Assembly (NCBI GenBank): GCA_016946835.1
Contig: JACVTC010000121.1
Span: forward strand, 113,501 to 177,500
DNA: 64,000 nucleotides
Source of the DNA: Neocallimastix lanati (nom. inval.)
Taxonomy: Eukaryota > Neocallimastigomycota > Neocallimastigomycetes > Neocallimastigales > Neocallimastigaceae
Direction of reading: 5' to 3'
A program made the translations under genes and the position numbers. This document shows, piece after piece, positions 1-64,000 of this stretch. The notes beneath the pieces are model-generated. The model was not told where the DNA came from. It searched no databases and saw only the letters and a list, made by a program, of their open reading frames with translations. Positions within the stretch are counted from its first letter, which is position 1. The number at the start of each line of letters is the position of its first letter.

Positions 1-2487
1 GTACTATCAATGCTATCTTTTATATCACTACTTAATTCTTTAGTTTTATCTCCTAAATTTTTAATATCACTACCAAATTCTTTAGTTTTATCTCCTAAAT
101 TTTTAATGCCATCTTTAGTTTCTTCACTAAGATTCTTCAATTTATTGCTATTAGATTCAGTGACATCTTTAGAGGTTTCTTTGGAGGTATCTTTAGAAGC
201 ATCCTTTACATCTATCTCAGTTTCTTTAATTTTTGAAGAATCTTTTAATTTTTGACCATAACTTTTCATATTGCTTCCAATTTCTTTAGTTTTATCGCCT
301 AAACTCCTAAAACCATCTTTGGTCTTTTCTCCAAGATTCTTCAATCCCTGACTTACTTTATTTTCTCCAATTTTGGATGAGGTACGATCAATATTATTCT
401 TCATATCATTACTTATATTCTTTAATTTTTTTCCAGTTTTTGAAGTAACACCTTCAGTTTCTTCCTTAATGTCACTTCCTATTTCTTCTGTTTTATTTAA
501 TCCTTTATTTGTTTTTTCATTGGTTTTTCCAGAAACATTTTTAATATCTTGATCTAATTCCTTCAATCCTTCTTTCGCTTTTTCCATTATTGTTTTAGAT
601 TCTTTAATATCTTGTTTATCCTTAATTGCTTTTTCTGATTTATTTGGATTATAATTTAACTTATTACCAAAATCTTTAACTTTATTAATTAAACTATGAT
701 TTCTTTTGATTTTAATTTTATGATCATCATCTTTTTCATTATCCTTATTCTTATCAGGTATTTCATTTAGAATTTGATTTTTAACTTTTGATTCTTGATT
801 GCATGTAATTTTATTATCTTCATTGATTCCATCTATTATTTTGTTATATTCTTCAGATATCTTCTTAACTTTATTGGTGATTATGCGTCTTTTTTCTTCT
901 TCATTTAATTCTCTTTCAGGTTCATTTAAATGATCATGATGAGCACTTACATGAACTGAAGAAAATTCTGTTTTACTAGAATCAAATTTATTTTTAACAT
1001 TTTCTTCAGTATTGGTTTCTTCAATTAAAGGAGTAAGTTGATGTGATGAATTATGTTTTCTCTCAAACTTATTATTTAATTTAATTGGTATAGAAATAGA
1101 ACTAGTACTTGTTTTAGAAGTACTACTACTACCATCATTATTAGTAGCATTACCTTGATAATTATGACTTGGGATTTCACAATGAGAATTACTATCAGTA
1201 CTTACAATATTGTATGTAGTAATATCCGAAGTAATGTTATCCTCTGGAGCTTTACCTTTTTCCATTTTACGAGTTTCATTATTAACTAATGTTTCTTTAG
1301 GTGTTTTTATTTTAGATGATGCTAAATTATTATTTTCATTTAATTGTTCTTCCCCTTTAGCAATAGCTTGAGTTTTATTATATATTGGCAATTTTTTATA
1401 CTTATTAATCAACTCTTTAGCCATTTCATCACCATTAAGTGCAGCTTCATTATATAATTCCAAAGCAACACTGGGTTCCTTTTTACAACCACCTTTACCT
1501 TTTTCAATATATTTTGCTAAACAATACATTGCACCTGCATGTCCTTTAGATGCCGCTGCCTTAAAACATTGTAATGCTAATTTTTCATCACGCATAACAA
1601 CTCCTCCAAAGCCTGCATCATAAAATAAACCTAAACAATATTCCGCTTCAATATTTCCTATTTCTAGTGCATCTTCAATAACATCTATTAATTGTTCCTC
1701 TCCAGCAAACATTTCAACTTTATAACCTGCATTTGATAATTCATCATCCATATTCCAATAATATTTTTCTTGCTTTTCATATAATTTATTCCATTTATCT
1801 GAAAGTATTTTATCTACATTACATCCAAGAAATCCTTTAGCATAGCATACTGATAACTTTTTCATTGCTTTTGGGAAATTTTTATTTGCAGAAATATTAT
1901 ATAATTCTAATGCTTTTTTTATATCTTGTCTAGTACCAAAACCATTTTCATAACAATGTCCAAGATAATATTCAACACCACCAAAATCTTCATTAGCTTT
2001 ATATTTAATAGCTCTTTTTAGCCAAAATACCGCTTTATCAAAATCTGGATAAACCTTATAGTAACCTAAGAAAAATAAACCCATTAAATACATAGCTAAT
2101 GGGTGTCTTTCTTTTGCTGCCCATATTACAATATTTGTAATAGTGTTTGATGGTTTCACATCAAACTCCTTTTTTATATTTAAATATTATTTATTTCATA
2201 TCATTTTTTATTTATTAATATATTAATATAAATTTTATAGAATATATATATATTTATATAAAATAATTAAATTTTTAATTAATAATTTTTACTTAAATTT
2301 TTTATAAATTAATAATAGTTTTATAATATATTATAATATATTATTTAAAATTATAATTTTTTAAAAAATAAAAATAAAAAATAAAAATAAAAAATAATTA
2401 ATTGTTAATTACTTTTCTCATATCTTTTTTTGAAATTTTTATTTTATTTGTATTTTCTGCATTTTGTGTTGAGATTTCTATAGTCAT
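1..2487 (-). CDS. Sel1-repeat protein with long Lys/Glu-rich repeat tail (3' end outside window)
   Basis: Two exons are seen. Exon 1 (2413-2487) encodes 25 residues starting MTIEISTQ. The intron (2169-2412) has a GTAATT donor and an AAAAAAG acceptor and keeps phase 0. Exon 2 is open from 2168 to the window edge, so at least about 747 residues are visible. The first ~250 residues carry about five Sel1/TPR-like repeats, with motifs such as AMYLMGLFFLG, EYYLGHCYENGFG and AGAMYCLAKYIEKGKG. A charged, Asn/Ser-rich stretch follows. The last visible part is Lys/Glu/Asp-rich with short amphipathic repeats of the NLGDKTKE type, resembling LEA-like or apolipoprotein-like 11-14-mer repeats. Sel1 proteins are usually scaffolds or adaptors. 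No signal peptide or membrane segment is seen. The intron is inferred from reading frame and splice sites only. The partner and pathway are unknown. Confidence 0.8.
34..107 (-). repeat. 42-bp in-frame tandem repeat in the Sel1-protein tail
   Basis: A 32-bp block beginning AATTCTTTAGTTTTATCTCC occurs at 34 and again at 76, a period of 42 bp. On the minus strand it encodes two near-identical 14-residue units (NLGDKTKE-FGSDIK and NLGDKTKE-LSSDIK). More diverged units lie further upstream in the same protein (around 270-330). Confidence 0.85.
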
Positions 2488-5340
2488 TTTGAATTTATTA
2501 TATTTATATACTACTTGGATTCAAGATTATTGAAAAATTTTATTTTTAATTTTCAAAATTTATATATTTTTTCTATAAAATTTTACTAATCAAAAAATTA
2601 CAATTTTTTATTGAATTATTACGATATCAAAATATTCTATAAATAATATTAAAAAAAAGTATTTATATAATAATAATTTATTTATTCTCTTTACGGGAAA
2701 AAAAAAAATAATTTGAGGAATTATGAATTTGAATTATTTAGTTTTTTCCTGTTTTATTTATTATTAATTGAATAATTATTACGTTATTTGTTTACTCCTT
2801 TGTTGTATTATATTTTTATTTGGTTACTATGTAAATGGTCTTTAGTATTATATACATAAATCAAAAAGTGCATGTATTATATTGTATTATATAATTTCGA
2901 TGTATAAACTTTATAATATATATACAATGTAAATTTTAAAACATATATATAAGAGACTTGAAATTTTTTAAATTATATTATATATAAAATAATATCTTTT
3001 TAAATTTAATAAAATTTAATATATAAATTTACCTTTTTAAATTTTATTATAAATTAATTTAAAATATTAAAATTTATATATGAAACATGAATAATTTAAT
3101 AATTTTCCCTTTCTCTTTTCTTTTTCTTATAATTTCGTTTTAATTATTTATTTTTTCAAATTTTGATTATTTTTTTATTATATTTTTTTTTTATTATATA
3201 TTTATTTATTTATATTTTTTATTTATCTACATTATATATTATATTAATTTATATTTTTCTTATTTTAAAAAAATGTTTTTTCAAAAAAAAAAAAGTTTTT
3301 TAAAGACACTATTTGAAGTTGAAGTACTTTTTAAATAAAACTCAATAGGGAAAAAGAAAATTAGAAATTCATATAACAAAATATATAGGGTTAATATAAA
3401 TGAGTATATATTATAATAAAATGTTAATATATTAAAATATCAATAAAGTTTTAATATATATTACATGTATCAAATTATAATTCTATATTATTTGACAATA
3501 ATTATTATATAAATTCCTATAAAATTTAGTGTAATATAATATATTATAACAATATAAATATTTATTATTAATTTAAATAATTATATTTTTATATTTTAAA
3601 TATAATTTATATTAAAACTATATAATGTATATTATTATAATCTAAAATATTAAAAATAAAAAATTTTATTATATAAAAAATAATAAATTAAATACCTATG
3701 TAATAAAAAAAATAATAAATTTTAGATAATTTTTCGATAGTACTACCTAACTTTATAAAAAAATTTAGTTGTTATTCTTATTTAATCCTTTTTATATTAT
3801 ATTTATTATTTTATATTACAATTAACAAACAATACAAAAATCAAAATATAAAAAAAAAATTTTATATAAATTTCTTAATATTTTGTAAATTTTCAAGTTT
3901 TTAATGAAATATTTTTATAAATTTTAAAATATTAATGTAACACTATTAAAAACTAACATTATATATGAAAAAAAATAATTAGTTTAAACCACTGAAATGT
4001 GATTTTTTATAAAAAATATACTTTATTGTAAATTATTTATTTATTTATGTATGTATATATGTATTTATTTATTTATGCATGTATGTATGTATTTATTTAT
4101 GTATGTATGTATGTATTTATTTATTTATTTATTTTGAAATTAATACTATTTATATAAAGTACCCATAATAATCATATTGGATAATACAAAGATTAAAATT
4201 TATATATATATATAAATTTTGAAATTTAATCTTAAAATAAAGTTTATATTTATAATTATATTAAATTCTATTTCATAATAAATGAAAATATATAATATAA
4301 AAAATAAATATATTTTTTTGCATTATTAATTTTTTGTGTAACATGATATATTTAAAATCAATTAAGAAAAAAAGTATTTATAATTATTAATAATGATAAA
4401 TAATAATTTAATAATTATTGTCTATTTTATTTGATTATTAGTTCATTGGTTTTCATAAAAAAATAAAAATGAAAAAGAAAATTGTTGCATTAATTTATTT
4501 AAATATAATGTTATTAGCCTCATTAATTAAATACTGACACGCAGTATGTTTAAAATTATTCCTAGTTATTCAACTCTAGAGTAAACAGGAATAAATAATA
4601 TTTTTATTTATAATATACTTTATATTTTATTTTAAAATTAATATATATTTTTTTAGAATTATTCCATATATGGTAAATTAATTAAACATTTGATTTTTAA
4701 TTTAAAAACTTTAATTATAACTTAAGACAAATTTTAAATAAAAAATTCCACATCTAAACATATTAAAAAGTCATTTCTAATATGTTATATCAGTATATTA
4801 TCATTTTGATATGCGGGACTTTTATGTGCAATAATTTATAAGCAGTGGGTTTTAAATAATGGTAGTTTAGTAAATTTTATTAATAAAATTATAATATTCG
4901 TACAATTAAAAATAATAATTCTAATTTCTAAAAATTTACAAGAGAGTTCTCTATTTCTAATATAAATAATTTAATTTATATGAAATAGGTAATATATTAA
5001 TTATTCTAATATATAGAACTATATAAATTTTATATGAATTAAAGTATTATAATTATTATAATTATAATAATATATATTGAAATAAAATAAAATAAAATAA
5101 TTATTATCAAAAAGATATAAATTTAATATTTAATAATTATTATTAAATATACAAATATGTTACTACACATATTTGTTTTATATCAATTTTTTTTATTTAA
5201 TATAAATTATTATTGAAAAGATTAATATTTATTTATTTTAACATATAATAAAATAATAATAATCCATTCTTATCTTTAATAGGTTGGACATATTGAGGGG
5301 GCTTGTTTTATTTTAGCAGTTATTTATTATCATGTTTTGA
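2488..5340. other. AT-rich intergenic stretch, no gene seen
   Basis: Every frame is closed and the base composition is almost pure A/T. A tetranucleotide microsatellite lies at 4033-4134. No RNA gene or transposon ends were recognised. Confidence 0.6.
4033..4134. repeat. ATTT/ATGT tetranucleotide microsatellite
   Basis: About 100 bp of alternating TTTA and TGTA units, in two higher-order blocks. Confidence 0.9.
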
Positions 5341-6130
5341 TTTTTTTTTTTTTTAATGGCAGTAAATATAGCTAGGCCGTTTATTAATTAAAATTTAAAA
5401 GATTATATGTATAAAAAAAGTAAAAAATAAAAAAAATTAATGATTAAAAATGGTATAATGTATTCTAGTACATTTAATTAATAATAGTAAGACCATGCTA
5501 GTCATTATTATATAAATATAATAATTGTATTTGACTTCCTACTATGTTTGAATATTTTGATCATTGTTGGTTGCGCTGGTTATACTGACCTGTCCTACTG
5601 TTTCTTCAGCATTGACGCTCTTGGTTGTTTTTGTGTTGAACCTATTGAATAAAAACCATTGCTGGCCAATAGCAATAGGCATTATTTCATTTAGGAGAAC
5701 CACAGTGACTACCAAGAATGGAGTATCTATATAATTGCCTTTTTTAATTACAATTATCAGTTCTCCCACCAAGAAGGAATTTAAATACTTTTTTACACAT
5801 AATAGAATTATTATGCATAAAATTATTCATCACGTTATTATTATCCATATTATTACTATCAAAAGAATTATTAACCGAACTAAAAGGACTTCGTTGATTA
5901 TAAAAATTAAAATGGTGTCTAAACTTGTAGAGAATTTACTACGAGTACTATTAAAGAAAGGACTGTCAATTAACCAATGTTCTATTGTTTGACATCAACT
6001 TTTACAACATGGACAATAATTAGGATATGATTCATTAGCAATATTTGAGGCTTTGGCAACTTTAGCATCTAATTTATAACCATTTCGAGCTTTCATTAGT
6101 TAGTACCAACCATAGGAATACTCTGGATAC
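5341..6130 (-). mobile_element. LINE copy D, 3' part (zinc-knuckle region, C-terminal tail, 3' UTR, poly-A)
   Basis: Read on the minus strand, the segment starts at the copy-A insertion site. It encodes MKARNGYKLDAKVAKASN, then a Cys/His motif (PNYCPCCKS, then EHWLIDSPFF) typical of the C-terminus of LINE ORF2. A tail with DTPFLVV and IPIAIGQQW ends at a stop near 5542. A 3' UTR of about 190 bp ends TTACTGCCATT, followed by an A tract (T run at 5341-5354). The tail and UTR match copy E at 58.8-59.6 kb, so both belong to one family. Several in-frame stops (for example between CCKS and CQTIEHW) show the copy is dead. The other half of D lies at 11834-12056. Confidence 0.85.
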
Positions 6131-6252
6131 TTTTTTTTTTTTTTAGACCATAGGAATACTCTGGATACTTTTTTTTTTTTTAGACCATAGGAATACTCTG
6201 GATACTTTTTTTTTTTTTTAGACCATAGGAATACTCTGGATACTTTTTTTTT
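6109..6252 (-). repeat. Four copies of a 22-bp LINE segment, each followed by a T run (A tail on minus)
   Basis: On the plus strand a 22-bp block (ACCATAGG + AATACTCTGGATAC) occurs at 6109-6130, 6147-6168, 6184-6205 and 6222-6243. The copies are separated by T runs of 14, 13, 14 and 9 bases. The first three runs are each followed by AG. On the minus strand each junction reads ...TATGGT, CT, then a poly-A run. The CT plus poly-A is the last bit of the 3' end of copy A (...CCCTATCT then A). Copy 1 runs into LINE D; copy 4 abuts the poly-A of LINE A. Confidence 0.95.
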
Positions 6253-6525
6253 AGATAGGGAAGAGAATACACTTCCATAACATTATTAATTTTATTACAA
6301 AAAAAATGCATGTAGGTGAAAAGTACATTATAAATTAAAAATAAAAATAAAAGTTAAAAAATAAAAAATAAAAAAGCTTAAAAATACTATGTATTTCGGC
6401 ATGTTGTACTATGTGGAATTTTTCCCTTCCTAAAAAATAAAAAAATAATAAAACCTAGAAGTAACATCTTTAAAATAGATAGTGTGGTGTCCACTAAACT
6501 CCCCCGGATTCATCATTTATTGAAT
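6253..6525 (-). repeat. 3' UTR of LINE copy A, shared with copy B
   Basis: This segment matches 10125-10390 closely. Shared stretches include ATGTATTTCGGCATGTTGTA, CCTAGAAGTAACATC and GATAGTGTGGTGTCCACT. Upstream, copy A jumps directly from the Asn/Ser-rich spacer (about 6525-6670) to residues INDESG, which in copy B lie far into the C-terminal tail. Copy A therefore appears to have an internal deletion relative to B and E. Confidence 0.9.
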
Positions 6526-9421
6526 CAACATACACATTATTTTCAATACTATTACTAACATTTACTAATAATATTATTACTAATATTACTATAACTATTA
6601 TTACTATAACTATTATTACTATTACTATTATTACTGTTGCTATTATCATTATTTACTATTAACAATATCATTTGTTAGGTTGCCACGATTAAAAACATTT
6701 ATCTCTTTTCCAATAAAAATCCTTGATTTTATTATCGTTATTACCTCTTTTCTCTAGTTTACGTTTAAGAGTTCTACTTTCTTTCGTCCATGTATATTTT
6801 CTAGATTTTGGAATATTATCAACTAAATAGGAAATAATATGATTTGAATCTTTCCATTTATCAAAATATTTGACTTGAGACAAAACACACTTAGCTGACA
6901 ATGGAGGAATATTTAAATCTTTTGAAATTGAATATACATTAATAAAAGATTTGGCTTTTTGTCAACCTGCAATTCATCTTAATCCTTTATTAATTAATTT
7001 CTGAGTATTATTTGTTCTCGCTTTATTTGAACCAAGTAAAGGTGCAAAGTAAGAAACTTTACTAAGTACATAGGAGTTAATTATAATCTTCTTAAATGGA
7101 ATAGAAATTTTGGAATTTGAAAGAAATTTACTAACAGAAAAGAGAGCTTTAGTAACTTTAGAGTTAAGTAATTTAATAATAGGGTTCAACAATAAGCTTT
7201 TATCAAATGGTATACCTAAATAGGTAAAGCATTTAGTTATTGGGATTGGTTGACCAGTAAGATAAAAAGTAGGATCTCTTTTATTTTGAAAAAGAGGTGT
7301 GTCTCGTCGAATCACCATCGTTGCACACTTGCTAATTCCAAAATTCATCATATTAAATTTAGCCCATTCATTTACCTTCTTAAGCGTTTTTTTTAACTTA
7401 GTTCTTGACGGTGCGCATAGAACAATATCATCTGAAAAGAGTCCACCACAATATCTAGATTCTCCTAAAGGAATTCCAAGTTCTGAAAAATCATTAAAAA
7501 TGTCATTAATAAATAGATTGAAAAGAATTGATGATGGTGGACAACCTTGTCTAACTCCTTTCATAATATTAAAAGATTCCGAATATTGATCATCAATTTT
7601 AACACTGGCTTTGAAAGTCAAATATGGATTTTTTATAAATTGATAACATTTACCTCTAATACCTAAAGCATCTAATTTATATAAAATATTACCTATTGGA
7701 ACAGAATCATATACATTTTTTAAATCTAGAAAAGCAAGGTAAGTTTCTTTATTTTCTTTTTACGCCTTTGACAAATTTCTCCAATTGAAATAAATAAACT
7801 AACACATTCTTCTTTATTACGAAATCCAAATTGCTCTGGCCTAATAAAATTATTTTTAAGTCCATATTCAGAAATTCTTTTAGAGACTATTTTCGAAATG
7901 AGTTTTATACCATTGTTAATCAGAGAGATACCTTGATAATTGTTACAATCAGATAGATCATCTCCTTTTTTAGGAAAAGATATAATACTTGCTTCATTCC
8001 ATATACTAGGAAATTCTCCATTCCAAATTCTAGAGTATATCTTCTGTAAACAATTTAAACCAAAAGCAGAATTATTTACTGAATTTTCGTCATCCGGAGG
8101 AATTAAAGCTTTATAAAAATTCAATAGGAATTCCATCCGGGCCTGAAGCTTTATAATTTGGAGCAGCTAAAATTGCTTCTTTAATTTCTTCTATACTGAT
8201 TTCTTGATTTATATCCCATTCATTGTGTCTCGTATACCTAATTGTACCATTGGAAAATTTATTAGACCATTCGTTTAATGCACTATTGATATCAGAATGA
8301 CTTGATGCAAATTTTTTATAGTGATTGTGCCAAACTTCTAACTGTTCTTTAGTAGAAGTAGCTAATTTACCATTTTTGTCCTTTACTGGAGAATTTGACA
8401 TATTTTTAAATTTATCTACTTTCGCCGTTGTTTTAAGCCATTTCCAAGCTTTCTTTGGGTTATGAGATTTCATATATTCACATCCTGTATTGATCCAATG
8501 TTGGTATTCAGTTTTCCTATAAATATTACACATATGATGATTAATTTTGCACATTCTATTATATTTTTCAATTAATTCTTCAAATTCATCTAAATTATGA
8601 TAAGAACCTCTTCTTTTAATGGCTTTATATAATTTCATTTTGAGTTTTTGCAAATTAAATATTTTCTGTGACATATGAAAAAAAGATTTTCTAACTTCTG
8701 ATATTGACGTTATATTAGTTCTTTAACAATATTGAATGAAGTTGATATAAATTTCTTAGAAATATCATCAATACTAATATTAGGATCTGGAATCACTTCC
8801 TCTAATACACTAAAATAGTTATTGTCAAAAAATTGATTCTTTTTCATTTATACATTTTAATCTATCCCATTTAACTGTCTTTTTAGGCAGAGAGAAAGAA
8901 TTATCTGAATTTTCTAATGAAAAACATTTACCTTTTATTAATAAAGGTTTATGATCCGAAATGGGGGGAAAGTCAATAAAAGTACCATATGAAAGTAAAT
9001 CTATCATATGATCATTGACAATCGCATGATCTATATCAGATTCTCTATTACCTCTACTCCATGAAATTGAGGAGCCCCATAAGGGAAGAATTTTCCAATT
9101 ACTAAATTTAGAGAGCAAATTACCTAATTTCTCAGTAGGTAAATTAAAATCACCAACCAACATTGAAGGATGAGAAGAGTGACTATTTAACCACTACAAA
9201 ATTTCAATTCTAGCAGCTCTAGCATGAAGGCTATGGCCACTATGAGGTACGTACACATTACCAATAGAACATTTAGTGAAATTCCAAAAATTATAAGTAT
9301 ACATAGAAATAATATACTCATTAGTGTTGTTTTCAAGAGAGGCTTGACAAGAATTATGAAACCCTATATAAAGTCCTTTTTTACCGGGAATTTCATTATT
9401 AGCTTTTTTGAAGAAATTCAA
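6526..9421 (-). pseudogene. ORF2 of LINE copy A: endonuclease-reverse transcriptase, broken
   Basis: On the minus strand the endonuclease pieces come first. 9421-9194 contains IGNVYVPHSG and 9163-8825 contains LVGDFNLP, SDIDHAIVN and PPISDHKPL, the Asn/Asp and SDH catalytic motifs of the EEP family. A linker follows (8674-8111). The reverse transcriptase comes next: ISFPKKGD and NYQGISLI at 8136-7726, then GVRQGCPPSS and the palm motif FSDDIVL (Y/FxDD type) and KCFTYLG at 7621-6974. A Trp/Lys-rich piece (6901-6689) and an Asn/Ser-rich spacer end it. At least four frame breaks or stops separate these pieces. The RT section is homologous to the fragment at 36457-36881. Confidence 0.88.
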
Positions 9422-9598
9422 ATAAATAACTTATTAATTTTTTTATGACATCAACATCATTTAATTTATGTATAATATTATATATAAAAAAAAAAGAGCT
9501 TATTTTATTTTTATTTTTATTTTTACTTTTATTTTTTATTTTTTATTTTTTATTTTTTATTTTTTTTATTTTTTATTTTTTTATTTTTTATTTATTAA

Positions 9599-9651
<53 letters not shown>

Positions 9652-9652
9652 G

Positions 9653-9717
<65 letters not shown>
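9599..9717. repeat. ATT trinucleotide microsatellite between LINE ORF1 and ORF2
   Basis: About 39 units of ATT with a single interruption (ATGATT near 9650). It is preceded by about 75 bp of T-rich imperfect repeats (9524-9598). It has replaced the ORF1-ORF2 junction of LINE copy A. Confidence 0.95.
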
Positions 9718-9718
<1 letters not shown>

Positions 9719-10104
9719 TTTAAATTTTTTTTTTTAATAATATATTTTTTTATATTATTATTGATTGAACTGGGATTTGAATTTGAATCTGAACTTGAAT
9801 CTGAATTTAAACATAAATTTGAAATTGAACCTAAACTTGAATTTGAACTTGTACTTGAACTTGAACTTGAAATTGTACTTGAAATTGTACTTGAACTTGT
9901 ACATGAACTTGTACTTGAACTTGAATTTGAATTTTGACTTGAACTTGTATTTGAAATTGAAGTAGTGAATAAGTTGATATTATATGATGAATTCACTTTT
10001 TCTGATAAGGCAAAATGTTTCCTTTTGAGAGAAGAAAAACTATACTTATGATTCCTTTTGCTACAATTAATAACATTAATTGAAGCACGTTTAAAACTAT
10101 TAAC

Positions 10105-10775
10105 TTTTTTTTTTTTTTTTTTTTAGACAGGGAAGAGAATACACTTCCAAAACTTTATTAAATTTTATTTTAAAAAATACATGTAGGTGAAAAGTACATT
10201 AGAAATTAAAAATAAAAAATTAAAAAATAAAAAAATAAAAAAGCTCGAAAATACTATGTATTTCGGCATGTTGTACTATGTGGAATTTTTCCCTTCCTAA
10301 CAAATAAAAAAGAAATAAAACCTAGAAGTAACATCTTTAAAATAGATAGTGTGGTGTCCACTAAACTCTCCCCGGATTCATCATTTATTGAACTACTAGG
10401 ACAAGATTCATCCTTCGTAGAAATAGATGACGATCCTGTATTATCATTATGCCTTATCAGTACGACGTCGACGCTCTTGGATAAGTTTGGTATTTTGCAA
10501 TACCTATCAAATAATAGCTCAAACGAACTACTAATGATAGGTATTGCACTTGTTAAGAATTCCGCCAAGCCCACAATTTTTGGAACAGGTGACTCAGATG
10601 AACCTTTGAAAAGTAGTTCATTTAATTGTCTCTGTTCCCCACTATCGAAATGTAGCTCATTTAAAACTAAAGTCCCACCAAGAAGGAACAAGTATATATA
10701 ATGATTGATATAATCTTCAAAATTAGAAATAGAGTCATAGGAAGAAAGAGGATTAAACGCTCTAATCTTCCTAAG
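10105..10775 (-). mobile_element. LINE copy B, 5'-truncated, nested in ORF1 of copy A
   Basis: This is a 671-bp minus-strand insert with poly-A (T run 10105-10124) and the 3' UTR shared with copy A. It is flanked by a perfect 14-bp target duplication, TTAAAACTATTAAC, at 10091-10104 and 10776-10789. Inside, an open frame (10691-10254, 145 residues from its first Met) encodes the C-terminal tail of ORF2, including FLLGG, which is shared with copy E. The frame is intact over its whole length, so B is younger than A. Confidence 0.92.
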
Positions 10776-11658
10776 TTAAAACTATTAACAATACATTCAG
10801 TAATAGATGTTATTTCTTCTTCATTACCTACTATTTTAATTTTAAAGAATTCATCGTTAAAATTAGCAATACGTTTAACCGATAAAACCTTAATATTTAA
10901 TTCTTTCAGAGTTTTCCTTAAATGTCTTCTCATTTTGATTTCAGGCCAAAATCGAATTCCGCGGATAAAGAGTAATTTCGTATTCTCCATTGGAATACAG
11001 TGGCACCTTAAACCTCTTAGAATGAATTTCTTATTTCTTATATATTGGATTTCCATAATAGTAATAAAAAACTAAAAATTATAATAAACTAAAAAAAATA
11101 AAAATAAAAGTCAGTTTTTATTATAAAGTCTTGAGTATAATGAGAATTGCAATAATTTTATATCTTTTTGGAGTAAATAATTTCGATAATTAGTAGTTTG
11201 TTGAATGATTGAAAAAAAAATTTTGATTTAGCACTTTTTTCAGTATATTATTAAATTTGAATATCATAAAGTATTTAATGACTAAGATTGAATTGATGAA
11301 ATATAATGGAACAAAATTAGTAAAGAGTTAAATAAATTACTACAAGATTTAGAGTGAATCAATCTCTTACAACGTGATACATGAAATATATAGTTGAAAT
11401 ACAATTGAATACAATAGATTCTTACATGAGAATAGTAATACTACATGATAATAAAAATACAATGAAAATGTATTACTTATTCTTGGGTGTAACTTATTTA
11501 ACAATGTTCCAAAAATCATTATATTCAGCAGTGAATGATCACCAGAAAAATTTTACCAATAACATTACCATTGCGCATAATGTTATTAACACAAAATATA
11601 ACTTTACTACTATTTTGCACCAGTACTGTGGATCTACTTTATAAGAGTAAAGTTTAAT

Positions 11659-11709
11659 CCCCTTGCAGGCGATTTATTATATATAAATCGAGTACACCCC
11701 TGCTCGGGG
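11659..11709. other. GC-rich 17-bp hairpin in the LINE-A 5' UTR
   Basis: CCCC (11659-11662) pairs with GGGG (11706-11709). GCAGG (11665-11669) pairs with CCTGC (11699-11703). CGATTTAT (11670-11677) pairs with ATAAATCG (11683-11690) around a 5-nt loop. A 2x2 internal loop and an 8-nt bulge separate the stems. It lies about 125-175 bases from the 5' end of LINE A and stands out against almost pure A/T surroundings. Confidence 0.75.
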
Positions 11710-11833
11710 AACAGTTATGATTTATATAAAAAGATTGAGATTGCATATAAATTTGAAAAATAATTAAGATTTTATTATTATACTATTTGCTGATCCCCTC
11801 AGAAACCATACAGCTTAGGTTCCATCGTTGGAT

Positions 11834-12056
11834 AATACTCTGGATACTCATAACATAGTTTTAGGTAGTCTCTAGTATCTTCCAATTTATTTTCATCATA
11901 TGCTTTTAGCCCAATCATTATAACTCTTTTCAATTGATTATAACTTTCTCCTTGAAGTGAATAAAGAACAATATCATTTGCAAATAATCCACCAAAATAT
12001 CGAAAATCGTCCAAAGGAACCCCAAAATTTTCACACCTATTAAAAATAAAATATTA
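11834..12056 (-). mobile_element. LINE copy D, 5' part (reverse-transcriptase palm fragment)
   Basis: The minus-strand frame encodes CENFGVPLDDFRYFGGLFAN followed by DIVLYS. This aligns with ELGIPLGESRYCGG and LFSDDIVL of copy A; the catalytic FxDD is changed to FAND. The frame then runs through EDTRDYLKLCYEYPEY into the copy-A target site. Across the A insertion it continues in the same phase into the 3' part of D at 6130. The RT thumb region is missing, so D also had an internal deletion. Its 5' end near 12056 is a truncation with no visible target duplication. Confidence 0.75.
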
Positions 12057-12546
12057 TTAAATTTACCACATTTTTATTTTATCTTTAAATTAAACATAAA
12101 AATGGAAAGATTAAATATATATTATTCTAAATGTTCATTTAAATATTCCAAAAGTTTTTAGTTTTTTAATATATATATTAATATTTTAAACTCAAACAAC
12201 AACAAAAAAAATAATCCCTTTACTATACACATAACTAAATACAGAATTTTTATTTAATTTTACTTTTTTTATTTATTTACTTTTTTACTTTTATAACTTT
12301 TTCAATTTTTGTATATACATACTACTTCTTTTTATCTTTTAGTTCAATTTTATCCTTTATTATAAATTATATATAAATAATTTATAATAAATATTTTTAT
12401 AAATATATTTTTTAATTTTTTACTACATTTATTTTATTATTTATATAAATTTTTATTTATTTTTTATTTAATTTTTTTTTAAAGGAAATGAAAATTTAAT
12501 AAAACGTCAACTTTTTTATTTTTAAACTATAATTAAAAATAAAAAC
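12057..12546. other. AT-rich spacer and 3' flank of the CE15 gene
   Basis: Only A/T-rich low-complexity sequence is seen. The 3' UTR of the CE15 gene should lie in its right part. Confidence 0.5.
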
Positions 12547-14097
12547 TTAAGCTAAGCGAGGAGTGGTCCAGTCAATCCATTCACTCTTGCTAAAGTTAAT
12601 TGGTTGAGTGTTCTTAGAGTAATCAATCTTACCAGTCTTAGCATCCTTACCTAAAAGGAACTTATTTACAAAGTCCTTGACTTCATCGAATTGTCCGTTT
12701 GGTAATGAACAGTGCATGTGACCACCTTCTTGAGTGTAAGTGTATTTATCAGTAGCACCAAGAGCATCAAATATTTCCTTAGTAGCTTGACCACAGTAGT
12801 TAGATGGAACTTCACCAAGCCATTCTTGACCGGCATTATCAATAATTAAAAGGGCACGAGGAGCTACCATACCAGTAAGCATGTGTTGATCGAATGGAAG
12901 AGTGGTTTCTCTACCATCATAATTTCTGAAAGAACTAATCATCCAGTTACCTTCAGTAGCAGCACTACCTAAACCTTGAACGAATTGTTTACCCTTTTGT
13001 CTGTTGACTTGGGCACCAACACGCCAAAGAGAAGCACCACCAGAACCGGATTCTTGTGGAATAGTTAGAGCAATACGTTCATCAAAAGCACCAATGGCAA
13101 GAGCAGCCTTACCTAAACGTGAACAACCAGTAACAGCAAGGTGTTTAACATCAATACCAACACTTGAATCCTTCTCAAGGGCATCAATTAAACGACTAAC
13201 ACCCCAGGCCCAAGCCATAATGGTACCGGCATTACTACTTGGGTTAGCCTTAAAGAAGGCACCACTTCTTGGATTGTTTTCTGGAGCAAGATTATTGGTG
13301 TTAAAGGTAATTGAGGCAACATCAAGACCATTGGTTGAAGCGCCTAAACTACCACCCATACCAAAACCTTGGTCTAAACCAATAATAGCTGGCTTTGGTT
13401 TAGCAGCTGTACCAGCGTTACTGATAGTAACATCAAATGAGGCAGTATTGCCCTTGTTGGTAACAGTGACGGTATACTTGTTACCAGATTTTCTTCCTTC
13501 AACCTTATCTGGATTACGTGGCTTTTCACCGAACATGATCTTTTCAAATGTAGCGGCGATTTCTTCACGACGGCAAGTCCATTCAGCTTTAGTAGAAACA
13601 CGTTTACCACTAAGAGTCTTGAATGGATCTGGAAGCTTTGAGTTATTTACACTTGTTTGAATATTACCAATTTGGCATTGTTTACGATGGTCTTCAACGA
13701 AATCGTTAGCTGGTTGAGATGGTTGAGATGGTTGAGATGGTTGAGATGGTTGAGATGGTTGATTTCCGGAACAATTAGCTGGAATACCACACCAGTGTGA
13801 TCCTTCAATAGCCCATGAACCATCTTTATCTTTTTCTATAGCAGTACATGTCTTTTTACAACATGGATAACCAAATTTAGTTGACCAACAGGAGGCATCA
13901 TTAATTTTGGTAATACCACACCAATCACCAGTAGCTGAATCAATACCCCAATCACCATCATCATCTTTGTAATAAACAGGAGTATTACTGCTACTACAAC
14001 ATGGATAACCGAGAAATTCGGAGATACATTTATTTGTTGATTGAGCTAAAGCTACACTAACTAATTCAAGTAAAACTGGAATAGCTAAGAATTTCAT
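12547..14097 (-). CDS. Secreted 4-O-methyl-glucuronoyl methylesterase (CE15) with two dockerins
   Basis: Single exon, 516 residues. Residues 1-19 are a signal peptide. Two Cys-rich CBM10-type fungal dockerins follow (about 22-62, GYPCCSSS...GDWGID...WCGI; about 68-110, GYPCCKK...GSWAIE...WCGI), then a Gln-Pro-Ser linker encoded by 9-bp repeats (about 13712-13762). The rest is a CE15 catalytic domain with the family hallmark GCSRLGK (nucleophile Ser326), IPQESGSGG (Glu349, the expected acidic residue position) and HMHCSLP (His460/His462; His462 in the HC pair is the likely base). The enzyme cleaves ester bonds between lignin and glucuronoxylan. Dockerins should place it in the extracellular cellulosome. 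Codons are far richer in G/C than in neighbouring genes, which suggests high expression and possibly bacterial origin. A TATATATA stretch about 50 bp upstream (near 14143-14153) may be the TATA box. Confidence 0.95.
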   Translation of the reverse strand: MKFLAIPVLLELVSVALAQSTNKCISEFLGYPCCSSSNTPVYYKDDDGDWGIDSATGDWCGITKINDASCWSTKFGYPCCKKTCTAIEKDKDGSWAIEGSHWCGIPANCSGNQPSQPSQPSQPSQPSQPANDFVEDHRKQCQIGNIQTSVNNSKLPDPFKTLSGKRVSTKAEWTCRREEIAATFEKIMFGEKPRNPDKVEGRKSGNKYTVTVTNKGNTASFDVTISNAGTAAKPKPAIIGLDQGFGMGGSLGASTNGLDVASITFNTNNLAPENNPRSGAFFKANPSSNAGTIMAWAWGVSRLIDALEKDSSVGIDVKHLAVTGCSRLGKAALAIGAFDERIALTIPQESGSGGASLWRVGAQVNRQKGKQFVQGLGSAATEGNWMISSFRNYDGRETTLPFDQHMLTGMVAPRALLIIDNAGQEWLGEVPSNYCGQATKEIFDALGATDKYTYTQEGGHMHCSLPNGQFDEVKDFVNKFLLGKDAKTGKIDYSKNTQPINFSKSEWIDWTTPRLA

Positions 14098-15064
14098 TTT
14101 TATTTTATTGTATTTTCAAAATATTTATTTTTACGTTGTTTTTAATATATATAATATAATCAATATATTCTATATATTCCTGAACTAAAACAATAACAAT
14201 AATTTTTTTCTTTCCAAAAAAAAAATTTTTAAGGAGTTATTATTTATAACTTGAAATTTTAAATTTGGGAAGAATTATTTCTCTTTTTATATTTTTTTAA
14301 TTATATTTTTTTTTATATTATTCATTTTTTTAATATATAATAAATAATAAATAAATTGAAATAATATATAATATTATATGGAGGATTTTATATTATTTTT
14401 ATTTAATATATATTCTTCTTTTTTAATAATAAAATTGTTCCAATAACTATTTATTATTAATTAATTGAACTATTGTTTTATTATTTTATAATAAATGATT
14501 TAATATGAAATTATTTTAAATTAAATTACGTTAGTATGATTCAAAAAATTTTTTTATTTTTATTAATAAATAAACTTTTTATATTGTTTAATTAATATAT
14601 CATTTTTCCATTTTAAATTTGATGTAATAATGAATTTAAATTTTATTTATTAATAAAAACGATTTATTACCATATTCAATAGGGGAAAGTTATTTTTTTT
14701 CCACTTGTTCATAATAATGTTAACTTTTTTTTTTAAACAATTTATATAATAATTGTAAAAATTTATTATTTATAAATATATTAATGTTTATAAATAAAAT
14801 TAATATTAAAATATTATAACTAAATCTATAAAATGTCTCCCTATATAATTTTATAGAACCATGTTATATCATTATATAACAATAAAGTGACTCATAATTA
14901 AAAATTGAAGTTAAAGTATATTTAAAAAATAATAATATTATATATTTATTACAATTTACTATATAAGGTAATTTTGTACGGATTATATATTAATGAAATT
15001 TTAATTATTAATTAATAAAAAGTTTTTTATTTCAAAACAAAATGTTTTTTTTTTTTTTTTTTAT

Positions 15065-15095
<31 letters not shown>

Positions 15096-16600
15096 TCTTT
15101 TTTTTTTATTCCATTTGTTATTCAATTTTTTTTATTAAATATTAATAATCATTTATTACTCAATTTTTTGTTTTTGATTAAATATTACACTAATTTGTTA
15201 CTCAATATTTTTGAATAGATATTATCATTTATTACTTAATATTTTTAAATTCAAAAATATACTAAATATGTTTTTTTTTTTTTATTATTTCTTTATTTCG
15301 ATGAATGAAGTGAAAACCTTTTTTTATTTATTTTTTTTTTTTTTTGTATTAGTCTAAAATATCAAAAATAAAGTTTAATTAAAAAAATAATTGTACTATT
15401 ATTATATTATTATTAAATATTTTTATGTGATTCTTTTATCCCATAATTTTTAATTAAAATAATAATAAAAAAGTTGACATAAATTTTCACTAGAACGTCA
15501 ATTAATTTATGCATATATAAATTGAGTGTGTGTCACTTCAGCAAAATTTTTTGTGTCTGTCATTTCGCAAAAGTTTAATAAATAGAAATATTAATAATAA
15601 AATAAATAAATAAAAAATTTATAAAGTATAAATAATTAATAATTTTTTTTTTTATTTTATTATATTTTTATTTATTGGATAAAAAAAAATATAGTTAATA
15701 ATTTGTTAATAATAATTGATAAAGAATTTTCAAGATATTAAGTAAATTTTATGAAAAAATGTAAACAAAGAAAATGAATACAAATGTATCAAATTAATGT
15801 ATTAGAAAATTTATATTAAATTATATTTTCATATTCTTTAAAGTTATATTAATACTACATTTTTAATTATTATAAATTAGTATAATATTTTAACTTTAAA
15901 TCTTATTATATAGTATTTTATATTTTAGTTATATAGTTTTATTAAAAATATATTAAATTAAGTTATGAATTATATTAATCTAAAAAGATTAATAATTCAT
16001 AAAATGAAAATGTAAATAAACATTTAGAAGGGGACTTTTTATGAAGATAAGAAATAATTAGTCAAAATATAATGAAGTGCTATTAATAAGTTAAATAATA
16101 AATAATTAATATTTTTAAGTTATATTATTGATAATATAACTTCTTTGAGTAATAAATAATTTTTGTTTAATTATTTATAAAATAAATTTCATTTAAAATT
16201 AATAGTTTATTTTTATTATAAAAAATTATAAGTTGTAGTTTTAAAGAAAGAATTTATTTTACAACTTTAGTATAACATTATAATATTAATAAATATATTA
16301 TTTTTTTATCAATAATAATAAAATTATTAAATTTTACTATTATTATTATAAATTTAATAAAAAAAACTATTAATAATAATAAAAAATAAAAAGTTTTATA
16401 ATTAATAGTAAAAAATAAAATAAAAATAATAAAAATAAAAGGAACAAATAATAAAAACAAAATAAAAAGATTGATAATAAAATATAAAAAATAAAATAGA
16501 AATAAAAAAAAAAATAATTATTAATAAAAAATAAAAAAATTGATAATTAAAAATAAAAAATCAAATAAAAATGGAAAAAAAGGAATTATTAATAAAAAAT

Positions 16601-16632
<32 letters not shown>

Positions 16633-17458
16633 TAAAAATAAAAAAATAGATACTACCTAAAATCATCCTAACTTTGTGCTACTTTTAACTCCCTTTTTTT
16701 AATATGTCCTCATCTTTAATTTAAGATTTTTTAAAATACTGCGCAAGGACTTAAAAGGTGTAAAATGATCAATTAACTATGTAGATATTATTTTTTAATT
16801 TTTTTAATAATTATATTTTATATTAATTATCCTTTAAATCTTTTAAATTATTAATGCTTATTTTTTTATATATAAAAAATAATATTAATTATATATATTT
16901 ATTGAAATATTATAAATCGTTTAAAACGTAAGATAAAATATTTTATTTTTTTAAAGCTTTAATTCTAATGAATATTTATTATTACATAATGTATATTTAT
17001 TCTATATATATTTTTCTATTTTTAAAAATTAAATTTTAAATTTATTTATTTATTATAGTTTGATTTATTTATGTTTATTTATTTCATTATTTATTTAAAT
17101 TATATTATTTATTTGTTTTATTATTAATTTATTTATTTATTAATTTTTTAAAAAAATTTTGAGAAATGAAACTTTTCCGAAATGAAACTATTTATGTAAA
17201 TTTTCCGAAATGAAACTTTCTGAAATAAAATTTTTTAAAATGCACCTCCCCCATATAAATTAATTAATATAAAAATTTTCCCGTTGTAATTATTCTTTCA
17301 AAAAATGTTATATGGAGATGACAAATGATGACAAATAATAGTTTTTTAAATGAAAATAAAGTATTGTTTTAATAAATAATATAATTACTAATTATAAAAT
17401 AATATTGAGAAATCAATAGGATTAAACAAAACAAAAAAAAAAAAAAAAAAAAGCTTAC
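14098..17458. other. AT-rich intergenic stretch, no gene seen
   Basis: It contains long T runs (15044-15062, 15270-15285), an ATT run (15070-15095) and A-rich AAATAA repeats (16380-16650). Three imperfect copies of TTCCGAAATGAAAC lie at about 17161-17230. The missing last exon of the WD40 pseudogene was looked for here and not found. Confidence 0.6.
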
Positions 17459-17652
17459 TACTAAAGACATAACATTTGATACTTCATTTCTTGGTAAAAC
17501 TTCATGATTAACTGAAATTACAGTTTTTTCTAAATATAAATATTTTTGTAAAAAAGAAATTTTTTAGAAAATCTAAAATAGATTAAGTATAAATAAATAT
17601 ATATATTCATTAATTAATTTTATTTCTTTAATATATTCAACTATATGCTCTA

Positions 17653-17685
<33 letters not shown>

Positions 17686-18054
17686 GTTACACTTCTTGGT
17701 CTTCTTATAGTATTAACACTAAATTCCCAAAATAATAATTTAGTATCTTCTCCAATACTTCCAAATATATAGCATCTATCAAGAAAATTATATTTATCGA
17801 ACATAATAAAATTGATCCATGATGAATGACCTTGACACCTTGATACTATATTTCCTCTAAAAGCCCATATTGAAACTAAATCATCTTGACCTCCAGTAAC
17901 AATAAATTTACCATCTGGACTCCAATCCGCACATAACAAGCCACCAAAATAGCTATGATATATATCACATAGTCTATTTTTTTTTTTTCGTTTTTTTATT
18001 TTATTTTTATCATTATCATTATTATTAAATTGAATATTTATTAAATAATAATAG

Positions 18055-18108
<54 letters not shown>

Positions 18109-19053
18109 AAAATATTATTTATTTTAACATTATAATTTGGAGAAAAAAAAATAATAATATAATAAAAACATACTGATTTGTTAAATATTTAATAACTTTT
18201 AATGTTCCATCTAAAGATGTTATTGATATATGATCAAAATCTGGTTGAAAATGAAAGTGCTAATAAAAGTTTATAATAATATTATATAATTTATTCAATA
18301 ATAACAATAGTATTAAATTGTTATTTGTATCAGATCTAAAATGTTTTTTTTTTTTTTAAAAAAAAAAAAAATTAATAAAATACATCATATTTTTAATTTA
18401 TTATTAATTAATATTATTCTAATTATTAATTTAAAAAATTAATTAATTAAATAATAATAATAATAATAATAAATTAATGTATATATAAATAATAACAAAA
18501 AAAAAAAAAAAAAAAAAAAAAAATGAATAAAAATAAATAATCACTATATCAAAAACATATAAAGATTATATTTAATAATTTACAATAAAATAACAATAAT
18601 AATAATAATATTTATTTATTATAATTATTTGGTACCGTTGGAGGATTAAATGGTGCAGAATATTCCTTATCTTTATGAAATACCATCACAATACCATTAT
18701 TAAATGCTGCAATAAATTCATTTTCACTTCCAGGAATTCATTTTATTGATGTACAGGAAGAGGCATTTAAACAACCATTTCTATTATATCTAATATATTT
18801 TCCTAATATTGGATTATATAATTATTAAAACCTATAAATTTAAATCAAAAGTAAATATATTACTCCAGTACTAATAAATGATTGAATTTTCCAATTTATA
18901 TATAAATAAAGAATGAATTTATTGTATATAAATGTAAAGTAATATTTAAATATATTTAAATATATATATTACCAATAACTCATCAATAGAACTAAATTAA
19001 CATCATGACATACTGGAAACACTTCATTAAAACATATACATGATAAAATAGTC

Positions 19054-19093
<40 letters not shown>

Positions 19094-19925
19094 ATAAAAA
19101 TATTTATTAATAATTTTTACCTTTGGTTTTGAATCATAGTCCACTAAAAAGAATACTAAAAAATAAATATTCATTATTGGATTTATTAATTTTTGAAGTT
19201 AAAATCTTTGCTAAATTTTCATTTGCTACAATTTTTAAAACAAAACATTTTTTATCCGTAACTTTTTGCGTTTTTACTTTTGCATTTTTAGGTTTAGCTA
19301 TTAATTTATCGAATTTAAACAATTTTTAAGTTTATTAAGTATATAAAGATATTAAGAAGAGAAAAAAATATTCGTAATAAAAAAGATAAACATTAATAAA
19401 TAATTAAATATTATAAAATATTATTTTAAATGTTAATTTCCCAGAAAAAAAAATAAATTTAATTAATAAAACTAAAAAAAATAAAAAATAAAAAATAAAA
19501 ATAAAAATTAATATATATTAATTATATATACCTTCAGAACAAGGGATTTCAATAAATTTTGTTTCACTTTGATTCTATTCATTTTGAGGAAGTTTATTTA
19601 AACCTTCTGAAGAAGTATTTTTTATTTCTACGCTATCTGGATCATACAGCCTTGATTTATTTGGTTTGTTTTTTCTTTTGTCTTTTGGCTTCTTAAAACT
19701 TTCATTAATTCTGAATACATTTTCCACTTTATTTATAATTAAATTATTAGATGATGAATTAACTGTTATTAATGAATATAAAGGTAAATAATACTGATGT
19801 AGCTGAATATCAAATTGAATTTCATCATTTAATTTATAATTATTTCCATTTATTCCTTGAAAAGATGTTACTACATCTTTTTTACCAAAATTTTGAATTG
19901 AAGGAGAAATTTGCAGTTTATTCAT
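17459..19925 (-). pseudogene. CreC/WDR20-type WD40 protein gene, decayed
   Basis: Seven exon remnants are read on the minus strand: 19925-19532, 19297-19121, about 19050-19010, 18831 to about 18640, 18259-18174, 17973-17693 and 17529-17459. They are joined by plausible GT-AG sites. Family blocks are clear: KYIRYNRNG, IPGSENEFIAAFNNGIV, SYFGGLLCADWSPDGKFIV, GGQDDLVSIWAF, SRCQGHSSW and GSIGEDTKLLFWEFSV. Fungal CreC and animal WDR20 are WD40 partners of a deubiquitinase (CreB / USP12-USP46). The gene looks dead. There are in-frame stops at 19575-19577 (TAG) and 19134-19136 (TGA), a TAATAA just after the 18831 acceptor, and a TGA replacing the conserved Trp of the IKW-PGSE block near 18740. The family's last WD repeat is also absent. 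Confidence 0.85.
18061..18106. repeat. 46-bp poly-A tract in an intron of the WD40 pseudogene
   Basis: An uninterrupted A run. A shorter A run at 18490-18523 lies in the next intron. Confidence 0.95.
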
Positions 19926-19967
19926 TTTAGTAAAAACAAGTATTATTACTATTTATTATATATATAT

Positions 19968-20051
<84 letters not shown>

Positions 20052-20965
20052 TATTATTGATAAATATTATTAAAATTTTTATAAATGTTTAATTTGAAAT
20101 TTAAAAATTTGAAGAATAGATTTTTATATATATAAATATATTTAATAAATTTTAAAATTTTATTTTATAAATTAACATTATATTTTATATTATGATTAAA
20201 TATCTATTTATTTAGTTTTATTTATTTTCTATATATTATTTTGTTAATTACTAGTTTAATTTGAATGTTTATTCAAAAAAATGTTTCCAACTGTCGATAT
20301 CAATTTTAAATTAATAAAAGAAATAAATGTCTTTTTTTTAGATATACAAAAAAAAATCAATTGCAATAGCCTTTGTTTAGAAATTCATAAATATTTATAA
20401 TATATATCAAATACAAATGTATTAATAATAGAAAACATTATATAAAAATTATTACAAAACAATTTAATAAATAAACAAATTTCAATATTTAATTTTAAAT
20501 CTGTTTTTTTTAATTCTTTTTTTATTTATTTATTTACTTCTATATTTATATATAGATATTTAGTTATATATATATATTAATCTTTATAATTTTAATTAAT
20601 ATTCATTTATTTAATTATATATATTTATATAATTATATAACCTATTATTTATTTTATGAAAATTCAAAAAAAAATAAAAATAATTTAAAGAAATAGTTAA
20701 AAATAAAAAAAAAAATAATTATAAAATAAATTAAAAAATAAATTAAATAAAGATGCAAATGATATAAAATAATTGTTAATTTAATTTGAATAACTTGAAA
20801 AATAATGAATACAATGACAGTGATAATAATAAAAATGATATTAATAATATGAAAATAATAAAAATTAAATATACGTATAATAAACAATAAAAAAAAAAAA
20901 ATAAATATTTTAAATAAAAATTTTTTAAAATATGTATATTTATAGATTACTTTAATTTTTTTTTT
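19926..20965. other. AT-rich intergenic stretch with a 52-bp poly-T tract
   Basis: A TTTA tetranucleotide run (19966-19998) leads into an uninterrupted T run at 19999-20050. Nothing else is recognised. The right end should hold the 3' UTR of the metalloprotease gene. Confidence 0.7.
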
Positions 20966-21887
20966 TTATTCTTCATCAACTTCATCCGTGAATAACGAAT
21001 AGCCTAAAGTTTTTAATACACATAAAAGGTCATCACTTATACCATAAGAATTATTAAATTCCTTTTCAGAACTCTCAATGGAGGTGGATACATCCATATA
21101 GGGTCTCATTAAATAATTTTTTGTTTTCTTATATCTTAAACTATCAAAGTGAGAAAGGCTTGTACCAGTTAAAAAGTTATTAGGTGTATACAAAACTAAC
21201 CAATTAACATATAGTTTAGATTTTTTAATGGAATATTGATAATCTGTATCTTCTTCTTCATTATCTAACGCCTCATTAGCATTATTAGTATCATTAGTTA
21301 GAATTACTGGTGTTTCCAATGGAATATCAGCATTTTTTGTTTTTGTTGGTTTATACATTTTAAAACGCTTATTTTTAATTTTTTTGGTATTAGTAGTACT
21401 TTTTTTGGAATTACTACTATTATTTAATACACTATTAACATTATTAATTCTATCGCCTTTATTATTACTTTTAGTTTTATTATTTTCATTATTACTATCA
21501 ATTTTATCATTACTATCGGTTTTATTAGAAGTAGTAGATTTATATTTAAACTTATAAGTTGGTCTAATTAATTCTTCACTTCTTTGTAATGAGCTTTTTA
21601 AATTATATGGGGCTGCACACCAAAATGATACAGATTCTGGTGTAGTCATAATTTGATATACTTTTCTAGCTATTTCATAACTTGCTGATTCCTTAAAATA
21701 TTTATATAGGTGAGATTTAAATGGATATTCCGGAAAATGAGCAAAATCATCAATAATCTTTTTTTGATATTTAGCTATCCACTCATTTTCTTTATTATTT
21801 GCCTTTTTATTCCATAAGAATAATAATAAAATATAATAAATAAAATAAAGTATAATTAAAAATATTATAATTAGTTATCTTTTTAGA

Positions 21888-21927
<40 letters not shown>

Positions 21928-24308
21928 ATATATATATATAATATTATATAATATAAAATAATATAATATAATATAATATATATGTATTAGATTAGATTAG
22001 ATATTCATTATTCCTACATACAATATATTTATTAAAAATGTACGGTTTTTCCATAATTCCATAATCTCCACTTTCTGGAGAAAGGGTAATATCTCCTGGA
22101 ATTAAGATTTCATCATTATTATTAAACCAATTATACCATGAAGAAAGAAATCCTAATCCATGAAGTAATTCATGAAGTACTGTTTGTTCTAAATTATATT
22201 TCTTTCCTTGTTCAGATCCATCATAATCCCATTGAAAATCTGAATTAAATAATACAGTAATATCGGATTCTGTCTCTAATCCGGTTAACTGTTTAATTAA
22301 TGCTGAAGGATAACTATAATTACTGTCAAGAAATTCATTTTCTTCAGGTATTTCAATCACTTCTTGTTCTCTAGCTTTTGAATCAACAGATTCCTTCAAT
22401 TCTGATTTATTGAGTTCATGATTAACTTCTTTATTAACTTCCTTATTTGTAGTATTTAATTGAGAATATGAGTTAATAAAATTTCCTTTATTTTTGTAAC
22501 TTAAGAATGGTGTATTAAAAACTGAAGTTATATTTGAAGACCCTTTGCAATGACTTGAAATTTGAATCTTATTAGATTTATTAGTTAAAATGTTGTTCTG
22601 AGCTTTATTTTTATTATTGTTATTATTACCACTAGAAGTAGCATCATTATCTTTGCTTTGATAATTTTTATCTTTCTTTGAACTCTTTTTTTTATTGTTA
22701 ATATGATTATTTCCAGAATTTCTTTTTATAAATTTTTCTATAATTATATCATCATCATCGTTATTATTATTCGTGGTAGTATCGTTATTTTGATTTTCAT
22801 TACTATTCTCATTAATTGAATAAAAGAAGCTTGGTGCTGCTGATCCCATAACAGTGGAATGACATGACGGATTATGATTACAAAAACTATAATAATATAT
22901 ATAGACATACACAGAATATTTAAAATTAATCAATTTTACTAATCTTTCACCAGCATTTTCAAATACTTTTAATGCCTTTTCACATATTTTATCATCATCA
23001 TCACAAAAATAATAAAATATAAAATTTTTATCTTCATCATCACTATCTGAAGTCGTATCTACCAATATAAAATATATGTTAATATATAAAATATATATGT
23101 TTAAAAAAAGTAAACGAATAAAATATTAAAAAATAAAAAAAAAAAAAAAAATAAAATATTAAAAAATAAAAAAAAAAAAAAAAATAAAATATTAAAAAAT
23201 AAAAAAAAAAAAAAAAAAAAATTAATATATATATATATATATTCATTTTAATATTTTAATATAAAAATAAAAATTTTTATTCCTAATCCTTAATAAAGAA
23301 ATATAGGGAGAATTAAAAAAAAAAAAAAAAAAAAAAAAATGTTGATTTTTTTTATAATAAATTGTATAAAAAAGTTTTACCTTTTTCTGAACGAATTTTT
23401 TCATGAGAAGTATTTTTATTACTTATAGTTGTACTCTTAGCTGTTGTTGTTTTTGATTTTTTCTTTAAATACCTTACTAATTTTTGATTTTTAATGTAAT
23501 TCTCATAGTCATAATCAATCAGTGGGTATGACTTTGCTTCTTTCAGACTTTCATTATTTAATAATTCAGTACTTCGAATTAAATATCTTTTTATTTGTTG
23601 ACTATTATTTTCTTTGAAAGGAATTGAAACCTTTACAAAATTATGTTCCAAGTTTAAATTTTTTGGATAAATACTAAAATTTATAGAATTGAAGCTATCT
23701 TGAGAAAAATAGGATCTTGTTTCATTTTTATACATTTCTGCTATAATTGGATCATCAAATTGACGTTTATCATGATCGTGATATCTTTTTTCATAAGCCT
23801 CTCTCATATCTTCAGATACATATTTAGGAAAACCTTTCATTAAAGAGTCAAGATTTAATACATATCTTTTATATTTTTTCTTTTCTTCAAAATGTGATTT
23901 TTTTTTATTATTATTTTTATTAAAATTATCTTGATTTTCAGTTTTACCTTTACTTTTATTATTTTTATTATTATTTTTATTTTTTGCATTTAATTTATTG
24001 TATTTATTTTCTTGAAGTGATTTCTGATATTCAATATTCTCTTTCAAATACTTTAAAGATCGAATATAACTCCATGTTGAATATTGTTTGTCAATCTTTT
24101 CCTTGGGTATGAAGTTTATTCTTCCAGCTCTACTACTTTTATACATAAAATCTGAAAGTTTTTCCTTTGCATAATCAATTAATGGTTCTATCTTTCGATT
24201 AAAATAATGACTATTTGTTTCCTCGGGTATTAATAGTGCATTAATCAAATAACTAAAAAAAAAAACAATAGAGATTGATTGAATTGCCTTAAATTTATAT
24301 ATTCTCAT
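20966..24308 (-). CDS. Secreted HExxHxxGF zinc-metalloprotease-like protein, three exons
   Basis: Exons 24308-23381, 23058-22022 and 21802-20966 join in phase to about 933 residues. The donors are GTAAAA and GTATGT; the acceptors are TAG and AAG. Residues 1-24 look like a signal peptide. A Lys/Asn-rich region follows, then a Cys-containing block (YYFCDDDDKICEKAL; CNHNPSCHSTVMGSAAPSFF) and a long Asn/Ser/Lys-rich spacer. The catalytic core has HELLHGLGF (His605, Glu606, His609). About 260 residues on, GTSLSHFD carries a likely third zinc ligand, His873, followed by LMRPYMD. This layout fits a metzincin-like secreted peptidase; the exact MEROPS family was not identified. Spacers interrupt the core on both sides, which is unusual. 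The acidic C-terminus (DEVDEE) is not an ER-retention signal. All zinc-site residues are present, so an active enzyme is plausible. Confidence 0.8.
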
Positions 24309-24351
24309 TTTTTTTTTTTTTTATAAAAAAAATTTATCCAAATTAATACTA

Positions 24352-24389
<38 letters not shown>

Positions 24390-24566
24390 AAGAAAATGAA
24401 AAATAAAGTTAACTTTTTTTAATTTAATTTAGGAATATTAATAGCACAGTAATTTTATTATATTCAAAGTAAATTTGAATAAAAAACTTTAAAATTCTTA
24501 ATATAAATTTATCAAATTATTTATATATATATATATTCATATTAATAAACTATAATTAATAATACG

Positions 24567-24601
<35 letters not shown>

Positions 24602-24751
24602 ATTATATAAAAAACGTTTAGATCCATTGAAAATATTTATTAAACAATATAATTTGTTTTATTATTGTAAATTAATAATTTCTCTATTGTAAATTTAAAT
24701 AATAATTATTATTTTTATTTAATATTATTATTATTATTTCTTATTACTTAA

Positions 24752-24830
<79 letters not shown>

Positions 24831-24845
24831 GATACTTTTGATAGA
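24309..24845. other. 5' flank of the metalloprotease gene; poly-A and ATT repeats
   Basis: A runs lie at 24355-24387 and 24572-24600. An ATT microsatellite lies at 24753-24832. No gene was recognised. Confidence 0.7.
24753..24832. repeat. ATT trinucleotide microsatellite
   Basis: About 26 uninterrupted units, directly downstream (minus strand) of the truncated gene copy at 24846-24929. Confidence 0.95.
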
Positions 24846-24929
24846 TGTTGTTTATTTATTTTAAAATTTAATAATACATAAATATTATGATTAACAAAGA
24901 GAGAAGTGGATAATACGTTCATGTATTTT
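24846..24929 (-). pseudogene. Truncated duplicate of the 5' end of the 25.3-26.5 kb gene
   Basis: About 80 bp resemble 26428-26510 (for example GAGAGAAGTGGATA in both). On the minus strand both copies begin an open frame MNVLSTSL-x-VNHNI (starts at 24922 and 26503). Three of the four differences within these 14 codons are synonymous. Downstream this copy runs into an ATT microsatellite, so only the first exon remains. Confidence 0.5.
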
Positions 24930-25325
24930 ATATAAAACGAATAAATTTGTTATACAAAAGTTACACAAAATATTTACGATTACTAACATAAACTTATATG
25001 AGAGATTATTAACATATTAATAAACATACATATCAATATATCAATACACTTTAAATTATTTAATATAAATAAATTATATATAGTTTAGTTAATAATAATA
25101 TTATTTTTAATGTAATTCTATATTTTATATTATTAATAAAAAAATACTTTTATAAAACAAATTTATTATAGTTTTTTCTTTTTATTATTAAATTATTGTT
25201 ATTAATAATATAGTTTATTTTTTCTGTCGAAAGTGAACATTGAAATTGTTCATTTAAAATTTTATTAAAAATTAACTAAATATAAATCTAAAAAATATAT
25301 ATATATAATTAATGAATCTGTAAAT

Positions 25326-26503
25326 TAAGCATCTTCAAAATCAAAGTTTTCATCATAATTGTTGGCATTATCAGAGTAGTCTTCATTTCTGATGTATTTT
25401 AAAGTAGTTTTATTATTATAATCATTATAGATTCCTGAATTTACTAAATAATTTAATAATTTCTTCTCTTGTTCCTAGTATCACTTCTTTTTGTTGTTAA
25501 TATTTTCAACTTTTGATATTATTTTCTCTGTTTAGATCGAAATATCATCCATAACTTTTATTATCTTATTGTTATTGAAATTAGAAGGCTTTTTGTTTAA
25601 TTCTGGAGTTCTTTTCCTTTTGCTAAGGCAATTAATATCCATAGGATCATCATCTTCATCTTTTTCTTTTGAGTCATCCCAATTTTCAACATATGACCTT
25701 GTTAAGATAATTCTTTTAAGAGTTTCTAAATATTCATCTAGACTTCCGTTCAATACGAATTGAACAATATTTTTGAAATAATCTGTTAGAATGTTATATA
25801 GATATTTTAATTTTTCTTTGTTTGTAATACTTAATTCAATTTATTTCATTTCGGTGAAGATTTCCTTTGCTTGTTCTAACATTCTAATTACTTTTTTTTC
25901 TTTGGCTTTAAACTTTTGTTTTTTTTTTTAAGCCAGTACTTCATATCAGCAATGATGTTACAGTATTTTCCCTTGATTTTTTCACTAACTGTTAGTTAGT
26001 TAGTTAGATGACTAATTTCTTTCAAGTTTTTTTTTTTCGTTAATGTTACTAATCATTAATATCAATTTAGCATCAATTTTGTCAGCCTCTTTAATAATTT
26101 GTCTTTTAGTACTATTATTCAATAACGAATTTAGAACATTATTGTTAACAACTGGTGGCGTATTATTGCTTCTTCAACATCATTATTTTGAACGGGAACA
26201 GGTTCTTTCGTTAATAATTAATTCATCATCTAAATGTCCAATAATATCAACTTCCAAAATTTCTTAATGTCATAAATTTGGCAGGATTTGAAATAAGAAA
26301 TTTCTACTTGTTGAAGTTGGACTTTCCTGGAAGGCGTTGATCTTTAGCTAAAGTAGTTTCTTGGGAGTATCGGTTTTAAAAAATATTTTTGAATATTCGA
26401 ATAGAATCAAATGAGTCATAATCTTATATGTATTGTTTATTCATTTAATATAATAATACATAATATTATGGTTAACAAGGAGAGAAGTGGATAGTACATT
26501 CAT
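25326..26503 (-). pseudogene. Decayed gene of unknown function
   Basis: Minus-strand coding-like segments follow one another in different frames with stops between. A start (MNVLSTSL) lies at 26503. Then come EILEVDIIGHLDDELI near 26270-26220, NNTPPVVNNNVLNSLL near 26165-26115, and a long piece about 25925-25532 with FKNIVQFVLNGSLDEYLETL and an acidic/basic cluster (KDEDDDPMDIN, SKRKRTPE). The C-terminal piece (25475-25326) ends YDENFDFEDA at a stop. The composition is clearly less AT-rich than the surroundings and resembles real coding sequence. KRKR could be a nuclear localisation signal. No family was recognised. Some gaps could be introns, but the internal stops argue for decay. Confidence 0.55.
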
Positions 26504-26510
26504 GATATTT
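26428..26510. repeat. Direct repeat partner of 24846-24929
   Basis: This segment is roughly 85% identical by eye to 24846-24929 with small indels. The two copies lie about 1.58 kb apart in the same orientation. Confidence 0.75.
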
Positions 26511-27006
26511 AATAGAATTTATATCACAAAATATATTTTGCTCAATAATATATAATTTTATTAATTATTTATTAAATCTCTTATAAAGCATTTAATTCAC
26601 ACAAATTTCCCTATTCACATTATTACATATTTACTACTTTCCTTATAAATAAGTAAATATTTTCTTTTAAAATAAGAAATGATTATTATAATTTTAATAA
26701 ATTTGTATTTTTAATATATCGAATTCATATAATTTTAATATAATAAAATATAGCAATATAAATTATAATAATTAACTAATATTAATTTAATATTATACAA
26801 TTTGATGTTAATAATATTAAAATACTCTATACAAAATGTTAAGTTTAAATATATATACATATATAAAATTATATTTAAAAAAAATATAAATAAATAATTT
26901 TAATATATACATATTTACTTATTATTCTTTAAAAATATTATTTTAACAAATTTATTTATTAAATATTTTTATTTGAGTTGAATAATTATCAATTATAAAA
27001 TAGTTT

Positions 27007-27039
<33 letters not shown>

Positions 27040-27948
27040 CTATTAAATTATTATAAATATTATTTGATATATAGAAAAAAAAATTATTATAAATATTATT
27101 TGATATATAGAAAAAAAAAATTACTATAAATAATATTTTATAAACTATTTAAAAAATTGCTTTTATATTTTTTTATATCTTTCCTCATATTTTTGGAAAT
27201 ATTTTTTGTGTTAATTGTCAGTATATTTTATTATATATATATATATATAAAAAAAGAAAAAGAGAATAATAAAATAATTAAAAAATCTAAATTATAAGCA
27301 ACTCATTTTTTTCATTATGTAAAATTTAGTCAAATTATTAAATTCGAAGAGATTTTCATGAATTATAATTTGTTCAAGATCATATTAAATAATTTTTAAT
27401 TTGAATATTATCTTTTTCTTGATCAAATTTCCATTTACCAAGAAATGACATAAACGAAATTTTTTAGATGATTTACTATAGGAAAATTACTCAATATTAC
27501 CATAATCTTTATTTTTGGGATATTTTCATTTTCTTCTTTTCTTCTTCTATTTTCTCTTCTATCTTTTCTTTCATCTTATTTTTTTTTAACAATTCTTTTA
27601 AATCATTATCTTATTTATCATTTTCATTATTAAATTCTTCAGAAACTTAAAAAATATTATTTATTTATTTATTTATTATTGTTATTGTTATTGTTAATGA
27701 ATTTCTTTTTTCATATGATTAATTTTAATTTTATATATATATATTATGTATTTATTATTTATTATTAAATCAATTTATAATATTAAAATAAAAAAAATAA
27801 CTTTTTCCTATTTCTTCTATCTTTTATGTTATAATTAACATTTTATGATATCGATTACTTTCAAATAATATTTACTTTATTATTAACTAAACTATTGCAA
27901 ATACACTATATTAAATTATTAAATAAATATTAGTCGAAAAATTATTAT
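26511..27948. other. AT-rich intergenic stretch
   Basis: A 36-bp tandem repeat (ATTATAAATATTATTTGATA plus ATATAG and an A run) starts at 27050 and 27086, with a third partial copy after it. The complement of 27525-27590 would read KEKIEEKIEEEKK, but stops surround it and no gene is called. Confidence 0.6.
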
Positions 27949-27985
27949 ATTCTCTATACGCCGTAAAAAGCGGCGTATAGAGAAT
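27949..27985. other. Perfect 15-bp GC-containing inverted repeat, 7-nt loop
   Basis: ATTCTCTATACGCCG (27949-27963) is the exact complement of CGGCGTATAGAGAAT (27971-27985). The loop is TAAAAAG. Confidence 0.95.
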
Positions 27986-28148
27986 GTCTTTCATATTAGC
28001 CTTGCTTAGAGAGAGATCCGCCAAAACTGTATGGTAAAGAATCCATTGAGAGTCTGATATGTTTAAGAGAGACTAGAGGCCCTATTATCCTATTATCCTC
28101 CCCTATCTTTAATCACAAAGTCTAAAAAAAAAAAAAAAAAAAAAAAAA
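27949..28148 (+). mobile_element. Possible SINE or retrotransposed small RNA with poly-A tail
   Basis: An island of about 175 bp, much richer in G/C than its flanks, ends CAAAGTCT followed by an A run at 28124-28148. It opens with a perfect 15-bp hairpin (27949-27985). Interior landmarks are AGAGAGATCCGCCAAAAC and CCCTATTATCCTATTATCC. It has no reading frame. The poly-A tail suggests retrotransposition on the plus strand. No target duplication, tRNA A/B boxes or known snRNA signature was found, so identity is open. Confidence 0.45.
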
Positions 28149-31092
28149 GATGACACAATATAAAAGTGACCTGACAACAAAATTTTATTTCTGTATATTC
28201 TATTTATAATAGAAAATAAAGCCACAAATTTAAAATTTTCATATAAGGCATAAAGCTAAATATTTTCTATTTAATAGACCAAAGTGTATAATTTGAACTG
28301 GTTATAAGGTTATAAATGTTCTATAGTATTCCAATATAAAAGAAAATTATAAATATAAGCCACTAAAATAAAACTATTAATTCCAAGAAATAAATATTTT
28401 TTCTTAGTTTTTCCTATTTAAATCAGCCAAAGTAATAAATAATATATATATAATAAGATAATAAATAATAAAATAATAAAATAATAAAATAAATAAATAA
28501 TAAAATAATAAAATAAATAATGAGATAATAATTAATAAACAGATAATTATTGTACTGTTTAATATTATTATTAATTAATATTATTATAAATGAATAAAAA
28601 AATTCACATGTTAATCATGGCAAAATTTTTTTCTTTTACGATTATTGTTGGTTCATTATTGATTCGTGGTTGTTCATAAATTTGAAGTAAAAAGGATAAT
28701 ATGGATAATATATATTAATAATACAATTATCCTATTGATTCTAACCTTATATGGATAAAATTTGAATACCCATAAATTAATAAATTTATTGTTCATTGGA
28801 ATAAATTTATTTCAGTTAATTATTTATTTAATACATAAATATACATTATTTATCTTTGTTTTTTATTCATTTAGTTGTTATTTATTCATTTGTTCATTTA
28901 ATTTTATTATAATTATGTTATTAATTAAATATTTGTCCAACGTAATTTAAATATATTTAAATGTATTAGTTTTTAATTAACATGGATTTTAATATTTTAT
29001 ATTAATGTAAATGTAAAAATAATGTAATAAATTAAAAATATAATAAATAATAATTATTAAATTTTGTAAATCGAAATGTCAAAAAAACAATAAATAAGTA
29101 AAAAATAAAAAAAAAATAAAAAAAAAAATTAAAAAATTAATAACATTCCTTAATTAAAATTACCACGGAAAAAGAAAAAAAAATAACAAATTGAATTTTA
29201 TTTTTTGTTTGGAAGGAATGAGTAACTTATAAAATATTATTATTAACTTATCATTTTCATAGTAATAAATTTTATTATAACCATATTATTTTCATAATAG
29301 TAAAATTTTAATATATAAATATATATATATATATATTTTTCGTTATAATAAATATAAATATAATAGAATATAAAATAAAAATTAAGCAACGAATAAATGA
29401 ATAATGAATAATAATTATATATATTTATTTTACCTTCTTATAAAACTTTATTTTATTTTAGTGATTAAAACTAATAGTTAAATAATTAAATAATTAATTT
29501 ATTAGTTTATTTTTATTTTTATTTTTTTTTTTTACTTCAAATGTAAAATATAGCATGTATATTGTATTTTATAATTAATAAAAAAAAAAAAAAAAAAAAA
29601 AAAACATGTTATTATTTATTAATTATAGTATTAATAATAAAGAAATAATGATAATAATTATAATACATATAAATATAAATATAAATTATAGATAAATGAA
29701 TAATGAATGATACTATTAATAATAATACTGATAATATTGATAACCTGAAAGATAATATTCATATTCAATTTATTTTTTTTTATTTATATTTATATCAAAA
29801 AGTGAATAATTAAATTGTTATTTCCTTTTTTTTTTTTTTTCTGTATCAAAAAATTTATATAGACGGTAATTAATTTATAAATGCATAATATATTTATATA
29901 TACTTTATAATTTAATTATATATACATTTAATAAATAAAATATAAATTGTATACTAATGATGATGTATTTATTTATTTATATATATTTATTTATATATAT
30001 ACAAATATAAATATATATTTATTTAATTATATTTATTTATTTCTTTTCAACATATTTAATAAAAATAGCCATTAATAATTAATAATGTATTATTAGTTAT
30101 TCATTTTTATTTAATTTAATATGAATATATTATTTAATATATTGCTTAATAATATCATTGGTTGCCTTGATTATATTGCATCTTGAACCACAACATAAAA
30201 AATAATATTCCTATTATATGATTAATATATAAATTTTATATAAACGAAAGTTTTAATAATATATCCGAATAAAATGGAAATAATTTATTAATATACACCA
30301 TTTTTAATTTCCTTTAAAGAAAACTAATTATTATAATATTATCAATATATAATTAATAATAAGATATATATTAATATATTAAATAATATATTTATAAATT
30401 AGAGTTTAATTCATTTTTATTTACTAATGTTCTTAATTATAATTAATAGAATTGCTATAGAAGGAATAAAATAGTAAAATATGTTTATGTACATAATATA
30501 TTATTTTTTATTATCATGTCTATATAAATTAATTTAAATATTTTATATATTATTATTATAATTTAATATAATTTTTACTTTTTTTCATTTTAATTTTTAA
30601 ATTTAATATAAATATAATAAATTTCTTTTAAGTTTTCAATTATTTATTTTTTTTATTTATTATATTTTTTTTATATGAGTTTTTAAAAATATTATATAGT
30701 TAAATTAATAATTAATAAATAAATTGTTCATAATAAAATTATATAAAAAGTAATATTTTCTTATGAAAAAGATTTTTAATTTTTAATGTTTTACTTTATT
30801 TTGTTTATAAAAGTAATTAGAATTATTAGAAAATAAAAGGTTAATATAAAAATATAATAACAATAAAATAAATTTAGTATAAACAAAGTATTAAAATTAA
30901 AAAAATAAATAAATAAAAAGGTTTTTTTTTGAAATAATATATATAAAATTTCAGTAAAACTGAATCAAAAATTAAAAATATAAGATAGTAACAAGACAAT
31001 ACAGTTTAGAAGTATTAAATTATAAATTTAATAATCATAAAACAAATAAAAAATTAAATTGAATTTTAAGTCAATTTTAAAGATAATCAAAG
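28149..31092. other. AT-rich intergenic stretch; promoter region of the PPR gene at its right end
   Basis: Low-complexity A/T sequence with AATA repeats (28450-28530) and an A run (29580-29604). The last ~150 bp carry the A-rich 5' UTR of the PPR gene. No other gene was seen. Confidence 0.6.
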
Positions 31093-34000
31093 ATGTCATT
31101 TTTTGATCCAATAATACCAATCTTACCACAAATAGCGTCAAATATTGCACCACAATTACTTCCAACTATATATAGTGGTTCAACTCATTCAATAAAACAT
31201 AATCAATTATATTCAAATGATTATGAACATTCAAATATTGGAAGACAAAATCAAGTACAAAATAATACATCAATAAATAATGTACCAATAAACAATCAAA
31301 ATTTATTAGCTGCTAATGTATCAAATAATAATAGTAATAATAATAAACAAGAACAAAGTAGTAATAGTAATAATAGTAATAATAATTATGCGTCAGTAAA
31401 AACAAAGCCAATGGCTGGAATTAATTATTTCCCATCAATACCAGAAAATTCAAAATTATTAAATCAAGTATTACCATTTTCATTAAATAACAGTGAAGGT
31501 AATACAAATGGTTCTAACTTTGGATACTATTCACCTTTATTAGATTATCAAAATCAAAATATTCATTTTCCAATAAATAATACCAATGTATTATTTTATT
31601 CTCCAATACCTGATTATATTAATCAAAAAGCATCAAATAATAATATTAATAATACTTCATTAAATAATATTCAAAAAAGTTCATACCCTTTTGCACATCA
31701 ACAACTACCAACAACTCCATTAAATCCTCAAAGAAATAATAATAATGGCGTTTTAGGATCAATTGATTCTATTTTAAAGCGTGAATCACAATATACAAAT
31801 ATACCATATAGAAACAATTTTGACTATTTAACTCCTTCTTTATTTGATAATAATTATTCAAAAAGTGGAAATGATGCAGTATTCGGAAATAATAATGCAA
31901 ATATACCTCAAACTCTAGTGAATTCTACTGTTGGTGATGTAATTGAAGATATTGTTAAAACGCAAAGTAATAAAGCATTTCCTGGTGCCATAGGTTCCGA
32001 AATTAAACAAAAGAAAATGTCAAAGACAGCTGAAAATGAATTAAATTTGGAAATTAAGATGAATAGTGAAAGTATAGAAACAAATAAAAAATATTTTAAT
32101 GATATTAATGTATTAATTAATAAAAGTAATGAGAAACAAATTCAGCAAACCATGATTGCTTCCGCACTATCGAAGTCAATTTTAGATTCAAAAAACATTA
32201 CAAATTATATTAGTCATAATATTGTGAATGATGGTAATGCTATGCAAAAAGATTTGAATTCAAATATTCTCGCCGCAAGTCTTTTAGAAGGATTTAATGA
32301 ACCAAAAGAAAACAATGAATTGAAATCTGAATCTATAGAATCTAATGTGATAGGTTTAAATAGTGTTAAAAAAGTTGCAAAAAGTCCAAAAGCTAAGAAA
32401 GGAAAGAATGAAAAGAAATTAAATAAAAAGAAAATATATTGTAATAAAAGTTCTGTAGATACCAAAAAGATTAATGAAAAGGAAAATAGTGAAAGCACTT
32501 CCGGGAAAGAAAATATTAATTCAAAAAATAAAATTATGAACAAATCTAGAAATAATACTAAAGTTGGAGTATCTTCTCCTCATTTGAATAAGATAAATGT
32601 TAAAGGTACCCCTTTAAATGTAAATCAAACTCAACTAAATATGAGAAAAGCATTGACTGAGAGAAATGATAAATTAGCTTGGCAATACTATAAAGAAATT
32701 ATTGAAAGCAATAATTATAAAGCATTGAGTCATACAGACTATTCCAGAATATTACGTATATTGAGAAATGAAAGAGGACCTGTAAAATCACCAAATAATT
32801 TAAATGAAATGGTTCAAATTGTTGAATATATTAAAGAAGCTGGTTATCAACCAAATCATGGTGATTTTACAACCATGATTGCAGCATTTGGTAGATCTCA
32901 TCAATTGGTTAAGGCTTTAACCTATTTTGAAGAAATGAAACAAGCTAATTTAGAACCAGATATTTTTACTTATAATACATTAATTGATGTATATGGTAAA
33001 AACAAGGAATTAAGTTCAGCTGTAAAAATATTTAATGAAATGAAGGAAAAGAAATTAAAACCAACTTTGGCAACTTATAATATTTTAATTTCTGCTCATG
33101 GATTAAATGAAGATCCAAAGGGAGCTAAGCATTGGTTTGATCAAGTTATAAAGGAACCATCAATATCAGCCAATGAAATTACATATAGTAATATCATGGA
33201 TGCTTACGCTAGAGTAGGAGATGTTGATAATACTTTAAAGTATCTTAATGAAATGTTATCTAAAAAGATTACTCCAAGTTTAGGTCACTATAATTCTCTC
33301 GTTTTAGTTTTCACAAAAGTTGGGAATGTAGAAAAAGCTATTGAAATGTTAAAAGAAATGAAGAATAAAGGAATGGAGCCATCTCCTCATATTTATTCTT
33401 TATTAATGAATGCCTATGGTGAGAATAATGATATATCTGGAGCTTCAGAAATTCTTAACAATCATCCAAAGAAACCAGGACGTAGTATGTACCATACTAT
33501 GATTCAGCTTTATGGTAAAAGAGGTAATTTAATTGAAGCTTGGAAAACTTTAAATCAAATGATTCAGCAACATATTACTCCAACTCCATTAACTTGGAGA
33601 ATATTAGCATCATGTCATGGAAATAATCCATGTATTAGCTATTGGGCAAAGCAAGTTAATATTACACCAACAGCCGCAATGTACAATCACTTTTTAGAAT
33701 ATTATTCAAAACAACCAAATATTAAAGCAGTTGATATGTTATTTAATGAAATGGTAGCACAGAAATTTATACCTACGATTGAAACTTATAATTCAATTTT
33801 ACATGCTCATTCAATTCTTGGTGATTCAGATTCTGTCTTTAGAATTTATTCAGAACTTGAAAAGGCAAAACTAGAACCAAATTTATATACTTATAATATT
33901 ATTTTAAAGGTCTATGCCAAGATTGGTGATAGTAAAAGTGCTATGAAGTTATTTGAAAATGAAATAATTCCAAAAGAAAAATATGGTGTTATTCCTGATG

Positions 34001-34158
34001 CCTTTACATATAACGCTTTACTGGAATCATTTAAAGAGAATTTTGACAATAGCGCATTTAAATATTTAGATGACATGAAAGCGAAAGGTTTAGCTCCAGT
34101 ACCACATCGTGATACAGCTATTATGAAAGCTATTCATGCTTCTAATAACTTTAATTAA
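31093..34158 (+). CDS. Pentatricopeptide repeat (PPR) protein with long Asn-rich N-terminus
   Basis: Single exon, 1021 residues. Residues 1 to about 510 are Asn/Ser-rich and largely disordered in appearance, with a basic patch near 435-465 (KSPKAKKGKNEKK). From about residue 516 to the end there are roughly a dozen 35-residue PPR units. Clear examples are TYNTLIDVYGK, TYNILISAHG, HYNSLVLVFTKVGNVEKAIE, TYNSILHAH, TYNIILKVYAKIGDSKSAM and TYNALLESF, many closing with LxPD/T/N. PPR proteins bind single-stranded RNA, mostly in mitochondria or plastids. The N-terminus (MSFFDPIIPILPQIASNI) is not a typical matrix presequence. Gut fungi have hydrogenosomes that are thought to lack a genome, so the target may be cytosolic or nuclear. 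The role is inferred from the fold only. Confidence 0.93.
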   Translation: MSFFDPIIPILPQIASNIAPQLLPTIYSGSTHSIKHNQLYSNDYEHSNIGRQNQVQNNTSINNVPINNQNLLAANVSNNNSNNNKQEQSSNSNNSNNNYASVKTKPMAGINYFPSIPENSKLLNQVLPFSLNNSEGNTNGSNFGYYSPLLDYQNQNIHFPINNTNVLFYSPIPDYINQKASNNNINNTSLNNIQKSSYPFAHQQLPTTPLNPQRNNNNGVLGSIDSILKRESQYTNIPYRNNFDYLTPSLFDNNYSKSGNDAVFGNNNANIPQTLVNSTVGDVIEDIVKTQSNKAFPGAIGSEIKQKKMSKTAENELNLEIKMNSESIETNKKYFNDINVLINKSNEKQIQQTMIASALSKSILDSKNITNYISHNIVNDGNAMQKDLNSNILAASLLEGFNEPKENNELKSESIESNVIGLNSVKKVAKSPKAKKGKNEKKLNKKKIYCNKSSVDTKKINEKENSESTSGKENINSKNKIMNKSRNNTKVGVSSPHLNKINVKGTPLNVNQTQLNMRKALTERNDKLAWQYYKEIIESNNYKALSHTDYSRILRILRNERGPVKSPNNLNEMVQIVEYIKEAGYQPNHGDFTTMIAAFGRSHQLVKALTYFEEMKQANLEPDIFTYNTLIDVYGKNKELSSAVKIFNEMKEKKLKPTLATYNILISAHGLNEDPKGAKHWFDQVIKEPSISANEITYSNIMDAYARVGDVDNTLKYLNEMLSKKITPSLGHYNSLVLVFTKVGNVEKAIEMLKEMKNKGMEPSPHIYSLLMNAYGENNDISGASEILNNHPKKPGRSMYHTMIQLYGKRGNLIEAWKTLNQMIQQHITPTPLTWRILASCHGNNPCISYWAKQVNITPTAAMYNHFLEYYSKQPNIKAVDMLFNEMVAQKFIPTIETYNSILHAHSILGDSDSVFRIYSELEKAKLEPNLYTYNIILKVYAKIGDSKSAMKLFENEIIPKEKYGVIPDAFTYNALLESFKENFDNSAFKYLDDMKAKGLAPVPHRDTAIMKAIHASNNFN

Positions 34159-34970
34159 TTAATTATTAATTAAATATTAATATTTTATCAAAAAAAAAAA
34201 AAAAAGAGAAGAAAAAAGGAAGTATATATATAATTCTTTAATTTTTTTTTTTTTTTTTTTTTACAATAAAATTTTCGTACATCAATAATTATAATTATAT
34301 TTAAATTTGTGTTTATATATTTGTTTTATTTAAGATTTATATTTTAAATTTTCTTTATATATATATTAAATTCACTATAATATAATACATTTATTTGTTA
34401 ACAATTAATAAAGAAATAAAAAAAAAAAAAACTATCTTTATGATTTTAAGAAATTTTTAATATTAGTAATATTGATAATATTAATAATATAATTAAAAAA
34501 AAAAAAAAAAAAAAAAAATAGCGAAAATTCAATAAAATTTTATATTTTAAAGGTTATTATAATATATATACATTTAAGTTTATTTCTTATGAAAAAATAA
34601 AAAAACAATAAAAATAATAATAATAATAATAATAATAATTAATTTGTAATTATCGTACAAATTTTAGTGAACCAAAACTCAAAGCATAGCTTTTTTTTTT
34701 TTTAATATTAATGTAAAATTTTTTTCATATTCATGTACTTTTTATTCTAATGTATTTTTTTCTTTTCTAATAGATATTAATTTAAAATTTATTATAAATC
34801 AAAAAAAAAAAAAAAAAAATAATTGTAATTTTATATTAAGAAAAATAAAAAATAAAATTAAAAAAAATAATATATATATAAAAAAAAAATGTAATTATAT
34901 ATTAAGAAAAATAAAATATATATATATATATAAAACTAAATTTAAAATTTAAAAATATATACATACATAA

Positions 34971-35007
<37 letters not shown>

Positions 35008-35854
35008 AGTCCATTATTTATATTTATATTTAATATATATTTTTTATATTTATTTATTTATTTATTTATTTATTTATAATTATTAGTTCTGAATCTAATG
35101 TTTCCTTTAGTGTTAGCCTAGCAAATTTACCTTAACCATTACTATACTAGTTGTTAGTATAGTAGTTTTCTCTTTGAGTTAACTGTTATTGATGATTAGT
35201 ATAGTTAGAAAAAAAAAAAAAAAAAAAACATCTCACAACCACCAAAAAGAGAAGTTAACGTCTCATCAAAGAAGAACCTCTATTTTATTAGCTTTAATAC
35301 TCCTCCTCCTCCTACATCTTAAAAACATCAATAGTAAGCATCGTTCTTTACACCAAGAATCAAGAAACTAATCTACGGTAATTATGGTAAAATGAATTTC
35401 CTCCTGATAATATATTTTTCTCAGTTCTCTTGATTCTCTTAGTTCGAGAGAGAGTGTGTGTAATTTTTTATTTGTTTTTCACACCCAACCTAATCTACTT
35501 TACAAAGTTTATAGATGTCAACTTTTTTTGTTTTTTGTTTTTTGTTAAATATTTTTTTTTTTTTTTTTTTTTGATAAAAAATTTATCTCTATTCATATCC
35601 TTACTACCACCATAACAAAACTTTATTAAAATTTTCTTTTTATTTTCATTGTATTACATTAATTTTTTATTTTATTTTTTATTATATTTTTTTTTTTTTT
35701 ATTAAATTTTATTTTTTCCAAATAGATGTATATTTATATATATATATATATTTTATTTGATATATTTTTCTTTTTTTATCATTTTATCTTTATATATTTA
35801 TAATGTATTTTTACATTTAAATGTATGCAATAGATTAATAAATAGGTCAGGACA
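34159..35854. other. AT-rich intergenic stretch
   Basis: Many A and T runs (for example 34976-35004). A less AT-rich stretch at 35085-35400 contains a 9-bp inverted repeat (ACTATACTA / TAGTATAGT) and a short CTCCTCCTCC run. The open frames here are short and repetitive, and no gene is called. Confidence 0.5.
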
Positions 35855-35901
35855 ATGGAAGTATATTCTCTTCCTATTCTAAAAAAAAAAAAAAAAAAAA
35901 A
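35855..35901 (+). mobile_element. Ultra-short 3' end of an A/B-family LINE with poly-A
   Basis: ATGGAAGTATATTCTCTTCC followed by TATTCT and 21 A residues matches, with few changes, the last ~26 bases of LINE A (minus strand: ATGGAAGTGTATTCTCTTCC, then CTATCT plus A). Only about 26 bp of element survive beside the tail. This is consistent with extreme 5' truncation. No clear target duplication is seen. Confidence 0.7.
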
Positions 35902-36179
35902 ATTATTATTATCTTTATTTATTAACTTTAAGCTAACAATGAAGATAGTTATTTGATCTACTCAGTACTAGCTTTATTTTTTTATATATCTTTTCGTATA
36001 TCTTTTATTTAATTATATATACTTACTATTTATTTCTTTAAGTTTTATAAGGTTAAATATTATATATATATATCAGGTATAAATATATTTATTTTATTTT
36101 TATTATATATATATATATATTTATTTATTTATTTTTATTTCCTTTTTTTTTTTTATTTTTTCTATGTCTTTACTTATTA

Positions 36180-36182
36180 AAA

Positions 36183-36273
<91 letters not shown>

Positions 36274-36274
36274 A
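36180..36274. repeat. AAAT tetranucleotide microsatellite
   Basis: About 24 uninterrupted AAAT units. A shorter run (36879-36912) flanks the LINE fragment on its other side. Confidence 0.95.
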
Positions 36275-36456
36275 TTGTTATGAGTCAGGAATTTATTGTT
36301 TGTAATTATGTTAATTTTATTAATATATTTAATGATAAAGAGTTACTAGCACTTAATTACTCTAAATTAAATGCTTTTATATATGGTACATTGTGTCTTA
36401 TACATTATTTATATTTCACAGTATCACACAAAATGTTTTCAACTTTTATTCAATAA

Positions 36457-36881
36457 AATTTGAAAGAAATTTTCTAACGGAAAAGAGAACTTTGGTGACT
36501 TTAGTGTTAAGTAATTTAATAATAGGGTTCAACGATAAGCTTTTATCAAATGGTATACATTTAGTTATTGGGATTGGTTGACCAGAAAGATGAAATAGTA
36601 GGATCTCTTTTATTTTGAAAAAAGAGGTGTATCTGGTCGAATCACCATCATTACACACTTGTTCATTCCAAAATTCATCATATTAAATTTAACCCATTTA
36701 TTTATTTTCCTAAGCATTTTTTTTTAACTTAGTTCTTTTTTTGCAGTCAATTGCTCTACCGCTGAGCTAACACCCCAACTTAGTTCTTGATGATGCGAAT
36801 AGAACAATATCATCTGCGAAGAGTCCACCACAACATCTTGATTCACCTAAAGGAATTCCAAGTTCTGAAAAATCATTAAAA
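36457..36881 (-). mobile_element. Internal LINE fragment (reverse transcriptase), A family
   Basis: Minus-strand frame 36658-36446 encodes LSGQPIPITKCIPFDKSLSL and NPIIKLLNTKVTKVLFSV. This is nearly identical to copy A at about 7110-7310, apart from a 12-bp deletion. Homology continues to 36881, matching 7310-7500 and including the palm-region DNA (AGAACAATATCATCTG). No poly-A or 5' end is present. AAAT microsatellites sit close to both ends. The fragment is interrupted at 36738-36776 by the tRNA-half insertion. Confidence 0.9.
36738..36776 (-). pseudogene. Retrotransposed 5' half of tRNA-Cys(GCA) with A tail
   Basis: The minus strand reads GGGGTGT, then the A-box-like TAGCTCAGCGG, the D-arm partner TAGAGC and the anticodon-arm 5' strand ATTGACTGC. 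That is tRNA positions 1 to 35, stopping inside anticodon GCA. It is followed directly by A residues (T run 36738-36742). A perfect 12-bp target duplication, AACTTAGTTCTT, flanks it (36726-36737 and 36777-36788). The unoccupied site with a single AACTTAGTTCTT is visible in LINE copy A at 7395-7406. There is no B box, so it is not expected to be transcribed as a tRNA. Confidence 0.93.
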
Positions 36882-36912
<31 letters not shown>

Positions 36913-37373
36913 AAAAGGAATGAATTTGGTTGCCTTAAAAATTCATTCTTCAAATTTAAACATGAAAAAATTAAAAAAAAATCAATGGATAAAAAACAAA
37001 AGTAATACTGCTACTTTTACCATAATTAAGGGCAGCATATATTAGGCAATTTTCTGATACCAATTTTGCTTTTTTTTTTTTTTTTTTTTTTACAATAAGA
37101 TTTCACATTAAATTTGAAACCATATTTAATTCATTCCATCCAAAAATAAAAATAAATAAAAATAAAAATAAAAATAAATATAAAATAAAATAAAATAAAT
37201 AAGTCCAAAATATATGAAAAGACTAAAGTTGATCATAAAGATTATTATATATAATATTATTATTATTATTTCTTTTGTTTCTATACTTATTTATATAATA
37301 ATAATATATTATATATATATAAAATAAAACAAAATTACTTTAATTAAATTTGAAATTAATTTTTTTATGTTTA

Positions 37374-37413
<40 letters not shown>

Positions 37414-37861
37414 TTTTTTTTGTTTTATTAGGTCTATAAAAATTTTTATTATTATATATAAATTAATTATATATAAATTATATATCATTTATTAAGGGAA
37501 AATAAATAAAATTTACAAAGAATTATGATTTAATAATTTAACTATAACTACTAACAAATAAAAATAAAAAAAAAAAATAAAAAGGTATTCAAAAAAATTT
37601 ACATTCATCTTTTTTATTCTTTCTTATATTTATAATATAAATATATTGTTTAATTAATATATAATTCTTTTTTTTTTTTTTTTTTTTGGTTTACCCATTC
37701 TAATTTTTTTTCCCTTTCTTACTACATCGAAAAATTTTTACAAAGAATTTGAAAACTAATTATCATTTTTTTTTTTTTTTTTTTATAAAATATAATTATA
37801 TTATAATTTTTTAAAAAAAAAAAAAGAATAAAATATAAAAAATAAATTAATTAATCTTCAC
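36882..37861. other. AT-rich spacer; 3' flank of the PP1-subunit gene
   Basis: AAAT repeats, T runs (37071-37091, 37397-37421, 37770-37784) and A/T-rich DNA. A 200-bp block of mixed composition (36913-37060) was not recognised. Confidence 0.5.
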
Positions 37862-40219
37862 TTAATTTCCTTCAACCTTAATTGAAGTTTCCTTTTCTAT
37901 TGGTACTATTGGATTAGTGATACCAGCCTTTCTTTGATAATACTTTATCATTTTTATGATATTATTTCTTGTACTTACACGATTAGAATTTATAATAGTA
38001 TTAAGAATAGTAGGATTAATTCCCATTTGTTTAAAGAATGTACTTCCTGAAAGTTCCTTTTGAATTGTTTCACGTATATTTTTTTCACGAAGTTCACATT
38101 TTGCAATAATCTTATTTTTAATATTGGATTGGTAATCGCTATCTGCACTTTCTTGATGATGTATTTTAACGGGATTTGCTGTTGTCGTATCCTCTACTTT
38201 TTTTCTCAATATAGACTTTAATTCATATTCCTTCCTTGGCTTTACTTCATTATAAAAAGCATTAGTGAAGTTAACCATTCTGGATTTTATAATTTCTGGT
38301 GTCTTAGAACGAATATAAACTTTTTTAGTAGGAATGTAGAGAACACGACTTATATCCATGGTATAATTTAAATTATTATTATTTTCCCAATACTCTTGAT
38401 TATTTACACGATAGTAAGCTGCAAATTTAAGAGTACATTTATTAATAATATCATTATCCCATTCTTCACCAAGACTTTGACTATAACGACGCCTATCATT
38501 TAAGAAAAGATCATCTTCAAATTCACCAGAGGTTGAATTAAAATAGCCATTACGATTAAAGAAATTGCTATCATAATCCATGAAATCCATTATATAGGAA
38601 GGAATTTCAATATCAGCAACAAAACGATCAACCGATTGACTAACAACCTTTGATTCAGAATCGTCAATACCAGTCATACGTTTTTCTTGACTGGATGCAT
38701 TTGAATTAATAGATGTTGATTCATGGTATTTTTTACTAATGTAACTAGTAACATTAAGAGAATTTAAATAGGATGCTTTAACATCTTTACTTGTTAACCA
38801 ATTATTAAAAGTATATCTTACACACACTTCCTTTTCGAAAGCTAAATTTTGAACTTGAATAACAATTCTTACCTTATCCTTTTCCACATTAGAAAATAAT
38901 GGATAAGAAGCAACAGATGTTCCATAAGGAACATGACTTGGTCTCGATTTAAAAACACCATGCTCCTTTTTAATATCGGAGTTCTTTAAAAAACTAGCAA
39001 GTTTAGTATTATCTTTTTCACTTTCTTCAATTAATAAACCTGCTTTTTCAATTAAAATTGGTTTCTTAATAATCATACGTTGCTTAAATTCGGAAAATGT
39101 TGTTAAATTACTTCTAGTTTCTAAAAATGGCTTAATATTAGAATTTGTTAAAAAAATTGGTGATGTTGTTACAGATACAGGGGATTCAAATTTTCTGAAA
39201 GGACATTCTTCATTTTCTCCACTAAATTTAACACTTTTGGGCTTTTTATTTACAATCGTTTTTCGTGCACCATTAACTAATAACATTTTTCTTGCATTTT
39301 CTTTAATAACTTTTGTAGATTCAAAATCTTCCTTAGTAAGAAAAGATTTATTATTACTACTAAAATTATATTTCATTGAAGAATTATTCATAACACTTTC
39401 AAACAGTTTATCTTTAGGAGATAAAGATAATTGACAAGAATGTAATGACTTTTGAAATTCAATCTTTTCATTGGTTTTAGCATTATTATTTATTCTTTCA
39501 ACTTCATTAGCTTCTTGTTTCTTAAAAACAATATCAGCAATAGCTTCAGTTTCTAATGTCTTGTTATAATTCAATTTTAATTCACCCTTTTCATCCTTAA
39601 TGGTATTTTTATTATTGAGAGGATTTAAAGATGAATTTGAAAGTTGACTTGATAGTTGTGATAAATTTTTGCTATTAGTTTTATTTTCAAAAAGATTCTT
39701 CACAGATTTTTTAACAAGTAAATCAGAAGAGGGATCATGAACATTATCATAATTTGCTGGTGAATTAATGTTATTTTTAATAGATTTTATATCAATAAAT
39801 GATTTATCAAATAATGGAATATTATTATTGCTTTTAGTCCTAATTATTTTTTCTTGTAAAATTGATTCATTATTAAGGTTGAAATTATTACTCAAACTAC
39901 TGATGTTATTTAATACATCAAAGTTTTTAATAATATTAATTTCATTGTTACTAGGATTAACTTTAACATTATCATGAGTATTATTATAGTTATTCCATAT
40001 AGTATTTTGAACAATTTCAGAATCCATCAATTTAACTACAGGATTACTCTTTTTTACAGGAGTATCAGAAAAATTATTTAAGTTTATTTTACTTAAAGTA
40101 TTTGGAGAACTAGAGAGCATATGGTAAGCATTGGAAAAATATGATTTTGTTTGGGAATGATTTGGTGAATCACACTTAAATGAATTCACTTTAATATCTA
40201 TGTGCTTTGGATTAGACAT
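37862..40219 (-). CDS. Glycogen-targeting regulatory subunit of protein phosphatase 1 (CBM21)
   Basis: Single exon, 785 residues. The first ~320 residues are Asn/Ser-rich. A PP1-docking RVxF motif, KSVKF (328-332), sits in a basic context (KKPKSVKFSG). A CBM21 glycogen/starch-binding domain follows (about 447-622): VQNLAFEKEVCVRYTFNNW, DRFVADIEIP, and KFAAYYRVNNQEYWENN ahead of LNYTMDI. Inside it are a Ser/Asn-rich insertion and an acidic loop. The C-terminus (about 630-785) is basic and may be helical. The order RVxF then CBM21 is that of yeast Gac1/Pig2 and animal PPP1R3 proteins, which bring PP1 to glycogen to dephosphorylate glycogen synthase and phosphorylase. It should act in the cytosol on glycogen particles. 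The family assignment is secure; which paralogue it corresponds to is not. Confidence 0.93.
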   Translation of the reverse strand: MSNPKHIDIKVNSFKCDSPNHSQTKSYFSNAYHMLSSSPNTLSKINLNNFSDTPVKKSNPVVKLMDSEIVQNTIWNNYNNTHDNVKVNPSNNEINIIKNFDVLNNISSLSNNFNLNNESILQEKIIRTKSNNNIPLFDKSFIDIKSIKNNINSPANYDNVHDPSSDLLVKKSVKNLFENKTNSKNLSQLSSQLSNSSLNPLNNKNTIKDEKGELKLNYNKTLETEAIADIVFKKQEANEVERINNNAKTNEKIEFQKSLHSCQLSLSPKDKLFESVMNNSSMKYNFSSNNKSFLTKEDFESTKVIKENARKMLLVNGARKTIVNKKPKSVKFSGENEECPFRKFESPVSVTTSPIFLTNSNIKPFLETRSNLTTFSEFKQRMIIKKPILIEKAGLLIEESEKDNTKLASFLKNSDIKKEHGVFKSRPSHVPYGTSVASYPLFSNVEKDKVRIVIQVQNLAFEKEVCVRYTFNNWLTSKDVKASYLNSLNVTSYISKKYHESTSINSNASSQEKRMTGIDDSESKVVSQSVDRFVADIEIPSYIMDFMDYDSNFFNRNGYFNSTSGEFEDDLFLNDRRRYSQSLGEEWDNDIINKCTLKFAAYYRVNNQEYWENNNNLNYTMDISRVLYIPTKKVYIRSKTPEIIKSRMVNFTNAFYNEVKPRKEYELKSILRKKVEDTTTANPVKIHHQESADSDYQSNIKNKIIAKCELREKNIRETIQKELSGSTFFKQMGINPTILNTIINSNRVSTRNNIIKMIKYYQRKAGITNPIVPIEKETSIKVEGN

Positions 40220-42486
40220 TTGAAGAGAGACAGAATTTTGCTTTTTTACTTCTATTATATCAAAGTTTAAATTAAATATTTTTGTTATTATTTTTGAATT
40301 TACTTAATAGGTTTTTTCACTTTTACTCTAACTTTTTTAAATAAAAGATTATTTTTTTTTTTTATTTTTTTTTAAACTTCTTTTATATAATTTTTTAATA
40401 TATACTCTTTAATATTTTATTTTTGAAAAATTTTTTATTTTATTTAAACTATATTTATATATTTTTTATACACAAGTTGCAAAAAAATTTATTATTTTAA
40501 ATGTTCCTTTTTTATATCATTTAAAATTAATAAATTATTTTAATTTTTATATATGTTAGGTTTTTTTTTTTTAATTTTTTTTTTTTTACTTTTAAAAAAA
40601 CATTTATGTAATTATTTTTAATTATACTCTTTCTTTCGTTATATATTAATTTTATTAAAAAGAATTTGATATCATTAAAAAATATTGATTTTTTTTTAAT
40701 TTTTGACAAATAAACTAGTTATTATTATATAAATTAATAGAATTCTTATATTACAAATTTATTAATGGTATATATTAATTTAATAAAATATATTCTATGG
40801 GTATTTTTTTTTTTTGTAATAACTAATATTTGCTTTTTTATAGTATATTTTTAATAAATCAAAAATATTCTTTTTTATGTATTAATATTGAACATAGAGC
40901 ATCTATTATTTTTAATTTTTTTTTATTTATATATATATATTATTCTTGGTTTTTTTTATTATTTTATTTTTTGTTTTTATTTTTTTTATTTTTTTTTTTT
41001 TATTTTTATTTTTTTTTTCTTTATTTTTTTTTTTTTTTTGGTATGTGTATACAAATAAAATAAAAAAAATTCTTTATAACTATTTTTCTCTTCTTCTCTC
41101 TTCAAATAATAATATATTTTTAAAGCCAATACTATTCAATAAATAATATATGACTTTTTCATTATTTTATCTTAAATTATTGAAAAAAAATAAACAAATA
41201 AATATTAAAGGAAAAATAAAATATAAAACAACTACTGAAAAAAAAAAAAAAGAAAAAATATTATTTTCACCAAAGACAAATTGACCTTTTATATAAAATT
41301 TTAAACTAATAAAAAAAAATTTTTTTTTCTGATTTTCTTTTTTTTCCTGTTACTATAAAAAAAATTTTTGCAATAAAATAAATCTAATAAAATATACTGA
41401 AATAATTATATTTTAATATATTATACTTTATATAAATATATCTTATTAAATATTTATTAGTAATATAATAGAATTCAATAAGTTATTTATACTATTGATT
41501 TTATAATGAAGAGTAACAATTTTTTTCAATATCATTATCAATATATTTTTAATAAAATAATATTATATTTAAACTAAATTGTTTTTTGAACCTTTAATAT
41601 AATATACTATACACATAATATATGATTATATAAATAAATTTTTAATAAAATTAAAGATTAAATTAAAAAAAAAAAAAAACAAATTTAACTTTATTGAAAA
41701 AAGTTATTAACAAAAATTTAAACATTGTAAATTAACAAAAATTTAAACATTTATACATATATATTAATATATGTATAAATATAATTATTATTATATTAAA
41801 TATATTTTTAAATTGAATAATTGAATAATATATATAATAAAATAGAAATTTAATATATACATCTTTAACTAATTAAAAAAAATCTTTAATTAATTTTTGA
41901 AATAATTGTCAATACATACATTCTATTTTATCATGTATATATACAACACAAATGTATACATAAAATAAATAAGTTAAATTGAAATAAATAATATTAAAAT
42001 TCATATATATTGAATATATTTTGTTTATAATCTAAATATATATTAAATAAATTATGATAATAAATGATAATAGAAAATTATATTTGATAATTATAAATGA
42101 TATTTAGCTTCATAATAAAATAAATATCAATAATGATAAATCATAAATAAGATTTATCAATTATAAATTCATAATAAATAATATAAAATTGTCATTTATT
42201 AATAAAAATAACTATTCATTGATTAATATTTCTTATTTCTGTTTTTATTTCCAATTTTTTTTTTAATTGAATAATAGATAACATTAATCAAATTACTGAA
42301 AGTTATTTTAAAATTTTTAAAGTTTTATTCAATATATCTTCTATGAGTATATTAGGAAGAGTAATCCTGTTGAATGATAATTAATTCTTAGTTTGATAAT
42401 TTATAGTGTCTTTTGAACAATAAATTGGTCTTTTTAATTGATTTTTTTTTTTTTTTGTTAATAATCATATCTAAATTACATATTAT

Positions 42487-42840
42487 AATTTATTATATTA
42501 TTATTTATTATTATTTATTATTTATTATTTATTATTTATTATTTATTATTTATTATTTATGATTTATGATTTATTATTTATTATTTATGATTTATGATTT
42601 ATTATTTATTATTTATTATTTATTATTTATTATTTATTATTTATTATTTATTATTTATTATTTATTATTTATTATTTATTATTTATTATTTTTTATATTA
42701 TTATTTATTATTTATTATATTATTATTTATTATTTATAATATTATTATTTATTAATTATTATATAATTATTAATTATTAATTATTATTGATTATTAATTA
42801 TTATTGATTATTAATTATTATTGATTATTTATTTATTATT
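42487..42840. repeat. ATTATTT 7-bp minisatellite with variant blocks
   Basis: About 30 units of ATTATTT, with a block where ATGATTT replaces it (42560-42600). It is followed by TTATTGATTATTAA-type units (42770-42835). Confidence 0.92.
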
Positions 42841-43902
42841 AAAAAAAAAAAAAAAAAAATATGTATATAGATTAAAAATCAATAACTATATTTATATTAA
42901 TTTTTGTGTCCTATTAATAATTTCTGTATTTTTCTTGTATATATTGATTTTAATATATATACACAAAAAAAAAAGGTAGGGTTCATAAATTTAGAAAATA
43001 CAAATAACATTTCTGTAAATTTAAATATGTAGTATTTTAACACAAGTTTAGAGGCTGATTCAAGAAAAAAAAGCGATCAATTATTAAAGATTTAAAAAAT
43101 ATATATTTTATTTATCTGCATGTAAATAAACTAAAACACTAAGAATTTATTATAAAAAAATAATTTAAATAATAATTAATAAATAAGAATAATAATTAAT
43201 TAATAATAGCAACTATTTAATAAATAATAATAATAATAATTTTTTAATTAATAATTGATAATAATATAATTAATTTCACTATGATTATTGTTTAAAAAAA
43301 AAAAAAATAAAATTTCATATAATCAAAATTATGCTTAAAAATCAATAATATTCCCAATAAGAATATAAATGTATTACGCAATAAAATTTTATTAATTTTA
43401 TATTATTAATAATAAAATGAATATATGCAAATCAAAATTTATTATTCTGTTTTTTTTTTTTTTTATTCAGTTACTTTTTCTAATGATACATATTATAAAA
43501 AGTACAAATTAAATAAAACGTTTTTTATTAAATAATTATTTAATAAACGAAAGCTTAACCTGTTCCATCGAACCAAACCTTCATAATATTGTAATTATTG
43601 ATTCATAAAAAATAATATAATAATAATAATAATATTAAAATTTTAATTAATAAATAAACCCAATATAACAAATAACAAACAAGAATTGTTAATTAAATTT
43701 TAAATAAATAAAAAAAAGTATTTAATGTGATCAACTTATTATAAATATCTATTAAATTAAATGAACTTTAATACGGTTGCCGTTGAAATTTATATATTCA
43801 TTAAATAAATTAAATTTTTATTTAAAAAAAAAGTATATATAATAAATATTTTTCAATTTCTAACTTTTCATTGTGAGAAGTTCTATCTTTTATTATTTTT
43901 TT

Positions 43903-43939
<37 letters not shown>

Positions 43940-44375
43940 TATATATATATATTAAATAAAAATTAAAAATAGAAATTAAAAAAAAAAATTAATATAACTA
44001 AATTTAAAATTTAAAAATAATCACATAATCAAAAAAAATATTAAACTTTATAAATTTACTTTGTATTTATAAAGGAATAGCATGAATAATTCTTCTATTT
44101 ATCAATGCAGTTGAAACTTATAATCTGTAAAAATATATATCTTTATTATATAAAATATTTATCACTAAGAATCTTTAATCAAATTACTTTTTTATTTTTT
44201 ATTTAATAAAAAAAATAATAAAATATAAACATATATAGATAGTCGACTCTAAATAATATTTTAGTAGATTCAAAACCACTGTAATAGAACAGAATAAAAC
44301 TATACTTTATATAAATCATCTTAAAATATTATATATTGAATAAATTTTTTTTCTTTTTTTGGAATTTTTTAAAAA

Positions 44376-44485
44376 ATTAATTAGTATTTATTTATTTATT
44401 TTTATCTATTTATTTGTTTTTATCTATTTATTTACTTTTATCTATTTATTTATTATTCAATTATTTATTTATTTATTTATTATAC
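44376..44485. repeat. TTTA/TCTA tetranucleotide repeat
   Basis: TATTTATT runs alternate with TTTTATC blocks, followed by a 15-bp T run. Confidence 0.85.
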
Positions 44486-45270
44486 TTTTTTTTTTTTTTT
44501 TTAATTTAACCAATTTTATTCATATTAAATATGTTTTTAAAAAATTTTTTTTTAAACAATAAATTAATTAAATCCAATTTAATATACAATACTAAGTCAT
44601 TAATAGTATGAGAAAAAAAACAAAGTAACGCTTTATATTATTTATTTTTTATTTATGCTTGTGTAAGTGAAAAACAAGGATTAGTTAGTTGTTGTTCAAT
44701 GTCAATAATGAAAACTTGAAAACTTATAGGCTTTTTTACGCTTAATGTACTATAATGAATGACTTTTAAATTATTTAGAAATATTAAGAATTGCTAATTA
44801 TGTTAATTATAAATTATTATTAATTAATTTGGTTTTATTATATATATTATTACTATTAATAAAGTATCATATATATATCATAAATTAAGACAATATTTTT
44901 AATTAATGATAATGTTTTATATGTAAAAAGAAAAAAAAAAAAGATAGAAATGAAAAAGAAAATAAATATTAAAAAAATAAAAATAAAAATAAAAATAAAA
45001 AGGTTATTATTCAAAATTTAAAATTAAAAAGAGATATTCATAAATAATATTATAATTGTGAATTTATGTTTATAATTCATGGTAATATAAAAAAAGGGAA
45101 AATAAAATAAATTAAAATTAAAATTAAAATAAAAATTTATATATATAAATGACTTTTTTTTATTGAATAGTAAAAATTCAAAATTGTCTAAATTAAAAAA
45201 AAAAGTTAACTAATATGGTTATAAGTAATAAAAAATTTACTAATAATTATAAAATAATCAATTGAAATGA

Positions 45271-45305
<35 letters not shown>

Positions 45306-45551
45306 AAAGAAAGTCAAGATAATAATAAGTTGATTCTTTTTTTTTTTTTTTTTTTTATACTTTTTATGAATCTTTACTTAATTTTTAAATGATATTTATT
45401 ACTTGTTTAATGTAAATTATGTAATTCATTATTAAAGATAAATAATTTATTTTTATTTTTTTTTTTTTTTTCATCTAGCTACTCCATTGACTTTATCTTG
45501 ATTTTTTCTTTTTCAATCCATATTTAGACTCATTCAAAAAAAAAAAAAAAA

Positions 45552-45588
<37 letters not shown>

Positions 45589-48500
45589 TTAATTATAACA
45601 TATACAAAAATACATCCATTAACAATGCATGCTTTTATTTCTATATAAACATAAACATTAGATTCGCTGAGTAATAATTTAGCATCAATGAATCATGAAA
45701 AAAAAAATAAAATAAAATAGAAATATATAAAAATAGAAAAATAAAAATTAGAAAAAATAAATTAAAAGATTCTATACAAAATAATAAAATATTATATTTC
45801 CTTTTTTGAAAATATAATTATTAATATCAAATATCAAATATTAATTGAATATAAATGTAAATAAACAAAAAAATATGGAATATAATAAAATAAATATAAA
45901 TATATTAATAAGACATAAATATAAAATAAATATACAATAATAGAAATAGAAATAGAAATAGAATTATATAATAAAATAATTATATAAAATAATTATATAA
46001 TAAAATAAATTGTAAATATAATATTAAGAAAAGGAAAAATATATTAAAAGAAAAATTCATGGGACCACAAACCAAAAAAAATGTTTCAATTCTTTAAAGG
46101 ATTCATCATTTTAGTGGATATTCAATAATAAAACCAATAGTTTTTTAAAACTTAACAACCATTATTATAAGCTAAATAAGTTTATTTATTATAAAATTAA
46201 AATTATATTTAATATTCAATATTTAAATTTATTTTATAATTCATTTCTTCATTCTATTAAATATAATGGAATATAAATAATATAATAAAATAATAATTAG
46301 TATTAAATATTGCTTTATAAAAACAATATTTAATATAAAATATATTATTAAATATAATAGAATAAAAATAATATAATAAAATAATAATTAGTAGTAGTAT
46401 TATTATATTGTCAAAATATTATAAATATTAAATATAATAAAATAAAATTTAATTAATTTACAATATTACATTAAAATTAATACATTATCAATAATGTATT
46501 AATGTATCACTGTAATGAATTGTCTTTTTTTTTTTTTTTAAATTTATTATATAGTCCATAACCATATCCTATTGATCGATTGATTTTATTTAAATATATC
46601 TGTGTCACATGATCATTATCATATAGGATATTATTTTAAAATAACAAAAAAAAATTTTTTTTAACTTTATAATACCATACAATATTCCATATTTTTTAAA
46701 AATGGCTCGTCCACTCAAACCATAATATTTTCGTCGTTTTTCTGTTTTATAGAATATTCCATCCCATTTCTTTTTTTCTTTTTTTTAAAAAAAATTTAAA
46801 AATTAAAATTAAAATTAATAATTAGTTAAATTTCAGAAAGGGCTCATGTTTTATTAAAGTTTTTTTTTTGTATTATGATAGGGTATAGTATATAATATAT
46901 AATTTTAACATTATATAAATAAGTTAAGGATAGCTTTTTTTTTTTTTTTTTATATAATTATTTTTTTAAAAATTAATTAATGATACAACGATAAACTTTT
47001 TTGATTTCTTCTTTATTTTTTAAAAAAAGTAAACATTTACATTGCATTATATTATATACGTTTATATATTAAATAATTATCATTAATATCATTAGTTAAA
47101 AAAAGGATATATTACCAATACTATTAAAAATAAAATATGATTTAAAAATTAAAGCATAATCCATGTAAAAATAATTAAAATAATAATAATAATAATAATA
47201 ATAATTTTAAAAATTAAACTTATTAATATATATTCCAAATTTTATTTTTAGTATATCAAAGGTTTTTTTTTATTATGATATCTAGACTTTATTGCATATA
47301 TATAAATTCTATATATTAGGATAAGTTATTAAATATTATTATGATTATGATATTAAACAGAGATAAATTTCATCTTAAAAATAAAATAAAATAAAATATA
47401 TATATATATATATATATGGAGAAATAGAGAGAAAGGAAAAGTAAAATTATTTTTAAATTATAATATATATATATAGGGGTTTAAATTTTCAAATAGTAAA
47501 TAAAATTTTTTTTTTTTTTTTTATCTTTTCAGTTATCAAAAAAAAATTTTTTTAATTATAATAATGAATAGTCATTTGGTTTTTTTAAATATTAATTTAT
47601 TTATTTTATTAAAAATGATACAAATATGGTATAAACATAAACTAATAATTTTTTTTTTTTTTTTGCATTATCTTTTTTTTAAATTTAATTTTATATTATC
47701 AAAAAAAAAAAAAAAAATATCGAAAAGTTTTTTTCTATTTAAATTTTAATGATTAGATTAAATAAATTTATAAGAAAACGTTAAGAAAATTAAATAGTAA
47801 AAACATTTTTAAATACTACTATATTAAAATTACAGTTTTAATTAGAATACTTATATAATGATAATAACGAATATTTTTCCTTATTTTTATTTTTTTTTCA
47901 TTATTTACTTACATATTAAATTAATTAATTATTTAGTTATTTATATATTTCTTCTATTATTTTTATTAATTACATGATTTATTAAGGAAATAATCTTTTA
48001 TAAATAATTATATTTACATATTGTTTACTATCAAATAATTTATTTCGAATACTATAAAGTATGTTATCCATCTGATTTATCAGTGCATAACTAATTAAGT
48101 TTATTTTTTATTTTTTTTATTTACTATTTTTTTATTGATATACTTTTTATTACAAAAATATTTTCAAAAACCTTGCATTAATAATTAATTTGATAACCCA
48201 ATAACTTGCAAATAAAATTTTATCCTAATCTTATATTATTATCGTTACTCTATATCACAAATTATAGAATCTAAATATATAATATATTTTACAACTTTTT
48301 CAATACAAAATATATATTTTATTTAAAAATTTGATAGTTTTAATATTAAATATAAAATATAAAATTGTTATTAATAAATCTATATATAATACTATAGATT
48401 ACATACTATGATTAATAGCCATTAAATATCTATTAGTCTATTATTTATTATAGTTTATCTCTCTTTGATAAGATTCAATATAGAAATAAACTTTTATACA

Positions 48501-48904
48501 CTTAAAGTTTAAAATAATAATTAATAAACTATTTCATTTTAGGGTTTTTTTTTTTTTTTTTTTTAGAAAAAAAAAAAAAAAAAAAGATAATTGATACATT
48601 TATTAACTAATAAATAATAAATAACAAAAATACAGAAATACAGAAATATTATGAGAGTAATTTAAAGTATATTTAAAGTTGATTTAATTTAATCCATCCT
48701 TCTTTAATTTTAAGAATTAGGTTTTATTATAATATTAATATCATTTTTAGTAGTAGTTATGCTTTTTTTTTTTTTTTTTATTTTTAATCAATGTTTATAT
48801 ATATTTAAAGTTGTCTATAAATCCAACTTATATTTAACAAATGAATAATAATTAATAAAAAAAAGTATAAATAAAGATTAAAAAAAAAAAAAAAAATAAT
48901 TTAC

Positions 48905-48974
<70 letters not shown>
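48905..48974. repeat. ATT trinucleotide microsatellite
   Basis: About 23 uninterrupted units. Confidence 0.95.
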
Positions 48975-49052
48975 TTTTCCTATGGTCATAATTATTAAAA
49001 TTAATCAATTCTGTAAAGAGCATTAAAAAATTCCTAATATATATATTTTAAA

Positions 49053-49092
<40 letters not shown>

Positions 49093-50080
49093 TAATACTT
49101 TTCTTTAGCTTCTTTTTTTTTTATTAGTAATACTTTTCTTTGGCTTCTTTTTTTTTTTTTTTTTGATGTTGTTGGTCAATGGTTTTCTATTTTCCCAAAA
49201 GGGAATAGAAAAGGTGATTTTATATTTGTAAATATATATATTAATTTTTCCCTTTTTTTTTTCTTTTTTTCTTAATTTCATAAAAATAAAAAAAATATAT
49301 ATATATATAAAGTGTATATTTATATATATATTTTTATCTTAATATTTATGTTATTTTTTTATTTTTATTTTTTTTTTTCCATATTTTTCATTTTTCTATT
49401 ACCCCTCCCTCTCATTCTTTCTTTCATGGCTCACTTTCTTTCTTTTTTTAATTTTTCATTTTTTTATTTTCAATTTTCAATTTTTCATTTTTCATTCATA
49501 TAAAGTAAGAATGTCTTATATTTAGTTTCTTTTTTTTTTTTGTATTTTTATGTATATCGGCTTTAAGTTCAATCGTGTATCTTGCAATACATAATAAAAT
49601 AATAAGATAACCCCCTTTTTTTTTTCATTTATTGATATAGACCTATATATATTTTAAATTAGTTTATAATGGCTTCACTATCCATTACTACATTCATTAA
49701 ATAATAGTTATCTATCATTTCAATTGGAATTTACATCATATTCAATTAAATAAACTTGTAATACTAATTTTCATTCATATATAAATATATTAAATAATGA
49801 AGTTCAATCATTTCTACCTTTTTTATTGATGTATTTTACTTCTCTATGTTTCAATCTTTTAAAAATCATAAATTAAAATAATTTTTTGGAGAATAAAATT
49901 ATATTGAAAAATTTTTATTTACAAACATTTCCCATTATCCTTGCAGTATTAATCTGACACTTTATGATTTAAATAGTTTTTTCTATGGATTGAATAATGA
50001 ACTTCCTGCGCTTGTATTTATTAACCAAAAGAAAAAAAAATAAAAAATAAAAAAAGATGGATACGTGTAATAAATTGTTT

Positions 50081-50200
50081 CCTTAGTAGATCGCGCTATC
50101 AAATTTGTATCTGTAAAGAATGAAAGCTTTAGAGTTCCACTCTATTGTCATAGAAAGGGACAACAAAGAATCTCAAAAAAAAAAAAAAAAAAAAAAAAAT
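50081..50200 (+). mobile_element. Possible short retrosequence with poly-A tail
   Basis: Mixed-composition DNA (landmarks AGTAGATCGCGCTATC and GTTCCACTCTATTGTC) ends AAAGAATCTC followed by an A run to 50200. Its interior loosely resembles the 28.0-kb element (GTAAAGAAT followed by a GAG-containing stretch). No target duplication was found. This is a tentative call based on the tail and composition. Confidence 0.25.
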
Positions 50201-50480
50201 AATTTAGACACACATAATGAGTACCCATCTCCCATTATGACCATAACAGATATATCTGGTAAGTGTGATATACTGGCATACTAGTACAGCATTACCCCTC
50301 CACACGTCATTACACATCTGCCTGGGGCTGTATTCCCTAACATTCCTACATATATCTCTATTGACTATGGGCATCGGAATAGGAATCATTCACCCTTCCA
50401 GTGGTTATTGACGTGAGGACATAATATCATCAGTGCCTATGATTAAGATGTAGTGTAGTAACCAAGGATTCTACAGTGAC
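50201..50480. other. G/C-richer island of unknown nature just upstream of the copia remnant
   Basis: The composition is close to balanced (for example CTGCCTGGGGCTGTATTCCC), against almost pure A/T around it. The minus strand has a 61-codon open frame (50389-50204, MIPIPMPIVNRDICRNV) with no recognised family. Its position suggests a possible remnant 5' LTR or leader of the copia element. No second LTR copy was found in the window to prove this. Confidence 0.35.
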
Positions 50481-50768
50481 CTTTAGATTATATAAAGTTA
50501 ATTAAATATACTTAAAATTATCTTAATTATATTATTTCATTATATGTAAATTCTTTGTATTTGAAATACCTTATTTAATTCATTGTTAAAATAATTTCAC
50601 TACATTATTATCAAGCCTCAATTAGTATAGATAAGTTTAATTTTGTCAAACATTTTTTCTATTTATGTAATATTGCCTATTTCTAAATAATAAATATTAA
50701 TAAATAAACTATAAATTAATAATTAAACGTATTATTTTCTCTTAGATTAAGAGTTTCAAGTGTTAGAA

Positions 50769-53525
50769 ATGTCTACTGAATTTCAATTAAAACAAGAAAT
50801 CTGTCTTAACAAGACCAACTTTGATGAATCGTTTTTCTTATTTTAAAGTGCATTAATGGCTAAAAGGGTCTATGATTATGTTGATAAAAACTTAATCACA
50901 ACCTACGAATTTGAAGGAAGTGGAACATATGAAGGAAACCTGAATAGACATGAATTCAAATTTAAGAAAGCTTTTATATTAAAGCAAAATCAATAAAAAT
51001 ATAATAAGTGTGATCAAATTAATAAAGGAAGGACTAATCTGCAAAAATATTACACTAAGGAAGGATAATATTATGGCTAACTCTCAAGTATAACAACAGG
51101 AAACAAAAGAACAAACTCTTAGGCTCTTTCGGAATCAGATGGAAACAATATTATACTAATCAAAACGATGAACGATAGCAACATTGATCCTGTGGCAGAC
51201 AACTTTCCTATCTAACCAAGATGCTGAACTGGATGACCAAGAGTAGACTCTTATGGCATAGAAGATTGGGATATTTCTACCATGAAAATTTGGAAAAAAA
51301 AATATTAAACGTTACAAAATATCAAAGTTTCCCGAAAAACTTAGACTGTCAAGGTTTCCAAAATCAAGAGAAGATGATCATACAGGAACTACTCCAAAAA
51401 CCATAAGTATTCTGGAAACAATTCATTCAGATGCCATAAGACCGATCCAACCATCTTTCACAGGAAAAAAAAGATTCATTCTCACTTTCGTGGATGATTA
51501 CACAAGAAACAGTTGGGTTTTCTTACTAGAAAAAAATATCAGAAGTTCCAAGGTGTAATTATAAATATTTCTTTACTTATCTAAATAACCAATTTGATGA
51601 GACGATTAAAAAACTTTAGAATAGATCAAGGTCTAGAATATTGCAATAAAAAAGGTGGAAAAATTTTGTATATGAAATAGTATCAGGAAAACTTACTCAC
51701 TCTCCCATACATTCCAGAAAATAATGGCAAGTCGGAACGTTTTAAATTAAACTCTAATTAACTACACCAAAAAAAACTCTCTTATATTGGAACAAGATGG
51801 ATATCAGATTCTGGGATTTTCGCAGTAAAATATGTTAAACTTATTATACAGCAAGGCTTCCCATAAAGGTATACAAAACGAAATTCCAGAAAAAGTCTTA
51901 TAATGCAATAATTCACCAAGCCTTAAATATTTATTAATTAAAGTATTCGGATGAAGAGCATACTATAAAGACTTTTCAAACGATAAAACAGAATTAAAAC
52001 ATAATGCTCTAAAAGGTGGTTTTCTTGGTTTTAGTTTAGAGTTATACTGTTATATTGTAATATACTATAAATATTTAGTATACACTTAGTTAGAGATGTT
52101 GTTAATGACGAAATCCACTCCAGGTAAGTTAATTCTCACTAATTTGAATAACAGAAATATATATAATAGAAATTTTACCCAAATATTTCAATCTAGATAA
52201 TTATTCAATCCAGATATTAAATGAAAATACAACAAGTAGCACTAACTCAGTCAATAATCAACAAAAGGATACTAATTCAAATTGAAGAGACAAAAAGTAA
52301 TACTAACTTAGTAAATAACTAACAAAATAATGATTATCAAATTAAAAATATTAAACTTAATTCAAGTTATTGGAAACAACTCCAACATGGAAGACATTAT
52401 ATCCATCGAAAACCAAACATCAATAACTGAAAGTCAGGATTTCGAACTAAATTTCAAATCATTCCACAGAAAACATAATTGATAAAGCCAATACTAACAA
52501 TAAAACAAAAAAAAAAATACATTCGATGAATTTAGAGACAACTATTAATGAATCTTACTACTCAACTCCGAATTTTGAAGCTATAAATGATGATAGTAAA
52601 GAAACATCCAACAGTGATTTCAACTAAATACCGAAATAAATTATGACAATACTTCCAACAACGCCATAAGTAATTTAACTACAAACTTTGAAACAATCTC
52701 TATGCCAAATGATAACGAATCAATATCATCAGGTAACAACAAAATAGAAAATGCAATACTTATTCAATTAAACTTGTCATCTACATCAAATAATCATATC
52801 AATAATAAAAAAAAAAAAAAATTTAAAAACTTAGATATAATAATTAAAAAACTTTAAAGTTCAGTATAATGGAATATCTTCACCACGAAAAAGATCAGGA
52901 AGTCCTTTTTACTAAACGAAGATCACAAAAGATTCAATTCATGCTTAAATAATATAGAAAATGATAACAAAATAATTACTAATATTCCATTAAATTATTA
53001 ACAAGCAATCTCATGTAAGGATAAGAATCATTTGGATTGAAGCTATGAATATAGAATTACAAAATTTATATGACAATAAAATTATGGTTTTCAAAAAGAA
53101 AATTCAAAAAAGGAGTAAATGCAACTACAATAGAGTGGGTTTATGCTTTAAAAAGAGACGGCAACGGAAAACATAATTAAATATAAAGGAAGAATCGAAG
53201 TCAGAGGTTTCTATCAATCTAAAGGTATTGACTATGATTTGACTTATTCATCTACTCTTAGTATTGATAGTCTAATATTAATTATTACTGTCGATTGCAT
53301 CTAAATTTTAATTGAATGGATATGCAACTCGACATTAAAGCTGTTTATCTTAATGCACCACTTGATAAGCAACTATATATTACTATCCGTCCCAGTGATA
53401 AAAAAATTTTGACAAGGATATTAATTACTTAAAAAGAAAGTTTTATATGGCCTTAAACAGTCAGAGCCGTCAATGATGTACACATTTTTTTTACTAATTT
53501 CCTTAAAAACAATTGGTTTTAATCA
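50769..53525 (+). mobile_element. Ty1/copia retrotransposon remnant, heavily mutated
   Basis: Plus-strand pieces appear in canonical copia order. A gag-like start lies at 50769 (MSTEFQLKQEICLNK, then SALMAKRVYDYV after a stop). The GAG-pre-integrase motif LLWHRRLGYFYHENL lies near 51250-51295. The integrase core (IHSDAIRPIQPSFTGKKRF, then FVDDYTRNSWVFLL) lies near 51421-51530, with PENNGKSER near 51715. An Asn/Ser/Thr-rich stretch spans 52240-52800. Reverse transcriptase pieces (EWVYALKRDGN; MQLDIKAVYLNAPLDKQLYI; VLYGLKQS) lie near 53130-53465. Dozens of stops and frameshifts break it. RNase H and both LTRs are not recognisable. Confidence 0.85.
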
Positions 53526-54584
53526 ACATATATATATATATAGATTGAGAAAGAAAAAATAAAAAGAGAAAAAAAAAAAAAAAAAAAAAAAGGAAATTTT
53601 GGAAATAATTATCATTAATATAAATGAAAGTAGAAAAAAAAATATGTAGTACCTAACATTTTTATTTTTATTACATTTTTATTTATACTCATAATAGTTA
53701 AAATTTACTAAACTAATATTTTAAATTTTTACTCAGTTAAATAGAAATCATTATATACTTAAATAATAATACTTTAAAAGTATTTAAATTATAATATTAA
53801 TGTAAATAAATAAATAAATAAATAGCTATAATAATATTATGAAATATGATACTATATAGTATTTAATATTTTTTATTAGTAAAATTAATTAATCAATCAA
53901 ATAATAAATAAATATAAAATGAATTAATTAGTTAAACCTTTTAATAATAAAAGATATATAATAGAATTAAAAATAACTAAAAATATAAAAATAAAAATAA
54001 AATAAAATACAATTTAATTATGTATATGTGTAACTAAAAGATTTTTTTTTCTTATTTATTTTATTATTATTAAATAATATTATTTTATTGTATAATATTT
54101 TTTACTGCTATTAATAATAATAAAAATATATTAAAATAACATATAATATTATAAAATATTTTAATATATTATAAAGGGATGGCGAAGTAGAGATTATTTT
54201 AAAAATATTTTTTTTATTTTGGTAACAAAAAAAAAAATGATTGTTAAAATATATTAATAAGGAATATAATAACAATAAAAATATATATATATATATATAT
54301 GTATGTATTCTGTTTGAATATTTGATACCTCAATCACCGAAGAAATATAGAATTTGAAATCAAAATCAAATTATTGAAAAATATATACAGAAAAAAAAAA
54401 AATAAAAAAAATATATATATAAATTAAGTAAAATAAAACTTTAAAAGGGAGGGCTTCATTTTTTTTTTTTTTTTTTATGGTAATATATGACAATAAATAT
54501 ATTTGTTTTTAATTTTTCAATAATATTTATAATAAAGGTAATAAGGACTTTCCAAGTTGCAAAAAATGAAAAAAATGAAAAAAA

Positions 54585-54629
<45 letters not shown>

Positions 54630-54810
54630 AAAATTTCTTGATTATTTTATCTTTATACGAATATATATAAATTAAAAAAAAAAAAAAAATGTAATTTCGA
54701 TATGTCATATCAGTGAATTTTATTTTTATTTTTATTTTTATTTATATTTTATAACAACAACAACAACAATAATAATAATAATAATAATAGTAATAATAAT
54801 AATAATAATA

Positions 54811-54849
<39 letters not shown>

Positions 54850-54867
54850 GTAATAATAATAATAATA

Positions 54868-54912
<45 letters not shown>

Positions 54913-54936
54913 GTAATAATAATAATAATAATAATA

Positions 54937-54983
<47 letters not shown>

Positions 54984-55127
54984 TACTAATGATTAATATA
55001 TAAAGTGATAAAAATTAATATTTTTATAATCTAATATGCCTTTATTATTTAAATTAAATATTAATGATATTAGTACCTTGTTCATATATAATAAAATCAA
55101 TATATTTCATTATAGATTTTAAAATTT

Positions 55128-55173
<46 letters not shown>

Positions 55174-56529
55174 TATTATTTAATATATCAAAAAAATAAA
55201 TAATAATAATAATAATAAAAAAAAAAAAAAAAAAACTCTTTTATTTGATAGAATCTTTAATTTCTATAATTTCTAGTATTAAAATAATAAGAAAAGAATG
55301 AATACTATTTATTATATTTCTATTATTAATACTAATAATAATTTTATTATCTATAATTATGATAGATGATATGAAATTCATAATTCTATATTATTCAACT
55401 ATTTAATAATAATTTTTATATAAAATTTGATATAAAATACAATAATAATAATTATTAATATTTATAACTTTAATTTTTAATAAATTATATATAAATTAAG
55501 ATACAACAATAAAACAATAGTAATTACTATTATTATTAAACTTTTTTTTTTTTTTATGGATGTAACTTCGCTTTTTCATTTGTCATTCAAAGATTCTCGA
55601 TAAAAGAAGGTTAAAGCCATATTTATAAATGTTATTTTTTTATTTATACTTTGAGGCTTGAACACAATGACTTATAATTATATATTCTTAAGCCATAAAT
55701 CAACTTTGATTTACAAAAATTTTAATACATTAATAATAAAATTGTATTAATTACGCCACCTATTTTTAATAGTCTTTTCAATTTTTAAAATTTTTAATAG
55801 TTTTTTTACACGCAATTAATTTTAACTCATTAAATTAATTTAAAAAATTATTAAATTAAGTTTAAGGATTAATAATTAATAATACTAAAATAAAACAAGA
55901 AGAATAATATTACAATCAAAAAAAAAAAAAAAATTTTAATATACAGGCTATAAAATAATAATAATAATAATAAAAAAAAAAATTTTTTTTTTCTTTATTC
56001 TTTTTATATAAAAAAATAAGAAAAGTAGATCTTGGAATTTATATTTTTAGATAAAGGTAATTATTTTATTAAAAGGAAATAGAAAGGACAAAAAAATTAT
56101 ATATGGAAATAATATCAAAATTATTATTATAATAATTTTTTATTGTAAATAAAATAAAAATAATATTTTTTTTTTAAATAAATTTCCCGAAAATTTTAAG
56201 AAAATTTTAATAAAAAATTTACATTTTATAAAAAATGAAAATAGTAATATGAATATTAAAGTATAATATAATGAAATTAAAAAAAAAAAAGAAAAATAGT
56301 TTGATATATATTTTTTGATAAACATATGATAATAGTAAAAAATTTATAATAATATTGTAATTCTATATTCATTATTATTTGCATTAGTTAATTTGTCCAT
56401 TTTATAAATATATATATTTTTTATTTATATTAAATATATATTAAATCAAATTTATCAATGAAAGACTATTTGTAAATATGAAATACTCAAAAAAAAGTTA
56501 ACTAATTATTTTTTATTTACTATTATATA

Positions 56530-56573
<44 letters not shown>

Positions 56574-56746
56574 AAAATAATAATTTACATATGAAAAGGA
56601 TCACATATTAAAATTTCAACATCTTTAATAAAAAGCAATTTATTATTATTTTTTAATAAATTTTACAATAAATACATTAATAAACAATAATAAATAAATA
56701 AAAACTAATAAATCAATAATAATAATATTAAAAGAAAATAAGCAAA
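53526..56746. other. AT-rich intergenic stretch
   Basis: It contains a 43-bp A run (54585-54627), an interrupted AAT array (54755-54983), a 37-bp T run (55131-55167) and TA dinucleotide runs. No gene was recognised. The last ~150 bp hold the A-rich 5' flank of the secreted-protein gene. Confidence 0.6.
54755..54983. repeat. AAT array with periodic AGT interruptions
   Basis: AAC units grade into more than 60 AAT units. AGT replaces AAT at irregular multiples of three (for example near 54788, 54812, 54848 and 54869). This Asn-with-Ser pattern resembles coding Asn tracts of this genome, but no start codon or flanking exon was seen. Confidence 0.92.
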
Positions 56747-58181
56747 ATGAAGATGATAAGCGGTTTGATACTTCTTAGCATTTTATTTATTCAAGTTTTC
56801 GGTCAACAACGTGCTTCTAGTTGCTATAAACCAGAATCTTATTCAAGATACGCCGATAAGGGTGCTATTTCTATTTTACCAGAAAGTAATATGATTTGTT
56901 CACCAAATGGTTTAATTATGGATTTATGTGAAGAAATGGAAATTAAGTTAATTGAATTACGTTCATATCCACGTATCAAATACAATAGTACTGTTTCTAT
57001 TACTTTCTACAATGAAGATGAAAGCGAATTTGTTTCTTATGATGCTGTTACTACTAGCAATGTTAAGGGTCCATCTCAAGTAATACTAATATAAAAATAA
57101 ATAAATATATAATTGCATTTTATTTTATTTATTTTATTTTATTTTATTTTATTTTGTTTTATTCAATCTGTACTTTATATTCATATTCTACTATTTATTT
57201 TATTTTATTTTATCTTTTTTTTTTTTTTTTTTTTTTTTTTGAAATATATCATTAGTTTTTCCATGTGCCAGTTAAGAACTTAATGTCAAAAGTTAAAAAG
57301 ATTAATATTGTATTACCAGATGAATTCTGTGGAAGAACAATTGAAAATGATAAAGAAGAAACTTTATTTTTCGCATTCATTGGTCGTTTAACTCAATGTA
57401 AATATAAATATACAAATATATTTATATATATTTGTTTTATAATAATACTAATTAAAATATTAATACTAATAATAATTAATAATAATTTTCAATATATATA
57501 TATATTTTATATTCAATTCTATTTTATTCTATCTATTAGATGATAACATTGATTACATTCCAAGAATTGAAACTGATAAAGAATTTGCTGCAGATGAAAT
57601 TGTTAGTAAATAATATTTATTATTTAAAAAAAAAAAAAATAAAAATAAAAATAAAAATAAAATTAAAAATTAAAAATTAAATAATGATTATTAGTATCAA
57701 AAGTCATTTAATAATAATAATAATAATAATTATAATTATAATAATAAATATGCAAATTAATTATTATTTATATATATATATATAGGATAAGGCTTGTAAT
57801 GATGAAGTAGATTCTCTTCCTTTAAATTTCCTTTCTCCAGCTGAAATTAGAAATTCTCTTTATATTGATATTCAAAATATTCATAAGCGTAAAGAAGATT
57901 ATATGACTAAGATGGGAATGGGTATTAAGTTGTTCTTAAAGCAAAAGGATCAAAATGATATTGATAATGAATGTCGTGGCTATTTATACACTATGGCCTT
58001 CAATAAATGTGATATTGCTCGTAGTAAATATGCTGATTATGACAATAGATTTGATTTTGAATTCAAACCATTACCAAATTATATAACTGATCTTATTAGA
58101 AAATTAGAACCAGAAACTTTACCAAAAACTTTAACTCAATGTGTAAGAGATTTAGAGATCACTAATTCTTCTGAAGATTAA
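56747..58181 (+). CDS. Secreted protein of unknown function, four exons
   Basis: Exons 56747-57079, 57256-57397, 57540-57601 and 57786-58181 join in frame to 310 residues. Introns of 176, 142 and 184 bp have GTAATA, GTAAAT and GTTAGT donors and TAG acceptors. Residues 1-20 (MKMISGLILLSILFIQVFGQ) are a clear signal peptide. The N-terminal half looks beta-rich (IKYNSTVSITFYNEDESEF; FHVPVKNLMSKVKKINIVLP) with several Cys, suggesting a disulphide-bonded beta-sandwich of carbohydrate-binding type. The C-terminal half is charged and probably helical (MTKMGMGIKLFLKQKDQ; ITDLIRKLEPETLPK), with four Cys. There is no membrane anchor or dockerin. I do not recognise the family. Codon use is more G/C-rich than in the Asn-rich neighbours, which hints at good expression. 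Confidence 0.85.
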
Positions 58182-58556
58182 ATATAAAATTTACCTTTTT
58201 TATATTTGTTTTTACTTTTTTTTTTTTTTTAAAAAAAAATATAATTTTGAATATAAATTATATATTCATATTTTTTTATACAAAAACAAAAACAAAAACA
58301 AACAAACTAACAAAAAAAAAAAAAGGAAAATGAAGTTAAACTAAACCAAAAAAGAAAAAAAATATTCAAATAAATTAATGTAAAAAAAAAATACCAAATA
58401 TTAAAATAAAGAATAAATAAAATTAAATAAAAATAAAATAATAATAAAAAAAATCTAAATAAATAGATAATAATATTTTTTAAAATGTTTGATTGCAAGG
58501 AAAATTATTATATAAATTTTATTATTAATAATGACATATATATATGAAAAATCAAA

Positions 58557-58607
<51 letters not shown>

Positions 58608-58784
58608 ACTACTATTAATTATTATTAAAATTAAGATTACTGATTTAATTAAGAAAATTTCAGATTTAAAATTCATCTATATAAAATAAATATTTTATTC
58701 AAAGAATTTTAATTCTTTTAATATATCATTCTAAAGAATGATGACTGTAATATTATTCTAAATTAAAATTTTTAGTTATATATA
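58182..58784. other. AT-rich spacer with ATT microsatellite (58557-58605)
   Basis: 3' flank of the secreted-protein gene; A-rich and ATT repeats. Nothing else was seen. Confidence 0.6.
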
Positions 58785-59585
58785 CCCCAATTTTTGTAAT
58801 AAACAATGGATAAGTCATTGGTTAATTGATTGTCCCTTTTTCAATCATACTCGTAGTAAAGTTAATGATAAAATTTTATTTTTATATAATGCTTTTTACC
58901 GTGGCAACCTAACAAATGATATTGTTAATAGTAATAATGATAATAGTAATAGTAATAATAGTAATAGTTATAATAGTAATAATAATATTAGTAATAGTAT
59001 TTTTAGTAATGTTAGTAATAGTATTGAAAATAATGTGTATATTGATTCTAGTGTGTGTGAAAAAGTGTTTAATTTCCTTCTTGGAGGTCGAAGTATTAAT
59101 AACAGTACAAGGGAATGGAAGGATCTATTTAAGTGCCAGATGAAATCAGGTGCTTATTCTGATACTCCGTTCTTAGTGGTTACTGCGGCACTTCTCCAAT
59201 CGATTATACCTATTGCTATTGGCCAGCAATGGTCTTTGTTCAATAGGTTCAAATCGAATCGTACTACTACTACCAAGAGCGTCAATGCTGAAGAAACAGT
59301 AAGACAGGCCAGCAGGGCTAGCGCAACCAATGAAGATCATAATTTTGTATCTTAAAATTATGATTAACATTGCGAAGTCAAAGTTAATTATTATACTTCA
59401 GTATAATAATGCCCTTGTGAAGTCTTACAAATATTAATTAAATGAAACTAGAATATATTATACCATTATTTTTTTTATTTTGTGTTTTATTTTTTGTTTA
59501 TTTTTTTATCTTTTTTTTTTTTATTATTTTATTACATGTATTTTATCAAATATTTAATTAATAAAGATGAAACAAGTTTGCTGCC

Positions 59586-59618
<33 letters not shown>

Positions 59619-59627
59619 CCAATTTTT
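58785..59627 (+). mobile_element. LINE copy E, young 5'-truncated insertion
   Basis: The element (58796-59616) is flanked by a perfect 11-bp duplication, CCCCAATTTTT, at 58785-58795 and 59617-59627. It carries an uninterrupted frame from the truncation point to the stop at 59355. This frame encodes the C-terminus of ORF2: HWLIDCPFF of the zinc-knuckle region, an Asn/Ser-rich spacer, NFLLGGRS, DTPFLVVTAALL and IPIAIGQQW. A 3' UTR ends GCTGCCGTT with about 28 A residues (59589-59616). The tail and UTR match copy D; the spacer matches copy A (AACCTAACAAATGATATTGT in both). The intact frame, long tail and perfect duplication point to a recent event. Confidence 0.93.
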
Positions 59628-60234
59628 ATATATTCTTGTATTATTATTCTTATTATTTTAATTCATATGTAAATATAATTATATATAATGGTAATAATAT
59701 AAATAAATAAATAAAAATTAAATATATTATTGGAATATTTAGAATAATAGAAATTCAATCTAATTCAATATAATAATAATAAATCATATATAAATATTAG
59801 TTAATATAAATATATATATATATATTTATAATTTTTTTTAAAAAAAAATAAATTAAAATTTTTTTAAAGATATATTTAATTTTTTTCTAATTTCTTTTTT
59901 TTTTTACCTTTTTTAAAATTACTTTAATTATATATATATATTTTCTTTTTTTTCTTTAAAAAACAAAAAAATAAAAATAAAATAAAATAAAAAAATATAA
60001 ACAATTTATATAAATATTTATTAAACATTATAAATTCATAGATATTTATTAAAAAAAAATATTAGATTACTAAAAGAAAATAAATAAAATAATAATAATA
60101 AATAAAATAAAATAAAATAAAATAAAATAAAATAAGATAAAATAAAATAAAATAAAATAAAAATAAAATAAAAATAAAATAAAATATTAAAATTAATAAA
60201 ATAAATAATAAATATTAAATTATTAAAATACATA
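59628..60234. other. AT-rich spacer; 5' flank of the ankyrin gene
   Basis: An AAAAT pentanucleotide run (60103-60187) lies about 50 bp before the ankyrin start codon. Nothing else was seen. Confidence 0.6.
60103..60187. repeat. AAAAT pentanucleotide repeat in the ankyrin-gene leader
   Basis: About 16 units with one G substitution (AAGAT) and two expanded units. Confidence 0.9.
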
Positions 60235-61659
60235 ATGATTAGTAGCAATGCAAATTTGTCTTCATCTTCAGTTAGTAATGAATTATTATTTTTAATTAAA
60301 ACAAATAATATTGAAGCTATAAAAGAATTTATTAATGGTCATGTGGTCAAAATTGATGAAGTAGATAGTGATGAAAATCCTTTAATTTTTGCTATTAGAA
60401 GTGGAATTTCAGATTCTATTATTAAATTATTAATAACTCATACAAAAGAAATTAATTTTGAAACAAGTAATGGAGAAACTCCATTAACCGTCGCTTTAGA
60501 ATTTAAAAGAATAGAAGTTGCAGAAACACTCATTAGTAATGGATTTAATATTAATTATCTTAATAAAAATGAAGAAAATGCCTTAATTTATCTAATAAAA
60601 AATAATAAAATATCAAAAATTAGCTTATCTTTCTTATTAAATAATAATATTGATATTAATGTTAAGGATATACAAACTAAAAATGCATTAATGTATTCAG
60701 TAGAATCTCAAAAACCCAACCTAGTAAAAGATATTTTAGATTATTATATCATGGATAATAAATTTATTATTAATTTATTGATGATGAAGCAACAAAATAT
60801 TAAAGTTAGTAATGACTATCTATCAGAATTAATTAATAAAGAATTAAAGAGAATTAACATTAATGAACAGGATGATGATGGTAATTCCGCTTTATTAATA
60901 GCATGTGGTCAACCTAACGAACAAATTGTTAGACTTTTACTTAAATTTGGTGCTGATGTAGATACTCGTGATAATGATGGTGATACCCCATTACTTCAAG
61001 CATGTAGAGACGGTAATTTAGAACGAGTTCAATGTTTAATTGAATATGGTGCTGATATTAATGCTACCGATACTTTTTCTAGTACTCCATTAATAGTTGC
61101 TTGTGAATATGGTCAATATGAAATTGTTAAATTTTTGTTAGAAAATGGGGCTGATATTAATTCAGTGGATGCTAACGGAGATAAACCTATTCATGTTGCT
61201 TGTCTTGTTGGAGATAGAAAGATTATTGAGTTACTTATGGAACATGGTGCCGATATTAATGGTAAGAATACTTATGGTAGTACCCTTCTTATGACTTCGG
61301 TGAATAATGAGAATGTTGAGATGGTAAAACTTTTATTAGAATTGAATATTAATAATATAAATGAAAAAAATGGTGAAGGTAAAACTGCCTTATTCTTTGC
61401 CACTGAAAATAAAAATTATGAAATTGTTAAACTTTTATTGGAACATGGTGCCGATGTTAATATACCAAATAATCATAAAAGTACACCCTTAACATTAGCA
61501 AGTGAAGATGGGGAAAAAAATATTGTTAAAATTTTATTAAAATATGGTGCTGATGTTAACGCAAGAGATAATGATGGAGATTCTTCTTTAAAATTAGCAA
61601 AAGAAGGTCATTTTAAAGAAATTGAAGAGCTACTATTAGAATATGGGGCGAAGTTATAG
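60235..61659 (+). CDS. Ankyrin-repeat protein
   Basis: Single exon, 474 residues, ankyrin repeats almost throughout. The first five repeats (about 15-180) are degenerate. A non-repeat segment rich in Ile, Asn and Met (about 170-210) follows. Eight clean 33-residue repeats run from about 212 to the C-terminus, for example GDTPLLQACRDGNLERVQCL, STPLIVACEYGQYEIVKFLL and GKTALFFATENKNYEIVKLL, most closing GAD(I/V)N. There is no signal peptide, membrane span or extra domain. It is likely a cytosolic protein-binding scaffold. Such ankyrin-only genes are multiplied in gut fungi and many other protists and fungi; no specific orthologue can be named. Confidence 0.93.
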   Translation: MISSNANLSSSSVSNELLFLIKTNNIEAIKEFINGHVVKIDEVDSDENPLIFAIRSGISDSIIKLLITHTKEINFETSNGETPLTVALEFKRIEVAETLISNGFNINYLNKNEENALIYLIKNNKISKISLSFLLNNNIDINVKDIQTKNALMYSVESQKPNLVKDILDYYIMDNKFIINLLMMKQQNIKVSNDYLSELINKELKRININEQDDDGNSALLIACGQPNEQIVRLLLKFGADVDTRDNDGDTPLLQACRDGNLERVQCLIEYGADINATDTFSSTPLIVACEYGQYEIVKFLLENGADINSVDANGDKPIHVACLVGDRKIIELLMEHGADINGKNTYGSTLLMTSVNNENVEMVKLLLELNINNINEKNGEGKTALFFATENKNYEIVKLLLEHGADVNIPNNHKSTPLTLASEDGEKNIVKILLKYGADVNARDNDGDSSLKLAKEGHFKEIEELLLEYGAKL

Positions 61660-61797
61660 CTCAATAAAAGAAAATTGATTATTACTTTTATTTTATTATA
61701 TTTATATATTTTTTATTTCATTGAAAGTAATAATCTTTTTAATGATAAAATAAGACAATTGGTAAAACAATTTTAGATTATATATATATATATATAT

Positions 61798-61828
<31 letters not shown>

Positions 61829-62427
61829 CTTTTTTTTTTTTTGTTTATCTTTTATTATCTATCATTTTGAATAAACGATAAACATGAACAATCAAATATA
61901 TTAAGGTAAAACAAACTTAAAAAATATAAAATAATGAATTAAATTGAAACTTAAAGAAAGAAGTTTTAATCATATATTTTTATTATAATTTCCATACTTT
62001 ATTTTTTTTTCCCTTATTTATTATTAAATAAATGATATAAATAATTAAAAATTGAATTTTTTTTTTTTTTTTTATAATTTCTTAATAATTTTTATATAAG
62101 AAATTATATACATATATATATATATTTATTTTATTTTATTTTATTTTTTTATTTTTATTTTTATTTTTATTATTATTTTTTTTTAATAAAAACAATAAAT
62201 TCTATATTATAAAAATAATTAAAGTAAATTTATTAAAATAAATATATAAAATTCAAATATAGTAAATAATATACTATCAGAATTTTTAAAAATTAATATT
62301 TAAATTAAATTCTTATTTGATAAGGAAATTTTAAAAACTGTATATATTACTCTTCTACATAATAAAATAAAATATTATGTGGTAATAATAAAATTAAAAA
62401 TATTAATAATATATAATAATAATTATA

Positions 62428-62466
<39 letters not shown>

Positions 62467-63169
62467 TATATATATATATATATATTATTTCATATTTTGT
62501 TTAATAAAATGACAAAAAGCATATATAAATAATAAGTTTAAATTCTGTACAACACTAGTACAAAAAGTTGATTCTAATATTAATAATTAATAATAAAATT
62601 TATATATTTATTATTTATAAATAACTCTAATTAATTATAAATTTTAAATAAAAATAATATATAAAATTTTTTTGGTAATTTACTGTAATTCAGATTAGAA
62701 AAAATTTATTAATAAAAATTTTTTATAAAAGTATTTAATATATATTTTTTAATATTTAATATTTTAAAAAGTTTTATTTCTGAGAAGCAAAATTAAATTT
62801 CAATTAATAAATGTATAATGTGAAATCTTTTTCTGATATAAGCTATTCAAGATTAAAATTTAAAAGTAGCATATTTGGATATTGGTTTTTTTAATTTATT
62901 TTGCATTTATTTTTATAATATAGGTAGAATAGGTTTATTTTAATTGAGTTTTATATATATATATGTTTTAAATAAAATAAAATAAAATAAAATAATATTT
63001 ATTAATAATTGTATTATTAAAATTTATAAATATATATATATATATTTTTCTTAAATTTGAACAATTTAGATTTATTATAAAATTATAAATTTATTTTTAT
63101 TTTTATTTTATTTTTTATTTTTTGTTTTATTATTTTTTTTTTTTAAAAAAAAAATATAATATATAAATA
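61660..63169. other. AT-rich spacer between the ankyrin and kinase genes
   Basis: TA dinucleotide runs (61770-61830, 62105-62125), T runs (62056-62073, 62427-62460) and A/T-rich DNA. The kinase promoter should be in the last ~200 bp. Confidence 0.6.
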
Positions 63170-64000
63170 ATGGATAGGACCTATCATAATAAAAAAGATG
63201 CTTTAAGATTAAAAATAGAAGATAAATATAAAATTCTCGGATTTATTAGTTCAGGAACGTATGGAGAAGTATTTAAAGCTCAAAGTTTAAAAACGTAATG
63301 AAAAAAAAGAAAAAAAAATAAAAATACACACAAATTTATACTTTAAAATATATATATATAATAAAAAATAATATAATAAAATATTTTTAAATTATAATAA
63401 AAAATAATAAAACAAATAAAATTACCTTTAATACTAATATAATTCAACTTTTTTGAAATATATATTTTAAATATAAATATAAATATTATATATATATATA
63501 TTTATAAATTATTTAAATATCATAATTCATTACTTTTTATGTTCATTATTCTATTATAATAATTTTTGATTTTTTAAAATTTCTCAATATATATATATTA
63601 TATTGTTATTATTATTATTTAATTTCTACACTCTATATATATATATAGAAATAAAGAATATGCTATAAAAAAATTTAAATTTGATAAAGAAGGTGATTTA
63701 TCTTCTAGCGCATTTTCACAATCAGCTTGTCGTGAAATAACAGTATTGTCATTAAAATTATAAAAATTTTTAATGGATTTTTTTTTTTTTTATTGAATTA
63801 AATTTCAAATATTAATAAAAAAAAAATAATATAAAATACCAATATTTACATCATAGATTTCAAGAGAAATTAATCATGAAAATATTGTTCATTTGGAAGA
63901 AGTTATTATAGAACCTAAAGAACGTTCAATTGCAATTGTTTTTGATTACTCAGAATATGATTTATTGGTAATATTTAATTTTTATTATTAAAAATCAAGA
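63170..64000 (+). CDS. CDK8-type Mediator cyclin-dependent kinase, N-terminal part (3' end outside window)
   Basis: Three exons are seen: 63170-63294, 63649-63742 and 63857-63967. They have GTAATG, GTATTG and GTAATA donors and TAG acceptors, keep frame, and encode 110 residues; the rest lies beyond the window. The Gly-rich loop is ISSGTYGEVFKA. The VAIK-type lysine is in YAIKKFKFDKEGD. The alpha-C helix is SQSACREIT, matching the SMSACRE helix of CDK8 rather than the PSTAIRE of cell-cycle CDKs. INHENIVHLEEV and IVFDYSEYDLL follow. CDK8 (yeast Srb10/Ssn3) pairs with cyclin C in the Mediator kinase module and phosphorylates transcription factors and Pol II in the nucleus. The KKFKxDKEG and SQSACRE motifs make CDK8/19 the best call; CDK10/11-like kinases are less likely. 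Confidence 0.85.

Follow-up and report, generated by a model that had tools for sequence, protein, structure and literature searches.

A tRNA-Cys 5' half followed by an A run, almost certainly a LINE-mediated insert, in the genome of Neocallimastix lanati

How could part of a tRNA-Cys, running from its mature first base to the anticodon and followed by nothing but a short A run, come to lie inside a LINE copy? We addressed this question at a locus in a 64,000-nt stretch of Neocallimastix lanati contig JACVTC010000121.1 (hereafter the window). The minus strand at 36726-36788 reads AAGAACTAAGTT, a 39-nt insert and AAGAACTAAGTT again, and the insert itself (36738-36776) consists of GGGGTGTTAGCTCAGCGGTAGAGCAATTGACTGCA and AAAA. 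The locus has the following parts.

36457..36880, minus strand: LINE copy B, a fragment covering part of the RT region, which carries the insert
36742..36776, minus strand: tRNA-Cys(GCA) 5' half, 35 nt, Sprinzl positions 1-36, identical to the host gene; A36 is common to the half and the tail
36738..36741, minus strand: A tail, four A without counterpart in the tRNA gene; the tail may extend by one or two A into 36736-36737, which fit the duplication as well
36726..36737, minus strand: target-site duplication AAGAACTAAGTT on the 3' side of the insert, 12 of 12 bp identical
36777..36788, minus strand: target-site duplication AAGAACTAAGTT on the 5' side of the insert, 12 of 12 bp identical

Read from 36776 to 36742 on the minus strand, the insert equals nucleotides 1-35 of the host tRNA-Cys(GCA) at 35 of 35 positions, starting at the mature 5' end, and it diverges from the gene exactly at G37, where A stands instead of G. 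On its 5' side LINE sequence, with no tRNA-gene flank, borders directly on mature base 1. The match thus keeps the 5' end intact and stops at 35/36, in the anticodon, which is a single-stranded loop. A preliminary description made from the letters alone had reported a tRNA-Cys piece of 34 nt, from base 1 to the anticodon, with an A run between perfect 12-bp duplications. The duplications are indeed identical, and the piece was confirmed with a length of 35 nt if the last letter of the anticodon GCA is included, because A36 cannot be told from the tail. After C35 come seven A and then GAACTAAGTT, so that the tail is 4-6 A past A36, or 5-7 A if the break lies at C35|A36. Since A36 may be tRNA or tail and the last two A may be tail or duplication, the duplication measures 10-12 bp and the tail 4-7 nt.

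The window has one occurrence of an 18-nt A-box core, whereas 100 dinucleotide shuffles gave none at up to 3 mismatches. Neither ARAGORN nor Rfam called a tRNA in the window, and no full cloverleaf was found, as expected for half a molecule. The 39 nt contain an A box and lack a B box and a body, and with an A box alone we expect the insert to be inert. tRNA-derived SINEs have both boxes, a body and many copies; the insert resembles them in its tRNA 5' part with the A box and differs in having no B box, no body and one locus. A tRNA gene or tRNA-derived SINE was rejected on these grounds together with the lack of a tRNA call. Exact 12-bp flank repeats at a spacing of 39 are found at 138 of 63,900 positions in the window, a high background that we put down, taking the positions unsorted, to AAAT and A/T runs; the duplication at the insert is no such run.

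The genome (199 Mb, 762 contigs) was then compared with the insert. Its 29-nt core gave 105 matches at up to 3 mismatches and its reversed control gave none. We read the 100 matches listed, 30 of them by eye, 60 by a 3' half with up to 4 mismatches and 10 by one with up to 5. The 100 places comprise 98 full-length tRNA-Cys, the insert, and one 5' piece (L014/L140) fused to a diverged repeat. ARAGORN returned tRNA-Cys(GCA) for all 22 tRNA-Cys loci submitted, which came from 30 loci of the core search. The full-length copies (98 of the 100 places read) continue from GACTGC into AGATCAATAGGTCTTCGGTTCAAATCCGGAACGCCCC with small differences. Presence of the half in the host tRNA-Cys had been set beforehand as a test, and the half is there, running on into G37: in 98 of 98 full copies G follows directly on GCA or its variant, and in none does an A run follow the anticodon. 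With so many genes at hand (98 full copies read), a fragment of tRNA-Cys gene DNA might have filled a staggered break, or the junction might be an assembly error. We consider such a non-RNA origin very improbable, as the insert begins at the mature 5' end without gene flank, no gene copy among those read has its A run, and a duplication together with an empty site is the signature of TPRT.

The two halves of tRNA-Cys are numerically balanced in the genome, with 104 matches for the 3' half against 105 for the 5' half. For four 3' places out of 100 listed (G000:C170:33334, C170:45093, C202:61345 and C327:7522), the list of 100 5' places contains no partner; they may belong with the five 5' places outside that list, or be orphans. 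As a separate observation, tRNA-Cys closely precedes tRNA-Gly(UCC) or closely follows tRNA-Ser(UGA) in 16 of the 22 ARAGORN loci, which suggests that many tRNA-Cys copies spread as gene pairs.

L002-L008, L010, L019, L020: tRNA-Cys with a tRNA-Gly(UCC) neighbour (ARAGORN)
L003, L011, L015, L017, L022, L024, L028: tRNA-Cys with a tRNA-Ser(UGA) neighbour (ARAGORN)

The target of the insert is seen uninterrupted in a second LINE copy of the window, and a third copy displays how the LINE inserts itself.

6700..8341, minus strand: LINE copy A, with RVT_1 in the ORF 6974-7621
7395..7406, minus strand: empty site in LINE copy A, a single uninterrupted 12 bp
58796..59616, plus strand: LINE copy truncated at its 5' end, with 28 A at 59589-59616
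58785-58795 and 59617-59627: 11-bp duplications CCCCAATTTTT of the 5'-truncated LINE copy

The empty site in copy A, already pointed out in the preliminary description, was confirmed and found to recur. A 201-nt query from copy A spanning the site was used, the best 40 of 576 candidates were scored, and 30 were excised, copy A included. All 30 LINE copies read have a single, uninterrupted AAGAACTAAGTT followed by (A/G)AAAAAA. As best matches to an uninterrupted query these copies are biased to empty sites; they prove that the empty site exists, not that occupied copies are absent elsewhere, and the absence of another locus with a half and an A run is based on the genome-wide TAGCTCAG pattern described below, not on this survey. 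A tandem repeat of the LINE, which could have mimicked a duplication, was rejected, as the 12 bp are present once in each of the 30.

Copy B is 82-88% identical to the 30 copies in the left flank and 92-96% in the right flank. Despite this divergence the insert is unchanged relative to the tRNA gene and both duplications are identical; at 5-12% divergence, 47 sites would all stay unchanged with a probability of 0.09 to 0.002. The comparison suggests that the insert is probably younger than copy B, a rough dating because part of the LINE divergence lies between subfamilies.

We next consider the machinery. One LINE copy that was checked encodes Exo_endo_phos (an APE-type endonuclease) and RVT_1 domains, and its best sequence relatives in the PDB include the LINE-1 ORF2 protein. 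Of the 30 copies, eight were extended downstream, and the tail motif was present in seven. A runs of about 21-37 end six of these seven, and the run in L066 is broken. Duplications are clear in three of the seven (about 10-15 bp, a range set by letters common to the junctions), measure 6-7 bp in two, one of them of low complexity, and were not found in the other two. Judged by its domains and ends, the resident LINE is an L1-like element with APE endonuclease and RT that terminates in poly(A), and the 5'-truncated copy in the window, with its A run and duplication, bears the signature of this machinery. The duplication of the insert falls within the size range of the resident LINE, and its tail is shorter than the LINE tails. 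The target-site letters at the few LINE junctions gave no clear endonuclease consensus by eye. Taken together, the duplication, the empty site, the processed-RNA ends and the short, untemplated A tail are those of a LINE-mediated (TPRT) retrocopy, and we regard it as close to certain that LINE machinery inserted a shortened tRNA-Cys here.

Where, then, was the tRNA shortened? The match breaks off at G34-C35-A36, and RNase A/T2-type nucleases cut preferentially at steps such as C|A. Seven of the 72 positions of the RNA belong to the anticodon loop, so that a random break would fall there about once in ten cases, and one break point is insufficient as proof of cleavage. The preliminary description had argued that an intact 5' end excludes truncation by the LINE. 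This argument is incomplete, as mammalian tailless retropseudogenes keep the 5' end too (PMC5322556, available part). An intact 5' end is common to the products of internal priming, and the discriminating feature is the untemplated A run.

In the case of internal priming, the nicked end would pair with A36 of an intact tRNA, and further T would be added untemplated or by slippage. The available part of PMC5322556 accepts this route for mammalian 3'-truncated retrocopies of tRNA, 5S and U2 that end in single-stranded loops, and at our locus the nicked end ...TTCTT could supply T. The tRNA, however, has a single A before G37, which leaves 4-6 A unexplained by pairing, and by eye the target end CTT does not pair with GCAGA beyond one A. 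Under the 2-18 nt criterion for target complementarity, A/T pairing at A36 and with the A run was all that we saw, again by eye. We hold internal priming on an intact tRNA to be unlikely. Since pairing of the nicked end with an intact tRNA yields one A only, an RNA that already ended in the anticodon is favoured, and the sequence favours prior cutting of the RNA.

Our first choice for the template, which we hold with slightly more belief than doubt, is a tRNA-Cys already cut in the anticodon and A-tailed. The steps would be as follows. A 5'-mature tRNA-Cys with its 3' end already in the anticodon (after C35 or A36) would have received a short A tail. An older LINE copy would then be nicked in its plus strand by an L1-like machinery, behind ...AACTTAGTTCTT, the A tail would anneal to the nicked end, and copying would proceed to the first tRNA base. 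Second-strand synthesis would leave the 10-12-bp duplication. We infer the prior cleavage in the anticodon loop, the tailing by a poly(A) polymerase and which LINE acted; as tailing enzyme we would presume the nuclear TRAMP-type polymerase of fungi to be a candidate. The supporting observations are the 35/35 identity, the mature 5' end, the untemplated A, the duplication, the empty site, the single locus for this A-box class and a resident poly(A) LINE. Further support comes from the lack of a CCA-ended tRNA-Cys retrocopy under one exact pattern and from mammalian LINE-1 chimeras whose tRNA segments of about nt 1-37 were attributed to tRNA halves (PMC13174262, available part).

Several points weigh against a tailed half. 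The event is a single one, and the tail has 4-7 A versus about 21-37 in six of seven LINE copies. Cleavage by an anticodon nuclease of the RNase A/T2 type yields a cyclic phosphate end, which would have to be repaired before a poly(A) polymerase could extend it. Four of seven LINE copies are without a clear duplication, and no endonuclease consensus was seen by eye. Human 5S and U2 break points, moreover, showed no convincing oligo(A) (PMC5322556, in the part available). Thus, of the earlier claim that an A-tailed half was copied by the resident LINE, retrotransposition stands on the duplication, the A run, the empty site and a suitable LINE, and the pre-cut RNA is favoured only. Whether the insert preserves, as a fossil in the genome, an A-tailed 5' half of tRNA-Cys that served alone as a LINE template is, in our estimate, an evenly balanced matter.

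The word alone matters here, as the A run might also be the tip of another RNA's tail. The reverse transcriptase would start on the poly(A) of a LINE or other RNA, copy a few A, jump to the 3' end of a tRNA-Cys half and continue to the 5' end of that half; a cut tRNA would be required in this case as well, although the half would need no 3'-OH. Chimeras made by template switching of a fungal LINE are documented in Magnaporthe (PMC2104539, available part), and tRNA halves joined to LINE-1 are described in mammals (PMC13174262, available part). The same genome also has, in L140, another 5' piece of tRNA-Cys (Sprinzl 1-46) that is fused to a repeat body, without visible duplication. The insert itself, however, has no LINE or mRNA sequence, and a switch after 4-7 nt would be a special case. 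We rate a template jump as rather unlikely, second to the tailed half and slightly ahead of internal priming.

L140:996-1400 (G000:C57:562920-563324) holds tRNA-Cys up to Sprinzl 46 with one mismatch, joined to a diverged dispersed repeat, and an A run of about 30 lies further downstream. We found no duplication around the tRNA-Cys piece. When the best 40 of 425 candidates were scored, the body family gave 49 matches, itself and short side matches included, the longer ones being 70-79% identical. In all 11 relatives read, the window copy included, other sequence occupies the place of the tRNA. From this arrangement, template switching may have captured a further 5' piece of tRNA-Cys in L140. 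Rfam gave no match up to E 5 at the family member in the window.

50184-50398, minus strand: L140-family member, its 5' part not tRNA; a T run follows

How many inserts of this kind does the genome contain? A genome-wide pattern of TAGCTCAG-N(4-8)-AGAGC with six A within 30 nt hit the insert locus only, in six overlapping rows, and its control hit nothing. Besides tRNA-Cys, the pattern covers several other tRNAs that share the TAGCTCAG...AGAGC A box. The pattern for the TAGTNTAGNGGT A-box class returned one locus, L157, and is noisy, given 39 rows in its reversed control; L157 was rejected as an A-tailed tRNA half, since on reading it does not look like one. The single-locus count covers the TAGCTCAG and TAGTNTAGNGGT A-box classes, with the classes TGGT and TGGC outside it. 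Consistently, a scan of 629,468 gathered bases (both strands counted) found the same half at the insert locus only, and one exact pattern run over the genome found no retrocopy of a full mature tRNA-Cys with CCA end. Several duplicated copies of the same insert were also rejected, as the genome-wide pattern gives one locus. Among the classes searched, the A-tailed tRNA-half insert is a single event and not a class. The 'class of minimal retrogene' proposed earlier is accordingly unsupported in this genome, where the TAGCTCAG class pattern is confined to this locus and TAGTNTAGNGGT yielded no convincing half.

Two known kinds come nearest, namely tailless retropseudogenes and the chimeras of tRNA halves with LINE-1 described in 2026. 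Schmitz et al. reportedly described tailless retropseudogenes of therian mammals in 2004. According to the available part of Noll et al. 2015 (PMC5322556), 2,402 tailless retropseudogenes end in single-stranded regions; those of tRNAs have an intact 5' end and lack the 3' part from a loop onwards, which is explained by internal priming. As to distribution, the same part names therians and the anole lizard and mentions eight U2 forms in maize; it also states that human 5S/U2 breaks were searched for oligo(A) without convincing signals, from which internal priming was concluded. The insert shares with them the intact tRNA 5' end, the cut in a single-stranded loop, the duplications and an L1-type LINE. 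It differs in having 4-7 A, whereas the tailless forms are by definition free of oligo(A) and arise by internal priming, and in its fungal host. What is available of PMC3747384 and PMC2237900 cites tailless forms and has nothing on A-tailed halves.

The 2026 study in Cell Genomics reports, in its available part (PMC13174262), 21 tRNA/LINE-1 chimeras in mammals, typically half-length, and suggests tRNA halves as the source. There the tRNA runs from nt 1 to about 37, duplications of 9-19 bp were present in eight of eight cases checked, and the half is joined to LINE-1, mostly in antisense, for which twin priming is suggested. Going by that part, our insert is alike in extent (tRNA nt 1-36 versus about 1-37), in LINE machinery and in duplications. 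It is unlike in that its 39 nt are tRNA and A only, and in that the surrounding LINE seems older and has the empty site elsewhere. In Magnaporthe, LINE sequence is joined to unrelated RNAs, with 14-bp repeats around one chimera (PMC2104539, available part). The use of an unrelated RNA by a fungal LINE is common to both cases; in contrast to the insert, those chimeras carry LINE or SINE sequence, and the available part reports no tRNA halves.

Small RNAs that poly(A)-type LINEs mobilise in trans give rise to processed retrocopies with an A tail, a duplication and a mature 5' end. The insert agrees with them in all of these features and differs in lacking the 3' half and in bearing its tail on the anticodon. 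Our literature search, which covered subscription journals thinly and sources partly in excerpt, found no report of A-tailed tRNA halves as stand-alone LINE inserts among the titles and opening lines of abstracts that it listed.

The insert suggests that a cut tRNA can serve the LINE copying machinery as template. Only the model of a pre-cut, adenylated RNA predicts additional A at the break, and the insert thus separates this model from internal priming on an intact small RNA, two routes that are hard to distinguish in mammals. If the preferred reading is true, the locus is a positive case of the truncated, adenylated template that was sought without convincing success for human 5S/U2 (PMC5322556, available part), and genomes can hold a datable record of tRNA cleavage. 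Should further inserts of this kind turn up in other genomes with many L1-type LINEs, the positions at which they break off would show where tRNAs had been cut in the inherited lineage. At present, there is one clean example in a fungal genome.

The window also contains four protein-coding features away from the insert. CBM_10 is the dockerin of gut fungi, and the esterase, which is of fungal type and cellulosome-like, is in keeping with a gut-fungal host.

12547-14097, minus strand: glucuronyl esterase (GCE_fung) with two CBM_10 domains
31093-34158, plus strand: PPR protein, 1021 aa
37862-40219, minus strand: protein with a CBM_21 starch-binding domain, 785 aa
60235-61659, plus strand: ankyrin-repeat protein, 474 aa
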